From Acidovorax sp. A79 (lineage in GTDB: Bacteria > Pseudomonadota > Gammaproteobacteria > Burkholderiales > Burkholderiaceae_C), in assembly GCF_041154505.1 (NCBI RefSeq), contig NZ_AP028672.1, forward strand, positions 930,001-994,000: a stretch of 64,000 nt of DNA, written 5' to 3'. Position 1 is the stretch's first letter; each line of letters opens with the position of its first letter. Positions 1 through 64,000 of the stretch are shown in pieces. A model generated the notes under the pieces. It saw only the letters and a list, made by a program, of their open reading frames with translations, was not told where the DNA came from and did no database searches. The translations under genes and the position numbers were made by a program.

Positions 1-187
1 GGTGGCGGCGATGAGTTCCGCGTTCATGATCCCGCTGTTCGGGGTGGCCTGGGGGCATGTGTTCCTGGGCGAGGCCCTGGGCCCCGGCATGCTCTGGGGC
101 GGAGCGCTCGTGCTGGTGGCCACCGGCCTGGTCACGGGCTTCAACCCGCTGCGCTGGCTGGCGGCACTGCGCCCGGGCAAGGAATAG
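1..187 (+). CDS. DMT-family (EamA) transporter, C-terminal fragment
   Basis: This is the last ~61 codons of a membrane protein whose start lies outside the window. The visible part has two hydrophobic helices separated by the stretch GHVFLGEALGPGMLWGGALV, the pattern that closes the second EamA domain of drug/metabolite transporters: a helix ending in a conserved E, then a Gly-rich last helix. It ends 11 bp before the convergent nucleotidase gene. The substrate cannot be told from this fragment. Confidence 0.7.
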   Translation, partial: VAAMSSAFMIPLFGVAWGHVFLGEALGPGMLWGGALVLVATGLVTGFNPLRWLAALRPGKE

Positions 188-197
188 CCGCCGCCGC

Positions 198-2024
198 TCA
201 ACGCACGGCGCGCGCGACGGACGTGATGCGGTTGGTCGCAGGCACGGCCACCGGACTCTGCGTGCGGAAATAGGCCTCCAGCGCGTCCAGGTCCAGCCCG
301 CCCACCAGGCGGTCGCGCCCTTCGGTCAGCACGGTGAAGTTGTCTCCGCCGCTGTCGAGGTAGCTGCTCATCACCACGCGCACCGGCATGTCGTCACGCA
401 GCGCAGCACCCTGCAGCACCATCTGGCTGACGCGCTCGCCCGCCGGCCGGGACAGGTCGAACTGGTAGGCAAAGCCCGATGAGACCGACAGCACGCGGGG
501 CCGCTGCACGGTGTTGCTGCCGCTGGCGAACTGCTGCTCCAGCACCGCCCTGATCTGCGCGCCCGTGAAGGTCTTCACGACCAGCTGGTTGCCAAAGGGC
601 TGCACGGCAAACAGCTGCCCGTAGCGCACCAGGCCCTGCGCATCCGGCACCAGGTCGGCACGCAGCCCCCCCGGATTCATGAAGGACAGCTGCGCCCCGC
701 CCTGCTCCGGCGCGCGCGTGGCGTGGAGCTGCGCATCGGCGACCAGGTTGCCCAGGGCGCTCTCCAGCGAGGGCGTCAGCACGCGGCGCAGGGCCGACAC
801 GGCCTGCCCCACCGGGCGCTGCGCCAGCGGTATGGCCGCCGCGCGGTAGGTGTCGACGATCTTTTGCACCGCCGGATCGGCCGGGAAGGAAGGCACGGCC
901 GAGGTCATGGGCACGTGTCCCTGGCTGCCGGTGAAGGCCTCTCCCTGCACGATGACGTTGCGCGCCGTCTTGCGCACCACGCGGCGCGTGCGGGTGTCCA
1001 CACGCAGCTGGATGTCGGTGAGCAGCGTCCCATACTGGCCTGCACTGGTCAGCAGGAAGGGCCTGGCGGGATTCACACGGGCGTAGTCGCACACGTAGGC
1101 CTGGTGCGTGTGGCCGGAGACCACCACGTCCACCGCGGGGTCCAGGCGCTCCAGGATGGGGACGATATCGCCGGAGAGGCCCGCGCAGCTGGTCTCCTGC
1201 ACGCCGGCCGTGGTGTTGCCGCCTTCATGGATGACGACCGCGATCACGTCGGCGCCCTGCGCCTTGAGCTGGGGAATCAGGGCATTGGCCGTGGCCGCCT
1301 CGTCCTCGAAGCGCAGCCCGGCCACGCCCGAGGGGCTCACCATGGTGGGCGTGGCCTGGAGCGTGAGCCCGATGACGCCCAGCGTCACCGTGGTGCCACC
1401 CTGCGTGAAGCGCTTGAGCCCCGTCGCGGGCAGCAGTGTCCGCCCGTCCTCGACGCGCACCGTGTTCGCGGCCAGGAAGCCAAAGCGGGCGCCCTTGAAT
1501 GGCTGGCTGATCTGGCAGGGCTGGCGCGCCGTGAACTTCTCGCAACCTCCCTGCTGCAGGCGCAGCAGCTCGCGCCAGCCGCGGTCGAACTCATGGTTGC
1601 CCACCGCGTTGAAGTCGATCTGCATCTCGTTGACGGCCTCGATGGTGGGCTCGTCCAGGAATAGCGAGGACACCAGCGGCGACGCACCGACCATGTCGCC
1701 GGCGGACACGACCGCGTGGTGCGGCCCCCGCGCCTTGAGGGCTGCGATGGCACTCGCGAAGTACGCCATCCCGCCCGCGGGCACCGCCACCGGTCCCGTG
1801 GGGCTTAGGACGGCATGCGCCATGCGGGGCGGCTCCATGTTGCCATGCAGGTCGTTGAAGCCGATGAGCGTGATGTCGATGTGCGCGGGTGCCGGATCGC
1901 CGGCCCATCGCGTGGCCGTGCCGCAGCCCGCCAGGAGGCCCCCGAGGACGCCCGCCGCCGCGAGCACCGCGCCGCTGCGCGCCCATCCTGAACCACGGAA
2001 TGCCTGTGCCAACAACCTGCGCAT
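198..2024 (-). CDS. 5'-nucleotidase / bifunctional metallophosphatase lipoprotein
   Basis: A 608-residue exported nucleotidase of the UshA/CpdB superfamily, probably releasing phosphate from nucleotides at the cell envelope. The ATG at 2024 is chosen because it begins a lipoprotein signal with lipobox LLAGC (Cys34); a longer in-frame ORF reaches 2186 but starts inside aroC. The N-terminal calcineurin-like domain shows the metal motifs in order: GFNDLHGN, GDMVGASP, GNHEFDRG and GHTHQAY. The C-terminal domain (about residue 370 on) has NPGGLRADL, FGNQLVV and DSGGDNFTVL, typical of 5_nucleotid_C. It lies 110 bp downstream of aroC on the same strand. The exact substrate is not readable from sequence. 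Confidence 0.88.
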   Translation of the reverse strand: MRRLLAQAFRGSGWARSGAVLAAAGVLGGLLAGCGTATRWAGDPAPAHIDITLIGFNDLHGNMEPPRMAHAVLSPTGPVAVPAGGMAYFASAIAALKARGPHHAVVSAGDMVGASPLVSSLFLDEPTIEAVNEMQIDFNAVGNHEFDRGWRELLRLQQGGCEKFTARQPCQISQPFKGARFGFLAANTVRVEDGRTLLPATGLKRFTQGGTTVTLGVIGLTLQATPTMVSPSGVAGLRFEDEAATANALIPQLKAQGADVIAVVIHEGGNTTAGVQETSCAGLSGDIVPILERLDPAVDVVVSGHTHQAYVCDYARVNPARPFLLTSAGQYGTLLTDIQLRVDTRTRRVVRKTARNVIVQGEAFTGSQGHVPMTSAVPSFPADPAVQKIVDTYRAAAIPLAQRPVGQAVSALRRVLTPSLESALGNLVADAQLHATRAPEQGGAQLSFMNPGGLRADLVPDAQGLVRYGQLFAVQPFGNQLVVKTFTGAQIRAVLEQQFASGSNTVQRPRVLSVSSGFAYQFDLSRPAGERVSQMVLQGAALRDDMPVRVVMSSYLDSGGDNFTVLTEGRDRLVGGLDLDALEAYFRTQSPVAVPATNRITSVARAVR

Positions 2025-2134
2025 GGAGAGTGCCTTGTCCAGTCCAGTAAAAAGGGCGCGCATCCCTGCACGCCCCGCAAACCACGGCGGCGAAGCGCCC
2101 GGGCCGGGCCCGGTGCGCTGTGCCATGCCGATTC

Positions 2135-3232
2135 CTACAGAAACGATGCCTGGATGGGCGGCACCGGCGGCACCACATCGCCACACTGCGCGCGGTGGCG
2201 CAGGGCATGGTCCATGACGACCAGCGCCAGCAGCGCCTCGGCGATGGGCGCAGCGCGGATGCCCACGCAGGGGTCGTGGCGGCCCTTGGTGACGACCTCG
2301 GTGCTCTTGCCGTGCACATCGATCGATTCGCGCGGGCTGATGATGGAGCTGGTGGGCTTGATCGCGATGCTCACCTCCAGGTCCTGCCCGGTGCTGATGC
2401 CGCCCAGCACGCCGCCCGCGTTGTTCGTGCGAAAGCCCTGGGGTGTCATCGAATCGCCATGCATCGTGCCCCGGTGGGCCACGCTGGCAAAGCCCGCGCC
2501 GATCTCCACGCCCTTCACCGCGTTCAGGCCCATCATGGCGTGGGCGATGTCGGCATCGAGCTTGTCGTACAGCGGCTCGCCCAGCCCCACGGGCACGCCG
2601 GTGGCCTGCACGCGGATGCGGGCACCGCAGGAATCACCGGCCTTGCGCAGGGCGTCCATGTAATCCTCGTACTGCTGCACGTCGGCCACGGGGGCGAAGA
2701 AGGGATTGCTGCGCACGTGGTCCCAGCTCTCGAACGGGATGGACAGGTCGCCCAGCTGTGTCATGCAGGCGCGGAACTGCACGCCGTACCGCTGCGCAAG
2801 CCACTTCTTGGCCACGGCGCCAGCGGCCACCGTGGGCGCCGTCAGGCGGGCGGAAGACCGGCCTCCGCCGCGCGGGTCGCGGATGCCGTACTTGTGCCAG
2901 TAGGTGTAGTCGGCATGGCCGGGGCGAAAGCTCTCGGCGATGTTGCTGTAGTCCTTGCTGCGCTGGTCGGTGTTGCGGATCAGCAGCGCGATCGGCGTGC
3001 CGGTGGTCTTGCCCTCGTACACGCCCGACAGGATCTCCACCGCATCGGGCTCGTTGCGCTGGGTGACGTGGCGGCTGGTGCCGGGGCGGCGCCGGTCCAG
3101 GTCGGCCTGGATGTCGGCCTCGGCGAGCGCCATGCCGGGCGGACAGCCGTCGATCACGCAGCCAATGGCCGGGCCGTGGGATTCACCAAAGTTGGTGACT
3201 GCGAATAGGGATCCGAAAGTATTGCCGCTCAT
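2135..3232 (-). CDS. aroC: Chorismate synthase
   Basis: 365 residues, the usual bacterial length. It converts 5-enolpyruvylshikimate-3-phosphate to chorismate using reduced FMN, the last common step to aromatic amino acids and folate. The protein begins [20 protein letters not shown] with the family signature (GESHG), followed by [32 protein letters not shown] (R-rich FMN-binding region) and, late, [16 protein letters not shown]. The start ATG at 3232 matches the family N-terminus exactly. No frameshift is seen. The nucleotidase gene follows on the same strand. Confidence 0.98.
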
Positions 3233-3412
3233 GGCGCGGGATTATCCCAGAGCGGCCGCACGGCCGCGCCTTGCCCCCGGGGTGATGGCCGGCGCCGTGC
3301 GCCAGGAGCCCGAAGGCGGGCCCTCCGTGCGGTGCGGATACCACGCGCCACCAACCTGCTTGGCATCGCGGGATGCGCTTGCTAGCATGGGTGGACGATC
3401 TTTGGGACAACC

Positions 3413-5647
3413 ATGCCCGTTTCAGCTCCGCACCTTCCAGGCTCCCCCTCCCCTTTGGACCGCCCACCGGCAAGCCTCCTGGCAGACGCCCCGCTGCGCA
3501 GGGCCCTGGATGCCAGCGACAACGCCATCGTGATGAGCAACAGCGCCAGGCTCGTCGTGTACATCAACGAGGGCTTCACCCGCCTGTTCGGCTTCAGGCC
3601 CCAGGAGGTGCTCGGGCGGCACCTGAGCGATGTGCTGCTGGGCCCGCACTCCGACCCAGGGCTGCTCGCCGACATCCGCAGCGGCATGCACACCGAGGGC
3701 TGTTTCCACACCGAGACCCTGCTGTACAGCCGGGCCGGCGCGCCGCGCTGGGTGTCGATGATGATCAATGCATCGGACGAGGCCTCGGGCGGGCCGGGCG
3801 GCAGCATCACCGTGCTGACAGACATCACGCTCACCAAGATGCACGAGGTGCTGCAAAAGCGGGTGCTCGAGGGCATGGTCAATGAACTGCCCCTGGCCGA
3901 TCTGATGGCCCTCGTCTGCCACGAAGTGGAGCGCATCGCCCCCGAAGTCACCGCCTCCATCCTGGCCGTGGATGAGCAAGGCCTGCTGCGCCCCCTGGCG
4001 GCACCGGGGCTTCCTCCCGCCATCTGCCAGGCGCTCGACGGCCTGCCCATCGGCCCCCGTGCGGGGTCGTGCGGCACCGCGGCCTTCAGGGGCATCCCCG
4101 TGGCGGTCAACGACATCGCCACCGACCCCTTGTGGGACGACTACCGCGCGCTGTTCGCACCCAGCGGCGTGCGCGCCTGCTGGTCCAGCCCGATCTGCGA
4201 CCACACGGGCAAGGTGGTGGGCACCTTTGCCTTCTACTTTCGCGAGCCGCGCGGCCCGGATGCGCTGCACTACCGGCTGGTGGGTGTATGCCTGCACCTG
4301 TGCGCGCTGGCCATCGAGCGCAATGCCACGCAGCAGCGCATTCACCGCCTCGCCTTTTTTGACGGGCTCACGGGCCTGCCCAACCGCGCGATGTTCCTCA
4401 GCAGCGCCGGGCGCACGCTGGCCGGCCTGCGGCAGGACGGCCGCCCCGGCGCGCTGCTGTTCATCGATCTGGACCGCTTCAAGCAGGTGAACGACACGCA
4501 GGGGCATGCCGCGGGCGACGCGCTGTTGTGCGAAGTGGCCAGGCGGCTGACGCAGTGCCTGCGAGCGCGGGACCTGATCGGCCGGCTGGCGGGCGACGAA
4601 TTCGTGCTGCTGCTGTCCGAGTGCGCCACCGAGGAAGCGGTGCAGGCGGCGCACCGCATGCTGGAGGAAATGTCCCGGCCCATGGACATCCATGGACAGG
4701 CCCATGTCTGCCACGCCAGCATCGGCATCGCGATGTTTCCCGACGACGGCGACGCCATCGAGACGCTGCTGCGCCATGCCGACCAGGCGATGGCACAGGC
4801 CAAGAGCGATCACCGGCACAGCCTGCAATTGTTCAGCGCGGAGATGAACCGGCGCGCGCAGGAACGTGCAGCGCTGGAGCGCGCATTGCGCCAGGCCCTG
4901 GCCGAACGCCGCCTGACGCTGCACTACCAGCCCCAGGTGCTCGGCGAAGCGCCCGGCACCCTGCACGGCGTGGAAGCCCTCGCGCGGTGGCAGCACCCCG
5001 AATGGGGCATGGTGCCGCCCAGCCGGTTCATCCCCGTGGCCGAAGAGTCCGGCCTGATTCACGAGCTGACCCTGTGGCTGCTGGACGAGGCCTGTGCGCA
5101 GCTGTCGGCATGGCGCGCGGCGGGCCACCACGTGCCCTGCGTGGCGGTCAACCTGTCAGGGCGCAGCTTCCACCAGGCAGACCTTGCGCAGCAGGTGTGC
5201 GATGCGCTGCGGCGCCACGGGCTGCGCGCGGACGACGTGCTTCTGGAAATCACCGAGAGCGTCATGATGGACGCGCGGCCCGTCACGCTGGCCAACATCG
5301 AGGCGCTGCACGGCAAGGGATTCCGGCTGTCGCTGGACGATTTCGGCACCGGCTATTCCAGCCTGAGCTACCTGCACCGCCTTCCCATTTCGGAGCTCAA
5401 GCTCGACATGGCCTTCGTGCAGGACCTCACCACCAGCCCCACCGCGCGGGCCCTCACGGTGTCGGTGCTCAGCATCGCCCACAGCCTGGGCATGGTGGTG
5501 GTGGCCGAAGGGGTGGAAACCACGGGCCAGCAGCAGTGGCTGCAGGCGCATGGGTGTCCCGTCATGCAGGGCTATCTGTTTGGCAAGCCGCTGCCACCGG
5601 ACGAACTGGAGGCCTGGCTCTGCGCGCAGGCAGCGCGCCCGCGCTGA
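3413..5647 (+). CDS. PAS-GAF-GGDEF-EAL c-di-GMP signalling protein
   Basis: A 744-residue cytoplasmic protein with no membrane segment. Domains in order: PAS (about 30-140), GAF (about 155-303, with GSCGTAAFRG), GGDEF (about 312-475, beginning at GLTGLPNRAMF) and EAL (about 495-740). The GGDEF signature is AGDEF (393-397), a variant compatible with cyclase activity. The EAL domain keeps VEALARW (520-526), ITES, LDDFGTGYSS and VAEGVE, so it probably hydrolyses c-di-GMP. Which activity dominates cannot be decided from sequence. The gene stands alone between aroC and the convergent CBS gene; the PAS and GAF domains suggest a soluble ligand or redox input. Confidence 0.93.
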   Translation: MPVSAPHLPGSPSPLDRPPASLLADAPLRRALDASDNAIVMSNSARLVVYINEGFTRLFGFRPQEVLGRHLSDVLLGPHSDPGLLADIRSGMHTEGCFHTETLLYSRAGAPRWVSMMINASDEASGGPGGSITVLTDITLTKMHEVLQKRVLEGMVNELPLADLMALVCHEVERIAPEVTASILAVDEQGLLRPLAAPGLPPAICQALDGLPIGPRAGSCGTAAFRGIPVAVNDIATDPLWDDYRALFAPSGVRACWSSPICDHTGKVVGTFAFYFREPRGPDALHYRLVGVCLHLCALAIERNATQQRIHRLAFFDGLTGLPNRAMFLSSAGRTLAGLRQDGRPGALLFIDLDRFKQVNDTQGHAAGDALLCEVARRLTQCLRARDLIGRLAGDEFVLLLSECATEEAVQAAHRMLEEMSRPMDIHGQAHVCHASIGIAMFPDDGDAIETLLRHADQAMAQAKSDHRHSLQLFSAEMNRRAQERAALERALRQALAERRLTLHYQPQVLGEAPGTLHGVEALARWQHPEWGMVPPSRFIPVAEESGLIHELTLWLLDEACAQLSAWRAAGHHVPCVAVNLSGRSFHQADLAQQVCDALRRHGLRADDVLLEITESVMMDARPVTLANIEALHGKGFRLSLDDFGTGYSSLSYLHRLPISELKLDMAFVQDLTTSPTARALTVSVLSIAHSLGMVVVAEGVETTGQQQWLQAHGCPVMQGYLFGKPLPPDELEAWLCAQAARPR

Positions 5648-5670
5648 GCGCCGCCAGGGCGTGGCCGTGG

Positions 5671-6123
5671 TCAGCCGCCGCGGGCGTCGTCTTCCGGCCA
5701 GTCGCGGATGTAGGCCTTGAGCATCTTGTTCTCGAAGTTCTGGCTGTCCACCACGGCCTTGGCCACGTCGTAGAAGCTGATCACGCCCATGAGCATCTTG
5801 CGGTCCATCACCGGCATGTAGCGCGCATGGCGGTCCAGCATCATGCGGCGCACCTCGTCCATGTCGGTTTCGAGCGTGCAGGTCAGGGGTGCATCGTCCA
5901 TGGCCGAACGAACCTGCAGGGTGCCCACGCTGCCGCCATTCCTCACCACGGCCTGGATCACTTCGCGAAACGTGAGCATGCCCACCAGATCGCCCAGCTC
6001 CATCACCACCAGCGAGCCGATGTCCCTGTCGGCCATCACATCCACGGCGCCCGCCAGCGGCTCGTCCGGCGTGACGGTGTAGAGGGTGTTCCCTTTGACG
6101 CGGAGGATGTCGCTGACTTTCAT
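5671..6123 (-). CDS. Tandem CBS-domain protein
   Basis: 150 residues made almost wholly of two CBS motifs (about 8-65 and 75-135), the adenosine-nucleotide sensing module. It starts MKVSDILRVKG. Typical CBS features are visible: the repeated hydrophobic-basic helix ends, GSLVVMELGDLVGMLTFREV in the first copy and YMPVMDRKMLMGVISFYDV in the second. There is no attached enzymatic or transporter domain, so it likely acts as a free-standing regulator of unknown partner. It is divergent from metY, sharing the 6124-6234 intergenic region, and converges on the GGDEF-EAL gene with a 23-bp gap. Confidence 0.88.
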   Translation of the reverse strand: MKVSDILRVKGNTLYTVTPDEPLAGAVDVMADRDIGSLVVMELGDLVGMLTFREVIQAVVRNGGSVGTLQVRSAMDDAPLTCTLETDMDEVRRMMLDRHARYMPVMDRKMLMGVISFYDVAKAVVDSQNFENKMLKAYIRDWPEDDARGG

Positions 6124-6234
6124 GGTTTCTGGGTCTCCAAGAGGGCGGGAAGAGCGCGGCAGGCGCTAGAGGCTGTCTTGCACCAAATATAGCCCACAAT
6201 GCCCGGCTGAATTGACAACATGGGAGACACACAG

Positions 6235-7542
6235 ATGCCCGGCTACTCCGACCCCGGCTTTGACACGCTGGCCCTGCACGCGGGTGCAAGCCCCGACCCC
6301 GCCACTGGCGCGCGCGCGGTGCCCATCCACCTGACCACCTCTTTCGTCTTCGAGTCGAGCGACCATGCCGCGTCGCTGTTCAACCTGGAGCGTGGCGGCC
6401 ACGTGTACAGCCGCATCAGCAACCCCACCAACGCCGTGCTGGAGCAGCGCGTGGCGGCGCTGGAAGGCGGCGTCGGCGCCATTGCCACCGCCAGCGGCCA
6501 GGCCGCGCTGCACCTGGCCGTGGCCACGCTGATGGGTGCCGGCAGCCACATCGTGGCCAGCACCGCGCTGTATGGCGGCTCGCAGAACCTGCTGCACTAC
6601 ACGCTCTCGCGCTTCGGCATCGAGACCACCTTCGTCAAGCCCGGCGACATCGACGCCTGGCGCGCCGCCGTGCGGCCCAACACCAAGCTGTTCTTTGGCG
6701 AGACGGTGGGCAACCCGGGCCTGGACGTGCTGGACATCCCCACCGTGAGCGCGATTGCGCACGAGGCCGGTGTGCCTCTGCTGGTGGACTCCACCCTGAC
6801 CTCGCCCTGGCTCATCAGGCCGTTCGAGCATGGCGCCGATCTGGTCTACCACTCGGCCACCAAGTTCCTCTCGGGCCACGGCACCGTGGTGGGTGGCGTC
6901 GTGGTCGATGGCGGCAGCTTCGACTGGGACGGCCCCAGATCCGCCGGCAAGTTCGCCGAGCTGACCCAGCCCTACGACGGCTTTCACAACATGGTGTTCG
7001 CCGAAGAGAGCACCGTGGGCGCCTTCCTGCTGCGCGCGCGCCGCGAGGGCCTGCGCGACTTCGGCGCCTGCATGAGCCCGCACACGGCCTGGCTCATCCT
7101 GCAGGGCATCGAGACCCTGCCGCTGCGCATGCAGCAGCACATGCGCAACACCGAAAAGGTGGTCGAATTTCTGGCCGCTCAGCCCTTCGTGTCGCGCGTG
7201 GGCCACCCCATGCTCGCATCTCACCCCAGCCACGCGCTGGCGCAAAAGCTGCTGCCGCGCGGCGCGGGCTCGGTGTTCAGCTTCGACCTCAAGGGCAACC
7301 GCGAACAGGGCAAGAAGTTCATCGAAACCCTCAAGGTCTTCAGCCACCTGGCCAACGTGGGCGACTGCCGCAGCCTGGTGATCCACCCGGCCAGCACCAC
7401 GCATTTCCGGATGAGCGACGAGGCCCTGGCGGGTGCCGGCATCACGCAGGGCACGATCCGCCTGTCCATCGGGCTGGAGGATGCCGACGACCTGATCGAC
7501 GATTTGAAGCGCGCCCTCAAGGCCGCAGAGAAGGCCGCCTGA
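6235..7542 (+). CDS. metY: O-acetylhomoserine sulfhydrylase (MetY-type)
   Basis: 435 residues, the length of MetY rather than the shorter MetZ/MetB. It is a PLP enzyme of the Cys/Met-metabolism family, making homocysteine from an acylhomoserine and sulfide. Seen: FDTLALHAG start motif, YSRISNPTN, the PLP lysine in HSATKFLSGHGT (Lys210) and a C-terminal FRMSDEALAGAGI. The start at 6235 is preferred over the in-frame ATG at 6220, because GGGAG at 6222-6226 is a ribosome site well placed for 6235 and would lie inside the longer protein. Acetyl versus succinyl substrate is inferred from length and motifs only. I saw no SAM riboswitch upstream. Confidence 0.9.
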   Translation: MPGYSDPGFDTLALHAGASPDPATGARAVPIHLTTSFVFESSDHAASLFNLERGGHVYSRISNPTNAVLEQRVAALEGGVGAIATASGQAALHLAVATLMGAGSHIVASTALYGGSQNLLHYTLSRFGIETTFVKPGDIDAWRAAVRPNTKLFFGETVGNPGLDVLDIPTVSAIAHEAGVPLLVDSTLTSPWLIRPFEHGADLVYHSATKFLSGHGTVVGGVVVDGGSFDWDGPRSAGKFAELTQPYDGFHNMVFAEESTVGAFLLRARREGLRDFGACMSPHTAWLILQGIETLPLRMQQHMRNTEKVVEFLAAQPFVSRVGHPMLASHPSHALAQKLLPRGAGSVFSFDLKGNREQGKKFIETLKVFSHLANVGDCRSLVIHPASTTHFRMSDEALAGAGITQGTIRLSIGLEDADDLIDDLKRALKAAEKAA

Positions 7543-7573
7543 AGGCCTGGGCCCGACCACGCCAGCCACGCCG

Positions 7574-9082
7574 ATGCAAGCCGCAGCCCCACAGCCCGTG
7601 TTTTCCTGGGACGCCTTCGAGCAGGCCTTCCTTGACGCCGCGCTCCCGGTGGCCAGCGCCGTCCTTGCCCGGCACCCGGAGCACCGCTTCTATGCGGTCG
7701 CCCTGGCCGGCATGGGCCGCGAGCTTGATGGCCCCCTCTTCCTGCCCGCGATCGCGCTGAACAGCGAACAGGCCTACGCCCAGGCCAAGGGCGGCGGCGA
7801 TGACGGCGGGGGCGGCACGCTGTACAGCCTGCGCTGGAATCCGGCGGACTGGGGCTGGCCTGACCTGCCGGCCGACAGCCCAGCCCTGGCCCGGATGCAG
7901 CAGGAGCTGCAGGCACATGCCTGTCGCGGCGACGTGGCGCACTGGCGGGCCACCGAGCAGCAATGCCTGGAGGCCCTGGTGCGCGCATGCCAGCGCCTGC
8001 GCACCGCGCTGCGGGCCTTGCCCTGGTCGGACCGGCTCACGCCGGACTTCGCCGTGCTGCTGCATGAGGACAGCGACGAGGGCGTGCAGTGGGCCCGGCG
8101 CTGCCTGGGAGACGATGCCTTCGCCGCCCTGCTTCCCGGCCATGCGGCCGCCATCGCGGAGGCGCTGCGCGTGGAAGCACTGCCCCCGGACCAGCAACTG
8201 CGCTATCACCTGGCATGCCTGCGCAATGAAGCCGCGCCCGAGCTGGGCCTGGGCCGCCAACAAGCCGTGGACCATGCCACGCAGGACACCGAACACGCGC
8301 TGCGGCGGCTCGGCCCCGTCGCGGTGCCCGCCTTGCTGGCGCTGCTGGAGCGCGCGGACACGCAGTCCATCGCGGCCAGGCTCCTGGGCGACATCGGATC
8401 CGCCAGCCCCGAGGTGCTGGACGCCCTGCGCCACCACCTGCTGCGGCCGGTCCCACGCGGCAGCCGGGCCCACCTTGGCCGCGCGGGCCGGCTCGGGTGC
8501 GCCTGCGCGCTGGGGCAGCTGGGGGATGGGCGGTGGCTGCTGTCGCAGGTGGGCACGCTGGCGGACGACCTGGTCGCCAGCGGCCTGGCCGCGCCGCTGG
8601 GGCCCTTTCGGGACCGGTGCCTTCAGCCCCGCCCGCTGGACTATGCCCCCCTGGAACACGCCGTCCTGCAGCATCCGGCCCTCCGGCTGGCCCTGCAGGG
8701 CAAGCTGGCTCCGGGGCGCGGCACCTGCACACTGGGCCCGGCGGACGTGGACGAAGCCCTGCGCGGCCTGGGCTCGCCCACGCCGCTCGTGCGCCAGCAC
8801 GCTGCCATGGCACTGGGAGACCGCGCCCTGGGCAGCGAAAGGGCTCCGCGCATCGTGCCCGCGCTGGCGCGCGCCGCCACGGACGATGCCGAGGAAACCG
8901 TGCGCTTCCTGGCCGTGCTGGGCCTGGGCTACTGGAAGCAGGATGCGGCCCACCTGCGCTCCCTGGCGCAAGCCACGGCGGCACACGACCCGAGCGACCG
9001 CATTCGCGATACCGCGCGGCGCTGGCTGGAGGCGCTGGACACGCACCGCGCGATGGCCCCAACCGGACAGGCACCTGGCTAG
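7574..9082 (+). CDS. DUF4303-like domain fused to HEAT repeats
   Basis: 502 residues without signal peptide or membrane segment. The first ~190 residues look like DUF4303 (FYAVALAGMGRELDGP, then RWNPADWGWP). From about residue 230 to the end there are alpha-helical HEAT-type repeats, clearest at LGPVAVPALLALLERAD, ARLLGDIGSASPEVLDALR and TPLVRQHAAMALGDRALGS. HEAT arrays usually bind proteins. It starts 31 bp after metY in the same direction and is followed by a hydrolase gene. Function is unknown; the two-part architecture is what can be seen, and domain assignment is from memory of the families. Confidence 0.7.
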   Translation: MQAAAPQPVFSWDAFEQAFLDAALPVASAVLARHPEHRFYAVALAGMGRELDGPLFLPAIALNSEQAYAQAKGGGDDGGGGTLYSLRWNPADWGWPDLPADSPALARMQQELQAHACRGDVAHWRATEQQCLEALVRACQRLRTALRALPWSDRLTPDFAVLLHEDSDEGVQWARRCLGDDAFAALLPGHAAAIAEALRVEALPPDQQLRYHLACLRNEAAPELGLGRQQAVDHATQDTEHALRRLGPVAVPALLALLERADTQSIAARLLGDIGSASPEVLDALRHHLLRPVPRGSRAHLGRAGRLGCACALGQLGDGRWLLSQVGTLADDLVASGLAAPLGPFRDRCLQPRPLDYAPLEHAVLQHPALRLALQGKLAPGRGTCTLGPADVDEALRGLGSPTPLVRQHAAMALGDRALGSERAPRIVPALARAATDDAEETVRFLAVLGLGYWKQDAAHLRSLAQATAAHDPSDRIRDTARRWLEALDTHRAMAPTGQAPG

Positions 9083-9148
9083 GCGCCAGCCCCATGCCCC
9101 TTTTCCACCGAGACAATCCACACAAGAGAGCGAACACAGGAACACGCC

Positions 9149-9967
9149 ATGCAACTTCAAGTCAACGAGAGCCCCGTCTACTGCTACACCGGGGGCAAGG
9201 CCTTCGATGCATCCAAGCCCACCGTGGTCTTCATCCATGGCGTGCTGAACGACCACAGTGTCTGGGCCCTGCAAAGCCGCTACATGGCCAACCACGGCTG
9301 GAACGTGCTGGCCATCGACCTGCCCGGCCACTGCAGAAGCGGCGGCGACGCGCCCGCCTCGGTGGAGCAGGGCGCCGACTTCATTGGCGCGCTGCTGGAC
9401 GCGGCCGGCGTGCAGCGGGCGGCGCTGGTGGGGCACAGCTGGGGTTCGCTCATCGCCATGGAGGCGGCCGCGCGGCTCAAGGACCGCATCAGCCATCTGG
9501 TGCTGGTGGGCACGGCGTTTCCCATGAAGGTGTCGCCCGCGCTCATCGAGGCCTCGCAAAGCGATCCCGAGAAGGCCATGCGCATGGTCAACGTGTTTTC
9601 TCGCAGCACGCTGGCGGCGCCCCCTTCGGCCCTGGGCCCCGGCACCTGGGTGTTTGGCGCCGGCATGGCGCTCGGGCGCAAGGTGCTGCGCAGCAACCCC
9701 GCCGTCAACGTGTTTCACCGGGGTTTCGTCGCCTGCGACAGCTATGGCGGCGGCGAAGCGGCCATGGCCCAGCTCACCTGCCCCGTGCTGTTTGCACTGG
9801 GTGCGCAGGACCAGATGACCGCGCCCAAGGCCGCGCAGGGCCTGGTCAACGCCGCGCGCACGGCGGGCAGGACAGTGCAGGTCGCGCCCCTGCCGGTGGG
9901 CCACAACCAGATGACCGAAGCGCCGGAAGAAACGCTGTTCGCGCTGCGGGACTTCCTGGCCCGCTGA
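9149..9967 (+). CDS. Alpha/beta-fold hydrolase
   Basis: 272 residues with a complete alpha/beta-hydrolase core: oxyanion motif VFIHGVLNDH, nucleophile elbow GHSWGS (Ser97), acid in GAQDQM (Asp221) and histidine in VGHNQM (His252). No signal peptide, so it is cytoplasmic. A ribosome site AGGA precedes the ATG. The substrate is not recognisable: it could be an esterase, a C-C hydrolase or an epoxide-like hydrolase. Its 3' end converges with the frameshifted DUF418 gene; if that frame were not restored, the DUF418 reading frame would run about 225 bp antisense into this gene. Confidence 0.88.
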   Translation: MQLQVNESPVYCYTGGKAFDASKPTVVFIHGVLNDHSVWALQSRYMANHGWNVLAIDLPGHCRSGGDAPASVEQGADFIGALLDAAGVQRAALVGHSWGSLIAMEAAARLKDRISHLVLVGTAFPMKVSPALIEASQSDPEKAMRMVNVFSRSTLAAPPSALGPGTWVFGAGMALGRKVLRSNPAVNVFHRGFVACDSYGGGEAAMAQLTCPVLFALGAQDQMTAPKAAQGLVNAARTAGRTVQVAPLPVGHNQMTEAPEETLFALRDFLAR

Positions 9968-10027
9968 ACCAGCACGGCAGGGCGCGGCCGGCCCGCATCC
10001 CCGCGTCCACCGTGCGCGCTCTCGCCG

Positions 10028-11298
10028 TCAGCGCGCGCGGCGCCGCCATGCCGGCCGCTGCCAGAGCGTGACGGCGCGCAGCAGCCACTCCACCGGGCCA
10101 TAGGCGGGGCGGCCATCCAGTGCCGGCTCAGCGCCAGCTGGGCACCGTACAGTACGAGCACGCCCAGCCCCACCAGAAGCGGCGCCACCTGGCCCACCAG
10201 CGCCCAGCCGTAGGCCGTGAACACCAGCGCCCCCACCAGCGACTGCAGCAGGTAGTTCGACAGCGCCATGCGCCCCGCCGGTTCCAGCACCGCGCCCAGC
10301 CGGCGGCCGGCGGGGCCGCTTTGCAGCAGCCAGAGCAGCGCCGCGACGTACCCGAAGGTAAGGAATGGCGCCGTGGCCAGATCGACCGCCAACGCGGCCA
10401 GCCCCAGGTGCTCGGGGTGGGTGACGCTGCTGGCCCCGGGCTGCACGGACGCGTAGAACCAGGCCCCCGCCGCGCCCACGGGCAGGCAGCACGCCATCCA
10501 TCGGCGCAGCCGGGCCGGCTGCCGCGCCACCCTGGCCAGGTAGCCCGAGCGCCGAGCCGCCAGCCCCAGCAAAAACATGGCCAGCGCGCAGGGCCCCTGG
10601 ACGAACACCAGCACGAACCACACGCCATCGGCCATGTCGCGGCCCCGCTGCGCGATCGCCTCTTGCACGCTGGCGCGGTAGGCCTGCGCGGCCTGCTGCG
10701 CCTTGGCGTGCAGTTCGGCCACGGGCAGGTCCAGCGGCGGGGCCAGCGCCATCAGCCAGGCGATCGCCCCCCAGCCCCAGGCCGTGATGCCCAGCAACCC
10801 CAGGGCCAGCGCCACGGCGGCCACGGGGCGCAGCCGGCCCAGCGCCAGCAGCACGAGGCCCAGGAGTGCATAGGTCACCAGGATGTCCCCCGCGAACAGC
10901 AGCCAGGCATGTGCCAGCCCCAGCAGCCCCAGCCCCAGAAGGCGCCGCAGGAAACGCGGCACGAACGCGCCGCCCGAGCGCTGGGCCGAGTCCATCTGCA
11001 GCGCAAAGCTGTAGCCGAACAGCAGCGAGAAAAGCAGATAGAACTTGGTCTCGAAGACCAGCGCCACGAACCAGCGCACGGCATGGTCCACGGGCCGCGA
11101 GAAGGCCGGGTCGGACACGCCCACCCCGAAGTAGGTGGACGCAAAGCTGCCCGCGTTGACCATGGCGATGCCCAGCAGGGCAAATCCCCGCAGCGCGTCG
11201 ATGGCATGTTCGCGGTCCGCCGCCCCGGCGGGCTGGGCCGGGTTGCCGTCCGGGAGCGAGGGGTTGGTGTCCATGGCGGGGCAAGCCACGCGCGTCAT
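10028..11298 (-). pseudogene. DUF418 (YeiB-like) membrane protein, single-base frameshift near its end
   Basis: A multi-helix inner-membrane protein of the DUF418/YeiB family: it starts with IDALRGFALLGIAMVNAG, has a conserved FSLLFGYSFA and several transmembrane helices. The ATG at 11298 overlaps the tetR stop as ATGA. Near 10103-10113 the frame breaks. The original frame reads RHWMAAPPMARW and runs on to 9742, whereas the family C-terminus, GPVEWLLRAVTLW...RRRAR, is in the next frame and stops at 10028. One missing base (probably a C in a GC-rich run) accounts for it. It may be a true mutation affecting only the last ~25 residues, or a sequencing error. Confidence 0.78.
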
Positions 11299-11894
11299 GC
11301 GGCCGGCACCACCACCGCCGCGAGCGCGCCCAGCACCAGCGTGCGGCAGGCAGCGGCGTCGAAGCGCTCTTCCACCATGGCCCGGCCAAAGGCGCCGTCC
11401 AGCAGCAGCAGGATCCAGTCCGCCGCCTGCGCCGGCGGCAGGGCGAGGCGGGCCTGCCCGCGCTCCACGGCCGCGCCGAGCAGATGCACCAGGGCCGCCT
11501 TGCGGCCCGCCTCGCTGTCGGCCACGCTCGCAAACACCAGCGGGTTGCGCACCGCTTCGGCCAGCACCTCCACGCCGATGCGCAGGTACACGGGGTCGGT
11601 CAGCTGGGCGATGCTCTCCTCCACGATGTCCTGGAGCGCCTGGTAGAGGTTCCGGGCGCGGGCCGCCGCGGCATAGCGCCCGGCGGTCTCGCGCTGGTCT
11701 TCTTCGACGATGGCGGCAACGATGGCCTCCTTGGTCGGGAAGTAATGGAACAGGTTGCCGGGGCTCATGCCCGCCTCGGCGCAGATCTCCGCCGTGCGCG
11801 TGGCATGGAACCCCTTGCGCATGAAGCAGGCCACCGCGGCCTCCAGGATCTGCTGTCGCCGCGCCTGGTGGCGCTCGGGGTTCACGGTCCGCAT
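11295..11894 (-). CDS. TetR/AcrR-family regulator
   Basis: 199 residues. The N-terminal helix-turn-helix is canonical: RRQQILEAAVACFMRKGFHATRTAEI, then AGMSPGNLFHYFPTKEAIV. The C-terminal half is a ligand-binding helical domain without an identifiable ligand. It is translationally coupled by an ATGA overlap to the DUF418 gene, which is the likely target together with itself. Upstream is an AT-rich imperfect palindrome (11914-11941) that fits an autoregulatory operator, and beyond it the divergent Mpo1-like gene. Confidence 0.92.
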   Translation of the reverse strand: MRTVNPERHQARRQQILEAAVACFMRKGFHATRTAEICAEAGMSPGNLFHYFPTKEAIVAAIVEEDQRETAGRYAAAARARNLYQALQDIVEESIAQLTDPVYLRIGVEVLAEAVRNPLVFASVADSEAGRKAALVHLLGAAVERGQARLALPPAQAADWILLLLDGAFGRAMVEERFDAAACRTLVLGALAAVVVPAA

Positions 11895-11913
11895 CGCACA
11901 CCTCGCACGGTTA

Positions 11914-11941
11914 TTAATAGATCGATTAGTCGATTAATTAA
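11914..11941. promoter_or_regulatory. Candidate TetR operator (imperfect palindrome)
   Basis: Arms TTAATAGATCGA and TCGATTAATTAA pair at 10 of 12 positions around a 4-bp centre TTAG. It is a conspicuous AT-rich island 20 bp upstream of the tetR start and about 90 bp upstream of the divergent Mpo1-like gene. Binding by the adjacent TetR protein is inference. Confidence 0.55.
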
Positions 11942-12029
11942 ATACCACGCGGCGGCGCCTGTCAAACCCGGCACGCCATGGGGACGGGCTTGGGCGTATA
12001 AAGCGCTTGAAAACAACCAGGAGACAACG

Positions 12030-12362
12030 ATGGACCTCAGCGCCGCCCCCACGACCGATCCGCGCGCCTTCAAGAGCTTCGCGGAGTTTTACCCCTTCTA
12101 CCTGAGCGAGCACAGCAACCGCACCTGCCGCAGACTGCACTTCGCCGGCTCGACATTGACGCTGGTGTGCCTGGCGATGCTCATCGCCACGGGCAAGCCG
12201 CAGTACCTGCTGTACGGCCTGCTCTGCGGCTACGGTTTCGCGTGGGTGGGGCACTTCGGCTTCGAGAAGAACAAGCCGGCCAGCTTCAAGCGGCCCCTGT
12301 ACAGCTTCATGGGCGACTGGGTGATGTACAAGGACATCTGGACGGGGAAGGTATCCCTGTGA
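12030..12362 (+). CDS. Mpo1-like / DUF962 membrane protein
   Basis: 110 residues of the DUF962 family, whose yeast member Mpo1 is an iron(II) dioxygenase of 2-hydroxy fatty acid alpha-oxidation. Conserved pieces are FYPFYLSEHSNRTCRRLHF, GYGFAWVGHFGFEKNKPASF and a closing YSFMGDWVMYKDIW. Two central hydrophobic helices place it in the membrane. The start is set by AGGAG nine bases upstream; a longer ORF from 11484 is a shadow of the tetR region. Enzymatic activity in bacteria is inferred from the family. Confidence 0.85.
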   Translation: MDLSAAPTTDPRAFKSFAEFYPFYLSEHSNRTCRRLHFAGSTLTLVCLAMLIATGKPQYLLYGLLCGYGFAWVGHFGFEKNKPASFKRPLYSFMGDWVMYKDIWTGKVSL

Positions 12363-12374
12363 TTTCTGACTCCA

Positions 12375-12430
12375 ACAGGCCACGGCGCTTCACTGCAATG
12401 CGCGGATAGCTATAAAAATAATAGCAAACC
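12375..12430 (-). repeat. Dispersed intergenic repeat, copy 1 (divergent)
   Basis: Read on the minus strand this is GCTATTATTTTTATAGCTAT followed at the expected distance by GAAGCGC and GGCC. It matches the layout of three other copies in this window at 42140, 44987 and 58122: an AT-rich GCTAT...ATAGC half, then an AGCGCTT...AAGCG half, then AGGCC(A/G)ATTT. It lies in the gap between two convergent genes. Confidence 0.5.
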
Positions 12431-12460
12431 AATGGAGCGGACCGCCTGGCCAGCCACGGC

Positions 12461-13711
12461 CTACTCTGCCTGCAGCACGTCGCGCACATGCAGGCCGCCC
12501 AGCCCCGCGCGCGCCCACAGGGGCTCCAGGCTCGTGGAGCGTTCCAGCAGGAGCTTGTGCACCAGGGGCTCCAGCGGCGTGTTCTGCGGGTCGATCAGCA
12601 GCACGTACCGGGACTCGGGCACGTCCGACACGCTCATCGCCGCATCGCTCACCTGCCCCACCCAGTCCAGGGCCGTCAGCGCCTCCAGCACCGGCTCCAG
12701 CTGCAGCATGTCCACGCGCAGCCGCTGCGCCAGCTGGCTCGGCCGCAGCCCCTTCATGGCGTGGAAGCGGGCCCGGTGCAGCTCCTGCAGCACCTCCACG
12801 GCCAGCTGGAACGTCCAGCCCGCCACGGTTCCACGCCGCGCCACCCCCGCGAGAAGGCTGGGCAGGTAGGCCGTGACCACCGCCCCCAGCAGCACGATGA
12901 CCCAGGCCACGTAGATCCAGATGAGCAGGATGGGCAGCGTGGCGAACGCGCCGTACACCACCGAATAGGTGGGCACGTTGCCCAGGTACAGCGCCAGCAC
13001 CTTCTTGGCCAGCTCCATGCACACGGCCACGAAGAGCCCGCCGGTCCACGCGTGGCGCCACTTCACCGGGGTGTTGGGCACATAGTGGTACAGCGACGCC
13101 ATGCCCGCCGCCAGCACGAGGAACTGGATCGAATCGAACAGCAGCTGCACGCCGTCGGGCAGGCGCTTGACCAACCCGCCGGACGCCGACATCACATACG
13201 AGGTGAGCGCCAGGCTCGCCCCCATGAGCAGCGGGCCCAGCGTGATGGCCGCCCAGTAGATCAGCACCCGCTGCCCCAGCGGCCGCAGGCGCTGCACGCG
13301 CCAGATGTCGTTGAGCGTGCGGTCGATCGTGAGGATCAGCGCCAGCGCCGTGGCCAGCAGGATGCTGAAACCCGCCACGCCCAGGCCGCTGGCCTTGGCC
13401 GCGAACTGGGTGAGGTAGCCCAGCACCTGGCGGGAGATGCTGTCGGGTACCAGGCTGTCCACCAGCCAGCGCTGCAACACGTCCTGCAGCTTTCCAAAGA
13501 TGGGGAATGCCGTGAACACGGCCAGGGCGACGGCAAAAAACGGCACCAGCGCGAGGATGGTGGTGAAGGTCAGGCTGCTGGCGGTGAGTCCCAGATGGTC
13601 CTCGCGAAAGCGTTCACGCAGGGTCAGCGCGGTGGTTTTCCAGGGAAAGTGCGACAGTTCCGTGATCAGCGCCTCGAAGCGCGACGCTACTGTCTGTAAG
13701 GAAAAAGGCAT
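12461..13711 (-). CDS. yihY: YihY/UPF0761 family inner-membrane protein
   Basis: 416 residues, somewhat longer than the ~290-residue core because of a cytoplasmic C-terminal extension (about 300-416). The core has six hydrophobic helices with the family motif LGLTASSLTFTTILALVPFF, LTIDRTLNDIWRVQRLRP, and YGAFATLPILLIWIYVAW. Function is unsettled; the old RNase BN label is not supported for this family. The start at 13711 gives the normal N-terminus; the same frame continues upstream antisense to the DUF2069 gene and was trimmed. It is divergent from DUF2069 with only 21 bp between the start codons. Confidence 0.9.
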   Translation of the reverse strand: MPFSLQTVASRFEALITELSHFPWKTTALTLRERFREDHLGLTASSLTFTTILALVPFFAVALAVFTAFPIFGKLQDVLQRWLVDSLVPDSISRQVLGYLTQFAAKASGLGVAGFSILLATALALILTIDRTLNDIWRVQRLRPLGQRVLIYWAAITLGPLLMGASLALTSYVMSASGGLVKRLPDGVQLLFDSIQFLVLAAGMASLYHYVPNTPVKWRHAWTGGLFVAVCMELAKKVLALYLGNVPTYSVVYGAFATLPILLIWIYVAWVIVLLGAVVTAYLPSLLAGVARRGTVAGWTFQLAVEVLQELHRARFHAMKGLRPSQLAQRLRVDMLQLEPVLEALTALDWVGQVSDAAMSVSDVPESRYVLLIDPQNTPLEPLVHKLLLERSTSLEPLWARAGLGGLHVRDVLQAE

Positions 13712-13732
13712 GGCCGATATGATGCCACCCCA

Positions 13733-14161
13733 ATGACCGCATCCCCCAGAGCCCCCGCCCTCCCTTCCAGCCCCGCCGACAGCGGCGTCCGTGCCACACG
13801 CTGGCTGGCCACCGGCAGCCTGCTGGCGCTCATCGTCCTGTGCCTGGCCTGGGAACTGGTGCTGGCGCCCCTGCGGCCCGGCGGGACCTGGCTCGCGCTC
13901 AAGGCGCTGCCGTTGTGCATCCCGCTGGCGGGCATCCTCAAGAACCGCATGTACACCTACCGCTGGGTCAGCCTGGTGATCTGGCTGTACTTCACCGAAG
14001 GCGTGGTGCGCGGCTGGAGCGACAGGCCGCCGTCGCAATGGCTGGCCTGGGCCGAGGTCGCGCTGTGCCTGGCCCTGTTCGTGGCCTGCACACTGCACGT
14101 GCGGCTGCGCCAGCGCAACGCGAAGGCGGCGGCAGCCGCCGCGGCCACGCCGGCCTCTTGA
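13733..14161 (+). CDS. DUF2069 membrane protein
   Basis: 142 residues with about four hydrophobic helices and the family core KALPLCIPLAGILKNRMYTY followed by VSLVIWLYFTEGVVRGWSD. The N-terminal 20 residues are Ala/Pro-rich and the C-terminus ends in an Ala run. No function is known for DUF2069. It often lies beside yihY in betaproteobacteria, as here. There is no clear ribosome site before the ATG. Confidence 0.88.
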   Translation: MTASPRAPALPSSPADSGVRATRWLATGSLLALIVLCLAWELVLAPLRPGGTWLALKALPLCIPLAGILKNRMYTYRWVSLVIWLYFTEGVVRGWSDRPPSQWLAWAEVALCLALFVACTLHVRLRQRNAKAAAAAAATPAS

Positions 14162-14214
14162 TGCCAGCCGCCGCGCGCCATCCCCCTCCCTCGAACTGAA
14201 GAAGACGCTTGTCC

Positions 14215-15633
14215 ATGACCACCTTGCTCGACACCTTGCGCACCCTCGTCGGCCCTGCCCACGTGATCACCGAGGGCGACCTCACCGCCTGGGAACAGGA
14301 CTGGCGCCGCCGCGTGCGCGGCAAGGCCCTGGCCGTGGTGCGCCCCGCCACCACGCAGGAGGTGGCCACCGTGGTCGCGGCCTGCGCGGCGGCGGGAACC
14401 ACCATCGTGCCGCAGGGCGGCAACACCGGCCTGGCCGTGGGCTCGACACCCGATGATTCCGGCACGCAGATCGTGCTGAGCCTCACGCGCATGAACGCGG
14501 TGCGCAGCATCGACACCGACAACCTCACCATGACGGTGGAGGCCGGCTGCATCCTGCAGAACCTGCAGGACGTGGCGCGCAATGCGGGTGTGCTGTTCCC
14601 CCTCTCGCTGGCGGCCGAGGGCAGCTGCACCATCGGCGGCAACCTGGGCACCAATGCGGGCGGAACGCAGGTGGTGCGCTACGGCAATGCGCGCGACCTG
14701 TGCCTGGGCCTCGAGGTGGTCACCGCCCAGGGCGAGGTGTGGGACGGCCTCAAGGGCCTGCGCAAGGACAACACGGGCTACGACCTGCGCGACCTGTTCA
14801 TCGGCAGCGAAGGCACGCTGGGCATCATCACCGCCGCCACGCTCAAGCTCTACCCCGAGCCCGCCGCCCGCCTCACGGCCTGGGCCGCCGTGCCGTCGAT
14901 GGAACACGCCGTGGCCCTGCTGGGCCTGGCGCACAAGCAGCTGGGCGCTGGCCTCACGGGCTTTGAAGTGATGGGCCAGTTCGCGCTGAGCCTGGTGGGC
15001 AAACACATGCCGCAGCTGCGCGTGCCCTTCCTCGGCGACGAGAACGCTCCCTGGTGCGTGCTGCTCGAAAACTCCGACAGCGAATCCGAAGAGCATGCGC
15101 GCGGCCGCTTCGAGGCGCTGCTCGAAACCGCCTTCGAAGCCAGTTGCGTGACCGACGCCGTGGTGGCCGAAAACCTCACCCAGGCGCAGCAGCTGTGGCA
15201 CATCCGCGAGAACATTCCGCTCGCGCAGGCCGAAGAAGGCCTGAATATCAAGCACGATATCTCCATCCAGATCTCGCGCATCCCCGCCTTCGTGGCCCAC
15301 ACCGACGCCGTGCTGCGCCGCGAGATCCCCGGCGTGCGCCTGGTGAACTTCGGCCACCTGGGCGACGGCAACCTGCACTACAACGTGCAGGCGCCTGTTG
15401 AAGGCGACCCCAAGGCCTTCCTGCGCGACCACGAGGAGCATGTGCACCAGCTGGTGTACGACGCGGTGGCCGAGTTCAGCGGCTCCTTCTCGGCCGAGCA
15501 CGGCATTGGCGAACTCAAGGCCGACAAGCTCGAAAAGTACCAATCGCCCGTGGCCCTGTCGATGATGCGCGCCGTCAAGCAGGCGCTGGACCCGCAGGGC
15601 ATCATGAACCCCGGGCGCGTGCTCAACCGATAA
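14215..15633 (+). CDS. FAD-linked oxidase (GlcD / D-2-hydroxyacid dehydrogenase type)
   Basis: About 472 residues, a soluble flavoprotein of the FAD_binding_4 plus FAD-oxidase_C family (glycolate oxidase GlcD, D-lactate and D-2-hydroxyglutarate dehydrogenases). Seen: the FAD-binding PQGGNTGLAVGSTP, LSLAAEGSCTIGGNLGTNAG, GLRKDNTGYDLRDLFIGSEG, the metal-site region FGHLGDGNLHYN, and the closing AEHGIGELKADKLEKY and NPGRVL. No GlcE/GlcF partners are adjacent, which favours a stand-alone dehydrogenase of the D2HGDH/D-lactate type, but the substrate is not decidable here. An in-frame TTG at 14209 is an alternative start. Confidence 0.9.
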   Translation: MTTLLDTLRTLVGPAHVITEGDLTAWEQDWRRRVRGKALAVVRPATTQEVATVVAACAAAGTTIVPQGGNTGLAVGSTPDDSGTQIVLSLTRMNAVRSIDTDNLTMTVEAGCILQNLQDVARNAGVLFPLSLAAEGSCTIGGNLGTNAGGTQVVRYGNARDLCLGLEVVTAQGEVWDGLKGLRKDNTGYDLRDLFIGSEGTLGIITAATLKLYPEPAARLTAWAAVPSMEHAVALLGLAHKQLGAGLTGFEVMGQFALSLVGKHMPQLRVPFLGDENAPWCVLLENSDSESEEHARGRFEALLETAFEASCVTDAVVAENLTQAQQLWHIRENIPLAQAEEGLNIKHDISIQISRIPAFVAHTDAVLRREIPGVRLVNFGHLGDGNLHYNVQAPVEGDPKAFLRDHEEHVHQLVYDAVAEFSGSFSAEHGIGELKADKLEKYQSPVALSMMRAVKQALDPQGIMNPGRVLNR

Positions 15634-15663
15634 GCCACCTTCCGTTCGCAGAGGAGTTCCAGC

Positions 15664-16131
15664 ATGGCCGCTTCAGTGACCGTCCGCCCTGTCGCAAAAG
15701 AGGACTACGCCGCCTGGCGCCCGCTCTGGGACGGCTACAACGCCTTCTACGGGCGCTTTGGCGCCACCGCCCTGCCCGAGCACATCACCGAGAGCACCTG
15801 GCAGCGCTTCCTGGACCCCTCCGAGCCGGTGCACTGCCTGGTGGCGCAGGAGGAAGGCACCGGCGCGCTGCTGGGCCTGACCCACTACCTGTTCCACCGC
15901 AGCATGACCCGTATCGAGCCGGTCTGCTACCTCAGCGACCTGTTCACCCGCGAGGCCGTGCGCGGCCGGGGCGTCGGTCGCATGCTGATCGAAGCCGTGT
16001 ACGAGCAGGCCCGTGCGGCCGGCTCGTCGCGCGTGTACTGGCAGACGCAGGAGACCAATGCGGCAGGTCGCGTGCTGTACGACAAGGTGGCCAAACACCA
16101 TGGGTTCATCGTCTACGCGAAAGAGCTGTGA
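15664..16131 (+). CDS. GNAT-family N-acetyltransferase
   Basis: 155 residues with a complete GNAT fold. The acetyl-CoA loop is REAVRGRGVGRMLIEAVYEQ, preceded by the beta-strand CYLSDLFT and followed by YWQTQETNAAGRVLYDKV, the typical C-terminal strand-helix. A strong ribosome site AGGAG lies ten bases upstream. It follows the FAD oxidase by 30 bp and may be co-transcribed. The acceptor substrate is unknown. Confidence 0.9.
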   Translation: MAASVTVRPVAKEDYAAWRPLWDGYNAFYGRFGATALPEHITESTWQRFLDPSEPVHCLVAQEEGTGALLGLTHYLFHRSMTRIEPVCYLSDLFTREAVRGRGVGRMLIEAVYEQARAAGSSRVYWQTQETNAAGRVLYDKVAKHHGFIVYAKEL

Positions 16132-16266
16132 CGGGGTCGATTTCCAGCCTCCAAACGTAAGCACTGCAAGCAGCAGAAAAACCTTGCAGCACTGCAACCC
16201 GTAAGGCCAAAACAGGCCCACAGGGGTGGTCCAATCAGCGCCCTTTCGCTGCTTTCACACCCTGTT

Positions 16267-17070
16267 TTGAATCTGCTTTTTTCCTGGCCCCGCGCCGCGC
16301 GTGGGGCCACGGCCCTGGCGCTGGTCCTCGGCGCCGCCGCTCCCTCCTTCGCCCGCACTCCCTCCACTTTTCTTGACCGCATCGCCGGCCTGCGCAGCAC
16401 GCAGCCCACGGGCTTCGTGCAGTGCCCGCAGTTCTTCGTGGGCGGCAAGCCGCCGCCGGTGCCGCGCCGCGCCCTGCAGCGCGAACTGTGCTACGAGGCC
16501 TTTGCCGTGCTGCACAGCGGCGAGACCCGCACGCCCGTCTACGTGGCCCAGCGCCTGAACCGCCAAGTGCTGGAAGGCGCCGACGAGAAGCGCTCCAACA
16601 AGTTCTTTGCCGATGCCCGCCTGCCCCGCGGCGAGCGCGCCGAACTCGACGACTACAAACGCTCGGGCTACAGCCGCGGGCACATGGCCCCGGCGGCGGA
16701 CATGTCCACCCCCACGGCCATGGCGCAGAGCTTCTCGCTGGCCAACATGGTTCCGCAGGATCCCAAGCAGAATGGGGGCCCCTGGGCCCGCATCGAGCAG
16801 GACACGCGGCGCTACGTGCTGCGGGCACGCGGCGATGTGTACGTCATCACCGGCCCGGTCTTCACGGCCGGCAGCCCCGCCGTCGGGGCCAACCAGGTGC
16901 GCGTGCCCGCTTACCTGTTCAAGCTGGTGTACGACGCCAGCACCCAGCGCGCATGGGTGCACTGGCAGGCGAACCGCGAGGACGAAAGGGCGGGCCCGCC
17001 GATCAGCTACCAGGAGCTGGTGAAGAGGACGGGCATCGAGTTCCTGCCCCAGGTGGAGCCGCAGCATTGA
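16267..17070 (+). CDS. Secreted DNA/RNA non-specific endonuclease
   Basis: 267 residues starting at a TTG (16267); no in-frame ATG precedes it, and the TTG gives a proper signal peptide ending near SFA (residue 29). The mature part is a Serratia-nuclease-type ββα-metal enzyme: YKRSGYSRGHMAPAADM carries the catalytic His139, and NMVPQDPKQNGGPWARIE supplies the metal ligand Asn169 and Glu177. The usual DRGH is SRGH here. Two cysteines (53 and 75) may form a disulfide in the periplasm. It probably degrades extracellular nucleic acid. Confidence 0.88.
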   Translation: MNLLFSWPRAARGATALALVLGAAAPSFARTPSTFLDRIAGLRSTQPTGFVQCPQFFVGGKPPPVPRRALQRELCYEAFAVLHSGETRTPVYVAQRLNRQVLEGADEKRSNKFFADARLPRGERAELDDYKRSGYSRGHMAPAADMSTPTAMAQSFSLANMVPQDPKQNGGPWARIEQDTRRYVLRARGDVYVITGPVFTAGSPAVGANQVRVPAYLFKLVYDASTQRAWVHWQANREDERAGPPISYQELVKRTGIEFLPQVEPQH

Positions 17071-17098
17071 TACCGGCAATCTGCTAACTTCCACGCCC

Positions 17099-17728
17099 AT
17101 GCCTTCCTCTGTCCTTCACCCTTCAGTCCCCGCCTTGGCCGCATCGCTGGCCGACGACCCCTTTTACCTGGCCATCACGGCTGACTTCGCGCCCGATGCG
17201 CAGGGGCGCCGGGCGGTGCTGTCGCAGTACCTGGACTATTCGCTGCTCGAGGCACAGCGCAGCGGCCAGTGCACACTGCTGCAGGACGAGCGCCTGGGCG
17301 CCGCGCTGTGGACCCTGCCCCGCCCGGCCGAAGCCGAAGCGACCGACGCACAGGCCAAGGTGGACTACCTGCAGACCGTGCTGGGTCCGCGCGGCATGGA
17401 CAACTACCGCCAGATCATCGCCTTCATGGGAGCGCGCGCCAGCGGTGTCGGGCTGGGGGGTGCCTGGTACCTGTCCATCCTGGGCATCGACCCCGCATCG
17501 CAGGGCCAGGGCCTCGGTGCCCGGCTGCTGGCGCCCACGTTGGCCGCGGCGGACCAGGCGGGCGTGGCTTGCTACCTGGAGACCTTTTCCGCGCGCAACG
17601 AGAGCTTCTATGCCCGCGCAGGGTTCAGCGCCATCGCCTCACACCTGGAGCCGGTGACGGGAGCGCCGTACACGATCATGGTGCGCCGAGGGGTCGGCAA
17701 AGCGGCACAACGGTCTGCTGGAGTCTGA
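17099..17728 (+). CDS. GNAT-family N-acetyltransferase
   Basis: 209 residues. The GNAT core is in the C-terminal half: YLSILGIDPASQGQGLGARL with the Q/RxxGxG/A acetyl-CoA loop (QGQGLG), then ETFSARNESFYARAGFSAIA. The N-terminal ~90 residues are less conserved and may bind the acceptor. It starts 28 bp after the nuclease gene. No substrate is inferable. Confidence 0.87.
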   Translation: MPSSVLHPSVPALAASLADDPFYLAITADFAPDAQGRRAVLSQYLDYSLLEAQRSGQCTLLQDERLGAALWTLPRPAEAEATDAQAKVDYLQTVLGPRGMDNYRQIIAFMGARASGVGLGGAWYLSILGIDPASQGQGLGARLLAPTLAAADQAGVACYLETFSARNESFYARAGFSAIASHLEPVTGAPYTIMVRRGVGKAAQRSAGV

Positions 17729-17820
17729 GTCGGCATTGCGGGACCTGCGGCTCACAGCAGTGATGGCTCTGGTGGACGACAAACACCTGCCCCTGCTCGA
17801 CTTGCCGTCCGAGACCATCG

Positions 17821-19674
17821 TCAAGAGCGGCGCCCCGGCGCAACCAGGCGCGGCGCTGAATACGCCGTGTCCGTGGACAGGCGAAAGGTACCCACTACCT
17901 CGGACAGGCGCTCCGACTGGTCCTTGAGGCTTTGCGCTGCGGCGGCGCTTTGCTCCACCAGGGCGGCATTTTGCTGGGTCATCTGGTCCAGATGGGCCAC
18001 GGCTTGACCGACCTCACCGATGCTGGTGCTTTGTTCGTTGGTCGACGCTGTGATCTCGGCCATGATGTCCGCTACGCGCTGGACCGAGGTGACGATGTCG
18101 ACCATGGTGGTACCTGCATCGTGCACCAGCCGCGAACCGTTCTCGACCTGCTCCACAGAAGAATTGATCAGCCCCTTGATCTCGCGCGCCGCCTCTGCGC
18201 TGCGCTGTGCAAGGCTGCGCACCTCGCCAGCCACCACGGCAAACCCCCGACCTTGCTCACCAGCCCTCGCTGCCTCAACGGCCGCATTGAGCGCGAGGAT
18301 GTTGGTCTGGAATGCGATGCCATCGATCACCCCGATGATGTCGTTGATCTTTTTGGAGGCTGCATTGATCTGCTCCATGGTGGTCACAACGCGGCCCACC
18401 ACGGTGCCGCCGCGCTGGGCCACATCGGAGGCCTGGGCCACGAGCTGGTTGGCTTGGCGGGCGGCATCGGCGTTCTGGCGTACGGTCTCGGTGAGTTGCT
18501 GCATGGAGGCCGATGTCTCCTGCAGGCTGGCGGCCGACAGCTCGGTGCGTCCGCTCAGGTCGTGGTTGCCGGTGGCGATCTCCTGTGCCGCCACGCGTAC
18601 CGAGCTGCTGGTCTCGCGGATCTGGGCCAGCACTCCCGAGAGCTTGCCAGCGAAGTTGTTGAAACTCGATGCGATTTGGGCCAGCTCATCGGCACCATGC
18701 GCATCGATGCGGCGCGACAGATCCCCGCTGCCTTCGCCCACCTCCTGCATTGCATCGCGCACTTGGGTGAGCCTGCGCAGCCGCTGCGTCAGCACAGCCG
18801 CCAGCAACGCAACCGCGACTGCCAACACCACTATGCTCGACAGGACGGAAGTCGTCAGCATGGCGCGCATGGGCTCCAGCGCCTCGCGCTCGTCGAGAGC
18901 CACCACCAGCATCCAGGTCGTGCCCCTGATGGGAACCACCGTGAGCAACCGGGTGCGGCCGTCAATCTCCACCGGCAGCACGCTATGGGCATTGGCCGCA
19001 GCAGACAAGCGTTCCGAACTCAACTCATTGGAGAGATCCGTCAGCGGCTTCAAGACCAACGCTGCATCAGGGTGGGCAATGATCTTGCTGTCGCCTGACG
19101 CCATGAATCCAAAGCTCTGCGGTGTGGGCTTGATCGACGCCACCGTGTCCACCACGGTTTCCATGGAGACATCCCCTGCAGCGACCCCTTTGATAGTCCC
19201 CTCTGCGCGTACTGGCAAGACAAACGAGACGACCAGCTTTCCATCCGTTGTCCTGTAGGGCGCAGTGATTGCCGGGCCACCGGCCGCGACTGCATGCCTG
19301 TACCAAGGCCGGGCGGTGGGATCGTAGCTGGCCGGGTAGTTGCGCGTTTCCGAAAAAACGTACCTCTTGTCGGAAAAGCCGAAATAGACCGTGGAGAACT
19401 TTCCAGCATCGCGCAGGAACGCCAGGGTCTTGGCAGGCTCCGGGTCTTCGAAGGCGGCCACTGCGGTCCCGACGACCAACGCCTTGGCCTGCCCCCATTC
19501 TTCGATGGTTTGCACATGGCTCTTGGCAGTGGCCAAGCTCTGCGCAATCAGGCTGCCCCGGGCCTGGCTGCGCGCCATCAGGACATTCGCCACGGTCAGT
19601 ACCAACAGCGCGATGACCAGGCAGGCCGAGGACAGTGCCAGGATCTGGATCTTGAGCGTCTTGAAATGCGACAT
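17821..19674 (-). CDS. Methyl-accepting chemotaxis protein with dCache sensor
   Basis: 617 residues. An N-terminal membrane helix (about 10-32), a periplasmic dCache-like sensor (about 35-270, with [20 protein letters not shown] and [13 protein letters not shown]), a second helix (about 273-296), HAMP (about 297-350), then a long cytoplasmic coiled coil with the signalling hairpin [20 protein letters not shown]. There is no C-terminal CheR-binding pentapeptide. It is transcribed in the same direction as phnW and lies 212 bp downstream of it, so a role in chemotaxis to phosphonates or related amines is possible but unproven. Confidence 0.92.
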
Positions 19675-19886
19675 GGGCTGCCTGTGGGAACTTCACTGTC
19701 AATACATCGGGCCAAATAATCAGCCCAGGAGCCTGCGCGGCAAAAGGAGCACCGGCTGCAACGCCCGGTCTCGTCAGGTACGGCCTCCTGCGCGCAGGGG
19801 CCCGCCCTGGGCTTGTCGCAGCACCCAACGCGCCTCGGGTTTCGAGCGTTTCGCTTCGATGCCTTCTGCTGCGCAGCCCCCGGAGT

Positions 19887-21017
19887 TCAGGCTTTCTCCA
19901 AGACGGATACCTGGCGTACGCCCATTGATTCGAGCGCATCGGCTACAGCCGCCACGGCACCGGGAATCCCCGCATCGCCGAAGTGACCGATGCAGCCTAC
20001 GCGGAATGTTTCAAGCTGCGTGAGTTTGCCGGGATAGAGGATGTAGCCACGCTTTTTGACCTCCTGGTAGAACGCCTTGAACTCGTAAGCCGGGTCGGCC
20101 GGCGCATGGAAGGTGACGATGATCGGTGCCTGGATGGCAGGATCGAGAAACGGGCGAAAACCCAATTCCGCCATTCCGTCGATCAGTGCCTTGCAGTTGC
20201 GCGCGTAGCGTCCGCCACGCGCCGGGAGGCCACCCTCCTCCAGGTACTGGGTGATCGCCGAGTCAAGCGCCGCCACGACATGCGTCGGCGGCGTGAAGCG
20301 CCATTGCGTGGTCTTTTCCATGTAGACCCATTGGTCGTAGAGGTCCATGCTCAGAGAGTGGCAGTTGCCTTCGCAGGCCTCAAGAACACCGCGGTTGACG
20401 ATGACGAAGCCCATGCCGGGAACGCCTTCGAGGCATTTCCCGGATGCGGCGATGACCGCATCGAATGGTGTCTGGCGGGCATCGATCTCCAATGCACCAA
20501 AGGAGCTCATCGCATCGATGATCAGTCCACGACCATGCTTGGCGACCACCACAGCGATTTCGTGCAGGGGATTGAGAACGCCGGTTCCGGTTTCGCAATG
20601 CACCACCGCCACGTGGGTGATGCTCTGGTCGGCAGCCAGTGCGCGGTCCACATCGGCGGGCGACACTCGCCTGTCTTCCGTGTAGTCGATGGTGCTGACC
20701 TTGCGGCCGATGACCTTGCAGATTTTGGCCAGGCGCTGGCAATACGCACCGTTGTTCGGTACGAGCACATGGCCGTTGCGCGCAACGATGGTGCCGATGG
20801 CGGCCTCCACTGAAAAAGTTCCACTTCCCTGCAGGGGGACGCACTCGTGCGTGCCTGTGCCATGCACGATCTCCAACACGTTCTTGCGAATGCGCGCGGT
20901 GATCTGGTTGAAGTCCGTGTCCCATGACCCCCAGTCGCGCAGCATGGCCTGGCGCGTGCGGTCAGAGGTGGTGAGAGGGCCGGGGGTCAGCAGGATGGGG
21001 GTGGGGTTTTGGCTCAT
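19887..21017 (-). CDS. phnW: 2-aminoethylphosphonate--pyruvate transaminase
   Basis: 376 residues. It transfers the amino group of AEP to pyruvate giving phosphonoacetaldehyde and alanine, the entry step of the hydrolytic AEP pathway. Seen: [47 protein letters not shown] and the PLP lysine in [14 protein letters not shown] (Lys194, the position known for Salmonella PhnW). The ATG at 21017 gives the family N-terminus; the ORF extends to 21134 without support. It follows the AEP importer genes by 46 bp on the same strand, so uptake and first step are probably one operon. Confidence 0.96.
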
Positions 21018-21063
21018 GGTTTGTCTCCAGGCGGGGGAAGGGAACCGGGTTGGGAGGTGAAGG

Positions 21064-22793
21064 TCAGCTGCGGGCCAGGTTGCGCCAGGCCTGGGTGCGT
21101 GACAACAGCACACGCGTGAGCAGTGAGTAGGCAATGCACACCAGCGTCGAGGTGATCACGATCAGGCTGGCCAGTGCAGACGCGGGCCCGATGTCACCGG
21201 CATCGTCCAGGTGCATGATCGCTACCGAGGCGAGGATGGTCTCGGGCGTGTAGAGAAAGATCGCGCACGACAGGCTGGCCATCGACACCACAAAGAAATA
21301 GCGCCCGATATCGAGAATGGCCGGCAGGCACACGGGCACGGTGACCCGCATGAAGGTCTTGAAGAAGGGGACCTTGAGGGACGCGGATACGGCCTCGAAC
21401 TCGTTGTCCAGCTGCTTGAGCGCCGTGATGGCGGTGAGGTGGCTGGAGGTGTAGTAATGGATGACCATCGAGATGATCAGGATCGCCATCGTCTGGTACA
21501 GAAAGTTCAGCGGATTCGCGGGATGGTTGAAGAACATCACGTAACCCAGCCCGAGCACCAGGCCCGGCACCGCCATGGACAGCACGGCCATCAGGTGCAT
21601 GGCCGGCCGCATCAGGCCGAGGTTGCGCGTCTTCTCGATGAGGTAGGCCCCCACGAACACGATCAGCGAACCCGCCACTGCGGTGACCATGGCGACGAGC
21701 AGGCTGTTGCCGTAGGCAGCCGCCATGTCGCTCTCGATCAGCACGAAGTGGTAGTGCTTCAGCGTGAACGAAAGGTCATAGGGCCACAGGGAGATCAGCG
21801 AGGTGTAGATAGCCATGCCGATGGTGGCCAGAAGCAGGCCACAGACCACCGTGCAGAAGAGCGTGAGCAGCGCATCGGCGACCTTGCGCCGCTTGGGGAC
21901 GTAAGGCACCGAGCGGGCCGTGAGCTGTGCCTTCAGCTTGCGCCGCACCACGTAGTCGATCACGAAGGAAATGACCGACGGAATCAGCAGCAGCATGCCG
22001 ACAACGGCGCCGATGGAGAAATTGTGCTGCCCCACGACCTGCTTGAAAACGTCCACCGACAGCACGTTGAAGTTGCCCCCGATCACCTTGGGCGCACCGA
22101 AATCGCTGATCACATAGGTGAAGACCACGGTGGCCGCGCTGATGAGGCCGTACTTGCACGATGGCAGCGTGATGGTCATGAACTGGCGAACCGGCCGCGT
22201 GCGCAGCGCAGTGGCCGCCTCGTACAGCCGGCCGTCGGCGAGCGACAGGGCCGTGACCAGAATCATCAGGGCATGCGGGAAGGTGTTGTACACCTCGGCG
22301 AGGATGATTCCCGGCGCCCCGTAGATCGACATGCCGCCCAGCAGGAACTTGAGTGCGCCCTGGTTTCCAAACCACTGCACGAACGATATGGCGGACAGCA
22401 GTGAAGGCGCCAGCAAAGGGATCAGCGCGATCAGCCGAAAGACCGCCTTGAGTGGCATCGGTATGCTGCTGCGGGTCAGCGCATAGGCGAACACGAAGGC
22501 CAGAGGCACGGAGATCGCCACCACGGCGGCAGACACCCAGATCGAATTCCACGCCGCGCCCAGAAGGCTGGGGGTCTTGAAGTAGGTGATGAAGTGCGTG
22601 AGGCCGACGAAACGGCCGCTCTTGTCCTGTACGGCCTGCGCCAGGATGGTCAGCAGTGGTGCCACCAGAAAGACCAGCAGCATGGCCATCACGGCCAGCA
22701 GAATGGCCCGTGCGATGGTCTCGTCACGGCTCCAGCGCAGCATGGGCCGCAGTGGGGTTGCCGTCATGGCAGCGGAGGGGCGGGACAGTGCGG

Positions 22794-22797
<4 letters not shown>
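21064..22797 (-). CDS. 2-aminoethylphosphonate ABC transporter permease (fused, two-domain)
   Basis: 577 residues with two consecutive binding-protein-dependent permease domains (about 60-270 and 335-570), the FbpB-like layout of the PhnU-type AEP permease. Each half has the EAA-loop region before its penultimate helices ([19 protein letters not shown] and [20 protein letters not shown]). The start codon overlaps the stop of the ATPase gene by four bases. AEP specificity is inferred from the neighbours PhnW, PhnA and PhnY. Confidence 0.92.
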
Positions 22798-23930
<1,133 letters not shown>

Positions 23931-24004
23931 GTTTCGCACTCGTGGTTGTGGGGCTGCAGACTGCGTCCCCCGTGGGTTCTTCTGATGGGACGCCGCCGGG
24001 CTTC

Positions 24005-25042
24005 CTACTTGGGCTCTGCCTTGCCTTCGTAGCGCTTGCTCCACTCGGCCAATATGCGTTCGCGGTTCTTCGCGGCCCAGTTGATGTCGTTCTTGGCGAG
24101 CAGCTTCTCGTAGTTGTCCGGGATGCCCTCCAGCTTCGATACCAGGCCCGGATAGGCCACGACGGCCCACCAGCGCGACGAGATCTGGTTGGCCTCCTTG
24201 GTGGCCATCCAGTCGGCGAACCGCTTGCCCTGCTCCAGCTTGGTACTGGTCTTCATCAGGCTGGTGGCTTCGATGTCCCAGCCAAGGCCTTCCTTGGGGA
24301 AGATGAGATCGACAGGCGCACCGGATTTCTTGACCTGGTGGGCCCGGAACTCAAAGGAAATGCCGATCGGAAATTCGCCGGCACCGGCCTGCTTGCAGGG
24401 CTTGGACCCCGAGTGCACATACTGCGCGATGTTCTGGTGCAGGGCGTCCATGAACTTCCAGCCTTCGGCATCGCCCCACATCTGCAGCCAGGAGGAGACA
24501 TCCAGGTAGCCCGTACCACTGGATGCTGGATGGGGCATGGAGATGGTGCCCTTGTAGATGGGCTTAGTCAGATCCTTCCAGCTTTCAGGCTTGGGCAGGC
24601 CCAGCTTCTGGGCCTCCACCCGGTTGAAGCAGATCGTGGCGGCCCAAACGTCCATCCCGACCCATGCAGGGGGTCTTGCGGTATCGGAGTAGGCAGGATT
24701 GAGCTCCTTGAACCCCTTGGGCTCATAAGGAAGCAGCATGCCCTCCTGCTGCAGTAGCGCGAGGCTGCTGGCCGCCAGGCCCGCCACGACGTCGGCCTGT
24801 GGATTGGCCTTTTCGGCGAGCAGCTTGGCAGTGACGATTCCGGTGGAATCGCGCACCCACTTCACCTCGATGTCTGGATTCGCTTTCTCGAAAGCGTCCT
24901 TGTAGAGCTTCATGGCGTCGGTCTCCAGCGCGGTGTAGACCAGAAGCGGAGTCCTCTGTGCCCAGGCAGCGCTGCCGGCGACAAGGCCGATCGCAGCGAG
25001 ACATAGGGCTGCGAGACGGCGCGTGCTTGCTTTCATCGTCAT
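24005..25042 (-). CDS. 2-aminoethylphosphonate ABC transporter substrate-binding protein
   Basis: 345 residues with a Sec signal (MTMKASTRRLAALCLAAIGL, cleavage near AWA-Q). It is a periplasmic type-2 binding protein of the PhnS/FbpA-like group: LLVYTALETDAMKLYKDAF, KWVRDSTGIVTAKLLAEK, SMPHPASSGTGYLDVSSWLQ. It is the first gene of the leftward operon (binding protein, ATPase, permease, PhnW). The ribosome site AGGAGA lies seven bases before ATG 25042, fixing the start within a longer ORF. Confidence 0.94.
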   Translation of the reverse strand: MTMKASTRRLAALCLAAIGLVAGSAAWAQRTPLLVYTALETDAMKLYKDAFEKANPDIEVKWVRDSTGIVTAKLLAEKANPQADVVAGLAASSLALLQQEGMLLPYEPKGFKELNPAYSDTARPPAWVGMDVWAATICFNRVEAQKLGLPKPESWKDLTKPIYKGTISMPHPASSGTGYLDVSSWLQMWGDAEGWKFMDALHQNIAQYVHSGSKPCKQAGAGEFPIGISFEFRAHQVKKSGAPVDLIFPKEGLGWDIEATSLMKTSTKLEQGKRFADWMATKEANQISSRWWAVVAYPGLVSKLEGIPDNYEKLLAKNDINWAAKNRERILAEWSKRYEGKAEPK

Positions 25043-25125
25043 CTGTTTCTCCTGATAAGGCTTGCTATCCCCTGAACGGGTGAGTGGCGGGCTCCGGCAC
25101 ATGCTGCTCCATGCTCGGTGAATGA

Positions 25126-25154
25126 AATGTAAATTGCCAACTGAAGACTGTCAA
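25126..25154 (-). promoter_or_regulatory. Candidate promoter of the leftward AEP transport operon
   Basis: On the minus strand: -35 TTGACA (25154-25149), a 17-bp spacer and -10 TACATT (25131-25126, 4 of 6). It drives the binding-protein gene 84 bp downstream. The -35 lies inside the left arm of the palindrome at 25143-25176. Confidence 0.65.
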
Positions 25155-25176
25155 TAGTAAATTGTTGACAGTTTTC
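25143..25176. promoter_or_regulatory. Inverted repeat covering both divergent -35 boxes: candidate regulator operator
   Basis: Arms GAAGACTGTCAA and TTGACAGTTTTC pair at 11 of 12 positions around a 10-bp AT-rich spacer; the inner 7 bp CTGTCAA/TTGACAG are perfect. Each arm contains the TTGACA -35 hexamer of one of the two outward promoters. A GntR/FadR-type dimer binding here would control uptake and degradation together. The regulator assignment is inference from adjacency. Confidence 0.65.
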
Positions 25177-25192
25177 AATATCGGCGTAAGAT
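25165..25192 (+). promoter_or_regulatory. Candidate promoter of the rightward phosphonate regulator-degradation operon
   Basis: -35 TTGACA (25165-25170), 16-bp spacer, -10 TAAGAT (25187-25192). The predicted start of transcription falls at about 25199, only a base or two before the ATG at 25201, so the regulator mRNA would be leaderless or nearly so. Confidence 0.6.
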
Positions 25193-25200
25193 TGCGATCC

Positions 25201-27157
<1,957 letters not shown>

Positions 27158-27176
27158 ACGCATTGCGGAGCACTCC

Positions 27177-28625
27177 ATGAGCCAAGCCAGTCTGAAGCCC
27201 GCGCCCATCCACCGCGAGGCCTTGCGCATTGCCGGTGAGCGGGTCTACTGCGACCGCAGTATCGAGGTCACCTACCCCTACACCGGTGAAGTGATTGCCA
27301 CCGTGCCGAAAGCCACGCTGGACGATGTGAGGCGGGCCTACCGCATCGCCCGGGACTGCAAACCCACGCTGACCCGCTACGAGCGCTACAAGATACTGAT
27401 GCGGGCGGGCGAGATCATCGCCTCGCGCCTGGACGAAATCTCCCGCACCATCACGCTCGAATCGGGCCTGTGCCGCAAGGACTCGCTGTATGAAGTGGGC
27501 CGCGCCTCCGATGTGCTGCTGTTCGCAGCCAACCAGGCGCTGGTCGATGACGGACAGGTGTTCTCCTGCGACCTCACGCACCACGGCAAGAGCCGCAAGG
27601 TCTACACCCTGAAAGAGCCGCTGCTGGGCGCGATCACGGCCATCACGCCGTTCAACCACCCGCTGAACCAGGTCATCCACAAGGTCGCGCCCTCCATCGC
27701 CACCAACAACCGCATGGTCCTCAAGCCCAGCGAAAAGACACCGCTCACCGCCTTCATCCTGGCCGACATCCTGTACGAGGCGGGCCTGCCGCCTCCCATG
27801 CTGTCGGTCATCACCGGCGACCCGCGCGAGATCGCCGACGAGATGCTGACCAGCCCGGATGTCGATCTGGTGACCTTCACCGGCGGCGTGGCCATCGGCA
27901 AGTACATCGCCGGCAAAGCCGCCTACAAGCGGCAGATTCTCGAACTCGGCGGCAACGACCCCATCATCGTGATGGACGATGCCGACATCGAAGAGGCGGC
28001 AACGCTCGCTGCCAGCGGCTCCTACAAGAACTCGGGCCAGCGCTGCACCGCGGTCAAGCGCATGCTGGTGCATGAGGCCGTTGCCGACCAGTTCGTTGAA
28101 TTGCTGGTCGCAAAGACCAAGGCGTTGAAGTACGGCGATCCGATGGATCCAAAGACCGACATGGGCACGGTGATCGACGAAGCGGCGGCAAAGCACTTCG
28201 AGTCGGTGGTCAACGAAGCCATCGCGGCCGGCGCGAAGCTGCTGTGCGGCCACGAGCGCCAGGGTGCGCTCTACGCGCCGACGGTGCTCGACCGCGTGGA
28301 TCCCGAGATGACCGTCGCCAAGCAGGAGACCTTTGGGCCCGTGTCTCCGGTGATCCGCTTCAAGGACATCGACGACGCGATCCGCATCTCGAACGGCACC
28401 GCCTATGGCCTCTCGTCATCGGTATGCACCAACCGGCTGGACCACATCACCCGTTTCATCCGCGAGTTGAATGTGGGCAGCGTGAACGTGCGCGAAGTGC
28501 CGGGCTACCGGCTGGAGTTGACGCCCTTCGGCGGCATCAAGGACTCCGGCCTGGGCTACAAGGAAGGTGTGCTGGAAGCGATGAAGAGCTTCACCAACAC
28601 CAAGACCTATTCACTGCCCTGGTAG
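27177..28625 (+). CDS. phnY: Phosphonoacetaldehyde dehydrogenase
   Basis: 482 residues, NAD(P)-dependent aldehyde dehydrogenase that oxidises phosphonoacetaldehyde to phosphonoacetate. Seen: PFNHPLNQVIHKVAPSIATN, KPSEKTPLTAF, FTGGVAIGKYIAG, general base in LELGGNDP and the catalytic cysteine Cys290 in GSYKNSGQRCTAVKRM, the same motif and near-identical position as in the characterised Sinorhizobium enzyme. It lies 19 bp after phnA. The name phnY is also used for an unrelated 2-oxoglutarate dioxygenase; that enzyme is not present here. Confidence 0.95.
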   Translation: MSQASLKPAPIHREALRIAGERVYCDRSIEVTYPYTGEVIATVPKATLDDVRRAYRIARDCKPTLTRYERYKILMRAGEIIASRLDEISRTITLESGLCRKDSLYEVGRASDVLLFAANQALVDDGQVFSCDLTHHGKSRKVYTLKEPLLGAITAITPFNHPLNQVIHKVAPSIATNNRMVLKPSEKTPLTAFILADILYEAGLPPPMLSVITGDPREIADEMLTSPDVDLVTFTGGVAIGKYIAGKAAYKRQILELGGNDPIIVMDDADIEEAATLAASGSYKNSGQRCTAVKRMLVHEAVADQFVELLVAKTKALKYGDPMDPKTDMGTVIDEAAAKHFESVVNEAIAAGAKLLCGHERQGALYAPTVLDRVDPEMTVAKQETFGPVSPVIRFKDIDDAIRISNGTAYGLSSSVCTNRLDHITRFIRELNVGSVNVREVPGYRLELTPFGGIKDSGLGYKEGVLEAMKSFTNTKTYSLPW

Positions 28626-28742
28626 TGCCCCCGCGCCATCGGTCACCACCGCTGCGGGTGGCCGCACGGCGCCGCGAGGTGCCCTGCAGAGGGCCCTGAA
28701 GCAGTTCAGGTTGGCCTTGTTCGAGACCAAGGATGTATTTCC

Positions 28743-29771
28743 ATGAATGCCGATGAACGACCTCGCCGCACAGTACATGCCCGCCAGCGCCTGGGGTGGG
28801 CTCTGGCGTCGCTTGCCTTGCTGACCACCCTCGCTGCCAGCGCGGCCGACAAAGACCCCACGCTGACCGTCGGGCTGATTGTTGCGGGAAGCGTCGAGAA
28901 GGTCGTCGAAGACTGGAGACCTTTCACAGACGCTCTCGCGAAAGAGCTGCAGATTCCAGTCAAGGTGCTTGCCTCCAAAAACTACGCAGACATCTCCGGC
29001 GCGCTCATGGAGGGACGCGTTCAGCTTGCATGGATCAACAACCGGCTGGCGATTGATCTGGTGGAAAGCGATCGCGCGACCGTCTTCGCACAAATGGTCC
29101 GGCTGGACGGTTCCCGCGGCTATCGCTCGGTTCTCTTCGCCCGAAAAGATGGCCCCATCCAGTCTCTGGCCGATGTGCTTGGCCGCCCTGGCGTCTACAG
29201 CTTCGGGTCAGGTGACAAGAAGTCCACCTCCGGCTACCTGGTGCCCAACTACTACGTTTTCGCCAAGAACAAGATAGAGCCGCAAAAGCACTTCAAGCAG
29301 ATCATGCATGCGAACCACCTGGACAATTTCCTGGCCGTTGCCGACGGACGGGTGGACCTTGCCACGAACAATACGGAAGAGCTTCCCCGCTACCAGGCCG
29401 ATTTTCCAGACAAGCTGGCGCGCATCCGTGTGGTCTGGGAGTCGCCGTTGATTCCCAACGATCCCATCCTCTACCGCAAAGACCTTCCCGCCGCTACGCA
29501 GCAGCGCATCCGGAAATTCTTCACTGCCTATGGACGCACCGACGCGGAGAAAGCCACCTTGAAAGCCATCAATGGCCTTTCGGGATTCCGTGCCTCCTAC
29601 AACTACCAGTTGCGCCCCGTCGTGGACCTGGAACTCTTTCAGATGCTGACCACCGCCATGGACGGCAAGGCGAATTCGCCGGAGCGCTTCCAGTCCGTGA
29701 TGGATGGATTGACGAAGCGCGCTGCGCGGCTGGACACCGTGCTCAATGCAACGCGCCTGGACGGCCCGTGA
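28743..29771 (+). CDS. PhnD-like phosphate/phosphonate-binding periplasmic protein
   Basis: 342 residues with an N-terminal export signal (hydrophobic core about 18-34, cleavage near SAA-D). It belongs to the PhnD family: LTVGLIVAGSVEKVVEDW, ALMEGRVQLAWINN, STSGYLVPNYYVFAKN and VDLATNNTEELP match the E. coli protein's ligand-loop regions. No cognate PhnC/PhnE genes are adjacent, so it is an orphan here: it may feed a transporter elsewhere, the AEP permease, or a sensor. A 117-bp gap separates it from phnY. Confidence 0.88.
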   Translation: MNADERPRRTVHARQRLGWALASLALLTTLAASAADKDPTLTVGLIVAGSVEKVVEDWRPFTDALAKELQIPVKVLASKNYADISGALMEGRVQLAWINNRLAIDLVESDRATVFAQMVRLDGSRGYRSVLFARKDGPIQSLADVLGRPGVYSFGSGDKKSTSGYLVPNYYVFAKNKIEPQKHFKQIMHANHLDNFLAVADGRVDLATNNTEELPRYQADFPDKLARIRVVWESPLIPNDPILYRKDLPAATQQRIRKFFTAYGRTDAEKATLKAINGLSGFRASYNYQLRPVVDLELFQMLTTAMDGKANSPERFQSVMDGLTKRAARLDTVLNATRLDGP

Positions 29772-29838
29772 TGCAGTCCCGCCAGAGCGCCAGACGAAGA
29801 AATGCATCCACCTGAACCGCACCCACGAACACCCCACC

Positions 29839-30408
29839 ATGAGTCTCACCATCCCGGACATCACCGGTCTTTTCCTGTCCAAGGGCCATGCCCAGTATGA
29901 CGGCGAGCCCGTGACGCAACTCGAACATGCGCTGCAGTCGGCCCACCTGGCCGAGCAGGCTGGCGCCGGCAGTGCCCTGATAGCGGCCGCGCTGCTGCAT
30001 GACCTGGGGCACCTGCTGCACGAATGGGGCGGCACGCCCACCCAGGACGGCCTGGACGACGTGCACCAGTACCGTTGCATGCCGTTTCTGCGCGCGCTTT
30101 TCGGTCCGGGGACGCTGGAGCCTATCCGGCTGCACGTGGATGCCAAGCGCTTCCTGTGCGCGCGCGAGTCGGGCTACCTCGCGCAGCTGTCGCCCGACTC
30201 CAGGCGCAGCCTGGCGCTGCAGGGCGGTGTCTTCGATGAGGCGCAAGCCACGGCCTTCGAGGCATTGCCCCATGCGATGGACGCGGTCCGTTTGCGGCGC
30301 TGGGACGACATGGCCAAATCGGCCACTGCGGACACCCCTTCGCTGGAGCACTTCGTGCGCCATCTCGAAATCAGCGCGGCAGAACATGGCCAGCCCCTGG
30401 CCTCCTGA
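29839..30408 (+). CDS. PhnZ-type HD-domain mixed-valent diiron phosphonate oxygenase
   Basis: 189 residues. PhnZ-type enzymes oxidatively split 2-amino-1-hydroxyalkylphosphonates to an amino acid and phosphate. Aligning by eye with PhnZ, the metal ligands are all present with a constant offset: His30, His54-Asp55 (HDLGH), His76, His99 (LHVDAKR) and Asp156/157 (RRWDDMAK). The substrate-gating pair Tyr20/Glu23 (QYDGEP) is kept too. The ORF opens at 29746 inside the PhnD gene, but ATG 29839 gives the family start. The partner 2-oxoglutarate dioxygenase that makes the hydroxylated substrate is absent from the window. Confidence 0.88.
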   Translation: MSLTIPDITGLFLSKGHAQYDGEPVTQLEHALQSAHLAEQAGAGSALIAAALLHDLGHLLHEWGGTPTQDGLDDVHQYRCMPFLRALFGPGTLEPIRLHVDAKRFLCARESGYLAQLSPDSRRSLALQGGVFDEAQATAFEALPHAMDAVRLRRWDDMAKSATADTPSLEHFVRHLEISAAEHGQPLAS

Positions 30409-30416
30409 GGAATCCC

Positions 30417-31805
30417 ATGCGTCCCTTCTGGATCGAACAAGCGCTTTTCAACGACGGCGACCTGGCCCCCGCCCTGCAGGGTGAACACAGCGCCGATGTA
30501 TGCATCGTCGGCGGTGGTTTCACGGGCCTGTGGACGGCCATCCAGACCAAGCTGCAGGCCCCCGAACTCGATATCGTGATACTCGAGAGCGACCTTTGCG
30601 GCGCCGGCGCAAGCGGGCGCAACGGCGGATGCCTGCTCACCTGGTCCGCCAAGTTCCTGACGCTGCACCGGTTGTTCGGTGAAGACGAGGCGGTGCGCCT
30701 GGTCAAGGCATCGGAGGCCGCGGTAGGGCACATCGGCGACTTCTGCAGGGCGCACGGCATCGACGCGGAGTTTCGGCAGGACGGCACGCTGTACACCGCC
30801 ACCTCCCAGGCCCAGATCGGCACGCTCGATCCGATGATGCAGGCGCTGGAGGCACGCGGCATCCACTCCTACCAAAGCCTGCCTGCGCACGAGGTAGCCT
30901 CGCGGTCCGGCTCGGCCCGCAACCTGGCCGGCGTGTTCTCGCCGATTGCGGCCACCGTGCATCCGGGCAAGCTGGTGCGCGGGCTGCGGCGCGTGGCGCT
31001 GGCCATGGGCATTCGCATCCATGAACGCACACCGATGCTGGACTTCAGCCCCGATCAACCCGTAATGGTGCGCACGCCGAGCGGCACGGTCAGGGCGAAG
31101 AAGCTGGTCCTGGCGATGAATGCATGGATGGCCAGCGCCTTTGCGCAGTTCGAGCGCACCATCGCCATCGTATCGAGCGACATGATCATCACCGAGAAAT
31201 GCCCAGATCTGCTCAAGACCATCGGGCTCGACAACGGCGTCTCGGTCCTCGACTCCCGCACCTTCGTGTACTACTACCGCAGCACCGTGGATGGCCGCCT
31301 CATGCTGGGCAAGGGCGGCAACACCTTCGCCTGGGGCGGGCGCATGGCGCGGGTGTTCGACGAGCGCTCTCCCTACGAGGCCGAATTGACGCGCGCCCTG
31401 CATTCGTTCTTTCCGGCCCTGGGCAACACGCCGATCACGGCCAGTTGGAACGGGCCATCCGACCGCTCGGTGACGGGGTTTCCGTTCTTTGGCCGCTTCA
31501 ACGGTGCGCCGCATATCTACTACGGTTTCGGCTATTCGGGCAATGGCGTCGGCCCCACCTACATGGGGGGACAGATCCTGTCGTCCCTGGTGCTGGACCA
31601 GGACAATGCGTGGACGCGCAGCAAGCTGACGAGCGGCCCGCTGGGCCATTTCCCCCCGGAGCCACTGCGCTTCATGGGATCCATCGTGGTACGCAACGCC
31701 ATCCGCCGCAAGGAGCTGGCGGAGGACGAAGACCGCCAGCCCTGGCTGGCAGACCGCATGCTCAGCAAGCTGGCCAGCGCTGCCGGCAAAGCCGACAAGG
31801 CCTGA
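30417..31805 (+). CDS. FAD-dependent phosphonate-associated amine oxidoreductase
   Basis: 462 residues of the DAO fold. The FAD-binding Rossmann motif is VCIVGGGFTGLWTA, followed by GASGRNGGCLLTWSAK, and a C-terminal FAD contact FGYSGNGVGPTYMGG. It belongs to the FAD oxidoreductases found in phosphonate clusters; characterised relatives oxidise N-methyl-AEP (and sometimes AEP) to phosphonoacetaldehyde, which would feed PhnY and PhnA here. It begins 8 bp after the HD oxygenase. The specific substrate in this organism is inference. Confidence 0.88.
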   Translation: MRPFWIEQALFNDGDLAPALQGEHSADVCIVGGGFTGLWTAIQTKLQAPELDIVILESDLCGAGASGRNGGCLLTWSAKFLTLHRLFGEDEAVRLVKASEAAVGHIGDFCRAHGIDAEFRQDGTLYTATSQAQIGTLDPMMQALEARGIHSYQSLPAHEVASRSGSARNLAGVFSPIAATVHPGKLVRGLRRVALAMGIRIHERTPMLDFSPDQPVMVRTPSGTVRAKKLVLAMNAWMASAFAQFERTIAIVSSDMIITEKCPDLLKTIGLDNGVSVLDSRTFVYYYRSTVDGRLMLGKGGNTFAWGGRMARVFDERSPYEAELTRALHSFFPALGNTPITASWNGPSDRSVTGFPFFGRFNGAPHIYYGFGYSGNGVGPTYMGGQILSSLVLDQDNAWTRSKLTSGPLGHFPPEPLRFMGSIVVRNAIRRKELAEDEDRQPWLADRMLSKLASAAGKADKA

Positions 31806-31842
31806 CGACCCGCTTGCCAAGAATTGCGGCTGAAAGCCCCGC

Positions 31843-32871
31843 TCAGGGCCGTTGATCCAGCGCTGGGTGCTGCACCGCCCAGTCCTGCGCTGCCTGCCAG
31901 CTCGGCGGCACGCAGCCACGCTCCTGCACGCACAGGCTGGCGCTGGCCAGGGCGTGGCGCAGGGCCTGCTGGTACGCGGCGGCAGGCAGGGCCGCAATGA
32001 AGTCCGCCATGCCCGCAGGCGCCGAGGTGTGCTGTTGCGCATGTGCGCGCAGCAGGTACGCCAGCAGCCCCGCCAGAAAGCTGTCGCCAGCGCCCACGGT
32101 GTCCACCACGGCCAGGGGCTGGGCCTCCCTGGCGAACCACTGCGCGCCACTGCCCTGTTGCAGCAGCCACGCACCCTCGCCGCCCAGGGTCAGGGCCATG
32201 AGGCGGGCACGCGGGTTGACCGCGAGCAGGTGGCGGGCGCGGGCCAGGGCATCGGTGCCGGGCACCTGCAGGTGGTCCAGGTCTTCGTCGCTGGCCTTGA
32301 TGATGTCGGCCTCGCCCAGGGCCGCGTGCACCTGGGTGCGGTAGGCCGGCAGGTCGGGCATGACGGAGGGGCGCAGATTGCTGTCCACCACCACGCAGCG
32401 GCCCGCCGCGCGCTGGGCCTGCAGCCAGGGCAGGTAGATGGCGGCGTCGCGCGCGTCCAGCGCCAGGGCGCCAGTGCAGACCACCTGCAGCGCGCTGCCG
32501 TGGACGGCGCAGGCGGCGATGAGCCCCGCAGCGGTCACGGTGCGGTCGGCCACACCTTCGCGGTAGAAGGCGTAGTCGGGGTGCCCATGCTCGGTAAGGT
32601 TGACCACGGCCAGCGAGGTGACCTCGCCCACGGGCGTGGGCAGGGCCAGTTGCACACCGTCTGCCGCCAATTGCGCAGCCAGTTCGCGGCCCCAGCGATC
32701 GCGTGACAAGGGGTTGAGGTACTGCGTGCCCACGCCCTGGCGTGCCAGTGCCCGGCACAGGTTGTACAGCGCGCCACCCAGGCAGGGCTCGTAGCTGCCG
32801 TCGGCACGGCCGATGAGGTCAATCAGCGCTTCGCCGGCAATGGCGACCTGGACAGGAGAGGAAGTGGACAT
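31843..32871 (-). CDS. PfkB-family sugar kinase (fructokinase-like)
   Basis: 342 residues. Ribokinase-fold kinase with the N-terminal sugar-site GGALYNLCRALARQG, and the C-terminal ATP/anion-hole signature DTVGAGDSFLAGLL with catalytic Asp. ATG 32871 is preferred to a TTG at 32883. It is last in the polyol operon; as mannitol- or sorbitol-type dehydrogenases yield fructose, fructokinase activity fits the context, but the residues do not fix the sugar. Confidence 0.87.
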   Translation of the reverse strand: MSTSSPVQVAIAGEALIDLIGRADGSYEPCLGGALYNLCRALARQGVGTQYLNPLSRDRWGRELAAQLAADGVQLALPTPVGEVTSLAVVNLTEHGHPDYAFYREGVADRTVTAAGLIAACAVHGSALQVVCTGALALDARDAAIYLPWLQAQRAAGRCVVVDSNLRPSVMPDLPAYRTQVHAALGEADIIKASDEDLDHLQVPGTDALARARHLLAVNPRARLMALTLGGEGAWLLQQGSGAQWFAREAQPLAVVDTVGAGDSFLAGLLAYLLRAHAQQHTSAPAGMADFIAALPAAAYQQALRHALASASLCVQERGCVPPSWQAAQDWAVQHPALDQRP

Positions 32872-32905
32872 GGACGTGGTCAAGAAACGAGGGAGCGACT
32901 GTCAG

Positions 32906-34378
32906 TTAGAAATGGGGCAGCAGCGCAGGGTACAGCGCCTGAAAGCGCGCATGGCGTTCCTGCAGCAGGGCCTGCTGCGCGGGTTGGGGCGCAAAGCGCG
33001 CCTCGGCCGGCAGGCTCTGGCACCACAGGGCCTCGTCTCCACCGCAGGCCATGGCGGCCAGGCGCGCGGCGCCCAGGGCTGCGGCGGCGTGGGCGCCCTC
33101 CGGGCGCTCCAGCGGGCAGCCCAGGCCGCTGGCCAGCAATTGGGCCCAGGCATCGCTGCGCGCACCGCCGCCCACCAGCGCCAGAGGAGCTGTGGCCGAT
33201 GCGCCGCCCTCGCCCGCCGCGGCCTGCATGGCTTGCAGCCCATCCATCAGGCCGAAGCCCACGCCTTCCATCACGGCACAGGCCATGTCGGCTGCATCGT
33301 GCTCGGCGCGCAGGCCCAAGAAGACGCCGGTGGCGGCAGCATTGTTGTGCGGTGTGCGCTCGCCGCTCAGGTAGGGCAGAAAGACCGGTGCCTGTGCATG
33401 GCGCTTGAGGTCCATGCCCTGTACGGCCGAGGAAAGTTGCGCCTCGGCCCGCCCGGTGATACGGGCCAGCCAGCCAAAGGCGCTGGCGGCACTGAGCATG
33501 ACGGACATCTGGTGCCAGCGCCCGGGCAGCGCATGGGCAAAGGCGTGCACGGCGCGCTCGGTTGCCGGGGCGAACCGGTCGGCCACGCGGAAAACCACGC
33601 CGGACGTGCCCAGCGACACGAAGCCCTGGCCGGCCTGGCGCGCCCCCACGCCCACAGCGCTGGCGGCGTTGTCGCCGGCACCGGCAGCCACCACCACGCC
33701 GGGCGGCAGGCCCCAGCGCGCAGCGACCTCAGGGAGCAACACGCCCGTGGCTTCGCTGCCCTCGGCCAGGCGGGGCATCTGCGCGCGGGCCAGGCCGCAG
33801 GCGGCAAGCAGGGTGTCGCTCCAGTCGCGGCGGGCCACATCGAGCCACAGGGTGCCCGAGGCATCGGACATGTCGCTCACCGCATCGCCCGTGAGCTGCA
33901 GGCGCAGCCAGTCCTTGGGCAGCAGCACCGTGCGGATCTGGCCGAACACGGCCGGCTCGTGCGTGCGCAGCCACAACAGCTTGGGCGCGGTGAAGCCGGG
34001 CATGGCGAGGTTGCCGGTGACCTGGCGCGCGGCGGGCACGGCCTGCTCGAGCGCGGCGCATTCGGCGCTCGCGCGGCCATCGTTCCAGAGAATGGCGGGG
34101 CGCAGCACCTGGCCCTGCGCGCCCAGCACCACGGCGCCATGCATGTGGCCAGACAGCCCGATGCCGCGCACCCGCGCCCATGCGGCGGGGGCTTGGGCGC
34201 GCAGCTGCGGCACGGCGGCTTCCACGGCGGCCAGCCAGTCGGCCGGGTGCTGCTCGCTCCAGGTGGGCCGAGGGCGGTGCTGGGGCACGGCGGCGTCGGC
34301 CGTGGCGATCACGGCCTGCGTTTCGTCGAGCAGCAGGAGCTTGACACCCGAGGTGCCCAAATCAATTCCGAGGTACAT
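32906..34378 (-). CDS. xylB: Xylulokinase
   Basis: 490 residues, FGGY family. It phosphorylates D-xylulose to xylulose-5-phosphate. Seen: MYLGIDLGTSGVKLLLLDE, GHMHGAVVLG, ILWNDGRASAEC, the catalytic-base region GAGDNAASAVGVG and ATP-binding ALVGGGARSDAWAQ. The start begins exactly with the family N-terminus. Its likely source of xylulose is the arabinitol dehydrogenase two genes upstream. Confidence 0.95.
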   Translation of the reverse strand: MYLGIDLGTSGVKLLLLDETQAVIATADAAVPQHRPRPTWSEQHPADWLAAVEAAVPQLRAQAPAAWARVRGIGLSGHMHGAVVLGAQGQVLRPAILWNDGRASAECAALEQAVPAARQVTGNLAMPGFTAPKLLWLRTHEPAVFGQIRTVLLPKDWLRLQLTGDAVSDMSDASGTLWLDVARRDWSDTLLAACGLARAQMPRLAEGSEATGVLLPEVAARWGLPPGVVVAAGAGDNAASAVGVGARQAGQGFVSLGTSGVVFRVADRFAPATERAVHAFAHALPGRWHQMSVMLSAASAFGWLARITGRAEAQLSSAVQGMDLKRHAQAPVFLPYLSGERTPHNNAAATGVFLGLRAEHDAADMACAVMEGVGFGLMDGLQAMQAAAGEGGASATAPLALVGGGARSDAWAQLLASGLGCPLERPEGAHAAAALGAARLAAMACGGDEALWCQSLPAEARFAPQPAQQALLQERHARFQALYPALLPHF

Positions 34379-34499
34379 GGGTGGTTGGCAGATTTCAGTG
34401 GTTCAAAGTGGAAGCCAGGCCCCCGCCGCACGCAACCGGCGCGACCCAGGCCACAGATGCCCGGCAAGGGCCGCCCCGCAGCGAAGGCGCCCCGCCACT

Positions 34500-35438
34500 T
34501 CAAGGGGCCTTTCCGAATCTTCCGGCCCCCTGCTTGCGGTATTCGCTGGGCGTCATGCCCTTGATGTCCAGAAAGCGGCGGTTGAAGTTGGCCATGTTGT
34601 TGAAGCCCACGTCGTAGGCGATGTGGGTGATGTAGCGCTCGGTCTCCATCAGAAGCTGGCACGCGCGGTTCACGCGCACCAGGTTCACGAAGTCGGTGAA
34701 GGTGTTGCCCGTGGCACGGCGAAAGAAGCGGGAGAAGCGGCTTTCCGTCATGCCCAGCTCCTGTGCCAGGTCGGCAGCCGACAACGGGTCGGCCAGATGG
34801 TCGGTGATGCGGCTCACGATGGCGTTGATCTGGTCGAGCTGGGTGTCGTTGTCCTCGCTTTGCAGCTGGGTGCTCGACAGCAGTCGAAAGTCGGTGCAGC
34901 GGGCCAGGTCGCTCAGGAATTCACAGAACGCGCCAAACCGGGCCAGGCCCTGGCGCGCCTTGATGCGGTGCCAGTGTTCCTGCGCCTGGGCCTCCATGCC
35001 AAAGAACTCGATGCCATGGCGTGCGCGCTCCAGCAGGGGCAACACCTCGCGCAGCTCGGGGATGCTCTCGCTGCTGGCCACCAGCGGCGCGTGCGAGAAC
35101 TGGATCACCAGGTCGCGCAGCGGCACGCCGCCTTCGGGCAGGTCCATGCTGATCCAGTTGTGCGGCAGGCGCGGCCCGGTCAACACCAGATGGCCGGGCT
35201 GGAACTGCCCGATCCAGTCGCCCACGAACACCTTGCCCGAGGTGGCGGTGATGAGGTGCAGCTCATACTCGTCGTGGTAGTGCCAGCGCGCCAGCGGCGT
35301 GGGAAACCCATGCGACAGGCACCGGATGAAACCTGCGGCCTCGGGCGACTCGTACCCGAGCTCGGGAAAGCGCACGTAGTCGTGCTCCAGCTCGGGCTTG
35401 GTCTGGCGCGGAGAGACAGGCGTCGTCTTCACGGTCAT
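34500..35438 (-). CDS. AraC-family regulator of the polyol operon
   Basis: 312 residues. An N-terminal cupin sensing domain (HDEYELHLITATSGKVFVGD) is joined to a C-terminal double helix-turn-helix: SAADLAQELGMTESRFSRFF and ITHIAYDVGFNNMANFNRRF, then the family end MTPSEYRKQ. It is embedded in the operon between the arabinitol dehydrogenase and xylulokinase genes, so it likely activates the importer promoter upstream of the binding-protein gene in response to a polyol. Confidence 0.93.
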   Translation of the reverse strand: MTVKTTPVSPRQTKPELEHDYVRFPELGYESPEAAGFIRCLSHGFPTPLARWHYHDEYELHLITATSGKVFVGDWIGQFQPGHLVLTGPRLPHNWISMDLPEGGVPLRDLVIQFSHAPLVASSESIPELREVLPLLERARHGIEFFGMEAQAQEHWHRIKARQGLARFGAFCEFLSDLARCTDFRLLSSTQLQSEDNDTQLDQINAIVSRITDHLADPLSAADLAQELGMTESRFSRFFRRATGNTFTDFVNLVRVNRACQLLMETERYITHIAYDVGFNNMANFNRRFLDIKGMTPSEYRKQGAGRFGKAP

Positions 35439-35468
35439 GGCGTCATTCCTGTGGTCGGGCCGCTCAAC

Positions 35469-36872
35469 TTACACCAACCCCTGGCGTTCCGCACGCCCGG
35501 CCACGAAGGCCTGCACGCGGGCAAAAGCGTTGCGAAGCGTGGCAACCAGCCGCGGGTTTGAGGCCATTTCGCCCCACAGGGTGGTATCCGCGGCATAGGC
35601 GGCGACCAGGTCCGGCGCATCGCAGATCGCATGCGCCACGGCCGGGTCCATGGCCTGGTCCTGGTAGGTGTAGGGGATCTGCCCGGCATGCCAGCGCTGC
35701 AGGTAGGCCAGGAACAGCGCGGGCAGCACGGCCACGCTGTCGAACGAGCCATCGCGGGCCAGCTGGTCCCGGATGGTGGGCGCGATCATACCGGGGATCT
35801 TGGAGAACGCATCCATGGCCACGCGCTGGTTGGTGTCCGCAATCGCAGGGTTGCCAAACCGGTCCAGCACCACGTCGCGGTAGGCCTCCAGGTCGATGGG
35901 GCACGGCAGCAGCACCGGGATCGCGTCGTCGGTCACGTAGTCGTAGGCCATCTGGCGGATGGCGGCATCGTGCGTGCCTTCGTGGATGTACTGGTAGCCC
36001 GCCAGCGTGCCCGCCCAGGCAATGCAGCTGTGGGTGGCGTTGAGCAGTCGAATCTTGGCCTCTTCGTACGCCTGCACCGAATCGACCATCTCGACTCCGA
36101 CCCTTTCCCACGCGGGGCGGCCTGCGATGAAGTCGTCTTCGATCACCCACTGGATGAAGCTCTCGCCCATCAACGCGGCCTGGTCGTCCCAGCCGGTGGC
36201 GGCCTTCACGCGCTCGGCCACGTCCGGCGTGGGGCGTGGCGTGATGCGGTCGACCATGGCGTTGGGGCTGCTCGTGTGCTCCTGCACCCAGGCCTTGAGC
36301 GCGGCATCGCCCAGCGCGTCGATGAACTGCAGCAGGCCCCCGCGCGAGCGGTCGCCGTTGTGGCGCAGGTTGTCGCAGTTCATCAGCGTCACGGGGCCGG
36401 CACCGGCGGCCCTGCGCGCGCGCAGGATGCTCACCAGGCCGCCATAGAGGGTGTGGCCCGCCTGGCCCGCCTTGACGGCGGCGAGGTCGGCGCGCAGGTC
36501 GGCAAAGCTGGGCCAGTCGAGCTGGTCTTGCGCATCGAGGTAGTAGCCGGCCTCGGTCACCGTGAACGAGATGATGCGCGTGGCGGGGTCGGCACCTGCG
36601 GCGATCAGCGGGGCCAGGTCGTCCCGGTAGGGGATCACGCGCTGGATCGATTCAATGACGGTGTAGCTGCGCTCGCCCTGGGGCGTGACGGTCTCCAGCG
36701 TGTAGCGGCCGCCCTGGGCCTGCAGCGCGGCGATGGTGTCGGCCATGTCGGCGCGCAGGTTGCCGCCCGCAATGGCCCAGCCGGTGTCTCCCTGCTGGCG
36801 CAATGCGTGGACGTAAACGGCCTGGTGGGCGCGGTGGAACGAACCCAGGCCCAGGTGCAGGATGAAATTCAT
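35469..36872 (-). CDS. dalD: D-arabinitol 4-dehydrogenase / mannitol dehydrogenase family
   Basis: 467 residues, polyol-specific long-chain dehydrogenase. The NAD-binding start is HLGLGSFHRAHQAVY; the family catalytic signature K-x4-N-x2-H is in AKIRLLNATHSC; MNCDNLRHNGDRSRGGLLQF is typical of the DalD branch. It would oxidise D-arabinitol to D-xylulose, matching the xylulokinase in the operon; mannitol to fructose is also possible. The symbol is given on family resemblance and context. Confidence 0.85.
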   Translation of the reverse strand: MNFILHLGLGSFHRAHQAVYVHALRQQGDTGWAIAGGNLRADMADTIAALQAQGGRYTLETVTPQGERSYTVIESIQRVIPYRDDLAPLIAAGADPATRIISFTVTEAGYYLDAQDQLDWPSFADLRADLAAVKAGQAGHTLYGGLVSILRARRAAGAGPVTLMNCDNLRHNGDRSRGGLLQFIDALGDAALKAWVQEHTSSPNAMVDRITPRPTPDVAERVKAATGWDDQAALMGESFIQWVIEDDFIAGRPAWERVGVEMVDSVQAYEEAKIRLLNATHSCIAWAGTLAGYQYIHEGTHDAAIRQMAYDYVTDDAIPVLLPCPIDLEAYRDVVLDRFGNPAIADTNQRVAMDAFSKIPGMIAPTIRDQLARDGSFDSVAVLPALFLAYLQRWHAGQIPYTYQDQAMDPAVAHAICDAPDLVAAYAADTTLWGEMASNPRLVATLRNAFARVQAFVAGRAERQGLV

Positions 36873-36891
36873 GGTGCGTGAATGCAGGTGT

Positions 36892-37631
36892 TTAAAGATC
36901 GAAGTTCGTGGGCATCATCACCACGTCGCGGATGGTCATGCCACGGGGGCGCGTGAGCATGAACAGCACCACGCTGGCCACTTCGGCCGCTTCGATGAGA
37001 CTGCCGCTCGCCTTGGCCTCTTCCAGCTTCTCGGCCGGCCAGTCGGCGAGCAGCGAGGTGATGACCGGCCCGGGCGAGATGGAGCCCACGCGGATGCCGT
37101 GCTTGAACACCTGGCGGCGCACGGTCTGCACGAAGCAGTTCACGGCCCACTTGGACGATGCGTAGACCGGCTCCCATGGCGTGGGGAAATGCGCGGCCAG
37201 CGAGCTGGTGACGATGATGTCGCCCGTGCCGCGTTCGATCATGTGGGGCAGCACGTTGTGCACGTTCTTCATCACCACGTTGACGTTGAGGTTCAGCATG
37301 CGGTCGATGGCGTCGGGGTCGGCGTCCACCAGATCGCCGCCGACGTAAAGCCCGGCATTGGCGTGGAAGATGTCGAGCTGGCCGGCGAGGGCCAGCGTGC
37401 GCGCCAGCAGGCTGGCGCACTGCTTGGCGTCCAGCAAGTCCAGTACCAACGGCAATGCGCTGGCACCGATCGCAGCGCAGGCCTTGGCCAGCGCGGCTTC
37501 GTCGCGGTCGATCAGCACCACGCGCGCACCCGCGTCGGCCATGGCTTGGGCACTGGCGAAGCCAATGCCCGATGCAGCGCCGGTGATGGCCGCCACCTTG
37601 CCTTGCAGTTCTTGTCCGAGGGTCATGGTGG

Positions 37632-37635
<4 letters not shown>
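36892..37635 (-). CDS. Short-chain dehydrogenase (polyol type)
   Basis: 247 residues. Classical SDR: cofactor motif TGAASGIGFASAQA, NAG in DIFHANAGLYVGG, catalytic Ser in VTSSLAAHF, and Tyr-x3-Lys in YASSKWAV. The ATG at 37635 overlaps the ATPase stop as ATGA, which fixes the start and shows it belongs to the transport operon. A second polyol dehydrogenase (sorbitol, ribitol or galactitol type) is plausible; the substrate is not readable. Confidence 0.9.
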
Positions 37636-38675
<1,040 letters not shown>

Positions 38676-38727
38676 GGAATCGGGTTCCTGAAAACTTGAA
38701 AAACTGTGGGGAAGACAGGCTGCGGAT

Positions 38728-39567
38728 TTACTTCACCGCGCCGAACGTGAGACCCTGCACCAACTGCTTCTGGCTGAACCAGCCGAACACCACGATGGGC
38801 GCAATGGCCATCAGCGACGCGGCGGACAGCTTGGCCCAGAACAAGCCCTCGGGGCTGGAGTAGGACGCGATCAGCGTGGCCAGCGTGCCGGCCTTGGCGG
38901 CGCTGAGGTTCAGGCTCCAGAAGGCTTCGTTCCACGACAGCACCAGGCACAACAGGCCGGTGGATGCCAGGCCACCCATGCCCAGCGGCAGCAGCACCAG
39001 GCGCACTTCCTGCCACAGGGTAGCGCCGTCCATGCGAGCGGCCTCCAGGATCTCGCGCGGGATGTCCTTGAAGTGGGAGTACAGCATCCACACCATGATG
39101 GGCAGGTTGGACAGCGCGAACACGATGATGAGCGCGAGCTGCGTGTCGAGCAGGTGGCTCTTTTGCGCCAGCACGTAGATGGGCACCAGCGCGCCCACGG
39201 CGGGCATCATCTTGGTGGAGAGCATCCACATCAGGATGTCCTTGGTGTACTTGCCCTTGAAGAAGGCCATGGCATACGCCGCGGGCGCTGCCAGCATCAG
39301 CCCCACCAGGGTGGACAGCACGCTGGTGATGACCGAGTTCCTGGCGTACAGCAGGTAGTCGCTGCGCTCCTGCACCTCGTGAAAATTCTCGAGCGTGGGG
39401 ATGAAGAACAGCTGCGGCGGCACGGCGATGGCCTGCAGCTCGGTCTTGAACGCGGTCAGCAGCAGCCAGGCCAGCGGGAAGAACAGCAGCAGGGCCACGC
39501 CCCAGGCAGCCACGGTGCGCAGGGCCAGCAGGCCCAGCGGATAGTTGGAACGGCGTCGAGCAGTCAT
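38728..39567 (-). CDS. Carbohydrate ABC transporter permease (MalG type)
   Basis: 279 residues with six hydrophobic helices and the EAA motif EILEAARMDGATLWQEVRLV before the fifth. N-terminal basic stretch then helix GVALLLFFPLAWLLLTAF. It forms the membrane channel with the next upstream permease. 13 bp separate the two genes. Confidence 0.95.
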   Translation of the reverse strand: MTARRRSNYPLGLLALRTVAAWGVALLLFFPLAWLLLTAFKTELQAIAVPPQLFFIPTLENFHEVQERSDYLLYARNSVITSVLSTLVGLMLAAPAAYAMAFFKGKYTKDILMWMLSTKMMPAVGALVPIYVLAQKSHLLDTQLALIIVFALSNLPIMVWMLYSHFKDIPREILEAARMDGATLWQEVRLVLLPLGMGGLASTGLLCLVLSWNEAFWSLNLSAAKAGTLATLIASYSSPEGLFWAKLSAASLMAIAPIVVFGWFSQKQLVQGLTFGAVK

Positions 39568-39580
39568 GGTGGTGCTTCGG

Positions 39581-40444
39581 TTATTTGTCGAGGTTCTTGC
39601 CGACCATGCGGATCAGGAACACGGCCGCGATGTTGGCCAGCACCACCGCGAACAGCGCGCCGGCCGAGGCCACGCCCGCATCGAAGTTGAGCAGCGCCTG
39701 CTTGAAGATCAGGAAGGTGACGTTGGTGCTCGCATCGCCCGGCCCGCCACCGGTGGTGGTGTAGATCTCGGCAAAGATGCTGAGCAGGAAGATGAGTTCG
39801 ATCATCACCACCACCGCCACCGAGCGGGCCAGGTGCGGCACATACAGGTAGCGCAGCTGCTGCAGGTAGTTGGCGCCGTCCATGCGCGAGGCCTCGAGCT
39901 GCTCATGGTTCATGCTTTGCAGCGCGGTCATGAAGATCAGCGTGGCAAAGGGCAGCCACTGCCACGACACCATGACGATCACCGAGAACAGCGGGTGGTC
40001 GGTGAGCCAGTCCACCGGCTGCGCGCCGAAGAACATCCACACCTGGGCGAGCACGCCGTAGATGGGGTTCATCATCATGTTCTTCCACATCAGCGCGTTC
40101 ACCGTGGGCATGACGAAGAACGGCGAGATCAGCAGCACCCGCACGATGCCCCGGCCCGCGAACGGCTCGTTGATGAGCAGCGCGATGGCGATGCCGAACA
40201 CCACCGTGATGAGGATCACGCTGCCGAGCAGCAGCAGCGTGTTGACCACCGCCGTGCCGAACGAGGGGTCGGTGACGAAGTACTCGAAATTCTCCAGCCC
40301 GGCAAAGCCGGTCTGATCCGGCTGCATCAGGTTGTAGCGGATGAGCGAGAAGTAGATCGTCATCACCAGCGGCACGATCATCCACAGGAAGAGCGTGGCC
40401 ATGGCTGGCGTGAGCAGCAGGCGGGGGAGCAGGCGGCGGTTCAT
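39581..40444 (-). CDS. Sugar/polyol ABC transporter permease (MalF type)
   Basis: 287 residues, six helices, with the EAA loop LEASRMDGANYLQQLRYL. ATG 40444 is used because it gives MNRRLLPRLLLTPAMATLF, the usual short basic N-terminus; the ORF extends to 40510 without a ribosome site. It pairs with the MalG-type permease. Confidence 0.94.
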   Translation of the reverse strand: MNRRLLPRLLLTPAMATLFLWMIVPLVMTIYFSLIRYNLMQPDQTGFAGLENFEYFVTDPSFGTAVVNTLLLLGSVILITVVFGIAIALLINEPFAGRGIVRVLLISPFFVMPTVNALMWKNMMMNPIYGVLAQVWMFFGAQPVDWLTDHPLFSVIVMVSWQWLPFATLIFMTALQSMNHEQLEASRMDGANYLQQLRYLYVPHLARSVAVVVMIELIFLLSIFAEIYTTTGGGPGDASTNVTFLIFKQALLNFDAGVASAGALFAVVLANIAAVFLIRMVGKNLDK

Positions 40445-40558
40445 GGTGTTTCCGAAAGGGCGACGGGGCCGCCATGGTGAATGGCGAGCCCCAGGATCAG
40501 CACTGGTCAATCCACGGATGGGCAGTGGACGGCGGAGCCTCGGTGGCCCCGCCAGCCT

Positions 40559-41893
40559 TTACTTGTAGTAACCAGCCTTCTTCATTTCCCGGTCCGCAGA
40601 CACCTGGCTGGCCTTGAGGGCCGCGTCCACCGTGGTCTTGCCTGCCAGCGCCGCGCTCATCTGCTGGCCCACCGCGATGCCGATGGCCTGGAACTCCGGA
40701 ATCGCTGCGAACTGCACACCCACGTAGGGGCTCTTGGGCAGGGTCGAATCGGTCGGGTTGGCCGAGTCGATCGCGACCTTCTCGGCGGCGGCGAAGCGGG
40801 CGGCCTTCTGGAACTCAGGCGATGCGTAGGTGCTCTTGCGCGTGCCGGTGGGCACGTTGGCCCAGCCGTTGGTCTTGGCGACCAGCTGGATGTAGTCCTT
40901 GCTGGTGGACCAGGTGATGAACTTCTGCGCGGCGTCCACCTTTTTCGAACCGGCCGGGATGGCCAGGTTCCACGACCACAGCCAGTTGGCGCCCTTGGGC
41001 GTGTTCATGGTGGGCGCCTGGGCAAAGGCCATCTGGTCGGCCACCTTGGACTGCTTGGGGTCGCTCACGAACGATGCCGCGATGGTCGCGTCCACCCACA
41101 TGCCGCACTTGCCGGAGTTGGTCAGCGCCAGGATCTCGTTGAAGCTGTTGGCCGACGAGCCAGGCGGGCCGTAGTTCTTGAGCAGGTCCACGTAGAAGGT
41201 GATCGCGTCCTTCCAGGGCTTGGATTCGAGCTGCGGCTTCCACTGCATGTCGAACCACTGGCCGCCGAAGGTGTTGACCAGCGTGGTCAAGAACGCCATG
41301 TTGTCGCCCCAACCCGGCTTGCCGCGCAGGCAGATGCCGTACACGCCGTTCTTGGGGTCGTGCATCTTGGCGGCCAGGTCCTTGATCTGCGGCCAGGTGG
41401 GACGCTCGGGCACCTGCACGCCGGCCTTGTCGGCCAGGTCCTTGCGGTACATGAGCATGGAGCTTTCGCCGTAGAACGGCGCGGCGAACAGCTTGCCGTC
41501 GATGGACAGGCCGCCCCGCACGGCGGGCAGCAGGTCGTCCACGTCGTAGGCGGCGTCGGTTTTGAGCTCCTGCAGCCAGCCCTTCTTGCCCCAGATGGGC
41601 GCCTCGTACATGCCGATGGTCATCACGTCGAACTGGCCGCCCTTGGTGGCGATGTCGGTGGTGACGCGCTGGCGCAGCACACCTTCTTCGAGCGTGACCC
41701 ACTTGAGCTTGATGTCGGGGTTGGCCTGCTCGAAGTTCTTGGAGAGCTTCTGCATCTCGATCATGTGGCCGTTGTTCACGGTGGCGATCACGAGCTCGGT
41801 CTGCGCGCTGGCGGCGCCGCACAGCGACGTCAAGGCCAGCGCAACGGCGACGGCCAGGCGCTGGGGCATGGTGACAGGGGTGGAATGTGGCAT
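40559..41893 (-). CDS. Polyol/sugar ABC transporter substrate-binding protein
   Basis: 444 residues with a Sec signal (cleavage near ASA-QTE, residue ~31). Type-1 sugar-binding fold: VTLEEGVLRQRVTTDIATKG, FDVMTIGMYEAPIWGKKGWL, AAPFYGESSMLMYRKDLADK, and GGQWFDMQWKPQLESK. It resembles the sorbitol/mannitol (SmoE/MtlE) binding proteins. GAGGAGA eight bases before ATG 41893 fixes the start. First gene of the polyol operon. Confidence 0.94.
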   Translation of the reverse strand: MPHSTPVTMPQRLAVAVALALTSLCGAASAQTELVIATVNNGHMIEMQKLSKNFEQANPDIKLKWVTLEEGVLRQRVTTDIATKGGQFDVMTIGMYEAPIWGKKGWLQELKTDAAYDVDDLLPAVRGGLSIDGKLFAAPFYGESSMLMYRKDLADKAGVQVPERPTWPQIKDLAAKMHDPKNGVYGICLRGKPGWGDNMAFLTTLVNTFGGQWFDMQWKPQLESKPWKDAITFYVDLLKNYGPPGSSANSFNEILALTNSGKCGMWVDATIAASFVSDPKQSKVADQMAFAQAPTMNTPKGANWLWSWNLAIPAGSKKVDAAQKFITWSTSKDYIQLVAKTNGWANVPTGTRKSTYASPEFQKAARFAAAEKVAIDSANPTDSTLPKSPYVGVQFAAIPEFQAIGIAVGQQMSAALAGKTTVDAALKASQVSADREMKKAGYYK

Positions 41894-42288
41894 CGGAAAA
41901 GTCTCCTCGGTCGTTGGTATGGGAATCTGCCTTTCAACACCGGCGCAAGGCATGCAGGCATTGACGGACTGAACGATACCGATGCTGCGATGCTCGATTG
42001 GTACTCCAGACGCCTCCACAAATACTAATTTGCACCAGATACTCAGGATTTATACCTAGATGTGTCAACAGGGTATCTAACCGAGTGCAAAAAGGCGGCT
42101 CCACCGTTGCGGCGTTGGCGTAGCGAATGCTCTGGATTACTATCAAATAGATAGCTGCCAGCACTTACCTATCAAGCGGCAGAGGCCAATTCAGTCCACA
42201 TTTTCTTGCACCAAGGCCCACTGGGGTTGACGCCCACACCCCCCAACTCCCTCCATTTGCCCCTCTGCCCAGGGGAGCCTACTCCGCG
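41894..42288. other. Intergenic control region of the polyol operon
   Basis: 395 bases without a gene. On the minus strand a -35-like TTGACA lies at 42068-42063 but no good -10 follows at 16-18 bp, the picture expected of an activator-dependent promoter. An inverted repeat AGATAC/GTATCT (42037-42042 and 42073-42078) brackets it and may be an AraC-protein site. The right half holds copy 2 of the dispersed repeat (42140-42192). Confidence 0.4.
42140..42192 (+). repeat. Dispersed intergenic repeat, copy 2
   Basis: CTATCAAATAGATAGCTGCC, then AGCACTT, ATCAAGCGGCAGAGGCCAATT. The two halves are each partly self-complementary. It is closely alike to the copies at 44987 and 58122. Confidence 0.7.
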
Positions 42289-44772
42289 TCAGAAATCCAC
42301 CGTGGCAGAAAGAGTCGCCGTGCGGGGACTTCCCACATACAGCCAGTTGCCGGAGCCACTGGACCAGTAGTTGCGGTTGAACAGGTTGTCCACGCCCGCG
42401 CGCAGCACCAGCGGCCGGCCCCACGCCTGGGTCTTGTAGCGGGCACCGATGTCCCAGCGCGTCCAGCCCGGAATGCGCCGCAGGTTGGCGGCGTCCACCT
42501 GCTGCGCGCTGCTGGAGATCATGCGGGCCGACAGCGTCAGCCCTGGCACGGCAGCCAGGTCGTGGTCGCTGCCCAGGTTCAGCTGCCAGCGCGACACGTT
42601 CGGCGCGGCGTTGCCGTTGTAGATGCCGCCTTCGGTTTTGGTCAGCCGGGCATCGTTGAAGGTCACGCCGCCCAGCAGGCGCGTGCCCCGGGCCAGCTCG
42701 CCAAAGACATTGAGCTCGACCCCGCGGTTGCGCTGCTCCGCGCCGACCTGGTAGGTGAACGTGCCATCGCCATTGGACGCCACCAGCCCGCTCGGCTTCT
42801 GGATGTGGAACAGGCTCGCCGTGGTGCTGAAGCGGCCCCAATCGGCCTTCACGCCCACCTCCCGCTGCTTCGTGCGGACCGGCGGAAACACCTGCCCGGC
42901 GTTGGTGGTGCCCAGCGGTGCTGAATCGCCCTGGACCAGCCCTTCGATGTAATTGCCGTAGAGCGACACGTGCGGCTGTAGCTTGAACACCGCTGCCAGC
43001 GCCGGCGTCACCGCATGCTCGTCGTACGCGGTGCTGCCGGCCCCGGTGGTGGTGTCGTGCTTGACGACCTTCACGCGCTGGTAGCGGGCACCCAGCGTGA
43101 CGGCCAGCCGGTCTTGCCACAGCGAGACGGTGTCGGACAACGCCACGGACGGCAGCTGCAAGGAATCGGTCTGGGGCGGCCGCGATGAGAAACCGTCGAT
43201 GGACGGACGCGCGGTGGCCGCGGGCGCATACATGTTCGTGGCGAAGCTGTCGAAGCCGTAGTACTGCGCCGTGAAGCCGCTGTCCTTCTTCAGGTACGAC
43301 GCATGCAGGTGGATGCGGTGCGCAAGCTCGCCGGCACGCACCGTGCCCTGCAGCCCGCCTTGCAGGGTGCGGTAGTTCGTCCAGTTGGGCCAGAAGTACG
43401 TGGTGGCCTGCGCGTCGCCCTGCACGCTGGTCACGAACACGTCGGTGGCGAGGTAGCGGGACCGCGTGTGGCTGCCACCCGCGGCTGCAGAGAGCGTCCA
43501 GTCCGGGGTGAGGTCGTACTCGGCTTTGGCCAGGAGGTAGTTGCTGCGCGACCTGGCGAACTCCCAGTCCTGCGCGATGCGGTGGCTGGCCCGGGGCGGC
43601 CTGGGGATGGCAATGGCGTCGTCGATGCCAAAGCCCGCGGCGCCTTGCGGCGCTTCGTTGTTCATCGTCTGGTGGCCGGCATCCACCGAGGCCCGCAGCT
43701 GGCTGCCCCGGTAGTCCACGGCCAGCGCCGCAGCCCCCAGCTCGACGGACTGGCCCTCGGTGGCGGTCTTCCCGTCACGGTAGATGCCGTTGAAGCGCAC
43801 ACCCCACTGGTGGTCGTCGCCGAACCGGCGGCCCACGTCCAGGTGGCCGCCCAGGTTGCCTCTGGACAGGTACGTGGTGGTCAGGCGTGTCAGCGGCACA
43901 TCGCCCGCGCGCTTGGGCACCAGGTTGATGGCGCCGCCCACCGCGCCGCCCGCCCCGGGCGCCATGCCGTTGAGCAACGCGTTGGGGCCCTTGAGCACCT
44001 CGACGCGCTCGGCCGCTTCGACCGCCACGGCACGGTTGGTGGCGATGCCGCCGATGCCGTCGAACAGCACGGAGTCCTGCACCGAGAAGCCGCGGATCAG
44101 AAAGATGTCGCCCCCCGCAGCAGCGTTCGTCAGGCTGTACGACACCGTGCGCACGGACGGGTCGTTGGCCAGCACATCGGCCACGGTGATCGCCTGCTGG
44201 TCCTGCATGAGTTCGGCCGTGTAGCTGGTGATGTGAAACGGCGTGTCCATCAGGCTCTGCTGACCCAGCAGGCCGACCCGGCTGCCCGTGGCAACCTGGC
44301 CGCCGGCATAGGCGGGCGGCAAATCGCCGGGCGCTGCCTCGGCGCTGGCCGTCACGGTGACGGCGCCCAGGGTGGCGGCATCGCTGAGCCGGGGTGCCTG
44401 CGCTGCAGGGCGCGATGCCTCGCGCAGCGTGAAGACGCCGCCCGTGGCCTGCCGCAGCTCCAGCCCCGAACCTGCCAGCGCGCGGCGCAGTGCCTCATGC
44501 GCATCGAAGCGGCCCCGCACGGGCGCCGCGTTGCGGCCTTCCACCAACTGCGCATCGGCGGTGAGGGCCAGGCCCGCGTCGCGCGCGATGCGGTTGAGGG
44601 CTGCTCCCAGCGGCCCGGCGGGCAGGTCGTAGTCGCGCACTGCCGCAGCGCTGGCCGTGGCCGCAGGGGCCTGCACCGTGGCTGGCTGTGCGGTCACGGC
44701 AGAGGCGCCCAACGCGAGCAGCAGCGCAGTAGCGCAGGGGTTCAGCGGAAAGGGGAAAACTGCAGAGGGCAT
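42289..44772 (-). CDS. TonB-dependent (ferri)siderophore receptor with STN signalling domain
   Basis: 827 residues. Signal peptide (cleavage near VTA-Q), then a secretin/TonB N-terminal (STN) domain (about 45-118: YDLPAGPLGAALNRIARDAG, GRFDAHEALRRALAGSGLE), plug (about 155-310, with GFSVQDSVLFDGI and VEVLKGPNALLNGMAPGAGG) and a 22-strand barrel ending GSPRTATLSATVDF with the terminal Phe. The STN domain is the part that talks to a FecR protein, and fecR-fecI genes lie just upstream on the same strand. The ligand siderophore is unknown. Confidence 0.94.
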   Translation of the reverse strand: MPSAVFPFPLNPCATALLLALGASAVTAQPATVQAPAATASAAAVRDYDLPAGPLGAALNRIARDAGLALTADAQLVEGRNAAPVRGRFDAHEALRRALAGSGLELRQATGGVFTLREASRPAAQAPRLSDAATLGAVTVTASAEAAPGDLPPAYAGGQVATGSRVGLLGQQSLMDTPFHITSYTAELMQDQQAITVADVLANDPSVRTVSYSLTNAAAGGDIFLIRGFSVQDSVLFDGIGGIATNRAVAVEAAERVEVLKGPNALLNGMAPGAGGAVGGAINLVPKRAGDVPLTRLTTTYLSRGNLGGHLDVGRRFGDDHQWGVRFNGIYRDGKTATEGQSVELGAAALAVDYRGSQLRASVDAGHQTMNNEAPQGAAGFGIDDAIAIPRPPRASHRIAQDWEFARSRSNYLLAKAEYDLTPDWTLSAAAGGSHTRSRYLATDVFVTSVQGDAQATTYFWPNWTNYRTLQGGLQGTVRAGELAHRIHLHASYLKKDSGFTAQYYGFDSFATNMYAPAATARPSIDGFSSRPPQTDSLQLPSVALSDTVSLWQDRLAVTLGARYQRVKVVKHDTTTGAGSTAYDEHAVTPALAAVFKLQPHVSLYGNYIEGLVQGDSAPLGTTNAGQVFPPVRTKQREVGVKADWGRFSTTASLFHIQKPSGLVASNGDGTFTYQVGAEQRNRGVELNVFGELARGTRLLGGVTFNDARLTKTEGGIYNGNAAPNVSRWQLNLGSDHDLAAVPGLTLSARMISSSAQQVDAANLRRIPGWTRWDIGARYKTQAWGRPLVLRAGVDNLFNRNYWSSGSGNWLYVGSPRTATLSATVDF

Positions 44773-44986
44773 GGGTCAGGCTCCGAGACGGTCACGTCAG
44801 AAAAGAGGGGCAACCGCGCCGATGCACGGTCTCTGTCTGATTGCCGAACGGGTGCCGAAAAGTGAGAGGGGGCCGGGGCCATTTATTTTTTGGGCCGGCG
44901 TCGCTGGTGGATGGGATGCCGGCTGGCAGGGGCGATCTGGGTTGAACTGAATGGAACCGTCGATCAGCCGCACCAAGTCACTCATC

Positions 44987-45033
44987 TTTTGATAGCTTCC
45001 AGCGCTTTCCCATCAAGCGGTAGCGGCCGATTT
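44987..45033 (+). repeat. Dispersed intergenic repeat, copy 3
   Basis: TTTTGATAGCTTCCAGCGCT, then CCATCAAGCGGTAGCGGCCGATTT split across the two halves. It lies in the 278-bp gap between the receptor gene and fecR, ending 18 bp before the fecR stop. Confidence 0.7.
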
Positions 45034-45050
45034 TCTTCGAATTTTCATCC

Positions 45051-46136
45051 TCAGGGCGCAGCACGCGGCTTGAGCGTGACCCACCAGCGCGTGGTCCAGA
45101 CCACATCGACCGGCACGGCCGCGGTCAGCGCCAACAGGGCCTGGTCGGAGTCCGCCAGGGGCAGCGTGCCCGTCACGCGCAAACCGGCCAGGCGGGGGTC
45201 GACACCCAGGTGGCCGACCCGGTGCCGCGCCAGCATGGCCACCACCTCGCCCAAAGGTTGGTTGTCCACCACCAGCATGCCGTCCTTCCAGGCGTCGGCA
45301 TCGGGCGGGGCCGCCCACGGGTCCACCCGCCCGCCTTCCAGCCGCGCGCCCTGCCCGGCCGACACGATGCGCTCGGCAGCGCACGGCTCGGACGCTGCTG
45401 CCGCACAGCTCGCCGGGCGGGCCGCGACGGCGGACTGGGTGACGGCGACCTCGGTGGCGGGCGCGCCAGGGCCCTGCGCTTCATCGATACCAGCGGTGTG
45501 CGCCTGTGGCCAGCGGCGCACGGTGAAGCGGGTGCCCAGGGCGCGCAGGCTGCCGTCCTCGGTCAGCACGACGAACGGGCGCCACTCGGCCGGGTCGGCA
45601 TGGCTGGTTTCCACGGCCACCTCGCCCGCGCGCAGGTGGATGGCGCGCTGGTCTTGGCTGAACGCTACATCCACAGCGCTGCGGGTGTTCAGGTGCAGCA
45701 CGGTCTGGTCGGGCAGCACGATGGTGCGGCGCTCGCCGGTGGCAGTGCGGTGGTCGGCCAGCAGTTGGCCCACGGGCTGGTAGCGGTCCAGCACCAGCAC
45801 GCCGCAAGCTAGCGCCAATGCCAGGCCCAGCACGGCGCCCGCCACACGGGCAGGACGGCGCTGGCGCGGTGGCAGCAGCAACGCTGCGCGGGCTCGGGGA
45901 CCTGCGGCGGCGCGGGTCAGGTGCTGGTCGATGTCGCCCAGTTGGCGCCAGGCGCGGGCATGGTCAGGGTGTGCGGCCAGCCAGCCGGCCAGGGCTTGGG
46001 CGTCTGCCGGCGAGGTGGCGCCCTCGCCCTGGCGCAACTGCCAGCCGATGGCGGCCTCCAGCACGGCAGGCGGCACGGGATGGTCGTCGCCTGCGCCGCC
46101 AGGCAAGCCGCCCGCTGTCCAGCCCGCGCTGCTCAC
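45051..46136 (-). CDS. FecR-type anti-sigma/sigma-regulator protein
   Basis: 361 residues beginning at GTG 46136, which overlaps the sigma-factor stop as GTGA. N-terminal cytoplasmic DUF4880-like domain (about 15-60: AAIGWQLRQGEGATSPADAQ and ARAWRQLGDID), one membrane helix (about 96-114), and a periplasmic FecR domain with GERRTIVLPDQTVLHLNTRS and RAGEVAVETSH. The C-terminus has an STN-like fold region. It receives the signal from the TonB receptor and activates the sigma factor. Confidence 0.9.
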   Translation of the reverse strand: MSSAGWTAGGLPGGAGDDHPVPPAVLEAAIGWQLRQGEGATSPADAQALAGWLAAHPDHARAWRQLGDIDQHLTRAAAGPRARAALLLPPRQRRPARVAGAVLGLALALACGVLVLDRYQPVGQLLADHRTATGERRTIVLPDQTVLHLNTRSAVDVAFSQDQRAIHLRAGEVAVETSHADPAEWRPFVVLTEDGSLRALGTRFTVRRWPQAHTAGIDEAQGPGAPATEVAVTQSAVAARPASCAAAASEPCAAERIVSAGQGARLEGGRVDPWAAPPDADAWKDGMLVVDNQPLGEVVAMLARHRVGHLGVDPRLAGLRVTGTLPLADSDQALLALTAAVPVDVVWTTRWWVTLKPRAAP

Positions 46137-46645
46137 GCCGCGCCGCCAAAACGCAGGTGGTAGGCGTGGCGCATGGCGTTGGCCAGGTACTGGCGCACGC
46201 GGGGCACCGACACCTGCAGCTGCTCGGCGATCTCTGCGTGCGTGAGACCGTCGAGCCGGTTCATGAGCCACGCTGCGCGCGTCTTGGGCGTCAGGCCCTG
46301 CAGCAGTGTATCGACCGCGTGAAGCATCTGCACGGCGGCCAGGCGCTCTTCGGGGGATGGCTGCAGCACCTCGGGCTGCAGGGCCAGGTCTGCCAGGTAG
46401 GCGCGCTCCAGTTCACCCCGGCGCCAGAAGTCCACCAGCAGCCCGCGTGCCACCGTGGTCAGGTAGGCGCGCGGCTCGAGCATCGCGTCGGGGGCGATGG
46501 CGGTGGGCCGTGCGAGCAGGCGCACGAAGGTGTCCTGCGCCAGGTCGGCCGCATCGTCGGCACAACCGAGCCGCCGGCGCAGCCAGGACTGCAGCCATCC
46601 GTGGTGGTGGCTGTAGAGCGCGTGCAGGGGGTGAGCGGCAGACAT
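46133..46645 (-). CDS. FecI-like ECF sigma factor
   Basis: 170 residues. Sigma region 2: ADDAADLAQDTFVRLLARP with EPRAYLTTVARGLLVDFWRR; region 4: LDGLTHAEIAEQLQVSVPRV and QYLANAMRHAY. ATG 46645 gives the usual N-terminus; the ORF extends to 46843 without support. It should direct transcription of the receptor operon when iron-siderophore is bound. Confidence 0.93.
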   Translation of the reverse strand: MSAAHPLHALYSHHHGWLQSWLRRRLGCADDAADLAQDTFVRLLARPTAIAPDAMLEPRAYLTTVARGLLVDFWRRGELERAYLADLALQPEVLQPSPEERLAAVQMLHAVDTLLQGLTPKTRAAWLMNRLDGLTHAEIAEQLQVSVPRVRQYLANAMRHAYHLRFGGAA

Positions 46646-46661
46646 GGCGTGACGGCCTTTT

Positions 46662-46681
46662 TGAGAATGATTCTTGATTAT
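46662..46681 (-). promoter_or_regulatory. Candidate Fur box before the sigma-factor gene
   Basis: The stretch TGAGAATGATTCTTGATTAT, 17 bp upstream of fecI, resembles a Fur site (TGATAAT-N-ATTATCA type): the first half is 6 of 7, the second half weaker. It is the only AT-rich block there and sits where iron repression of fecI would be expected. Confidence 0.4.
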
Positions 46682-46740
46682 AGAAACACATTCCCGCCCA
46701 GCCCCTGGGCACGCCGCCATCCGGCAGACCGGCTGCGCGC

Positions 46741-47262
46741 TCAGCGCCGCGCGTTTTCCATCATCGTGGCAACGTGGGCCGGCAGGGTCTTCGGGGTCCC
46801 CAGGTCCTGCACGTCCCATTCCTCCCCGCCGGTCAGCAGCCATACGCGTACCGAGTCGGTGGCGGCGTGGACCACGATGGCGGCAGCCTCCGTGTCGCCT
46901 GCGTCCGGCCGGTTACCGGTGATGTAGAGCATGGAGCCGTCTTGCCGCAGCGGCCCACTCACCTGCAGGTTGTCCAGCAGCACGTTGTAGTTGGCGAGAC
47001 CGAGCAGCCCACGCAGCCGCTCGGCCAGCGGGCCGGCACGCAGGAAGTCTGAGCCCCCGACCGGATAGTTGCCTACCTGGGTTTGCAGGTTCGCCCAGGG
47101 ATTGGCGGGCGCGGCAGGTACCTCGTTGGGCACAGGACGCGCGACCTTGCGCGGCGCCGTGGGCGCCGTGGGTACCGTGCCCGCGCAACCCGGCAGCAGC
47201 ACAGCCAACGCAAGAGCGGCCAGCACGGCGCTTGACAAAGGGGCTGGAGAGATAGGGCGCAT
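46741..47262 (-). CDS. Lipoprotein of unknown function
   Basis: 173 residues. Lipobox LLPGC (Cys26) after a hydrophobic signal, then a Pro/Ala-rich linker and a soluble domain (about 55-173) with GLANYNVLLDNLQVSGPLRQ and LLTGGEEWDVQDLG. I do not recognise the domain. It is divergent from thyA, with 110 bp between. Confidence 0.75.
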   Translation of the reverse strand: MRPISPAPLSSAVLAALALAVLLPGCAGTVPTAPTAPRKVARPVPNEVPAAPANPWANLQTQVGNYPVGGSDFLRAGPLAERLRGLLGLANYNVLLDNLQVSGPLRQDGSMLYITGNRPDAGDTEAAAIVVHAATDSVRVWLLTGGEEWDVQDLGTPKTLPAHVATMMENARR

Positions 47263-47372
47263 GATCGGGGGCTTCTTTCTAAAAAGGGCAGCTGGGCGAA
47301 AAGGTCTGCGAGCTTAGCCGGTTCCTGCCGGCAGCCGCCCCCTAGAATCGCGTCTTTCGCCTTCCAACCGCC

Positions 47373-48212
47373 ATGACCGAACACGCCCGCCCCGTCCGCT
47401 CGCAATACGAAGACTTCATGCGCCACGTGTTCACCCACGGCGTGGAAAAATCCGACCGCACGGGAACCGGCACCCGCAGCGTTTTCGGCCACCAGATGCG
47501 TTTCGACCTGAAGGAAGGCTTTCCGCTCGTCACCACCAAGAAGGTGCACCTGCGGTCCATCATCCAGGAGCTGCTGTGGTTCCTCACGGGGTCGAGCAAC
47601 AACAACTGGCTCAAGGAGCGCGGCGTCACCATCTGGGACGAATGGGCGCGCGAGGACGGCGACCTGGGGCCGGTGTACGGCGTGCAGTGGCGCAGTTGGC
47701 CCACCCCGGACGGCGGGCACATCGACCAGATCAGCGATGTGGTCAGGACGCTCAAGACCAACCCCGATTCGCGGCGCATCATCGTGAGCGCCTGGAACGT
47801 GGCCGAGCTCGGCAAGATGGCGCTCATGCCCTGCCACGCTTTCTTCCAGTTCTACGTGGCGCCAGCACAGGAGCCCGGCGGACGCGGCACGCTCTCCTGC
47901 CAGCTGTACCAGCGCAGTGCGGACATCTTCCTGGGCGTGCCGTTCAACATCGCGAGCTATGCCCTGCTCACCCACATGGTGGCGCAGCAGTGCGACCTGG
48001 ATGTGGGTGATTTCATCTGGACGGGCGGCGACTGCCACATCTACAGCAACCACCACGAGCAAGTGCAAACGCAGCTGGCGCGCACACCCTATCCCTACCC
48101 GGTGCTGAACATCAAGCGCCGCCCCGGCAGCATCTTCGACTACCAGTACGAGGACTTCGAAGTGGTGGACTACCAGTGCCACCCGGCGATCAAGGCCCCC
48201 GTGGCCGTGTGA
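47373..48212 (+). CDS. thyA: Thymidylate synthase
   Basis: 279 residues. It methylates dUMP to dTMP with methylene-tetrahydrofolate. Seen: [40 protein letters not shown], catalytic Cys154 in [32 protein letters not shown] and [14 protein letters not shown]. It is close to folA (740 bp downstream), which regenerates the folate that ThyA oxidises. Confidence 0.98.
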
Positions 48213-48318
48213 TCACGCACCAGCCCTCCTTGAGACCCCACACCTCCTGAGCCCCAGGGCCAGGTGCAGCAGCGCCCAGCCCGCATCCACCCACAACCAC
48301 CACCACGAGCTTTCATCC

Positions 48319-48930
48319 ATGTCTTCCGGCGGATTTCACGTACACGGCCCCCACGACCACGCGGTGGAGCATGCCACCCACGGCCACCATGACGACGCCA
48401 CGGCCAGCCACGGCAACGACGGCAATGGCTCGTCCATGAACAAAATCGCGATGTTCACCGCCATCGTGGCCACGGTGGGCGCGATCTTCTCGTACATGGG
48501 CGGCGCCACGCAGGCCAACGCCGGGCTGCTCAAGAACGACGCGGCCATCAAGAAGACCGAGGCCTCCAACCAGTGGAACTACTTCCAGTCCAAGAGCACC
48601 AAGCAATCCCTGGCCGAACTGGCCCGCGACCTGGCGCCCGATGACCGCAAGGCCGGCTACCAGACCAAGGTGGAGCGCTACGAAACCGAGAAGAACGAGA
48701 TCAAGGTGGCCGCCGAGAAGCTCGAGGCCGATGCCCACGAATTCGACCGCAAGAGCGAAGCCCAGATGCACCAGCACCACCGCTGGGCCCAGGCCACCAC
48801 GGCGCTGCAGGTGGCCATCGCGCTGGCCGCCATTGCGCTGCTCACCAAGAAAAAATGGCTGGAATACGGCATGTACGGCGTGGCCGCCGTGGGCCTGGGC
48901 GTGGGAGCCCTCGCCGCCTTGCACATCTGA
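48319..48930 (+). CDS. DUF4337 membrane protein
   Basis: 203 residues. A His/Asp-rich N-terminus (about 5-35), a membrane helix (about 42-62, MFTAIVATVGAIFSYMGGAT), a long coiled coil (about 75-150) and two C-terminal helices (TTALQVAIALAAIALLTKKK and a Gly-rich last one). This is the layout of DUF4337. Function unknown; the His-rich N-terminus might bind metal. It lies between thyA and folA in the same direction. Confidence 0.85.
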   Translation: MSSGGFHVHGPHDHAVEHATHGHHDDATASHGNDGNGSSMNKIAMFTAIVATVGAIFSYMGGATQANAGLLKNDAAIKKTEASNQWNYFQSKSTKQSLAELARDLAPDDRKAGYQTKVERYETEKNEIKVAAEKLEADAHEFDRKSEAQMHQHHRWAQATTALQVAIALAAIALLTKKKWLEYGMYGVAAVGLGVGALAALHI

Positions 48931-48949
48931 AAAACAAGGACGTCCCGCC

Positions 48950-49441
48950 ATGCCAGTGCACCTCATCTACGCCCGCGCCGCCAACGGTGTGATCGGCAAG
49001 GACAACGCCCTGCCCTGGCACCTGCCGGAGGACATGGCGCACTTCAAGCAGCTGACACAGGGCTGCCCCGTGGTGATGGGCCGCAAGACCTGGGATTCGC
49101 TTCCGGCGCGTTTTCGCCCCCTTCCGGGCCGTACCAACATCGTGGTGACGCGCCAGCACGACTGGCAGGCCGAAGGCGCCCGGCGCGCCGAGAGCCTGGA
49201 CGCTGCGCTGGCGCAGTGCGATCCCCGCCAGACGGTGTGGGTGATCGGCGGCGCGCAGATTTACGCCGAGGCCCTGCCGACGGCAGACCGGCTGGAGGTG
49301 ACCGAGATCGCCCGGGACTTCGAGGGCGACGCCCACGCGCCAGTGCTAGGCAAAGCCTGGACCGAGGCCGCCCGCAGCGACCATGTGAGCACCAACGGCC
49401 TGCCCTTCAGTTTTGTGAGCTACGTGCGCGCGGCGGATTGA
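48950..49441 (+). CDS. folA: Dihydrofolate reductase
   Basis: 163 residues. It reduces dihydrofolate with NADPH. Seen: LIYARAANGVIGKDNALPWH, LPEDMAHFKQLTQG, VVMGRKTWDSLP, GRTNIVVTR and VWVIGGAQIYAEALP. The start at 48950 has AAGGA ten bases upstream; the frame extends back into the DUF4337 gene and was trimmed. It is the last core gene before the phage-derived module. Confidence 0.97.
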   Translation: MPVHLIYARAANGVIGKDNALPWHLPEDMAHFKQLTQGCPVVMGRKTWDSLPARFRPLPGRTNIVVTRQHDWQAEGARRAESLDAALAQCDPRQTVWVIGGAQIYAEALPTADRLEVTEIARDFEGDAHAPVLGKAWTEAARSDHVSTNGLPFSFVSYVRAAD

Positions 49442-49488
49442 GTCCCTCTTCGGCGGGCACGTGCCCTTCCCTTTCCCCTTGCACCCAG

Positions 49489-49779
49489 CTATGGGGTGGC
49501 TGACGGGGTTTTTGCAGGCGTCTGGTCGCGCGACGGATCGGGCGTCTGTGCGGGCGTGACGGCCGGAGCGGGTGCCGGTGTTTCCGCCGGCGTCTGCGCG
49601 GGCGGGGGAGCTGGCGTCTGGGCCGGCGTCTGCACCGGCGTGGAGGCAGGGGTCAACGCAGGCTGCAAGCCAGGCACCACCGCAGGAGTGTTCACCCCCC
49701 GGGCACCTGCAGCCGCGGCCCCCATGGCCAGAACGCAAGCCAGCGCTTGCTGGTGAATGGATGGCATGGAGTTCTCCAT
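49489..49779 (-). CDS. Small exported Thr-Pro-Ala repeat protein
   Basis: 96 residues. A signal-like N-terminus (about 5-27) is followed by ~60 residues of low-complexity repeats of the type TPAQTPA, TPAETPA, with several irregular units. No known domain. The start could be at 49779 or the Met at 49767. It lies immediately downstream of the lysis cassette on the same strand, but may be a host gene; the bias toward T, P and A makes a coding reading credible but not certain. Confidence 0.5.
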   Translation of the reverse strand: MENSMPSIHQQALACVLAMGAAAAGARGVNTPAVVPGLQPALTPASTPVQTPAQTPAPPPAQTPAETPAPAPAVTPAQTPDPSRDQTPAKTPSATP

Positions 49780-49858
49780 CGGGAACAGATTTGCAGTTTC
49801 TGCGGAGCGGCGGCCGCGAAGCGTCGGACAAATGCCCGTGCTCCCTAGGAACAGGACG

Positions 49859-50191
49859 CTATCGGTCGCCGGAGCCGCCTATCTGTTGCCCAGCGCGAAC
49901 GCGTGCACCCTGCTGCGCTGCATTGACAGGGGCCGTACACACCAGCAAGGCGGCTCGCATCTTCAGTTCGTACCCCTCACGGCGCTCGATCTCGGCCTGC
50001 GCGGCCCGGATGAACTCATCCACCGTGGCACCCGGCCGCAGCAGCTCGGTGGGCATCATCGGCCGATCGGGCACGGGTTCTTTGCATTCCATGGGCACAG
50101 CCACGTTCACACGCTGCATTTCAAGGCGTGGGGCCGTGGCACAGCCCGAAAGCCACGTGCAGCAAGCCATCAAGGCAATAGCTGTCTTCAT
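49859..50191 (-). CDS. Rz1-like outer-membrane spanin lipoprotein
   Basis: 110 residues with a lipoprotein signal MKTAIALMACCTWLSGC (Cys17). The mature part is short, with PVPDRPMMPTELLRPG and a helical stretch, as in spanin o-subunits. Its ATG overlaps the Rz stop as ATGA; unlike lambda, it is not nested inside Rz. With Rz it would bridge and fuse inner and outer membranes in the last step of phage lysis. Confidence 0.75.
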   Translation of the reverse strand: MKTAIALMACCTWLSGCATAPRLEMQRVNVAVPMECKEPVPDRPMMPTELLRPGATVDEFIRAAQAEIERREGYELKMRAALLVCTAPVNAAQQGARVRAGQQIGGSGDR

Positions 50192-50553
50192 GGCTTCGAC
50201 CTCCCCTTCAGCCAGCCATCCACCCGAGCCTGGGCGCTGGCACATGCGTCGCCCGGCACGGGGGCGGGCGTGAACAGAATCTTGTCTGCACGCTGGTTGT
50301 GCCACTGCGCCGCGCTGGCCGCTGCCGTGCGCGCAGATGCCGCGTCGCGGGCCCGTTGGCTGGCCAGCTTGCGCAGGTCGTCCACGGCATTGCTGCATTC
50401 ACTGGCCATTTGCCGAGCACCATCACGCTGGCCCTGCATATCGCGCAGCGCGGTCTGTGCCTTGGCAGTGGCGTCGCGCTGGCCCAGATAGGCCCAGCCC
50501 AGCAGGGCATTCGCGGCCAGGCTCAACAGAACGACGGTTTGCCCGGGACTCAT
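50188..50553 (-). CDS. Rz-like inner-membrane spanin
   Basis: 121 residues: an N-terminal membrane anchor (about 5-22, TVVLLSLAANALLGWAYLG) and a periplasmic coiled coil (about 25-90) rich in Gln, Ala and Arg, ending with a Cys-containing tail. The ATG at 50553 overlaps the endolysin stop as ATGA. Position after the endolysin and before an Rz1-like lipoprotein supports the call more than the sequence itself. Confidence 0.75.
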   Translation of the reverse strand: MSPGQTVVLLSLAANALLGWAYLGQRDATAKAQTALRDMQGQRDGARQMASECSNAVDDLRKLASQRARDAASARTAAASAAQWHNQRADKILFTPAPVPGDACASAQARVDGWLKGRSKP

Positions 50554-51164
50554 GGTTGCGCCTCCGTGATCAGGCCTGCGCTGAAATGCCCGTCCCTGCC
50601 CCATTCCACGCACAGCTCGCGCGTGGTGGCGCGCCGGTCCTGCAGGCCGGGCAGCACCACGGACTGGCCGTTGGCGGTGCCGTGCACCCATCGGGGCATC
50701 TGCTCGCACATGCCCACCAGGTTGCCCGAATTGCCCAGGCGAACAAGCGTGGTCCCGTCCAGCACCGAAGGCCCGAGGTTGTAGACCATATCGATCAGAC
50801 TGACACGCACCCAGACGTTGTAGGTGTCCCAGTGCTTGAGGCCGGCACGGGCCAGACGCTCGGCCTCGATGTACCTGGCCAGTTCCAGCCTCTTGCAATC
50901 CTCCCGCGAGTACGTACGCCCTGCCGCCACCTCCGGGCCGGTCACGCCGTTGCACACGCTGAGGGGCTGGCCCTTGCCCAGCCTGTCCACGTAGGGCGTG
51001 CCGATGTGCCTGCCGCTGCTTTCGTAGTAGCTGCCCAGCTCCATCGCCAGGATCACGGCATCGCTAGGCTGCTGCGCGGCAAAATAGGTGGCAACGCCAC
51101 CGGCCGCTCCGAACGCGATGGCGAGCGCAGTCTCGACCAGGCGCTTGCGAATGCCCTCTTTCAT
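50550..51164 (-). CDS. Phage-type lysozyme (endolysin) with N-terminal membrane segment
   Basis: 204 residues. A hydrophobic, Gly/Ala-rich helix (about 12-30, TALAIAFGAAGGVATYFAA) could be a signal-anchor-release segment. The catalytic domain resembles GH24 phage lysozymes: Glu48 in SYYESSG, Asp60 in PYVDRLG and Thr75 in VCNGVTG are plausible catalytic residues, and VSLIDMVYNLG is the typical following helix. Four or more cysteines may control activation. It would cut peptidoglycan. ATGA overlaps on both sides. Confidence 0.78.
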   Translation of the reverse strand: MKEGIRKRLVETALAIAFGAAGGVATYFAAQQPSDAVILAMELGSYYESSGRHIGTPYVDRLGKGQPLSVCNGVTGPEVAAGRTYSREDCKRLELARYIEAERLARAGLKHWDTYNVWVRVSLIDMVYNLGPSVLDGTTLVRLGNSGNLVGMCEQMPRWVHGTANGQSVVLPGLQDRRATTRELCVEWGRDGHFSAGLITEAQP

Positions 51165-51478
51165 TTTTGTCCCTTCAGCGTGGCCCAAAAGCCGACGCAC
51201 GCTGTGCCACAGCCCACGATATAGGCCATCGGCTTTGCCAATTTGCCAAGCCAGTTCAGCACCTTGATAGCGCCCTTGAATGACTGGAATAGTTCGACCA
51301 GCTCCGCCGTGTCGGCCTTCACCGCCTGAGTGGCCAGGGTGTTGGCTTCCAGTTCTCGTCGCAGCGCTATCTGCTCCGCTTCCACGCGCGAGAGCCGCTG
51401 ATCACCGTCATCAAGGCGCGCGTGGATGGTCGCGGCGGTAGTGAGGTCCACGAGGTTTCCGAAGTCGTCCTGGATCAT
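51161..51478 (-). CDS. Holin-like small membrane protein
   Basis: 105 residues. A soluble helical N-terminal part (about 15-70, RLDDGDQRLSRVEAEQIALR) precedes a single C-terminal hydrophobic segment (about 80-100, PMAYIVGCGTACVGFWATL). Such coiled-coil plus one-helix proteins occupy the holin position in betaproteobacterial prophages. Pore formation is inferred from position upstream of the endolysin. ATGA overlaps link it to the genes before and after. Confidence 0.6.
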   Translation of the reverse strand: MIQDDFGNLVDLTTAATIHARLDDGDQRLSRVEAEQIALRRELEANTLATQAVKADTAELVELFQSFKGAIKVLNWLGKLAKPMAYIVGCGTACVGFWATLKGQK

Positions 51479-51639
51479 GGCGTAGCCTCCCGCACCACCC
51501 CCTGTAAGCCCTTTCGCCGCGTCTCGAAGCAGCCCGGTACCGGCTCTGCCGACAGGCGCGGCGGCCTGTACCCAATGGCGTGGAGGAACCTGCGCGCACC
51601 GCGCTGCAGCACTTCGTGGCTTTGCTGGATCAAGTTCAT
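51475..51639 (-). CDS. Small ORF heading the lysis cassette
   Basis: 54 residues (MNLIQQSHEVLQRGARRFLH...). The ribosome site GGGAG six bases before the ATG and the ATGA overlap with the holin-like gene support translation. It is the first gene downstream of the repressor-controlled leftward promoter. No recognised domain, no membrane segment. Confidence 0.5.
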   Translation of the reverse strand: MNLIQQSHEVLQRGARRFLHAIGYRPPRLSAEPVPGCFETRRKGLQGVVREATP

Positions 51640-51717
51640 GCAGGGCTCCCGGTGACCCGAGGGGCTGTGCAGTGCGCGCCCCCGGGAAAATAAATGGATT
51701 CTTTGCTTGAGCATGAG

Positions 51718-51790
51718 GAATTAAACCATAGTTCATTTCAAAAATCAACCATAGTTCAACAAAAACGCGGCAATATTGCAACCATGGTTG
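51718..51790. promoter_or_regulatory. Left operator cluster and lysis promoter
   Basis: Three related sites: AACCATAGTT at 51724-51733 and 51747-51756 (centres 23 bp apart), and a perfect palindrome CAACCATGGTTG at 51779-51790 whose centre is the repressor's own start codon. On the minus strand a promoter is embedded: -35 TTGATT (51748-51743), 17-bp spacer, -10 TTTAAT (51725-51720), reading into the lysis genes. Site 2 overlaps the -35 and site 1 the spacer/-10. Confidence 0.75.
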
Positions 51791-52509
51791 AATACAAAGA
51801 ACGGCTAGAAATGGCAATGAAGCGCGCAGGAATGGGGGCTGCCCAGCTCGCGGCTGCGATCAACATGTCCTACCAAGGCGTGAAAAAGGTAATGGACGGG
51901 AAGTCGGGGGCCTTCAGTGCCGAGAACAACTCGAAGGCAGCAGCGGCCTTGGGAGTCAATTCTGATTGGCTCGCGACCGGCGATAGAGCAATGGGAGCAG
52001 GTGGCGTTACGGTCGCATCTGCGCCGCACGAAGCCCCGTCAGATGATCCTGGCGGACCACCCGATTTGGTGATTGCAGAGTTCGCGACGGGCGGCGGAAT
52101 GGACAGAAAGGGCCAACTGCTCCTGGATGACCAGCCAGGCATCATCAGAAGCTGGCGCGTCAGCAATGATTGGCTGCGCCTGAATGTCCCCTCTCACACA
52201 GGTACAAGGAACCTGTGCATCGTGACCGGCTTTGGCCCCTCGATGCGACCCATGTTTAATCCTGGCGATCCGCTGCTGGTGGACATTGGTGTGAGAACGG
52301 TCAACCATGAGGGGGTGTATTTCTTCCGCGTCGGCGAGGAAGGTTTCATCAAGCTGATTCAGCGCGTGCCAGAGTTCGACGGTCCAGGCTTCAACCTCCG
52401 GATCATCTCCAAGAACCCTGACTTCCCTCCCTATGACCTCTCGCCACGGAATCCGCATTTTGAAGTGCTGGGCAAGGTGCTGACGGTGTGGAGGAGCGAG
52501 CAGTACTGA
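51784..52509 (+). CDS. Phage-type repressor: HTH plus S24 peptidase-like domain
   Basis: 241 residues. N-terminal XRE helix-turn-helix (about 8-65, AAQLAAAINMSYQGVKKVMD), linker, and a C-terminal LexA/CI-like domain with the Ser-Lys pair Ser153 (GFGPSMRPMFNPGD) and Lys190 (EEGFIKLIQR). No clear Ala-Gly cleavage site precedes the domain (FATGGG is there instead), so RecA-driven self-cleavage is not assured. ATG 51784 is used; the ORF's earlier start at 51694 would overlap the operators and leftward promoter. No ribosome site is evident. Confidence 0.9.
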   Translation: MVEYKERLEMAMKRAGMGAAQLAAAINMSYQGVKKVMDGKSGAFSAENNSKAAAALGVNSDWLATGDRAMGAGGVTVASAPHEAPSDDPGGPPDLVIAEFATGGGMDRKGQLLLDDQPGIIRSWRVSNDWLRLNVPSHTGTRNLCIVTGFGPSMRPMFNPGDPLLVDIGVRTVNHEGVYFFRVGEEGFIKLIQRVPEFDGPGFNLRIISKNPDFPPYDLSPRNPHFEVLGKVLTVWRSEQY

Positions 52510-52856
52510 GGGTTGCCCAAGCAGCCATCACTCGCGTGCCGGGCCAGGGTGTGGCCTGGGTTCCGCCAGCCCTCTGGCGGATCAAGCGAGGTAGCACCCT
52601 CGGTCATGCCGCCTTTGTTCGCAGCAGGTCTTACCGTTGACAGCCCGTGCGGGGGCGAACGCACGCGAACAGACCACCACCCGAATGCCAGCCAGAACAT
52701 GCTCCCGCAGCAGGTGGCCCGTCCCGTGGCACATCACACATGCCAACGAAGTCATGCACGGGACGCACCCACAGTTTTGATAGAGCCCAAGCCATCCAAC
52801 CGCCCTTGACGCGGGTTTTGGTGCCGCATGCCATCGGTGTCGATATACCAAAACTG

Positions 52857-52895
52857 AACCATAGTTGACACCATGATTGAACTATGGTTTAATTC
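52857..52895 (+). promoter_or_regulatory. Right operator pair and promoter
   Basis: Two sites, AACCATAGTT (52857-52866) and its reverse complement AACTATGGTT (52880-52889), with centres 23 bp apart, the same spacing as on the left. The promoter is strong: -35 TTGACA (52865-52870), 17-bp spacer, -10 TTTAAT (52888-52893). The 18-mer TGAACTATGGTTTAATTC at 52878-52895 is identical to the reverse complement of 51718-51735 at the lysis promoter. Confidence 0.78.
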
Positions 52896-53256
52896 TTACA
52901 TCGCACCAACAAACGCGAAACGAACCGGCCCAGACGCACACAGGGCCACGCCGACCGGAGACGCGAGGGGTTCCAGGCCTGAGGGCTGCAGCGTGTTGGG
53001 AGCGACGGGCACCATCGGTATCGACCAAGCCGCCCGGGCTCCTTAAAAAGTCAGCTGCCGATGTTGCTTGCCCCACCTGTGGAGCATTCGTCCGGCACAA
53101 GAGCAGACCCGGGCATGGCCGGGCGAGCGCGGGCAGTCCGGCCCGTCATCAGTCCGCCAAAGCGCGGTAAACGGTGCTCAAACGGTGAGGCGTAGACAGC
53201 CAAGAACAGAAACGGTCACGCCGGTTGAAATGCCGGCATGCCCTTCGCAAGAGGGG

Positions 53257-53294
53257 CGATCCCAGATGGCTTTGCGCTGAGCCATCTGGGATCG
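53257..53294. repeat. Perfect 15-bp inverted repeat (hairpin)
   Basis: CGATCCCAGATGGCT and AGCCATCTGGGATCG flank the 8-base loop TTGCGCTG. No T-run follows, so it is not an ordinary terminator. It would lie in the untranslated leader of any transcript from the right promoter, about 130 bases before the Com-like gene. Confidence 0.8.
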
Positions 53295-53424
53295 AGAAGA
53301 TAAGACAGGGCGAGTGCCTGGAGTGCGTCAACACCCCAGGCACCCGCCTCCGCCGTGAGCGAGCACGGCATTGGCCAAGACCCTGCCACCTGATCAGGCC
53401 GGGGCATTATGGACTATGCCGCAT

Positions 53425-53607
53425 ATGCAAGAAGTGAGATGCGCCAACTGCAATCGCAAGCTGGCAGAAGGACTTTTCCAACACCTGAACATCAAGTGCC
53501 CGCGCTGCGGGACGCTGAATTCCATGAGGGTCGAGAACCCCTCTCCGTCGAGAGTCGAGAACTCCGAACCAGAGTGCCAGCGAGCTCCTTCATCAACTTT
53601 GACTTAA
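53425..53607 (+). CDS. Com-like zinc-binding translational regulator
   Basis: 60 residues. MQEVRCANCNRKLAEGLF, then IKCPRCGTLNSM: two CxxC pairs as in phage Mu Com, which binds mRNA and switches on translation of the mom DNA-modification gene. The Pro/Ser/Glu-rich tail is variable. Com-like genes usually precede a DNA-modification gene; here the next gene, 11 bp downstream, is not Mom-like. In-frame ATG 53416 is an alternative start. Confidence 0.82.
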   Translation: MQEVRCANCNRKLAEGLFQHLNIKCPRCGTLNSMRVENPSPSRVENSEPECQRAPSSTLT

Positions 53608-53618
53608 AAGGCAATCAA

Positions 53619-54140
53619 ATGACTCTCTATATCAATGGCTCTAAAACCGTTGGCAATGGCGGCCTGGCCGGTGAATATCTCGCCACGGGTAACAACTCGG
53701 GCGTTTTCATTGACATGTGCCCGTATACGTTCGGCAGCACTGGCACTCCTCACTCGGGGGTGGCCTTCTTCTGCAACGACGTTCCCGCTGGGGCTCCCGA
53801 CAATCAAATCTGGTCGGGGCAGGCTCGTGGTGTGACGTTCTGGAAAAACGGTGATAACCGTGTCATCAAGGCCGAGGACTGGCTGGGCGGTGCCAACAAT
53901 TTCTATCACTACCCCATCGGCACCTGGGAGCCTGGGGTTGTCTATCGTGTCACGGCAACGTACACGGCAACCGACGTGCAACTTGCTGTGTACAAGACTG
54001 ACAACGCCGGCAACGTCATCGCCTTGACGGCTAGCGCCGTGCGCCCGCTCAACGTACCCAACAGCAAGGGCACGCATGCTTGCGTGTTTGCGACCGATGG
54101 CAGCACCGTTGGCTGCACCCCGGTTGCGCTGTACCCCTAA
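53619..54140 (+). CDS. Protein of unknown function downstream of Com
   Basis: 173 residues, start fixed by AAAGG before ATG 53619. It has no signal peptide or membrane segment and looks all-beta: many Gly, Thr, Val and aromatic residues, with SGVFIDMCPYTFGSTGTP, GVAFFCNDVPAGAPDNQIWS and VVYRVTATYTATDVQLAVYK, like a jelly-roll or phage adhesion domain. Four cysteines. GC content is lower than in the neighbours. I do not recognise the family. A terminator follows at 54206. Confidence 0.7.
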   Translation: MTLYINGSKTVGNGGLAGEYLATGNNSGVFIDMCPYTFGSTGTPHSGVAFFCNDVPAGAPDNQIWSGQARGVTFWKNGDNRVIKAEDWLGGANNFYHYPIGTWEPGVVYRVTATYTATDVQLAVYKTDNAGNVIALTASAVRPLNVPNSKGTHACVFATDGSTVGCTPVALYP

Positions 54141-54205
54141 TGGGATGACGAGCCTCCTGCACATGGAGGCTGCCCGATGGCGCACGCAGGCCAACGGGAT
54201 TTAAC

Positions 54206-54234
54206 AAAGGGCCCGCTTCATGCGGGCCTTCTTA
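54206..54234 (+). terminator. Rho-independent terminator
   Basis: GGCCCGC, loop TTCAT, GCGGGCC, extended by a G-T and an A-T pair and followed by TTCTT. It closes the Com and 173-residue gene unit. Confidence 0.75.
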
Positions 54235-54250
54235 CGCCCCTCGCAAGAGG

Positions 54251-54355
54251 GCCATCACACAACCGTCGAAGGCTCCTTGAGTAGCCTCCAGCCGAACGCG
54301 ATAGGCTGGAACGCGAAACCGTGGGGTTCGATTCCCCGGGCGGTAGTGTGATGGC
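54251..54355 (+). ncRNA. tRNA-like cloverleaf element of unknown function
   Basis: A 105-base region folds on paper into a multi-arm structure. An outer 10-bp stem (GCCATCACAC/GTGTGATGGC), one A-A mismatch, then a 6-bp inner stem (ACCGTC/GGCGGT, one G-T); inside it a D-like arm (AGGCT/AGCCT), an anticodon-like arm (CCAGCC/GGCTGG with a 10-base loop) and a perfect T-arm with GGTTCGATTCC. It departs from a true tRNA: no CCA, no T8, no GG in the D loop, and an anticodon loop of 10. It could be a decayed phage tRNA or a tRNA mimic. It lies upstream of the excalibur gene. Confidence 0.5.
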
Positions 54356-54549
54356 GACGACAACAAGCGAGTCAGGCGTCCCTGCCTGTTTCGCCATCAT
54401 CACGAAGCCGCTGATCGGTCATGAGGTATTTCCGCTGGTAAGTACGAAAACTGCGGCATCCAGCAGAGCGGGCCGGGGGATTCCTGGCCGTGTGCGCCGC
54501 AGGTGGAAGCCCTGCCCTTCTTATCATTGTCCCAACGACGGAGGGACGT

Positions 54550-54858
54550 ATGGCAAAGGCTTTCATGGTGATGATGGTTGCGGTGGTCGCACTCATGGGC
54601 TACCTCATTCACAAGCACGAGCAGAGCAAGCCGCCAAGCGACATCAGCGCGCCCCCTCCATTGAGCGAATCCCCAAGGCCCCGAACTGTTGACGTTGCAC
54701 GCAGCGTTTCCAGCACTCCTCAGTACCGGTGTGACGGCAGAACCCATTGCTCCCAGATGTCGTCCTGTGATGAGGCGACTTTCTTTCTAAAGAACTGCCC
54801 CAACACCAAGATGGACGGGGACAACGACGGCATTCCGTGCGAGCAGCAGTTGTGCTAG
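54550..54858 (+). CDS. Excalibur calcium-binding domain protein
   Basis: 102 residues. An N-terminal membrane helix or signal (about 2-18, AFMVMMVAVVALMGYLI), a Pro/Ser-rich linker, and a C-terminal excalibur domain with QYRCDGRTHCSQMSSCDEA and the EF-hand-like DGDNDGIPCE (about 88-97). Four or more cysteines suggest an oxidising compartment. GGAGGG before ATG 54550 fixes the start. A strong terminator follows. Confidence 0.85.
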   Translation: MAKAFMVMMVAVVALMGYLIHKHEQSKPPSDISAPPPLSESPRPRTVDVARSVSSTPQYRCDGRTHCSQMSSCDEATFFLKNCPNTKMDGDNDGIPCEQQLC

Positions 54859-54888
54859 CCCCGTTCAGCCAAACCGAATCCTGATTTC

Positions 54889-54913
54889 AGCCCGCCACGC
54901 GCGGGCTTTTTTT
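54889..54913 (+). terminator. Rho-independent terminator
   Basis: AGCCCGC, loop CACGC, GCGGGCT, then a run of seven T. It ends the excalibur gene. Confidence 0.85.
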
Positions 54914-55037
54914 CGACCGCGCCGGGGAGTCTCCTCGCTCCCTTCTAAGTTCCCCCGGGACACCCCGCAAGGGCAGCGGTTCTTTCTTCCCCATTGGCCG
55001 CCACCAGGCCGGAATTCCTTCCCCCTCGGAGATTCCT

Positions 55038-55217
55038 ATGAACAACGTCAACGAGACGGTGCAGGCGTTCCTGCGCCCGCACCTCCCCTGGACCGCTGCA
55101 GAGCGCAAAGCGGTGGCCCAGACCGAAGCCCGCCAGAGAGCCGAAGACCAGCGCCGCCAGGACCGCGCGCTGATGGACCAGCAGCAGAACTTCCGCTCCA
55201 TGGGGGCACTGCGATGA
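55038..55217 (+). CDS. Small phage-type protein, Gln/Arg-rich
   Basis: 59 residues, below the usual ORF cut-off. MNNVNETVQAFLRPHL, then a charged coiled-coil-like stretch of Gln, Arg, Glu and Ala. A GGAG lies nine bases upstream. The stop overlaps the next start as ATGA. Function unknown; such small genes are common in phage early regions. Confidence 0.55.
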   Translation: MNNVNETVQAFLRPHLPWTAAERKAVAQTEARQRAEDQRRQDRALMDQQQNFRSMGALR

Positions 55218-55387
55218 ACAGCCTCATCCAGCAGGTCCGTACCGCCCAGGTGCGCGCAGGCGAAGACGCTGTGCTCCCGAACCTCCAGAGCCTGGGCCTT
55301 GTTCCAAAGCTCAAGCACGAGGTGGCCGTGGTTCAGACCATTGAAGCCGCATCAGCGCGCCACCTGAACGAAATGCGAGCCCCATGA
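55214..55387 (+). CDS. Small phage-type protein
   Basis: 57 residues (MNSLIQQVRTAQVRAG...LNEMRAP), helical, no known domain. It overlaps by four bases with the gene before and the decayed gene after (both ATGA), which is good evidence that the three were one translated unit. Confidence 0.55.
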   Translation: MNSLIQQVRTAQVRAGEDAVLPNLQSLGLVPKLKHEVAVVQTIEAASARHLNEMRAP

Positions 55388-55729
55388 AGATCATCCACAT
55401 CTCCTACAGCGGCCCCGACCACAAGATCCGCGACGCCAGCGGCAAGGAATAGAAGTCGAGATGCACCCGCGTTTCGGGTCCATCTTTCTCGGGCACCACG
55501 GCGATCCCACAGCTGACCAGCCAGGTGCCCGGCCCCCGGTCTGGGATGCCGTCCAGTTCCGTGCCAAGCAGCGAGCGGCGATCGGCACCGACGGGTTCTC
55601 TGCACCTGGAAGTCTGAGCCTGAGCCGGCGCTGGTCTACCCGGGCAGGCTCAACTATGCAGTCGCCGGCTCCTCAGTGGCGAAGAAGTACGGCCGCGCTG
55701 AGCAGGCGCGCAACGAGAGGACAACATGA
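55384..55729 (+). pseudogene. Phage gene broken by two frameshifts
   Basis: Three consecutive frames make one protein. Frame 1: MKIIHISYSGPDHKIRDASG, then KE and a stop TAG at 55450, where one missing base (TAC to TA) would restore Y. Frame 2: EVEMHPRFGSIFLGHHGDP to AAIGTDG near 55600. Frame 3 after one extra base: LCTWKSEPEPALVYPGRLNY to AKKYG and a stop at 55729. Hence one deletion near 55450 and one insertion near 55600. The intact family looks like a small phage protein of unknown function. Confidence 0.7.
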
Positions 55730-55921
55730 CGCCGACTCAATCCCCCTTGCCTGCCAAATCAACCGCCCCGCCGAAAGCTCGATGTGTCCCGGGCGACCAT
55801 CTACCGGCTGGTGAAGGACAAGCACCTGAAACTGGTCAAGGTCGGCAAGCGTGCCAGCCGCATCACGGCGCAAAGCCTCACCGACAATCTGGAGTCCCAC
55901 GGGGCCGACAATGCTGGGTAG
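55726..55921 (+). pseudogene. Excisionase/AlpA-like HTH gene with frameshift
   Basis: It starts ATG 55726 (overlapping the previous stop), reads MTPTQSPLPAKSTAPPKAR, and then the frame changes near 55775 to KLDVSRATIYRLVKDKHLKL, followed by VKVGKRASRI, a clear helix-turn-helix of the MerR/AlpA/excisionase type, stopping at 55921. No single frame covers both. It marks the right end of the phage-derived region. Confidence 0.65.
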
Positions 55922-55943
55922 GATTCCGCCACTGCGCGGTATT

Positions 55944-56000
55944 TTCAAGCGCTTGAATTCTGGGTAGCTAGCCGGGTAGCTACACCATGCAACCCAGAAT
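55944..56000. repeat. Palindrome and inverted repeat before xth
   Basis: TTCAAGCGCTTGAA (55944-55957) is a perfect 14-bp palindrome. It is abutted by ATTCTGGGT (55957-55965), whose inverted copy ACCCAGAAT is at 55992-56000, with GTAGCT repeated in between. The block is at the junction between decayed phage genes and the host gene xth, so it could be a boundary remnant or an xth regulatory site. Confidence 0.5.
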
Positions 56001-56042
56001 ATGCAACATCAAGCTATTGATTTATAAAAGGATTATTCATCA

Positions 56043-56819
56043 ATGCAAATAGCCACCTGGAACGTGAATTCCCTGTCGGTGCGCCTGCCCCAGGTGCTGG
56101 CCTGGCTGGAGGCCAATCCGGTGGATGCCCTGTGCCTGCAGGAACTCAAGCTGACCGACGACAAATTCCCGCACGACGTGCTGAAGGAGGCGGGTTACGA
56201 AGCGGTGACCTTCGGCCAGAAGACCTACAACGGCGTGGCCATCCTGAGCCGGCATCCCCTGCGGGACGTGGTGCGCAACATCCCGGGCCACACGGACGAA
56301 CAGGCCCGCGTCATCGCCGCCACGGTGGACACCCCCTCCGGCGCATTGCGGCTGGTCAACTGTTATTTCGTCAATGGACAGGCCCCTGGCACGGAAAAGT
56401 TCGCGTACAAGATGCTGTGGCTTACGGCGCTGCACCGTTGGCTGCGCGAGGAGTTGCGGGCCCACCCGCGGCTGGCGCTGCTGGGCGACTTCAACGTCGC
56501 GCCGGAAGACCGCGACTCATTCGACCCGGTGGGCCTGAAGGACACGATCCACCACACTGTGGAAGAGCGCCAGCACTTCCAGGATTTGGTTGCGCTCGGC
56601 CTGACCGATACCTTCCGCATGTTCGAGCAACCTGAAAAAACCTATTCGTGGTGGGACTACCGCATGCTGGGCTTCCAGAAGAACCGGGGCCTGCGCATCG
56701 ATCACATCCTGGTGAGCGAGGCCCTGCGCCCGACGGTGACGGCGTGCGTGGTGGACCGCGCTCCGCGCAAGAACCCCCAGCCCAGCGACCATGCACCGGT
56801 GGTGCTCACGATGGCGTGA
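56043..56819 (+). CDS. xth: Exodeoxyribonuclease III
   Basis: 258 residues. AP endonuclease/3'-exonuclease of base-excision repair. Seen: TWNVNSLSVRLPQVLAWLE, CLQELKLTDDKFP (metal Glu), NGVAILSRHPL, LLGDFNVAPEDRDSFDP, FSWWDYRM-like YSWWDYRMLGFQKNRGLRID and the closing SDHAPVV. Start is the family N-terminus. It is followed by a convergent terminator. Confidence 0.96.
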   Translation: MQIATWNVNSLSVRLPQVLAWLEANPVDALCLQELKLTDDKFPHDVLKEAGYEAVTFGQKTYNGVAILSRHPLRDVVRNIPGHTDEQARVIAATVDTPSGALRLVNCYFVNGQAPGTEKFAYKMLWLTALHRWLREELRAHPRLALLGDFNVAPEDRDSFDPVGLKDTIHHTVEERQHFQDLVALGLTDTFRMFEQPEKTYSWWDYRMLGFQKNRGLRIDHILVSEALRPTVTACVVDRAPRKNPQPSDHAPVVLTMA

Positions 56820-56871
56820 CGTGTTGGCAAGGCGGCTGCGCTGCTGCCGGCACGCCGGGCAGGCCACAACA

Positions 56872-56905
56872 CAAAGGCTGCAAGGATTTCTCCTTGCAGC
56901 CTTTG
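56872..56905. terminator. Bidirectional terminator between xth and the PA2169-like gene
   Basis: A perfect 15-bp stem CAAAGGCTGCAAGGA/TCCTTGCAGCCTTTG with a 4-base loop TTTC. It lies between two convergent genes, so it probably terminates both. Confidence 0.75.
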
Positions 56906-57007
56906 CTGGTTCATGCACGGGCAAAAGACGCGCCATGGGCCCCGCCGGCGGCCCTTGCATGCGCCACGGGCCGGAGCCCGGGGGTGCAGCCGTCCGATAG
57001 GATCCGA

Positions 57008-57946
57008 TCAGGTGTTCGAGTACGAATCGCGCAGGCCACGCACTTCATCATGGTTGCGCTGCGCCCCTTGGGACTGGCGTTCCACCAGGGCCCGTACATC
57101 AGCGGGCAATGCCGACTTCAAGGCCTTGCGGTAGCGCGCCACGGCAGCGTCCTCGCCGCGCTCGCACTCTTGCAGCACCGCCTTGTCATCGTTGATGGAC
57201 AGCGCCGACTTGACCGACACCCAGCCCCGGTGCAAAGCCCCGGCCACGGTACCGCCCGAGGCCGGCTCGCCACCCAGGCGGCGGACTTCGCTTTCCAGCT
57301 CGGTGGCGGCGGCGGCGCATTCCCGCGCATGGCGCTGGAACACCCCCTTGAGTTGCGCCGAATTGGCGCGCTCGGCACAGGCGGTGAAACCATACTCCCC
57401 GTCGCGCGCCGATTCCAGCAGATCGTTGAGAACGTCCACCGTGTCTTCGTTGTCCGCCACGTCCAGCGGAAGCTCGTTGTTGATGCGGGCGCTGGATACG
57501 CGGTCCCACGCGGCGCGGGCGGCAGGACGGGCATCCGTCCAGGCCAGGCCGTCCGAATGGCGGGCACGCCAGTCGTCCGCCAGGCGGGGTTCGACGGCCT
57601 CAAAGTCGCCTTCGTAGCGGTTTACGGAAGACCAGCCCAGTTCGTAGGCAGGGCGGTATTGGTCGTACGTGCGGCCACCCACGTAGTAGGGCTCGCGGTG
57701 GTAGCGTTCGCGCCAGTAGGCGTCTTCATCCGTGGGGTTGACCGCCTCGGCGGCAGCCTTGCCAGCCAGGCCGCCGGCCACGGCGCCCGCCACACCGCCA
57801 ATGGCTGCCCCCACGGGGCCGCCAAAGGCACCCGCAGCCGCCCCAGCGGCCGCCCCACCCATCGCGGCCCCCACGCCGGTGCCGACGGGATGGGCGCCCG
57901 GCTCGTTGGTCAAGGGGTCACGGTTGGCATCGTTGAAATCCGACAT
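57008..57946 (-). CDS. PA2169-like (DUF2383) four-helix protein with glycine-zipper N-terminus
   Basis: 312 residues. The first third holds a Gly/Ala-rich zipper (about 20-65, GVGAAMGGAAAGAAAGAFGG), then a YWRERYHREPYYVGGRTYDQ linker of the kind seen in stress-linked proteins. From about 155 on there is a ferritin-like DUF2383 bundle (DTVDVLNDLLESARDGEYGF, ELESEVRRLGGEPASGG, ALPADVRALVERQSQGAQRN). ATG 57946 has GGAGAG upstream. Probably a stress-induced envelope protein; function unknown. Confidence 0.8.
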   Translation of the reverse strand: MSDFNDANRDPLTNEPGAHPVGTGVGAAMGGAAAGAAAGAFGGPVGAAIGGVAGAVAGGLAGKAAAEAVNPTDEDAYWRERYHREPYYVGGRTYDQYRPAYELGWSSVNRYEGDFEAVEPRLADDWRARHSDGLAWTDARPAARAAWDRVSSARINNELPLDVADNEDTVDVLNDLLESARDGEYGFTACAERANSAQLKGVFQRHARECAAAATELESEVRRLGGEPASGGTVAGALHRGWVSVKSALSINDDKAVLQECERGEDAAVARYRKALKSALPADVRALVERQSQGAQRNHDEVRGLRDSYSNT

Positions 57947-58121
57947 AGAAGCTCTCCGGTTGGTTGACAGTGAGTTCATTGTTGGATTCACCCCCGCCGC
58001 CCCGGGTCGGTCCATGGAGTGCTTGCTTGTAGGACACCGACCAGCACGCCACGCCCTCGCCACAGGCTGGGGCGATGCGAACCGTCCGGCGCCTTTCTGC
58101 AAGAGGCGCAGCCACACCAAT

Positions 58122-58176
58122 ACGCTATATTTTTAATAGCATACAGCGCTTGAAAATAAAGCGCTGCAGGCCAATT

Positions 58177-58177
<1 letters not shown>
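58122..58177 (+). repeat. Dispersed intergenic repeat, copy 4
   Basis: ACGCTATATTTTTAATAGCA, then TACAGCGCTTGAAAATAAAG, CGCTGCAGGCCAATTT, reaching the ntrC stop codon. AGCGCTT...AAGCGCT can pair to form a hairpin, which may serve as ntrC's terminator or 3' stabiliser. Confidence 0.7.
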
Positions 58178-59826
<1,649 letters not shown>

Positions 59827-59877
59827 ATGTTTTTCTTACCTTCCCTGTGGTTGCGTGTCAGGGACCATCGTGCGCTT

Positions 59878-60966
59878 TCAAGGCAAGGGAATCAGGATGC
59901 GGAAGTCGGTGCGACCCGGCACGCTGTCGCATTCGATCAACCCATGATGGCGCTGCACGAAGGTTTGCGCCAACGTGAGCCCCAGCCCTGACCCGCCATC
60001 CCGACCCGACACCAGAGGGTAAAAAATACGCTCCTTGATCGTGTCGGGCACGCCCGGTCCGTTGTCGATGACATGCAATTCCAGTGCCAGCCGGTAGCGC
60101 TGGCGACCAAACGTTACTTGTCGGGCCACACGGGTGCGCAGGGTGATGACCGCGTCGCCGGCCGCGATGCGATCGGTCAGCGCCTGGGCCGCGTTCTGCA
60201 CAATGTTCAACAGCGCCTGGATGAGCTGGGCGCGGTCGCCGCGGAATTCTGGGATCGAGGTGTCGTAGTCGCGCTGCACGCGCAACCCCTGCGGGTACTC
60301 CACCAGCACCAGCGAGCGCACGCGCTCGCACACTTCGTGGATGTTCACGTCGCCCACCAGGTGCGGGTGGCGGTGTGGCGCAAGCAGCCGGTCCACCAGG
60401 CTTTGCAGGCGGTCGGCCTCGTGGATGATGACCTGGGTGTACTCGGTGAGCTCGCGGCTCTCGAGCTCCATCTCCAGCAGCTGGGCGGCACCACGGATGC
60501 CGCCCAGGGGGTTCTTGATCTCGTGGGCCAGGTTGCGGATGAGCTCCTTGTTGGCCTGGGCCTGGTCGAGCAGGCGCTCCTCGCGGTCCTGCCGCGCCTG
60601 CTGCTCCAGCGGCCACAGCTCGACGAGGATCTCGCCCACCTGCTCGGCGTCGGCAACGTTCACATGCACGGGCACAGGGTCCTGGTGCAGGCGCTTGAGG
60701 CTCGCCTCATACCGCAAGGCGGCAAAGTCCTTGCCCCGGGCACCTGCCAGCGCGGTCTGCAGCAACGCGGGATCGGTGAAAAAGGTGGAGAAGTCCACGC
60801 CTTCCAGGGTGCGGCGCGAGAGGCCGAGCGTGTTTTCCAGTGCCGCATTGGCAAATTGCACGGCGCCATCGGCGCGCAGCACGGCCACCAGGGTCGACAT
60901 CAGATCCAGCGAATGGAATCGCCCTGTGTCGGTGGCTGGGGTGTCGGGAAAGGGCGAAGAGCTCAC
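59878..60966 (-). CDS. ntrB: Nitrogen regulation sensor kinase NtrB (NR-II)
   Basis: 362 residues. Soluble PAS domain (about 20-120, LRADGAVQFANAALENTLG), H-box with phospho-His NLAHEIKNPLGGIRGAAQLL, N-box NIVQNAAQAL, and ATP-lid DNGPGVPD and GGSGLGLTLAQTF. GTG 60966 is preferred: the alternative ATG 60900 would cut into the helix before PAS. It phosphorylates NtrC under nitrogen limitation and is under P-II control in relatives. Confidence 0.93.
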   Translation of the reverse strand: MSSSPFPDTPATDTGRFHSLDLMSTLVAVLRADGAVQFANAALENTLGLSRRTLEGVDFSTFFTDPALLQTALAGARGKDFAALRYEASLKRLHQDPVPVHVNVADAEQVGEILVELWPLEQQARQDREERLLDQAQANKELIRNLAHEIKNPLGGIRGAAQLLEMELESRELTEYTQVIIHEADRLQSLVDRLLAPHRHPHLVGDVNIHEVCERVRSLVLVEYPQGLRVQRDYDTSIPEFRGDRAQLIQALLNIVQNAAQALTDRIAAGDAVITLRTRVARQVTFGRQRYRLALELHVIDNGPGVPDTIKERIFYPLVSGRDGGSGLGLTLAQTFVQRHHGLIECDSVPGRTDFRILIPLP

Positions 60967-60998
60967 ACGCGTGCCATGCAAGAAAAAAGGAAGGTGAC

Positions 60999-61505
60999 TT
61001 AGTTGGCGGGCGGCAGGCGTGCGATCTCGCGCTTGATGCCGGCAATGTCGCTTTCGCTGCGGGCCACGTTGGCCTTGAGCTCCGCCGTGCGTTCCATGTA
61101 GCGCTGGGGGTTGCGCAAATCGAGGGCATTGCGCTCTGGGGCGCCGCCGTTGTATTCCTTCACCAGCTCGGCATGGCGGGCCTCGGCCTTGCGCAGTTCG
61201 GATTCGAGAATGGCCCGCGCATCGGCATCGCGCGCTTTCTGGTCGTTGCTGTTGGCCCGGGGTGCATTGGAAGGTGCCGCCGTTGCCGCAGGCGTGCCGC
61301 CGCCCGAGGGCGCCGGGGCCGCCGACGCCGGCCGGGTGCCCTGCACGACGGTGACATTGCCGCCTTCCACCAGCTTGCATCCCCGCTCCTTGGCCTGGGC
61401 GGCGTTGTTGGTGTATTCGTTGCCACAGCGGTAGATGCGGTCTTGCGCCCACGCGGCCGGTGCCGTCGCGGCGATGAGTAACAGGGTGATGAGCGTTTTC
61501 TTCAT
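60999..61505 (-). CDS. Exported DUF4124-like protein between glnA and ntrB
   Basis: 168 residues with a signal peptide (MKKTLITLLLIAATAPAAWA). The mature start DRIYRCGNEYTNNAAQAKER resembles DUF4124, followed by a Pro/Ala-rich linker and a C-terminal coiled coil (about 100-165). Function unknown. Genes of this type often lie between glnA and ntrB in Comamonadaceae (from memory). 32 bp separate it from ntrB. Confidence 0.75.
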   Translation of the reverse strand: MKKTLITLLLIAATAPAAWAQDRIYRCGNEYTNNAAQAKERGCKLVEGGNVTVVQGTRPASAAPAPSGGGTPAATAAPSNAPRANSNDQKARDADARAILESELRKAEARHAELVKEYNGGAPERNALDLRNPQRYMERTAELKANVARSESDIAGIKREIARLPPAN

Positions 61506-61653
61506 TCGGTTTCCTCGCACTGCCATGCAGGGGTCAGGGGAGTATCCACCAATCACCATGCATCGCCAATCCAACACCAGCAGGCCCTCGCAGGGCTTTG
61601 TACATGGATGCAACGGCCCCGGGATTGGTTTCACCAGCCTCTCCGGCCCCATG

Positions 61654-61681
61654 AAAAAAGGCGGCCTTGGCCGCCTTTTTG
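61654..61681. terminator. Bidirectional-type terminator downstream of glnA
   Basis: AAAAAGGCGG, loop CCTTGG, CCGCCTTTTT: a perfect 10-bp stem with an A-run and a T-run. It lies 27 bp past the glnA stop, so ntrBC need either readthrough or their own promoter. Confidence 0.85.
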
Positions 61682-61707
61682 GTGAGCAACAGCCTGCAGG
61701 GAGGCGA

Positions 61708-63123
61708 TTACAGCGAGTAGTACATGTCGTACTCGACAGGGTGAGGCGCCATGCGGAAACGCGTGACTTCGCCCATCTTGAGCTCGATGTACGCGTCGAG
61801 CATGGAGTCGGTAAAGACGCCGCCCTTGGTAAGGAAACCACGGTCCTTGTCCAGATACTCCAGGGCCTGGTCCAGGCTGTGGCAGACGGTGGGCACCAGC
61901 TTGTCTTCTTCGGGTGGCAGATGGTACAGGTCCTTCGTGGCGGCTTCGCCCGGATGGATCTTGTTTTCCACGCCGTCCAGGCCGGCCATCATCAGGGCCG
62001 AGAAGGCCAGGTAAGGGTTGGCCGATGGATCGGGGAAGCGCGCTTCGATGCGGCGGCCCTTGGGGTTGGCGACGTAAGGAATGCGGATCGAGGCCGAGCG
62101 GTTGCGGGCCGAGTAGGCCAGCTTCACAGGGGCCTCGAAGCCGGGCACCAGGCGCTTGTACGAGTTCGTGCCGGGGTTGGTGATGGCGTTCAGGGCACGT
62201 GCGTGCTTGATGATGCCGCCGATGTAGTACAGCGCGAAGTCCGACAGGCCGGCATAGCCGTCGCCCGCGAACAGGTTCTTGCCATCCTTCCAGATGGACT
62301 GGTGCACGTGCATGCCGGAGCCATTGTCGCCAGCGTAGGGCTTGGGCATGAAGGTAGCCGTCTTGCCGTAGGCGTTGGCCACGTTCCAGACCACGTACTT
62401 CAGGACCTGGGTCCAGTCAGCGCGCTCGACCAGCGTGCTGAAGCGCGTGCCGATTTCGTTCTGGCCAGCGCCCGCCACTTCGTGGTGGAACACTTCGACC
62501 GGGATGCCCAGGGATTCGAGGATCAAGGACATTTCGGCGCGCATGTCCTGCGTGCTGTCGACAGGAGGCACGGGGAAGTAGCCGCCCTTGACGGTGGGAC
62601 GGTGGCCGCGGTTGCCGCCTTCGAGCTTGGCGCCCGAGTTCCAGGGGGCTTCGTACTCTTCGATCTCGAACATGACCTTGCCGGGTTCGTTGGACCAGCG
62701 CACGCCGTCGAAGATGAAGAATTCTGGCTCGGGACCGAAGAAGGCCGTGTCGCCCAGGCCGGAGGCCTTCAGGTAGGCTTCAGCGCGCTTGGCGATGGAG
62801 CGTGGGTCGCGGTCGTAGGCCTTGCCGTCACCGGGTTCGATCACGTCGCACTGCAGGAACAGCGTGGTTTCTTCGAAGAAGGGGTCGATGTTGGCGGTGC
62901 TGGGGTCGGGCATGAGCTGCATGTCCGAGGCTTCAATGCCCTTCCAGCCAGCCACGGACGAACCGTCGAATGCGTGGCCGGACGTGAACTTGTCTTCATC
63001 GAAGTGGGACACCGGCACGGTCACGTGCTGTTCCTTGCCCCGGGTATCGGTAAAACGGAAGTCAACGAACTTGACTTCGTTCTCCTTCACCATCTTCATC
63101 ACGTCTGCAACGGTCTTGGCCAT
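61708..63123 (-). CDS. glnA: Glutamine synthetase, type I
   Basis: 471 residues, the size of the enterobacterial dodecameric enzyme. It makes glutamine from glutamate, ammonia and ATP. Seen: [34 protein letters not shown], the ATP/glutamate motif [20 protein letters not shown], and the adenylylation tyrosine in [11 protein letters not shown]. Start ATG 63123 has AGGAGA at seven bases. Expression is likely NtrC/sigma-54-dependent. Confidence 0.98.
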
Positions 63124-63175
63124 CAGGTTCTCCTGGGTAAAGCGCTTGTTGAAAAAAGAATTTGTGGAAATAAAA

Positions 63176-63190
63176 GCAGTTTGCGTGCCA
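63176..63190 (-). promoter_or_regulatory. Sigma-54 promoter of glnA
   Basis: On the minus strand TGGCACGCAAACTGC: the -24 GG and -12 GC are exactly ten bases apart, and 14 of 15 positions fit TGGCACG-N4-TTGC. Transcription would start about 40 bases before the glnA ATG. Confidence 0.85.
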
Positions 63191-63257
63191 GCTGGGTGCA
63201 GCCGCCGCACTATGAAGGAGCACTACGGACTGCAGGCCGATAGGACATTTGCAAGAT

Positions 63258-63274
63258 TGCACCAACAAGGTGCG
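63258..63274. promoter_or_regulatory. NtrC-binding site 1 upstream of glnA
   Basis: TGCACC-N5-GGTGCG, one base off the dyad TGCACC-N5-GGTGCA, about 95 bp upstream of the predicted glnA transcription start. Confidence 0.75.
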
Positions 63275-63296
63275 CAACAACGATCAACACCAAGCA

Positions 63297-64000
63297 TTAC
63301 AAATTGCGCACCAATTCAGGGCCACACTCCGCACCAAAACCGTGCAATCCCGTCTTGAGATCCTGCCAGGCGGCCGGGACCAAGGGAGCAGGACCTTTGA
63401 CGCCCAGTTCGATGTGCCGCCCGTATTGTGGATGATCCACGCTGGGTAAGCTGAACACCCGGACCTCGGGGTGCGATTTTTCTATGCGCTCCATGAGAGG
63501 TGTCAATGCTGCCTCCATGGCGCCATAGACCACCACCGACTGCTCGACCTGGGGAGCACGGTTGAACAGGTCTGCATAGTGGTGGTCGAGCACCCATTCG
63601 ATCATGGGCCAGGCCATGACCGGGAATCCGGGCACGAAATGGACGGCACCGCCGCCAGCGCCCTCGCAGCTGAAGCCGGGAATCTTGTTGTAGGGATTGG
63701 GGATGATGCGGGCGCCTGCGGGAAAGACGCCCATGTTGAGCCGGTGCACATTGTCCGGCCGCTCGGCTTCGTATGGCACACCTTGCTCCCGCGCCACGTC
63801 CTGCATGCGTTCGCGGATCAACGCCTCGGCCTCGGCATGCAGAGCCAGCTCACGGCCCAGGGCACCTGCCGCGCATTGGCGGGTGTGGTCATCGGGCGTC
63901 GCACCGATGCCTCCGCAGGAGAAGACTACATCGCCCGAGGCAAAGGCCCGCCGCAGTGTCGCGGTGATGCGGTCCGGGCTGTCCCCGACGTAGTCCGCAT
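63297..64000 (-). CDS. CinA/MoCF-type molybdopterin-binding-domain protein, C-terminal part (runs off the window)
   Basis: 233 residues are visible; the start lies beyond 64000. The fold is the MoaB/MogA-like domain found in CinA: DDHTRQCAAGALGREL after SCGGIGATPD, FPAGARIIPNPYNKIPGFSC, and PGFPVMAWPMIEWVL. No deamidase domain follows, so it is the short CinA-like form of uncertain function. NtrC-binding site 2 for glnA (63330-63346) lies within its 3' end. Confidence 0.85.
   Translation of the reverse strand, partial: ADYVGDSPDRITATLRRAFASGDVVFSCGGIGATPDDHTRQCAAGALGRELALHAEAEALIRERMQDVAREQGVPYEAERPDNVHRLNMGVFPAGARIIPNPYNKIPGFSCEGAGGGAVHFVPGFPVMAWPMIEWVLDHHYADLFNRAPQVEQSVVVYGAMEAALTPLMERIEKSHPEVRVFSLPSVDHPQYGRHIELGVKGPAPLVPAAWQDLKTGLHGFGAECGPELVRNL
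63330..63346. promoter_or_regulatory. NtrC-binding site 2 upstream of glnA
   Basis: CGCACC-N5-CGTGCA, one mismatch in each half of the NtrC dyad. It is 72 bp from site 1, near seven helical turns, so the two sites could lie on the same DNA face. Confidence 0.55.

Follow-up and report, generated by a model that had tools for sequence, protein, structure and literature searches.

A prophage remnant at the 5' end of xth in Acidovorax sp. A79 with a lysis cassette that may be locked by its CI-like repressor

The folA-xth interval of Acidovorax sp. A79 holds a compact block of phage DNA that is, with high probability, a deletion remnant of a temperate phage integrating into the 5' end of xth. Most of this remnant is ordinary, and on sequence grounds it may also carry a loaded, repressor-locked lysis switch. 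An early promoter-like sequence and its operator-like sites lie directly ahead of the lysis operon, and the lysis cassette is most likely a leftover that the neighboring repressor holds in check. The window analyzed here is the whole stretch of 64,000 nt at positions 930,001-994,000 of contig NZ_AP028672.1 (assembly GCF_041154505.1).

Limits and gene content of the remnant

The folA-xth site is empty in a genome of the same species (G037), whose host DNA aligns with the window through 49845 and resumes at 56042. The folA-xth gap in the window measures 6.6 kb. The remnant and its leftward-reading lysis cassette comprise the following features:

49846..~56041, no strand: whole prophage remnant, 6196 bp, from host DNA past folA to xth (limits from the G037 empty site)
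49859..50191, minus: Rz1-like outer-membrane spanin (phrog_3580, of unknown function, 3.1e-12; phrog_456 Rz-like spanin, 1.2e-3; lipobox by eye)
50188..50553, minus: Rz-like inner-membrane spanin (phrog_214, 1.3e-3; 74% identity to viral contig L129)
50550..51164, minus: phage lysozyme (PF00959, E 1.2e-13; phrog_7 endolysin, 3.4e-21)
51161..51478, minus: holin-like protein (by position and a single C-terminal hydrophobic stretch seen by eye)
51475..51639, minus: 54-aa small ORF, first in the lysis operon (one 54-aa homologue, P0033, 94%)

All lysis frames are open, and adjacent frames overlap by 4 nt. The lysozyme displays an N-terminal hydrophobic stretch that looks SAR-like by eye and retains 48 of the 49 columns invariant across 18 homologues, with one unusual residue at the remaining column. 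The holin-like protein is matched by 31 other proteins at E values up to 1e-3; it has no match in Pfam or NCBIfam, and its one PHROG match is weak and unnamed (0.096). Homologues of the Rz1-like spanin end at residue 90-96 of its 110, and the terminal residues beside the host junction may be non-native. Compared with L129, dN/dS reaches 0.05 for the holin, 0.11 for the lysozyme, and 0.19 for Rz, low values that mainly mirror phage life preceding the deletion and are uninformative on the time after it.

The right-hand part reads toward the attachment end:

53057..53130, minus: Burkholderiales-2 RNA (RF02917; 76.5 bits, gathering cut-off 67.9)
53419..53607, plus: Com-like zinc ribbon (PF10122, 2.8e-13; 97% to the G037 prophage)
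53619..54140, plus: unknown phage protein (60% to the G037 prophage; no family)
54550..54858, plus: excalibur-domain small protein (PF05901, 1.6e-11; 99% to the G037 prophage)
55038..55387, plus: two small phage ORFs, the second diverging from its relative past residue 30 (putative third deletion)
55388..55921, plus: decayed phage gene over several frames, then an AlpA/Xis-like C-terminal end (45 codons open from 55784)
55962..56062, plus: integrase arm-like sites (55962, 55974) and the att core (56043), which is the start of xth

The AlpA/Xis-like end (55784-55921, 45 aa) matches PF12728 at 1.1e-4, under the cut-off of that family, and is 80-84% identical to sequences in G034 and G018. A single att core copy is present in the window, beside the arm-like sites, and the opposite attachment end is lost. 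A literature search on the Burkholderiales-2 RNA found no paper. The gene set exceeds chance: the lysis block is 79% identical to a viral contig over 1291 bp, and the right part is 83-96% identical to the G037 prophage. Known phage records align only piecemeal (13 records, each covering less than 80% of the stretch).

The initial annotation had placed a repressor facing a complete lysis set between folA and xth, with no integrase, replication, packaging, head, or tail genes and with erosion at the right edge. Every element was recovered where it had been placed, and operator-like sites together with a promoter-like sequence lie between the repressor and the lysis genes. Scans of the interval ORFs 40 aa or longer against Pfam, PHROGs, and NCBIfam returned no gene for an integrase, replication, packaging, or the virion, including no tail gene of the kind that marks a tailocin or phage-tail bacteriocin. 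The decayed multi-frame gene and the broken Xis-like gene bear out the erosion.

The repressor and its junction with the lysis genes

The region between the lysis genes and the right-hand part contains the immunity-like elements:

51784..52509, plus: CI-like repressor with HTH and S24 peptidase domain (PF00717, 5.3e-11; phrog_4, 1.3e-31)
51724, 51747, and 51780 (span 51724..51789), no strand: three left operator-like sites, AACYATRGTT; the 51780 site overlaps the repressor start
52857..52889, no strand: two right operator-like sites, overlapping a rightward promoter-like TTGACA-17-TTTAAT
51718..51745, minus: leftward promoter-like TTGATT-17-TTTAAT, picked by eye and excluded by the consensus-scan rule; positioned as in 14 related loci
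51640..51714, minus: putative deletion junction, placing a cro-like start codon (51714) in frame with the small ORF; fused 79-aa ORF at 51475-51714

Five operator-like sites occur in the window where 0.05 are expected, and pairs of such sites are found nowhere else in the genome. The rightward promoter-like sequence was likewise picked by eye, and related phages share its layout. A consensus promoter scan returned one promoter-like site against 1.7 in shuffled sequences, that is, fewer than in the shuffles. Fifteen viral loci encoding a relative of the repressor share the operator layout, and in 10 of these the first divergent gene is cro-like.

The ATG of the fused ORF lies 5 nt past TTTAAT, matching the cro-like genes of related phages. 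The 79-aa product has no PHROG match, and its ORF alone separates the left promoter from the lysis genes. In related phages, the early leftward promoter drives a cro-like gene and replication, whereas in the window this promoter would read from the cro-like start codon into the lysis genes. From this arrangement we infer operator binding, promoter activity, leaderless translation, and lethality.

The repressor carries Thr-Gly where SOS-cleaved repressors carry Ala-Gly; the residue is variable among relatives, and one Ala-Gly occurs in the linker. The LexA box CTGT-N8-ACAG is absent from 49400-56100, a range in which the looser CTG-N10-CAG occurs at three places.

Related genomes and the origin of the locus

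In a congeneric genome (G018), folA and xth flank a prophage of ~65 kb that encodes an integrase, a portal, and replication functions. Its att core, formed by the first xth codons, is present at both ends, and the window retains the xth-side end only. G034 contains both ends of a similar prophage at the xth site. The lysozyme and repressor genes lie at a distance of 43 kb in G018 and 45 kb in G037, with genes for portal, head, terminase, Ant, and replication in the stretch between them, and in the viral contig L129 the lysis block follows structural-looking genes. The initial annotation had held that a prophage with structural genes at the same site would make the locus a plain deletion remnant, and G018 supplies one. 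Hence, the juxtaposition of repressor and lysis genes is best read as a deletion product. The full junction is matched by G000 alone among 399 family genomes, with no second copy, and no viral contig carries the junction 23-mer.

At least three deletions would have shaped the remnant. One would have removed attL, the integrase, and ~180 bp of host DNA. Another would have eliminated the replication, antirepressor, packaging, head, and tail genes that separate the cro-like start codon from the holin in intact relatives, and thereby placed the early leftward promoter and its operators ahead of the lysis operon. The third would have taken part of the right-hand region. With the repressor on its operators, the lysis genes would stay silent. 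If the repressor failed, the old early promoter would drive production of holin, lysozyme, and spanins, and the cell would die without phage release. The locus probably locks itself, since loss of the repressor ahead of the lysis genes would be lethal. The element looks young. No searched sequence combines the N-terminal half of the repressor with the lysis block; because the parent phage was not found, the deletion ends are only rough, and the locus may instead have arisen as a two-phage mosaic or by recombination between prophages.

A survey of 47 genomes, counted from match rows, placed the interval in context. In 30 of them folA and xth share one contig with a gap below 1 kb. Eight have a gap of 3.4-9.6 kb (G006, G014, G017, G021, G026, G030, G045, and G046), and longer gaps occur in G003 (29.5 kb) and G018 (65 kb); the window, with its 6.6 kb, is also among the 47. 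The remaining six have the genes on separate contigs or far apart, one end only, or no match (G033). A phage end adjoins xth in G034 and G001. The eight mid-size intervals are occupied by other genes, none of them related to the lysis or repressor proteins of the window at E 1e-2, and the G003 interval is an island equally devoid of such relatives. The idea that a comparable compact element recurs between folA and xth in these genomes was rejected. One Com match, at 0.010, was observed in the G045 interval.

Closeness of repressor and lysozyme was also considered as a signal by itself and rejected. Of the 35 PF00959 places in 47 congeneric genomes, four by an eye count lie no more than 5 kb from an S24 place (the window, G002, G029, and G019), so adjacency alone is not special. 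In G002 and G029 the S24 and lysozyme genes are co-directional and lie in seemingly larger phage regions, as judged by eye. The S24 place in G019 is probably UmuD, as suggested by the viral contig L136, where the same lysis block adjoins a UmuC-like ORF.

Alternative readings and biological meaning

The remnant part of the initial annotation stands with the same-site prophage in G018. Its further proposal, a controlled self-lysis or release switch kept by the host, is very improbable; such a device would be comparable to the alp system of Pseudomonas aeruginosa. In its favor, repressor, operators, promoter, and lysis frames are all open and properly placed, and other hosts are documented to retain lysis genes of prophages or to lyse under the control of a repressor (PMC7918800, PMC7969949). 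Against it, the junction was found neither in the other family genomes nor in viral contigs, the locus is missing from G037 of the same species, Thr-Gly replaces Ala-Gly, the stretch has no CTGT-N8-ACAG LexA box, and adjacent genes are decayed. We see no sign that the promoter-lysis fusion is under selection, given a single junction, a young-looking element, and a Thr-Gly repressor.

The known systems sharpen this comparison. In alpRABCDE a repressor also restrains self-lysis genes without a surrounding phage, but AlpR is autocleaved upon DNA damage and acts via the antiterminator AlpA (PMC7969949). The A79 locus shares the repressor adjoining holin-type lysis genes (the holin by position only), but it has no AlpA step, the AlpA-like fragment at 55784 being a broken Xis type. 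It further differs in the Thr-Gly dipeptide and in being a remnant, present in single copy where a phage attaches and found in one family genome, rather than a conserved locus. The DLP12 module of E. coli K-12 (essD-ybcS-rzpD/rzoD) is likewise a holin, endolysin, and spanin operon that survives in a defective prophage. Its genes are transcribed and described as domesticated to control vesicles, with regulation by a Q-like factor and RpoE cited (PMC7918800), in contrast to the neighboring CI-like repressor here. Retention has been experimentally shown for DLP12, whereas for the A79 remnant it is a remote possibility. The Listeria monocin is another remnant-like element with a CI-like repressor and a lysis module, and deletion of its repressor is lethal via activated monocin and lysis genes; unlike the A79 remnant, it encodes tail (bacteriocin) proteins and an anti-repressor protease of its own (PMC6872733). 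A literature search for an early promoter fused to lysis genes found no related paper.

A reading in which an antirepressor of an incoming or resident phage lifts the repressor and causes an early burst, as an accidental or kept anti-phage defense, is quite unlikely. An equally slim chance attaches to its more specific form, in which the deletion made a dead prophage a one-step suicide switch and an infected cell would burst before phage production. The G018 and G037 prophages encode Ant-type antirepressors (phrog_63), and one phrog_63-type protein lies in the same genome at 5052336, but its match spans 120 of 431 profile positions. Gifsy-type repressors are uncleaved and removed by antirepressors that can also target repressors of other phages (PMC3121763). 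Those are inducible phages with small, LexA-controlled antirepressors, whereas the A79 locus is a remnant without one. Ant action on this particular repressor has no support, and the locus is single copy. A mobile element or phage satellite that is minimal but complete is scarcely credible and was rejected: compactness, the immunity region, and an Xis-like end with arm-like sites at one end suit it, but only one att core is present, genes for an integrase and for replication are lacking, and the Xis-like gene is broken.

The deletion remnant is a clear example of how a deletion can make a prophage remnant hazardous to lose stepwise. With the early promoter fused to lysis genes, the repressor would have to stay until lysis is broken. 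The operator layout also defines a compact and testable immunity family, with five spaced sites, a cognate N-terminal domain, and a cro-like gene directly behind the promoter. If phage antirepressors do fire the switch, common prophage debris may serve anti-phage defense.

Prophage remnant and attachment site between folA and xth

The window lies in the 5.7-Mb chromosome of G000, the genome whose relatives are Acidovorax and include one marked as the same species (G037). ORFs and family matches confirm the initial annotation in placing a repressor that faces a lysis cassette between folA and xth.

Features of the folA-xth interval (window coordinates)
48950-49441: folA
Between folA and xth, minus strand: five left-reading ORFs (54-aa small ORF, holin-like, phage lysozyme, Rz, Rz1)
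Between folA and xth, plus strand: S24 repressor
53057-53130, minus strand, right of the repressor: Burkholderiales-2 RNA (Rfam RF02917)
Plus strand: right-reading phage genes (Com, unknown, excalibur, small ORFs, end of an AlpA/Xis-like gene)
56043-56819: xth

Decay is visible at the right edge. The ORF at 55214-55387 diverges from its relative beyond residue 30, the gene to its right is scattered across several reading frames, and of the Xis-like gene only the last 45 codons stay open. The decayed gene (55380-55690) has a 73% match on the second replicon of G000 (C2:146260-146568).

The att core, ATGCAAATTGCCACCTGGAA, coincides with the first bases of xth. It occurs once in the window, at 56043, immediately preceded by two GGGTAGCTA arm-like sites, and the folA-side att end is absent. 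The folA-xth stretch was searched against 47 congeneric genomes, in 30 of which the gap is below 1 kb by our count. Several others carry different inserts, and G018 has one of about 65 kb. From the folA side, the G018 insert comprises the att core, an integrase (phrog_1, 4e-51), a lysozyme, long structural-looking ORFs, a portal (phrog_156, 4.7e-160), the antirepressor Ant (phrog_63, 4.8e-50), a replication initiator/helicase loader (phrog_6493, 5.5e-33), a repressor, an Erf annealing protein (phrog_155, 9.5e-36), an Xis-like gene, arm-like sites, the att core and xth. Four of the nine G018 proteins in one PHROG scan had no named structural match. G034 holds both ends of a similar prophage split over two contigs, and in G001 an Xis-like piece adjoins xth. 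In this genus the xth start serves as a phage attachment site, with a 20-nt core identical at both G018 prophage ends and GGGTAGCTA arm-like repeats alongside (window 56043 and loci L044, L041, L061 and L062).

The site is unoccupied in G037, whose DNA aligns with the window as far as 49845 and resumes at 56042; the 179 bp of host sequence between these points are lost from the window. These comparisons indicate that a phage inserted at xth and that its left end was later deleted along with some host DNA. Alternatively, G037 may formerly have carried the phage and lost it precisely.

Other occupants of the interval were also recorded. G003 carries a 29.5-kb island (L171-L172, G003:C1:2796501-2828000) with an integrase-like ORF adjoining folA by eye; relatives of the window's phage proteins were not found in it at E 1e-2. 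The intervals of G021, G017 and G014 (L053, L054 and L055) contain a very long left-reading ORF of approximately 1390-1420 aa with the start MSTPNASHVLQQIFILATG.

Immunity region and its junction with the lysis operon

The window contains five copies of the operator-like motif AACYATRGTT (51724, 51747, 51780, 52857 and 52880; 0.05 expected), each of them beside the repressor, and no pairs occur elsewhere in G000. An exact 18-nt inverted copy flanks the repressor on both sides (51718-51735 and 52878-52895). By eye, the left copy lies within a leftward promoter-like TTGATT-17-TTTAAT and the right copy within a rightward TTGACA-17-TTTAAT. Both are absent from the consensus promoter scan because it requires A at position 2 of the -10 box; promoter-like sites in that scan were no commoner than in shuffles. 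The 16-mer TGAACTATGGTTTAAT is carried by 38 viral contigs. Fifteen of them code for a protein related to the window repressor that aligns from residue 1-4, and every one of these 15 has at least two operator sites. None of the 21 loci found via the repressor protein (8 + 13) has two such sites; several match only its C-terminal part.

The first divergent gene encodes a cro-like protein of 66-80 aa in 10 of the 15 viral loci, with its ATG a few nucleotides after the -10 box. The two proteins tested gave a weak match to phrog_409 (transcriptional regulator), and replication genes lie downstream of both. Among the other five loci, the one such gene scanned had no PHROG match. The window has an ATG at 51714, 5 nt past the -10 box, and the encoded protein begins with MLK, like the L119 cro-like protein. 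Since this ATG is placed as in cro-like genes but its frame continues into the 54-aa small ORF, a cro-like start appears to be fused to the lysis operon. The small ORF itself has a single homologue of equal length (94%). Translation would begin at this leaderless ATG and be coupled onward by 4-nt overlaps.

A phage immunity family places the repressor between paired AACYATRGTT operators, with a cro-like ATG a few nucleotides after the -10 box (L095, L099, L104, L119, L122, L123, L127, L128 and others). This arrangement suggests leaderless translation of its cro-like genes.

Of six distinct sources examined, three carry the Burkholderiales-2 RNA as well: Bordetella phage IFTN9, the G037 prophage and a G032 region (RF02917 at L004 8866-8939, L039 16768-16841 and L048 11455-11528). 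It looks like a prophage immunity-region RNA. A literature search found no paper on this RNA.

Probable deletion origin and expected fate of the lysis genes

Lysozyme and repressor lie approximately 43 kb apart in G018 and 45 kb apart in G037, whose prophage holds terminase, portal, major head protein, another virion protein, antirepressor and an O-like replication protein between them. Viral contig L129 carries a lysis block with 79% identity to that of the window over 1291 bp; by eye, this block comes after a run of structural-looking genes, with an integrase-like gene on its far side. Identity to the G037 prophage is 83-96% across the window's right-hand part (52901-55302). Deletion therefore best explains the repressor-lysis neighbourhood. 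The parent phage was not found among the sequences compared.

The initial annotation had suggested that the prophage remnant is kept as a controlled self-lysis or cargo-release device. All lysis frames are open, and the lysozyme retains 48 of 49 invariant columns. However, the junction stretch is single-copy, with G000 as its sole full match among 399 family genomes (a sample of a larger group); 15 others match at most 77 bases (E 2e-5 to 1e-3), and an exact 23-mer of the junction occurs in no viral contig. Since the element is missing from G037, its insertion and the deletions probably took place within the species, and the open frames do not speak for selection. Low dN/dS against L129 (holin 0.05, lysozyme 0.11, Rz 0.19) mainly reflects phage life preceding the deletion. 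In LexA and CI, the cleaved dipeptide is Ala-Gly; the window repressor has Thr-Gly there, which also speaks against a controlled device. Cleavage may still be possible, since the residue at this position varies among relatives (Thr, Ser, Ala or Val) and the linker holds a further Ala-Gly. Antirepressors of related prophages suggest another induction route, lost from the remnant; the one phrog_63-type protein encoded by G000, at 5052336, could in principle act on the window repressor. A kept device is unlikely.

Lysis genes that were kept, or self-lysis under repressor control, are known from DLP12 (PMC7918800) and the alp locus (PMC7969949). Membership of an alp-like system was rejected, as the window locus showed no conservation across the 399 family genomes and lacks an AlpA step.

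Most likely, the remnant works as a lysis cassette locked by its repressor, and there is no phage left for it to release. Losing the repressor should be lethal to the cell, an outcome reported for the Listeria monocin and its CI-like repressor (PMC6872733). Given this expected lethality, the lysis genes should decay first and the repressor last. The remnant is a real feature of ordinary origin, with mildly interesting wiring.
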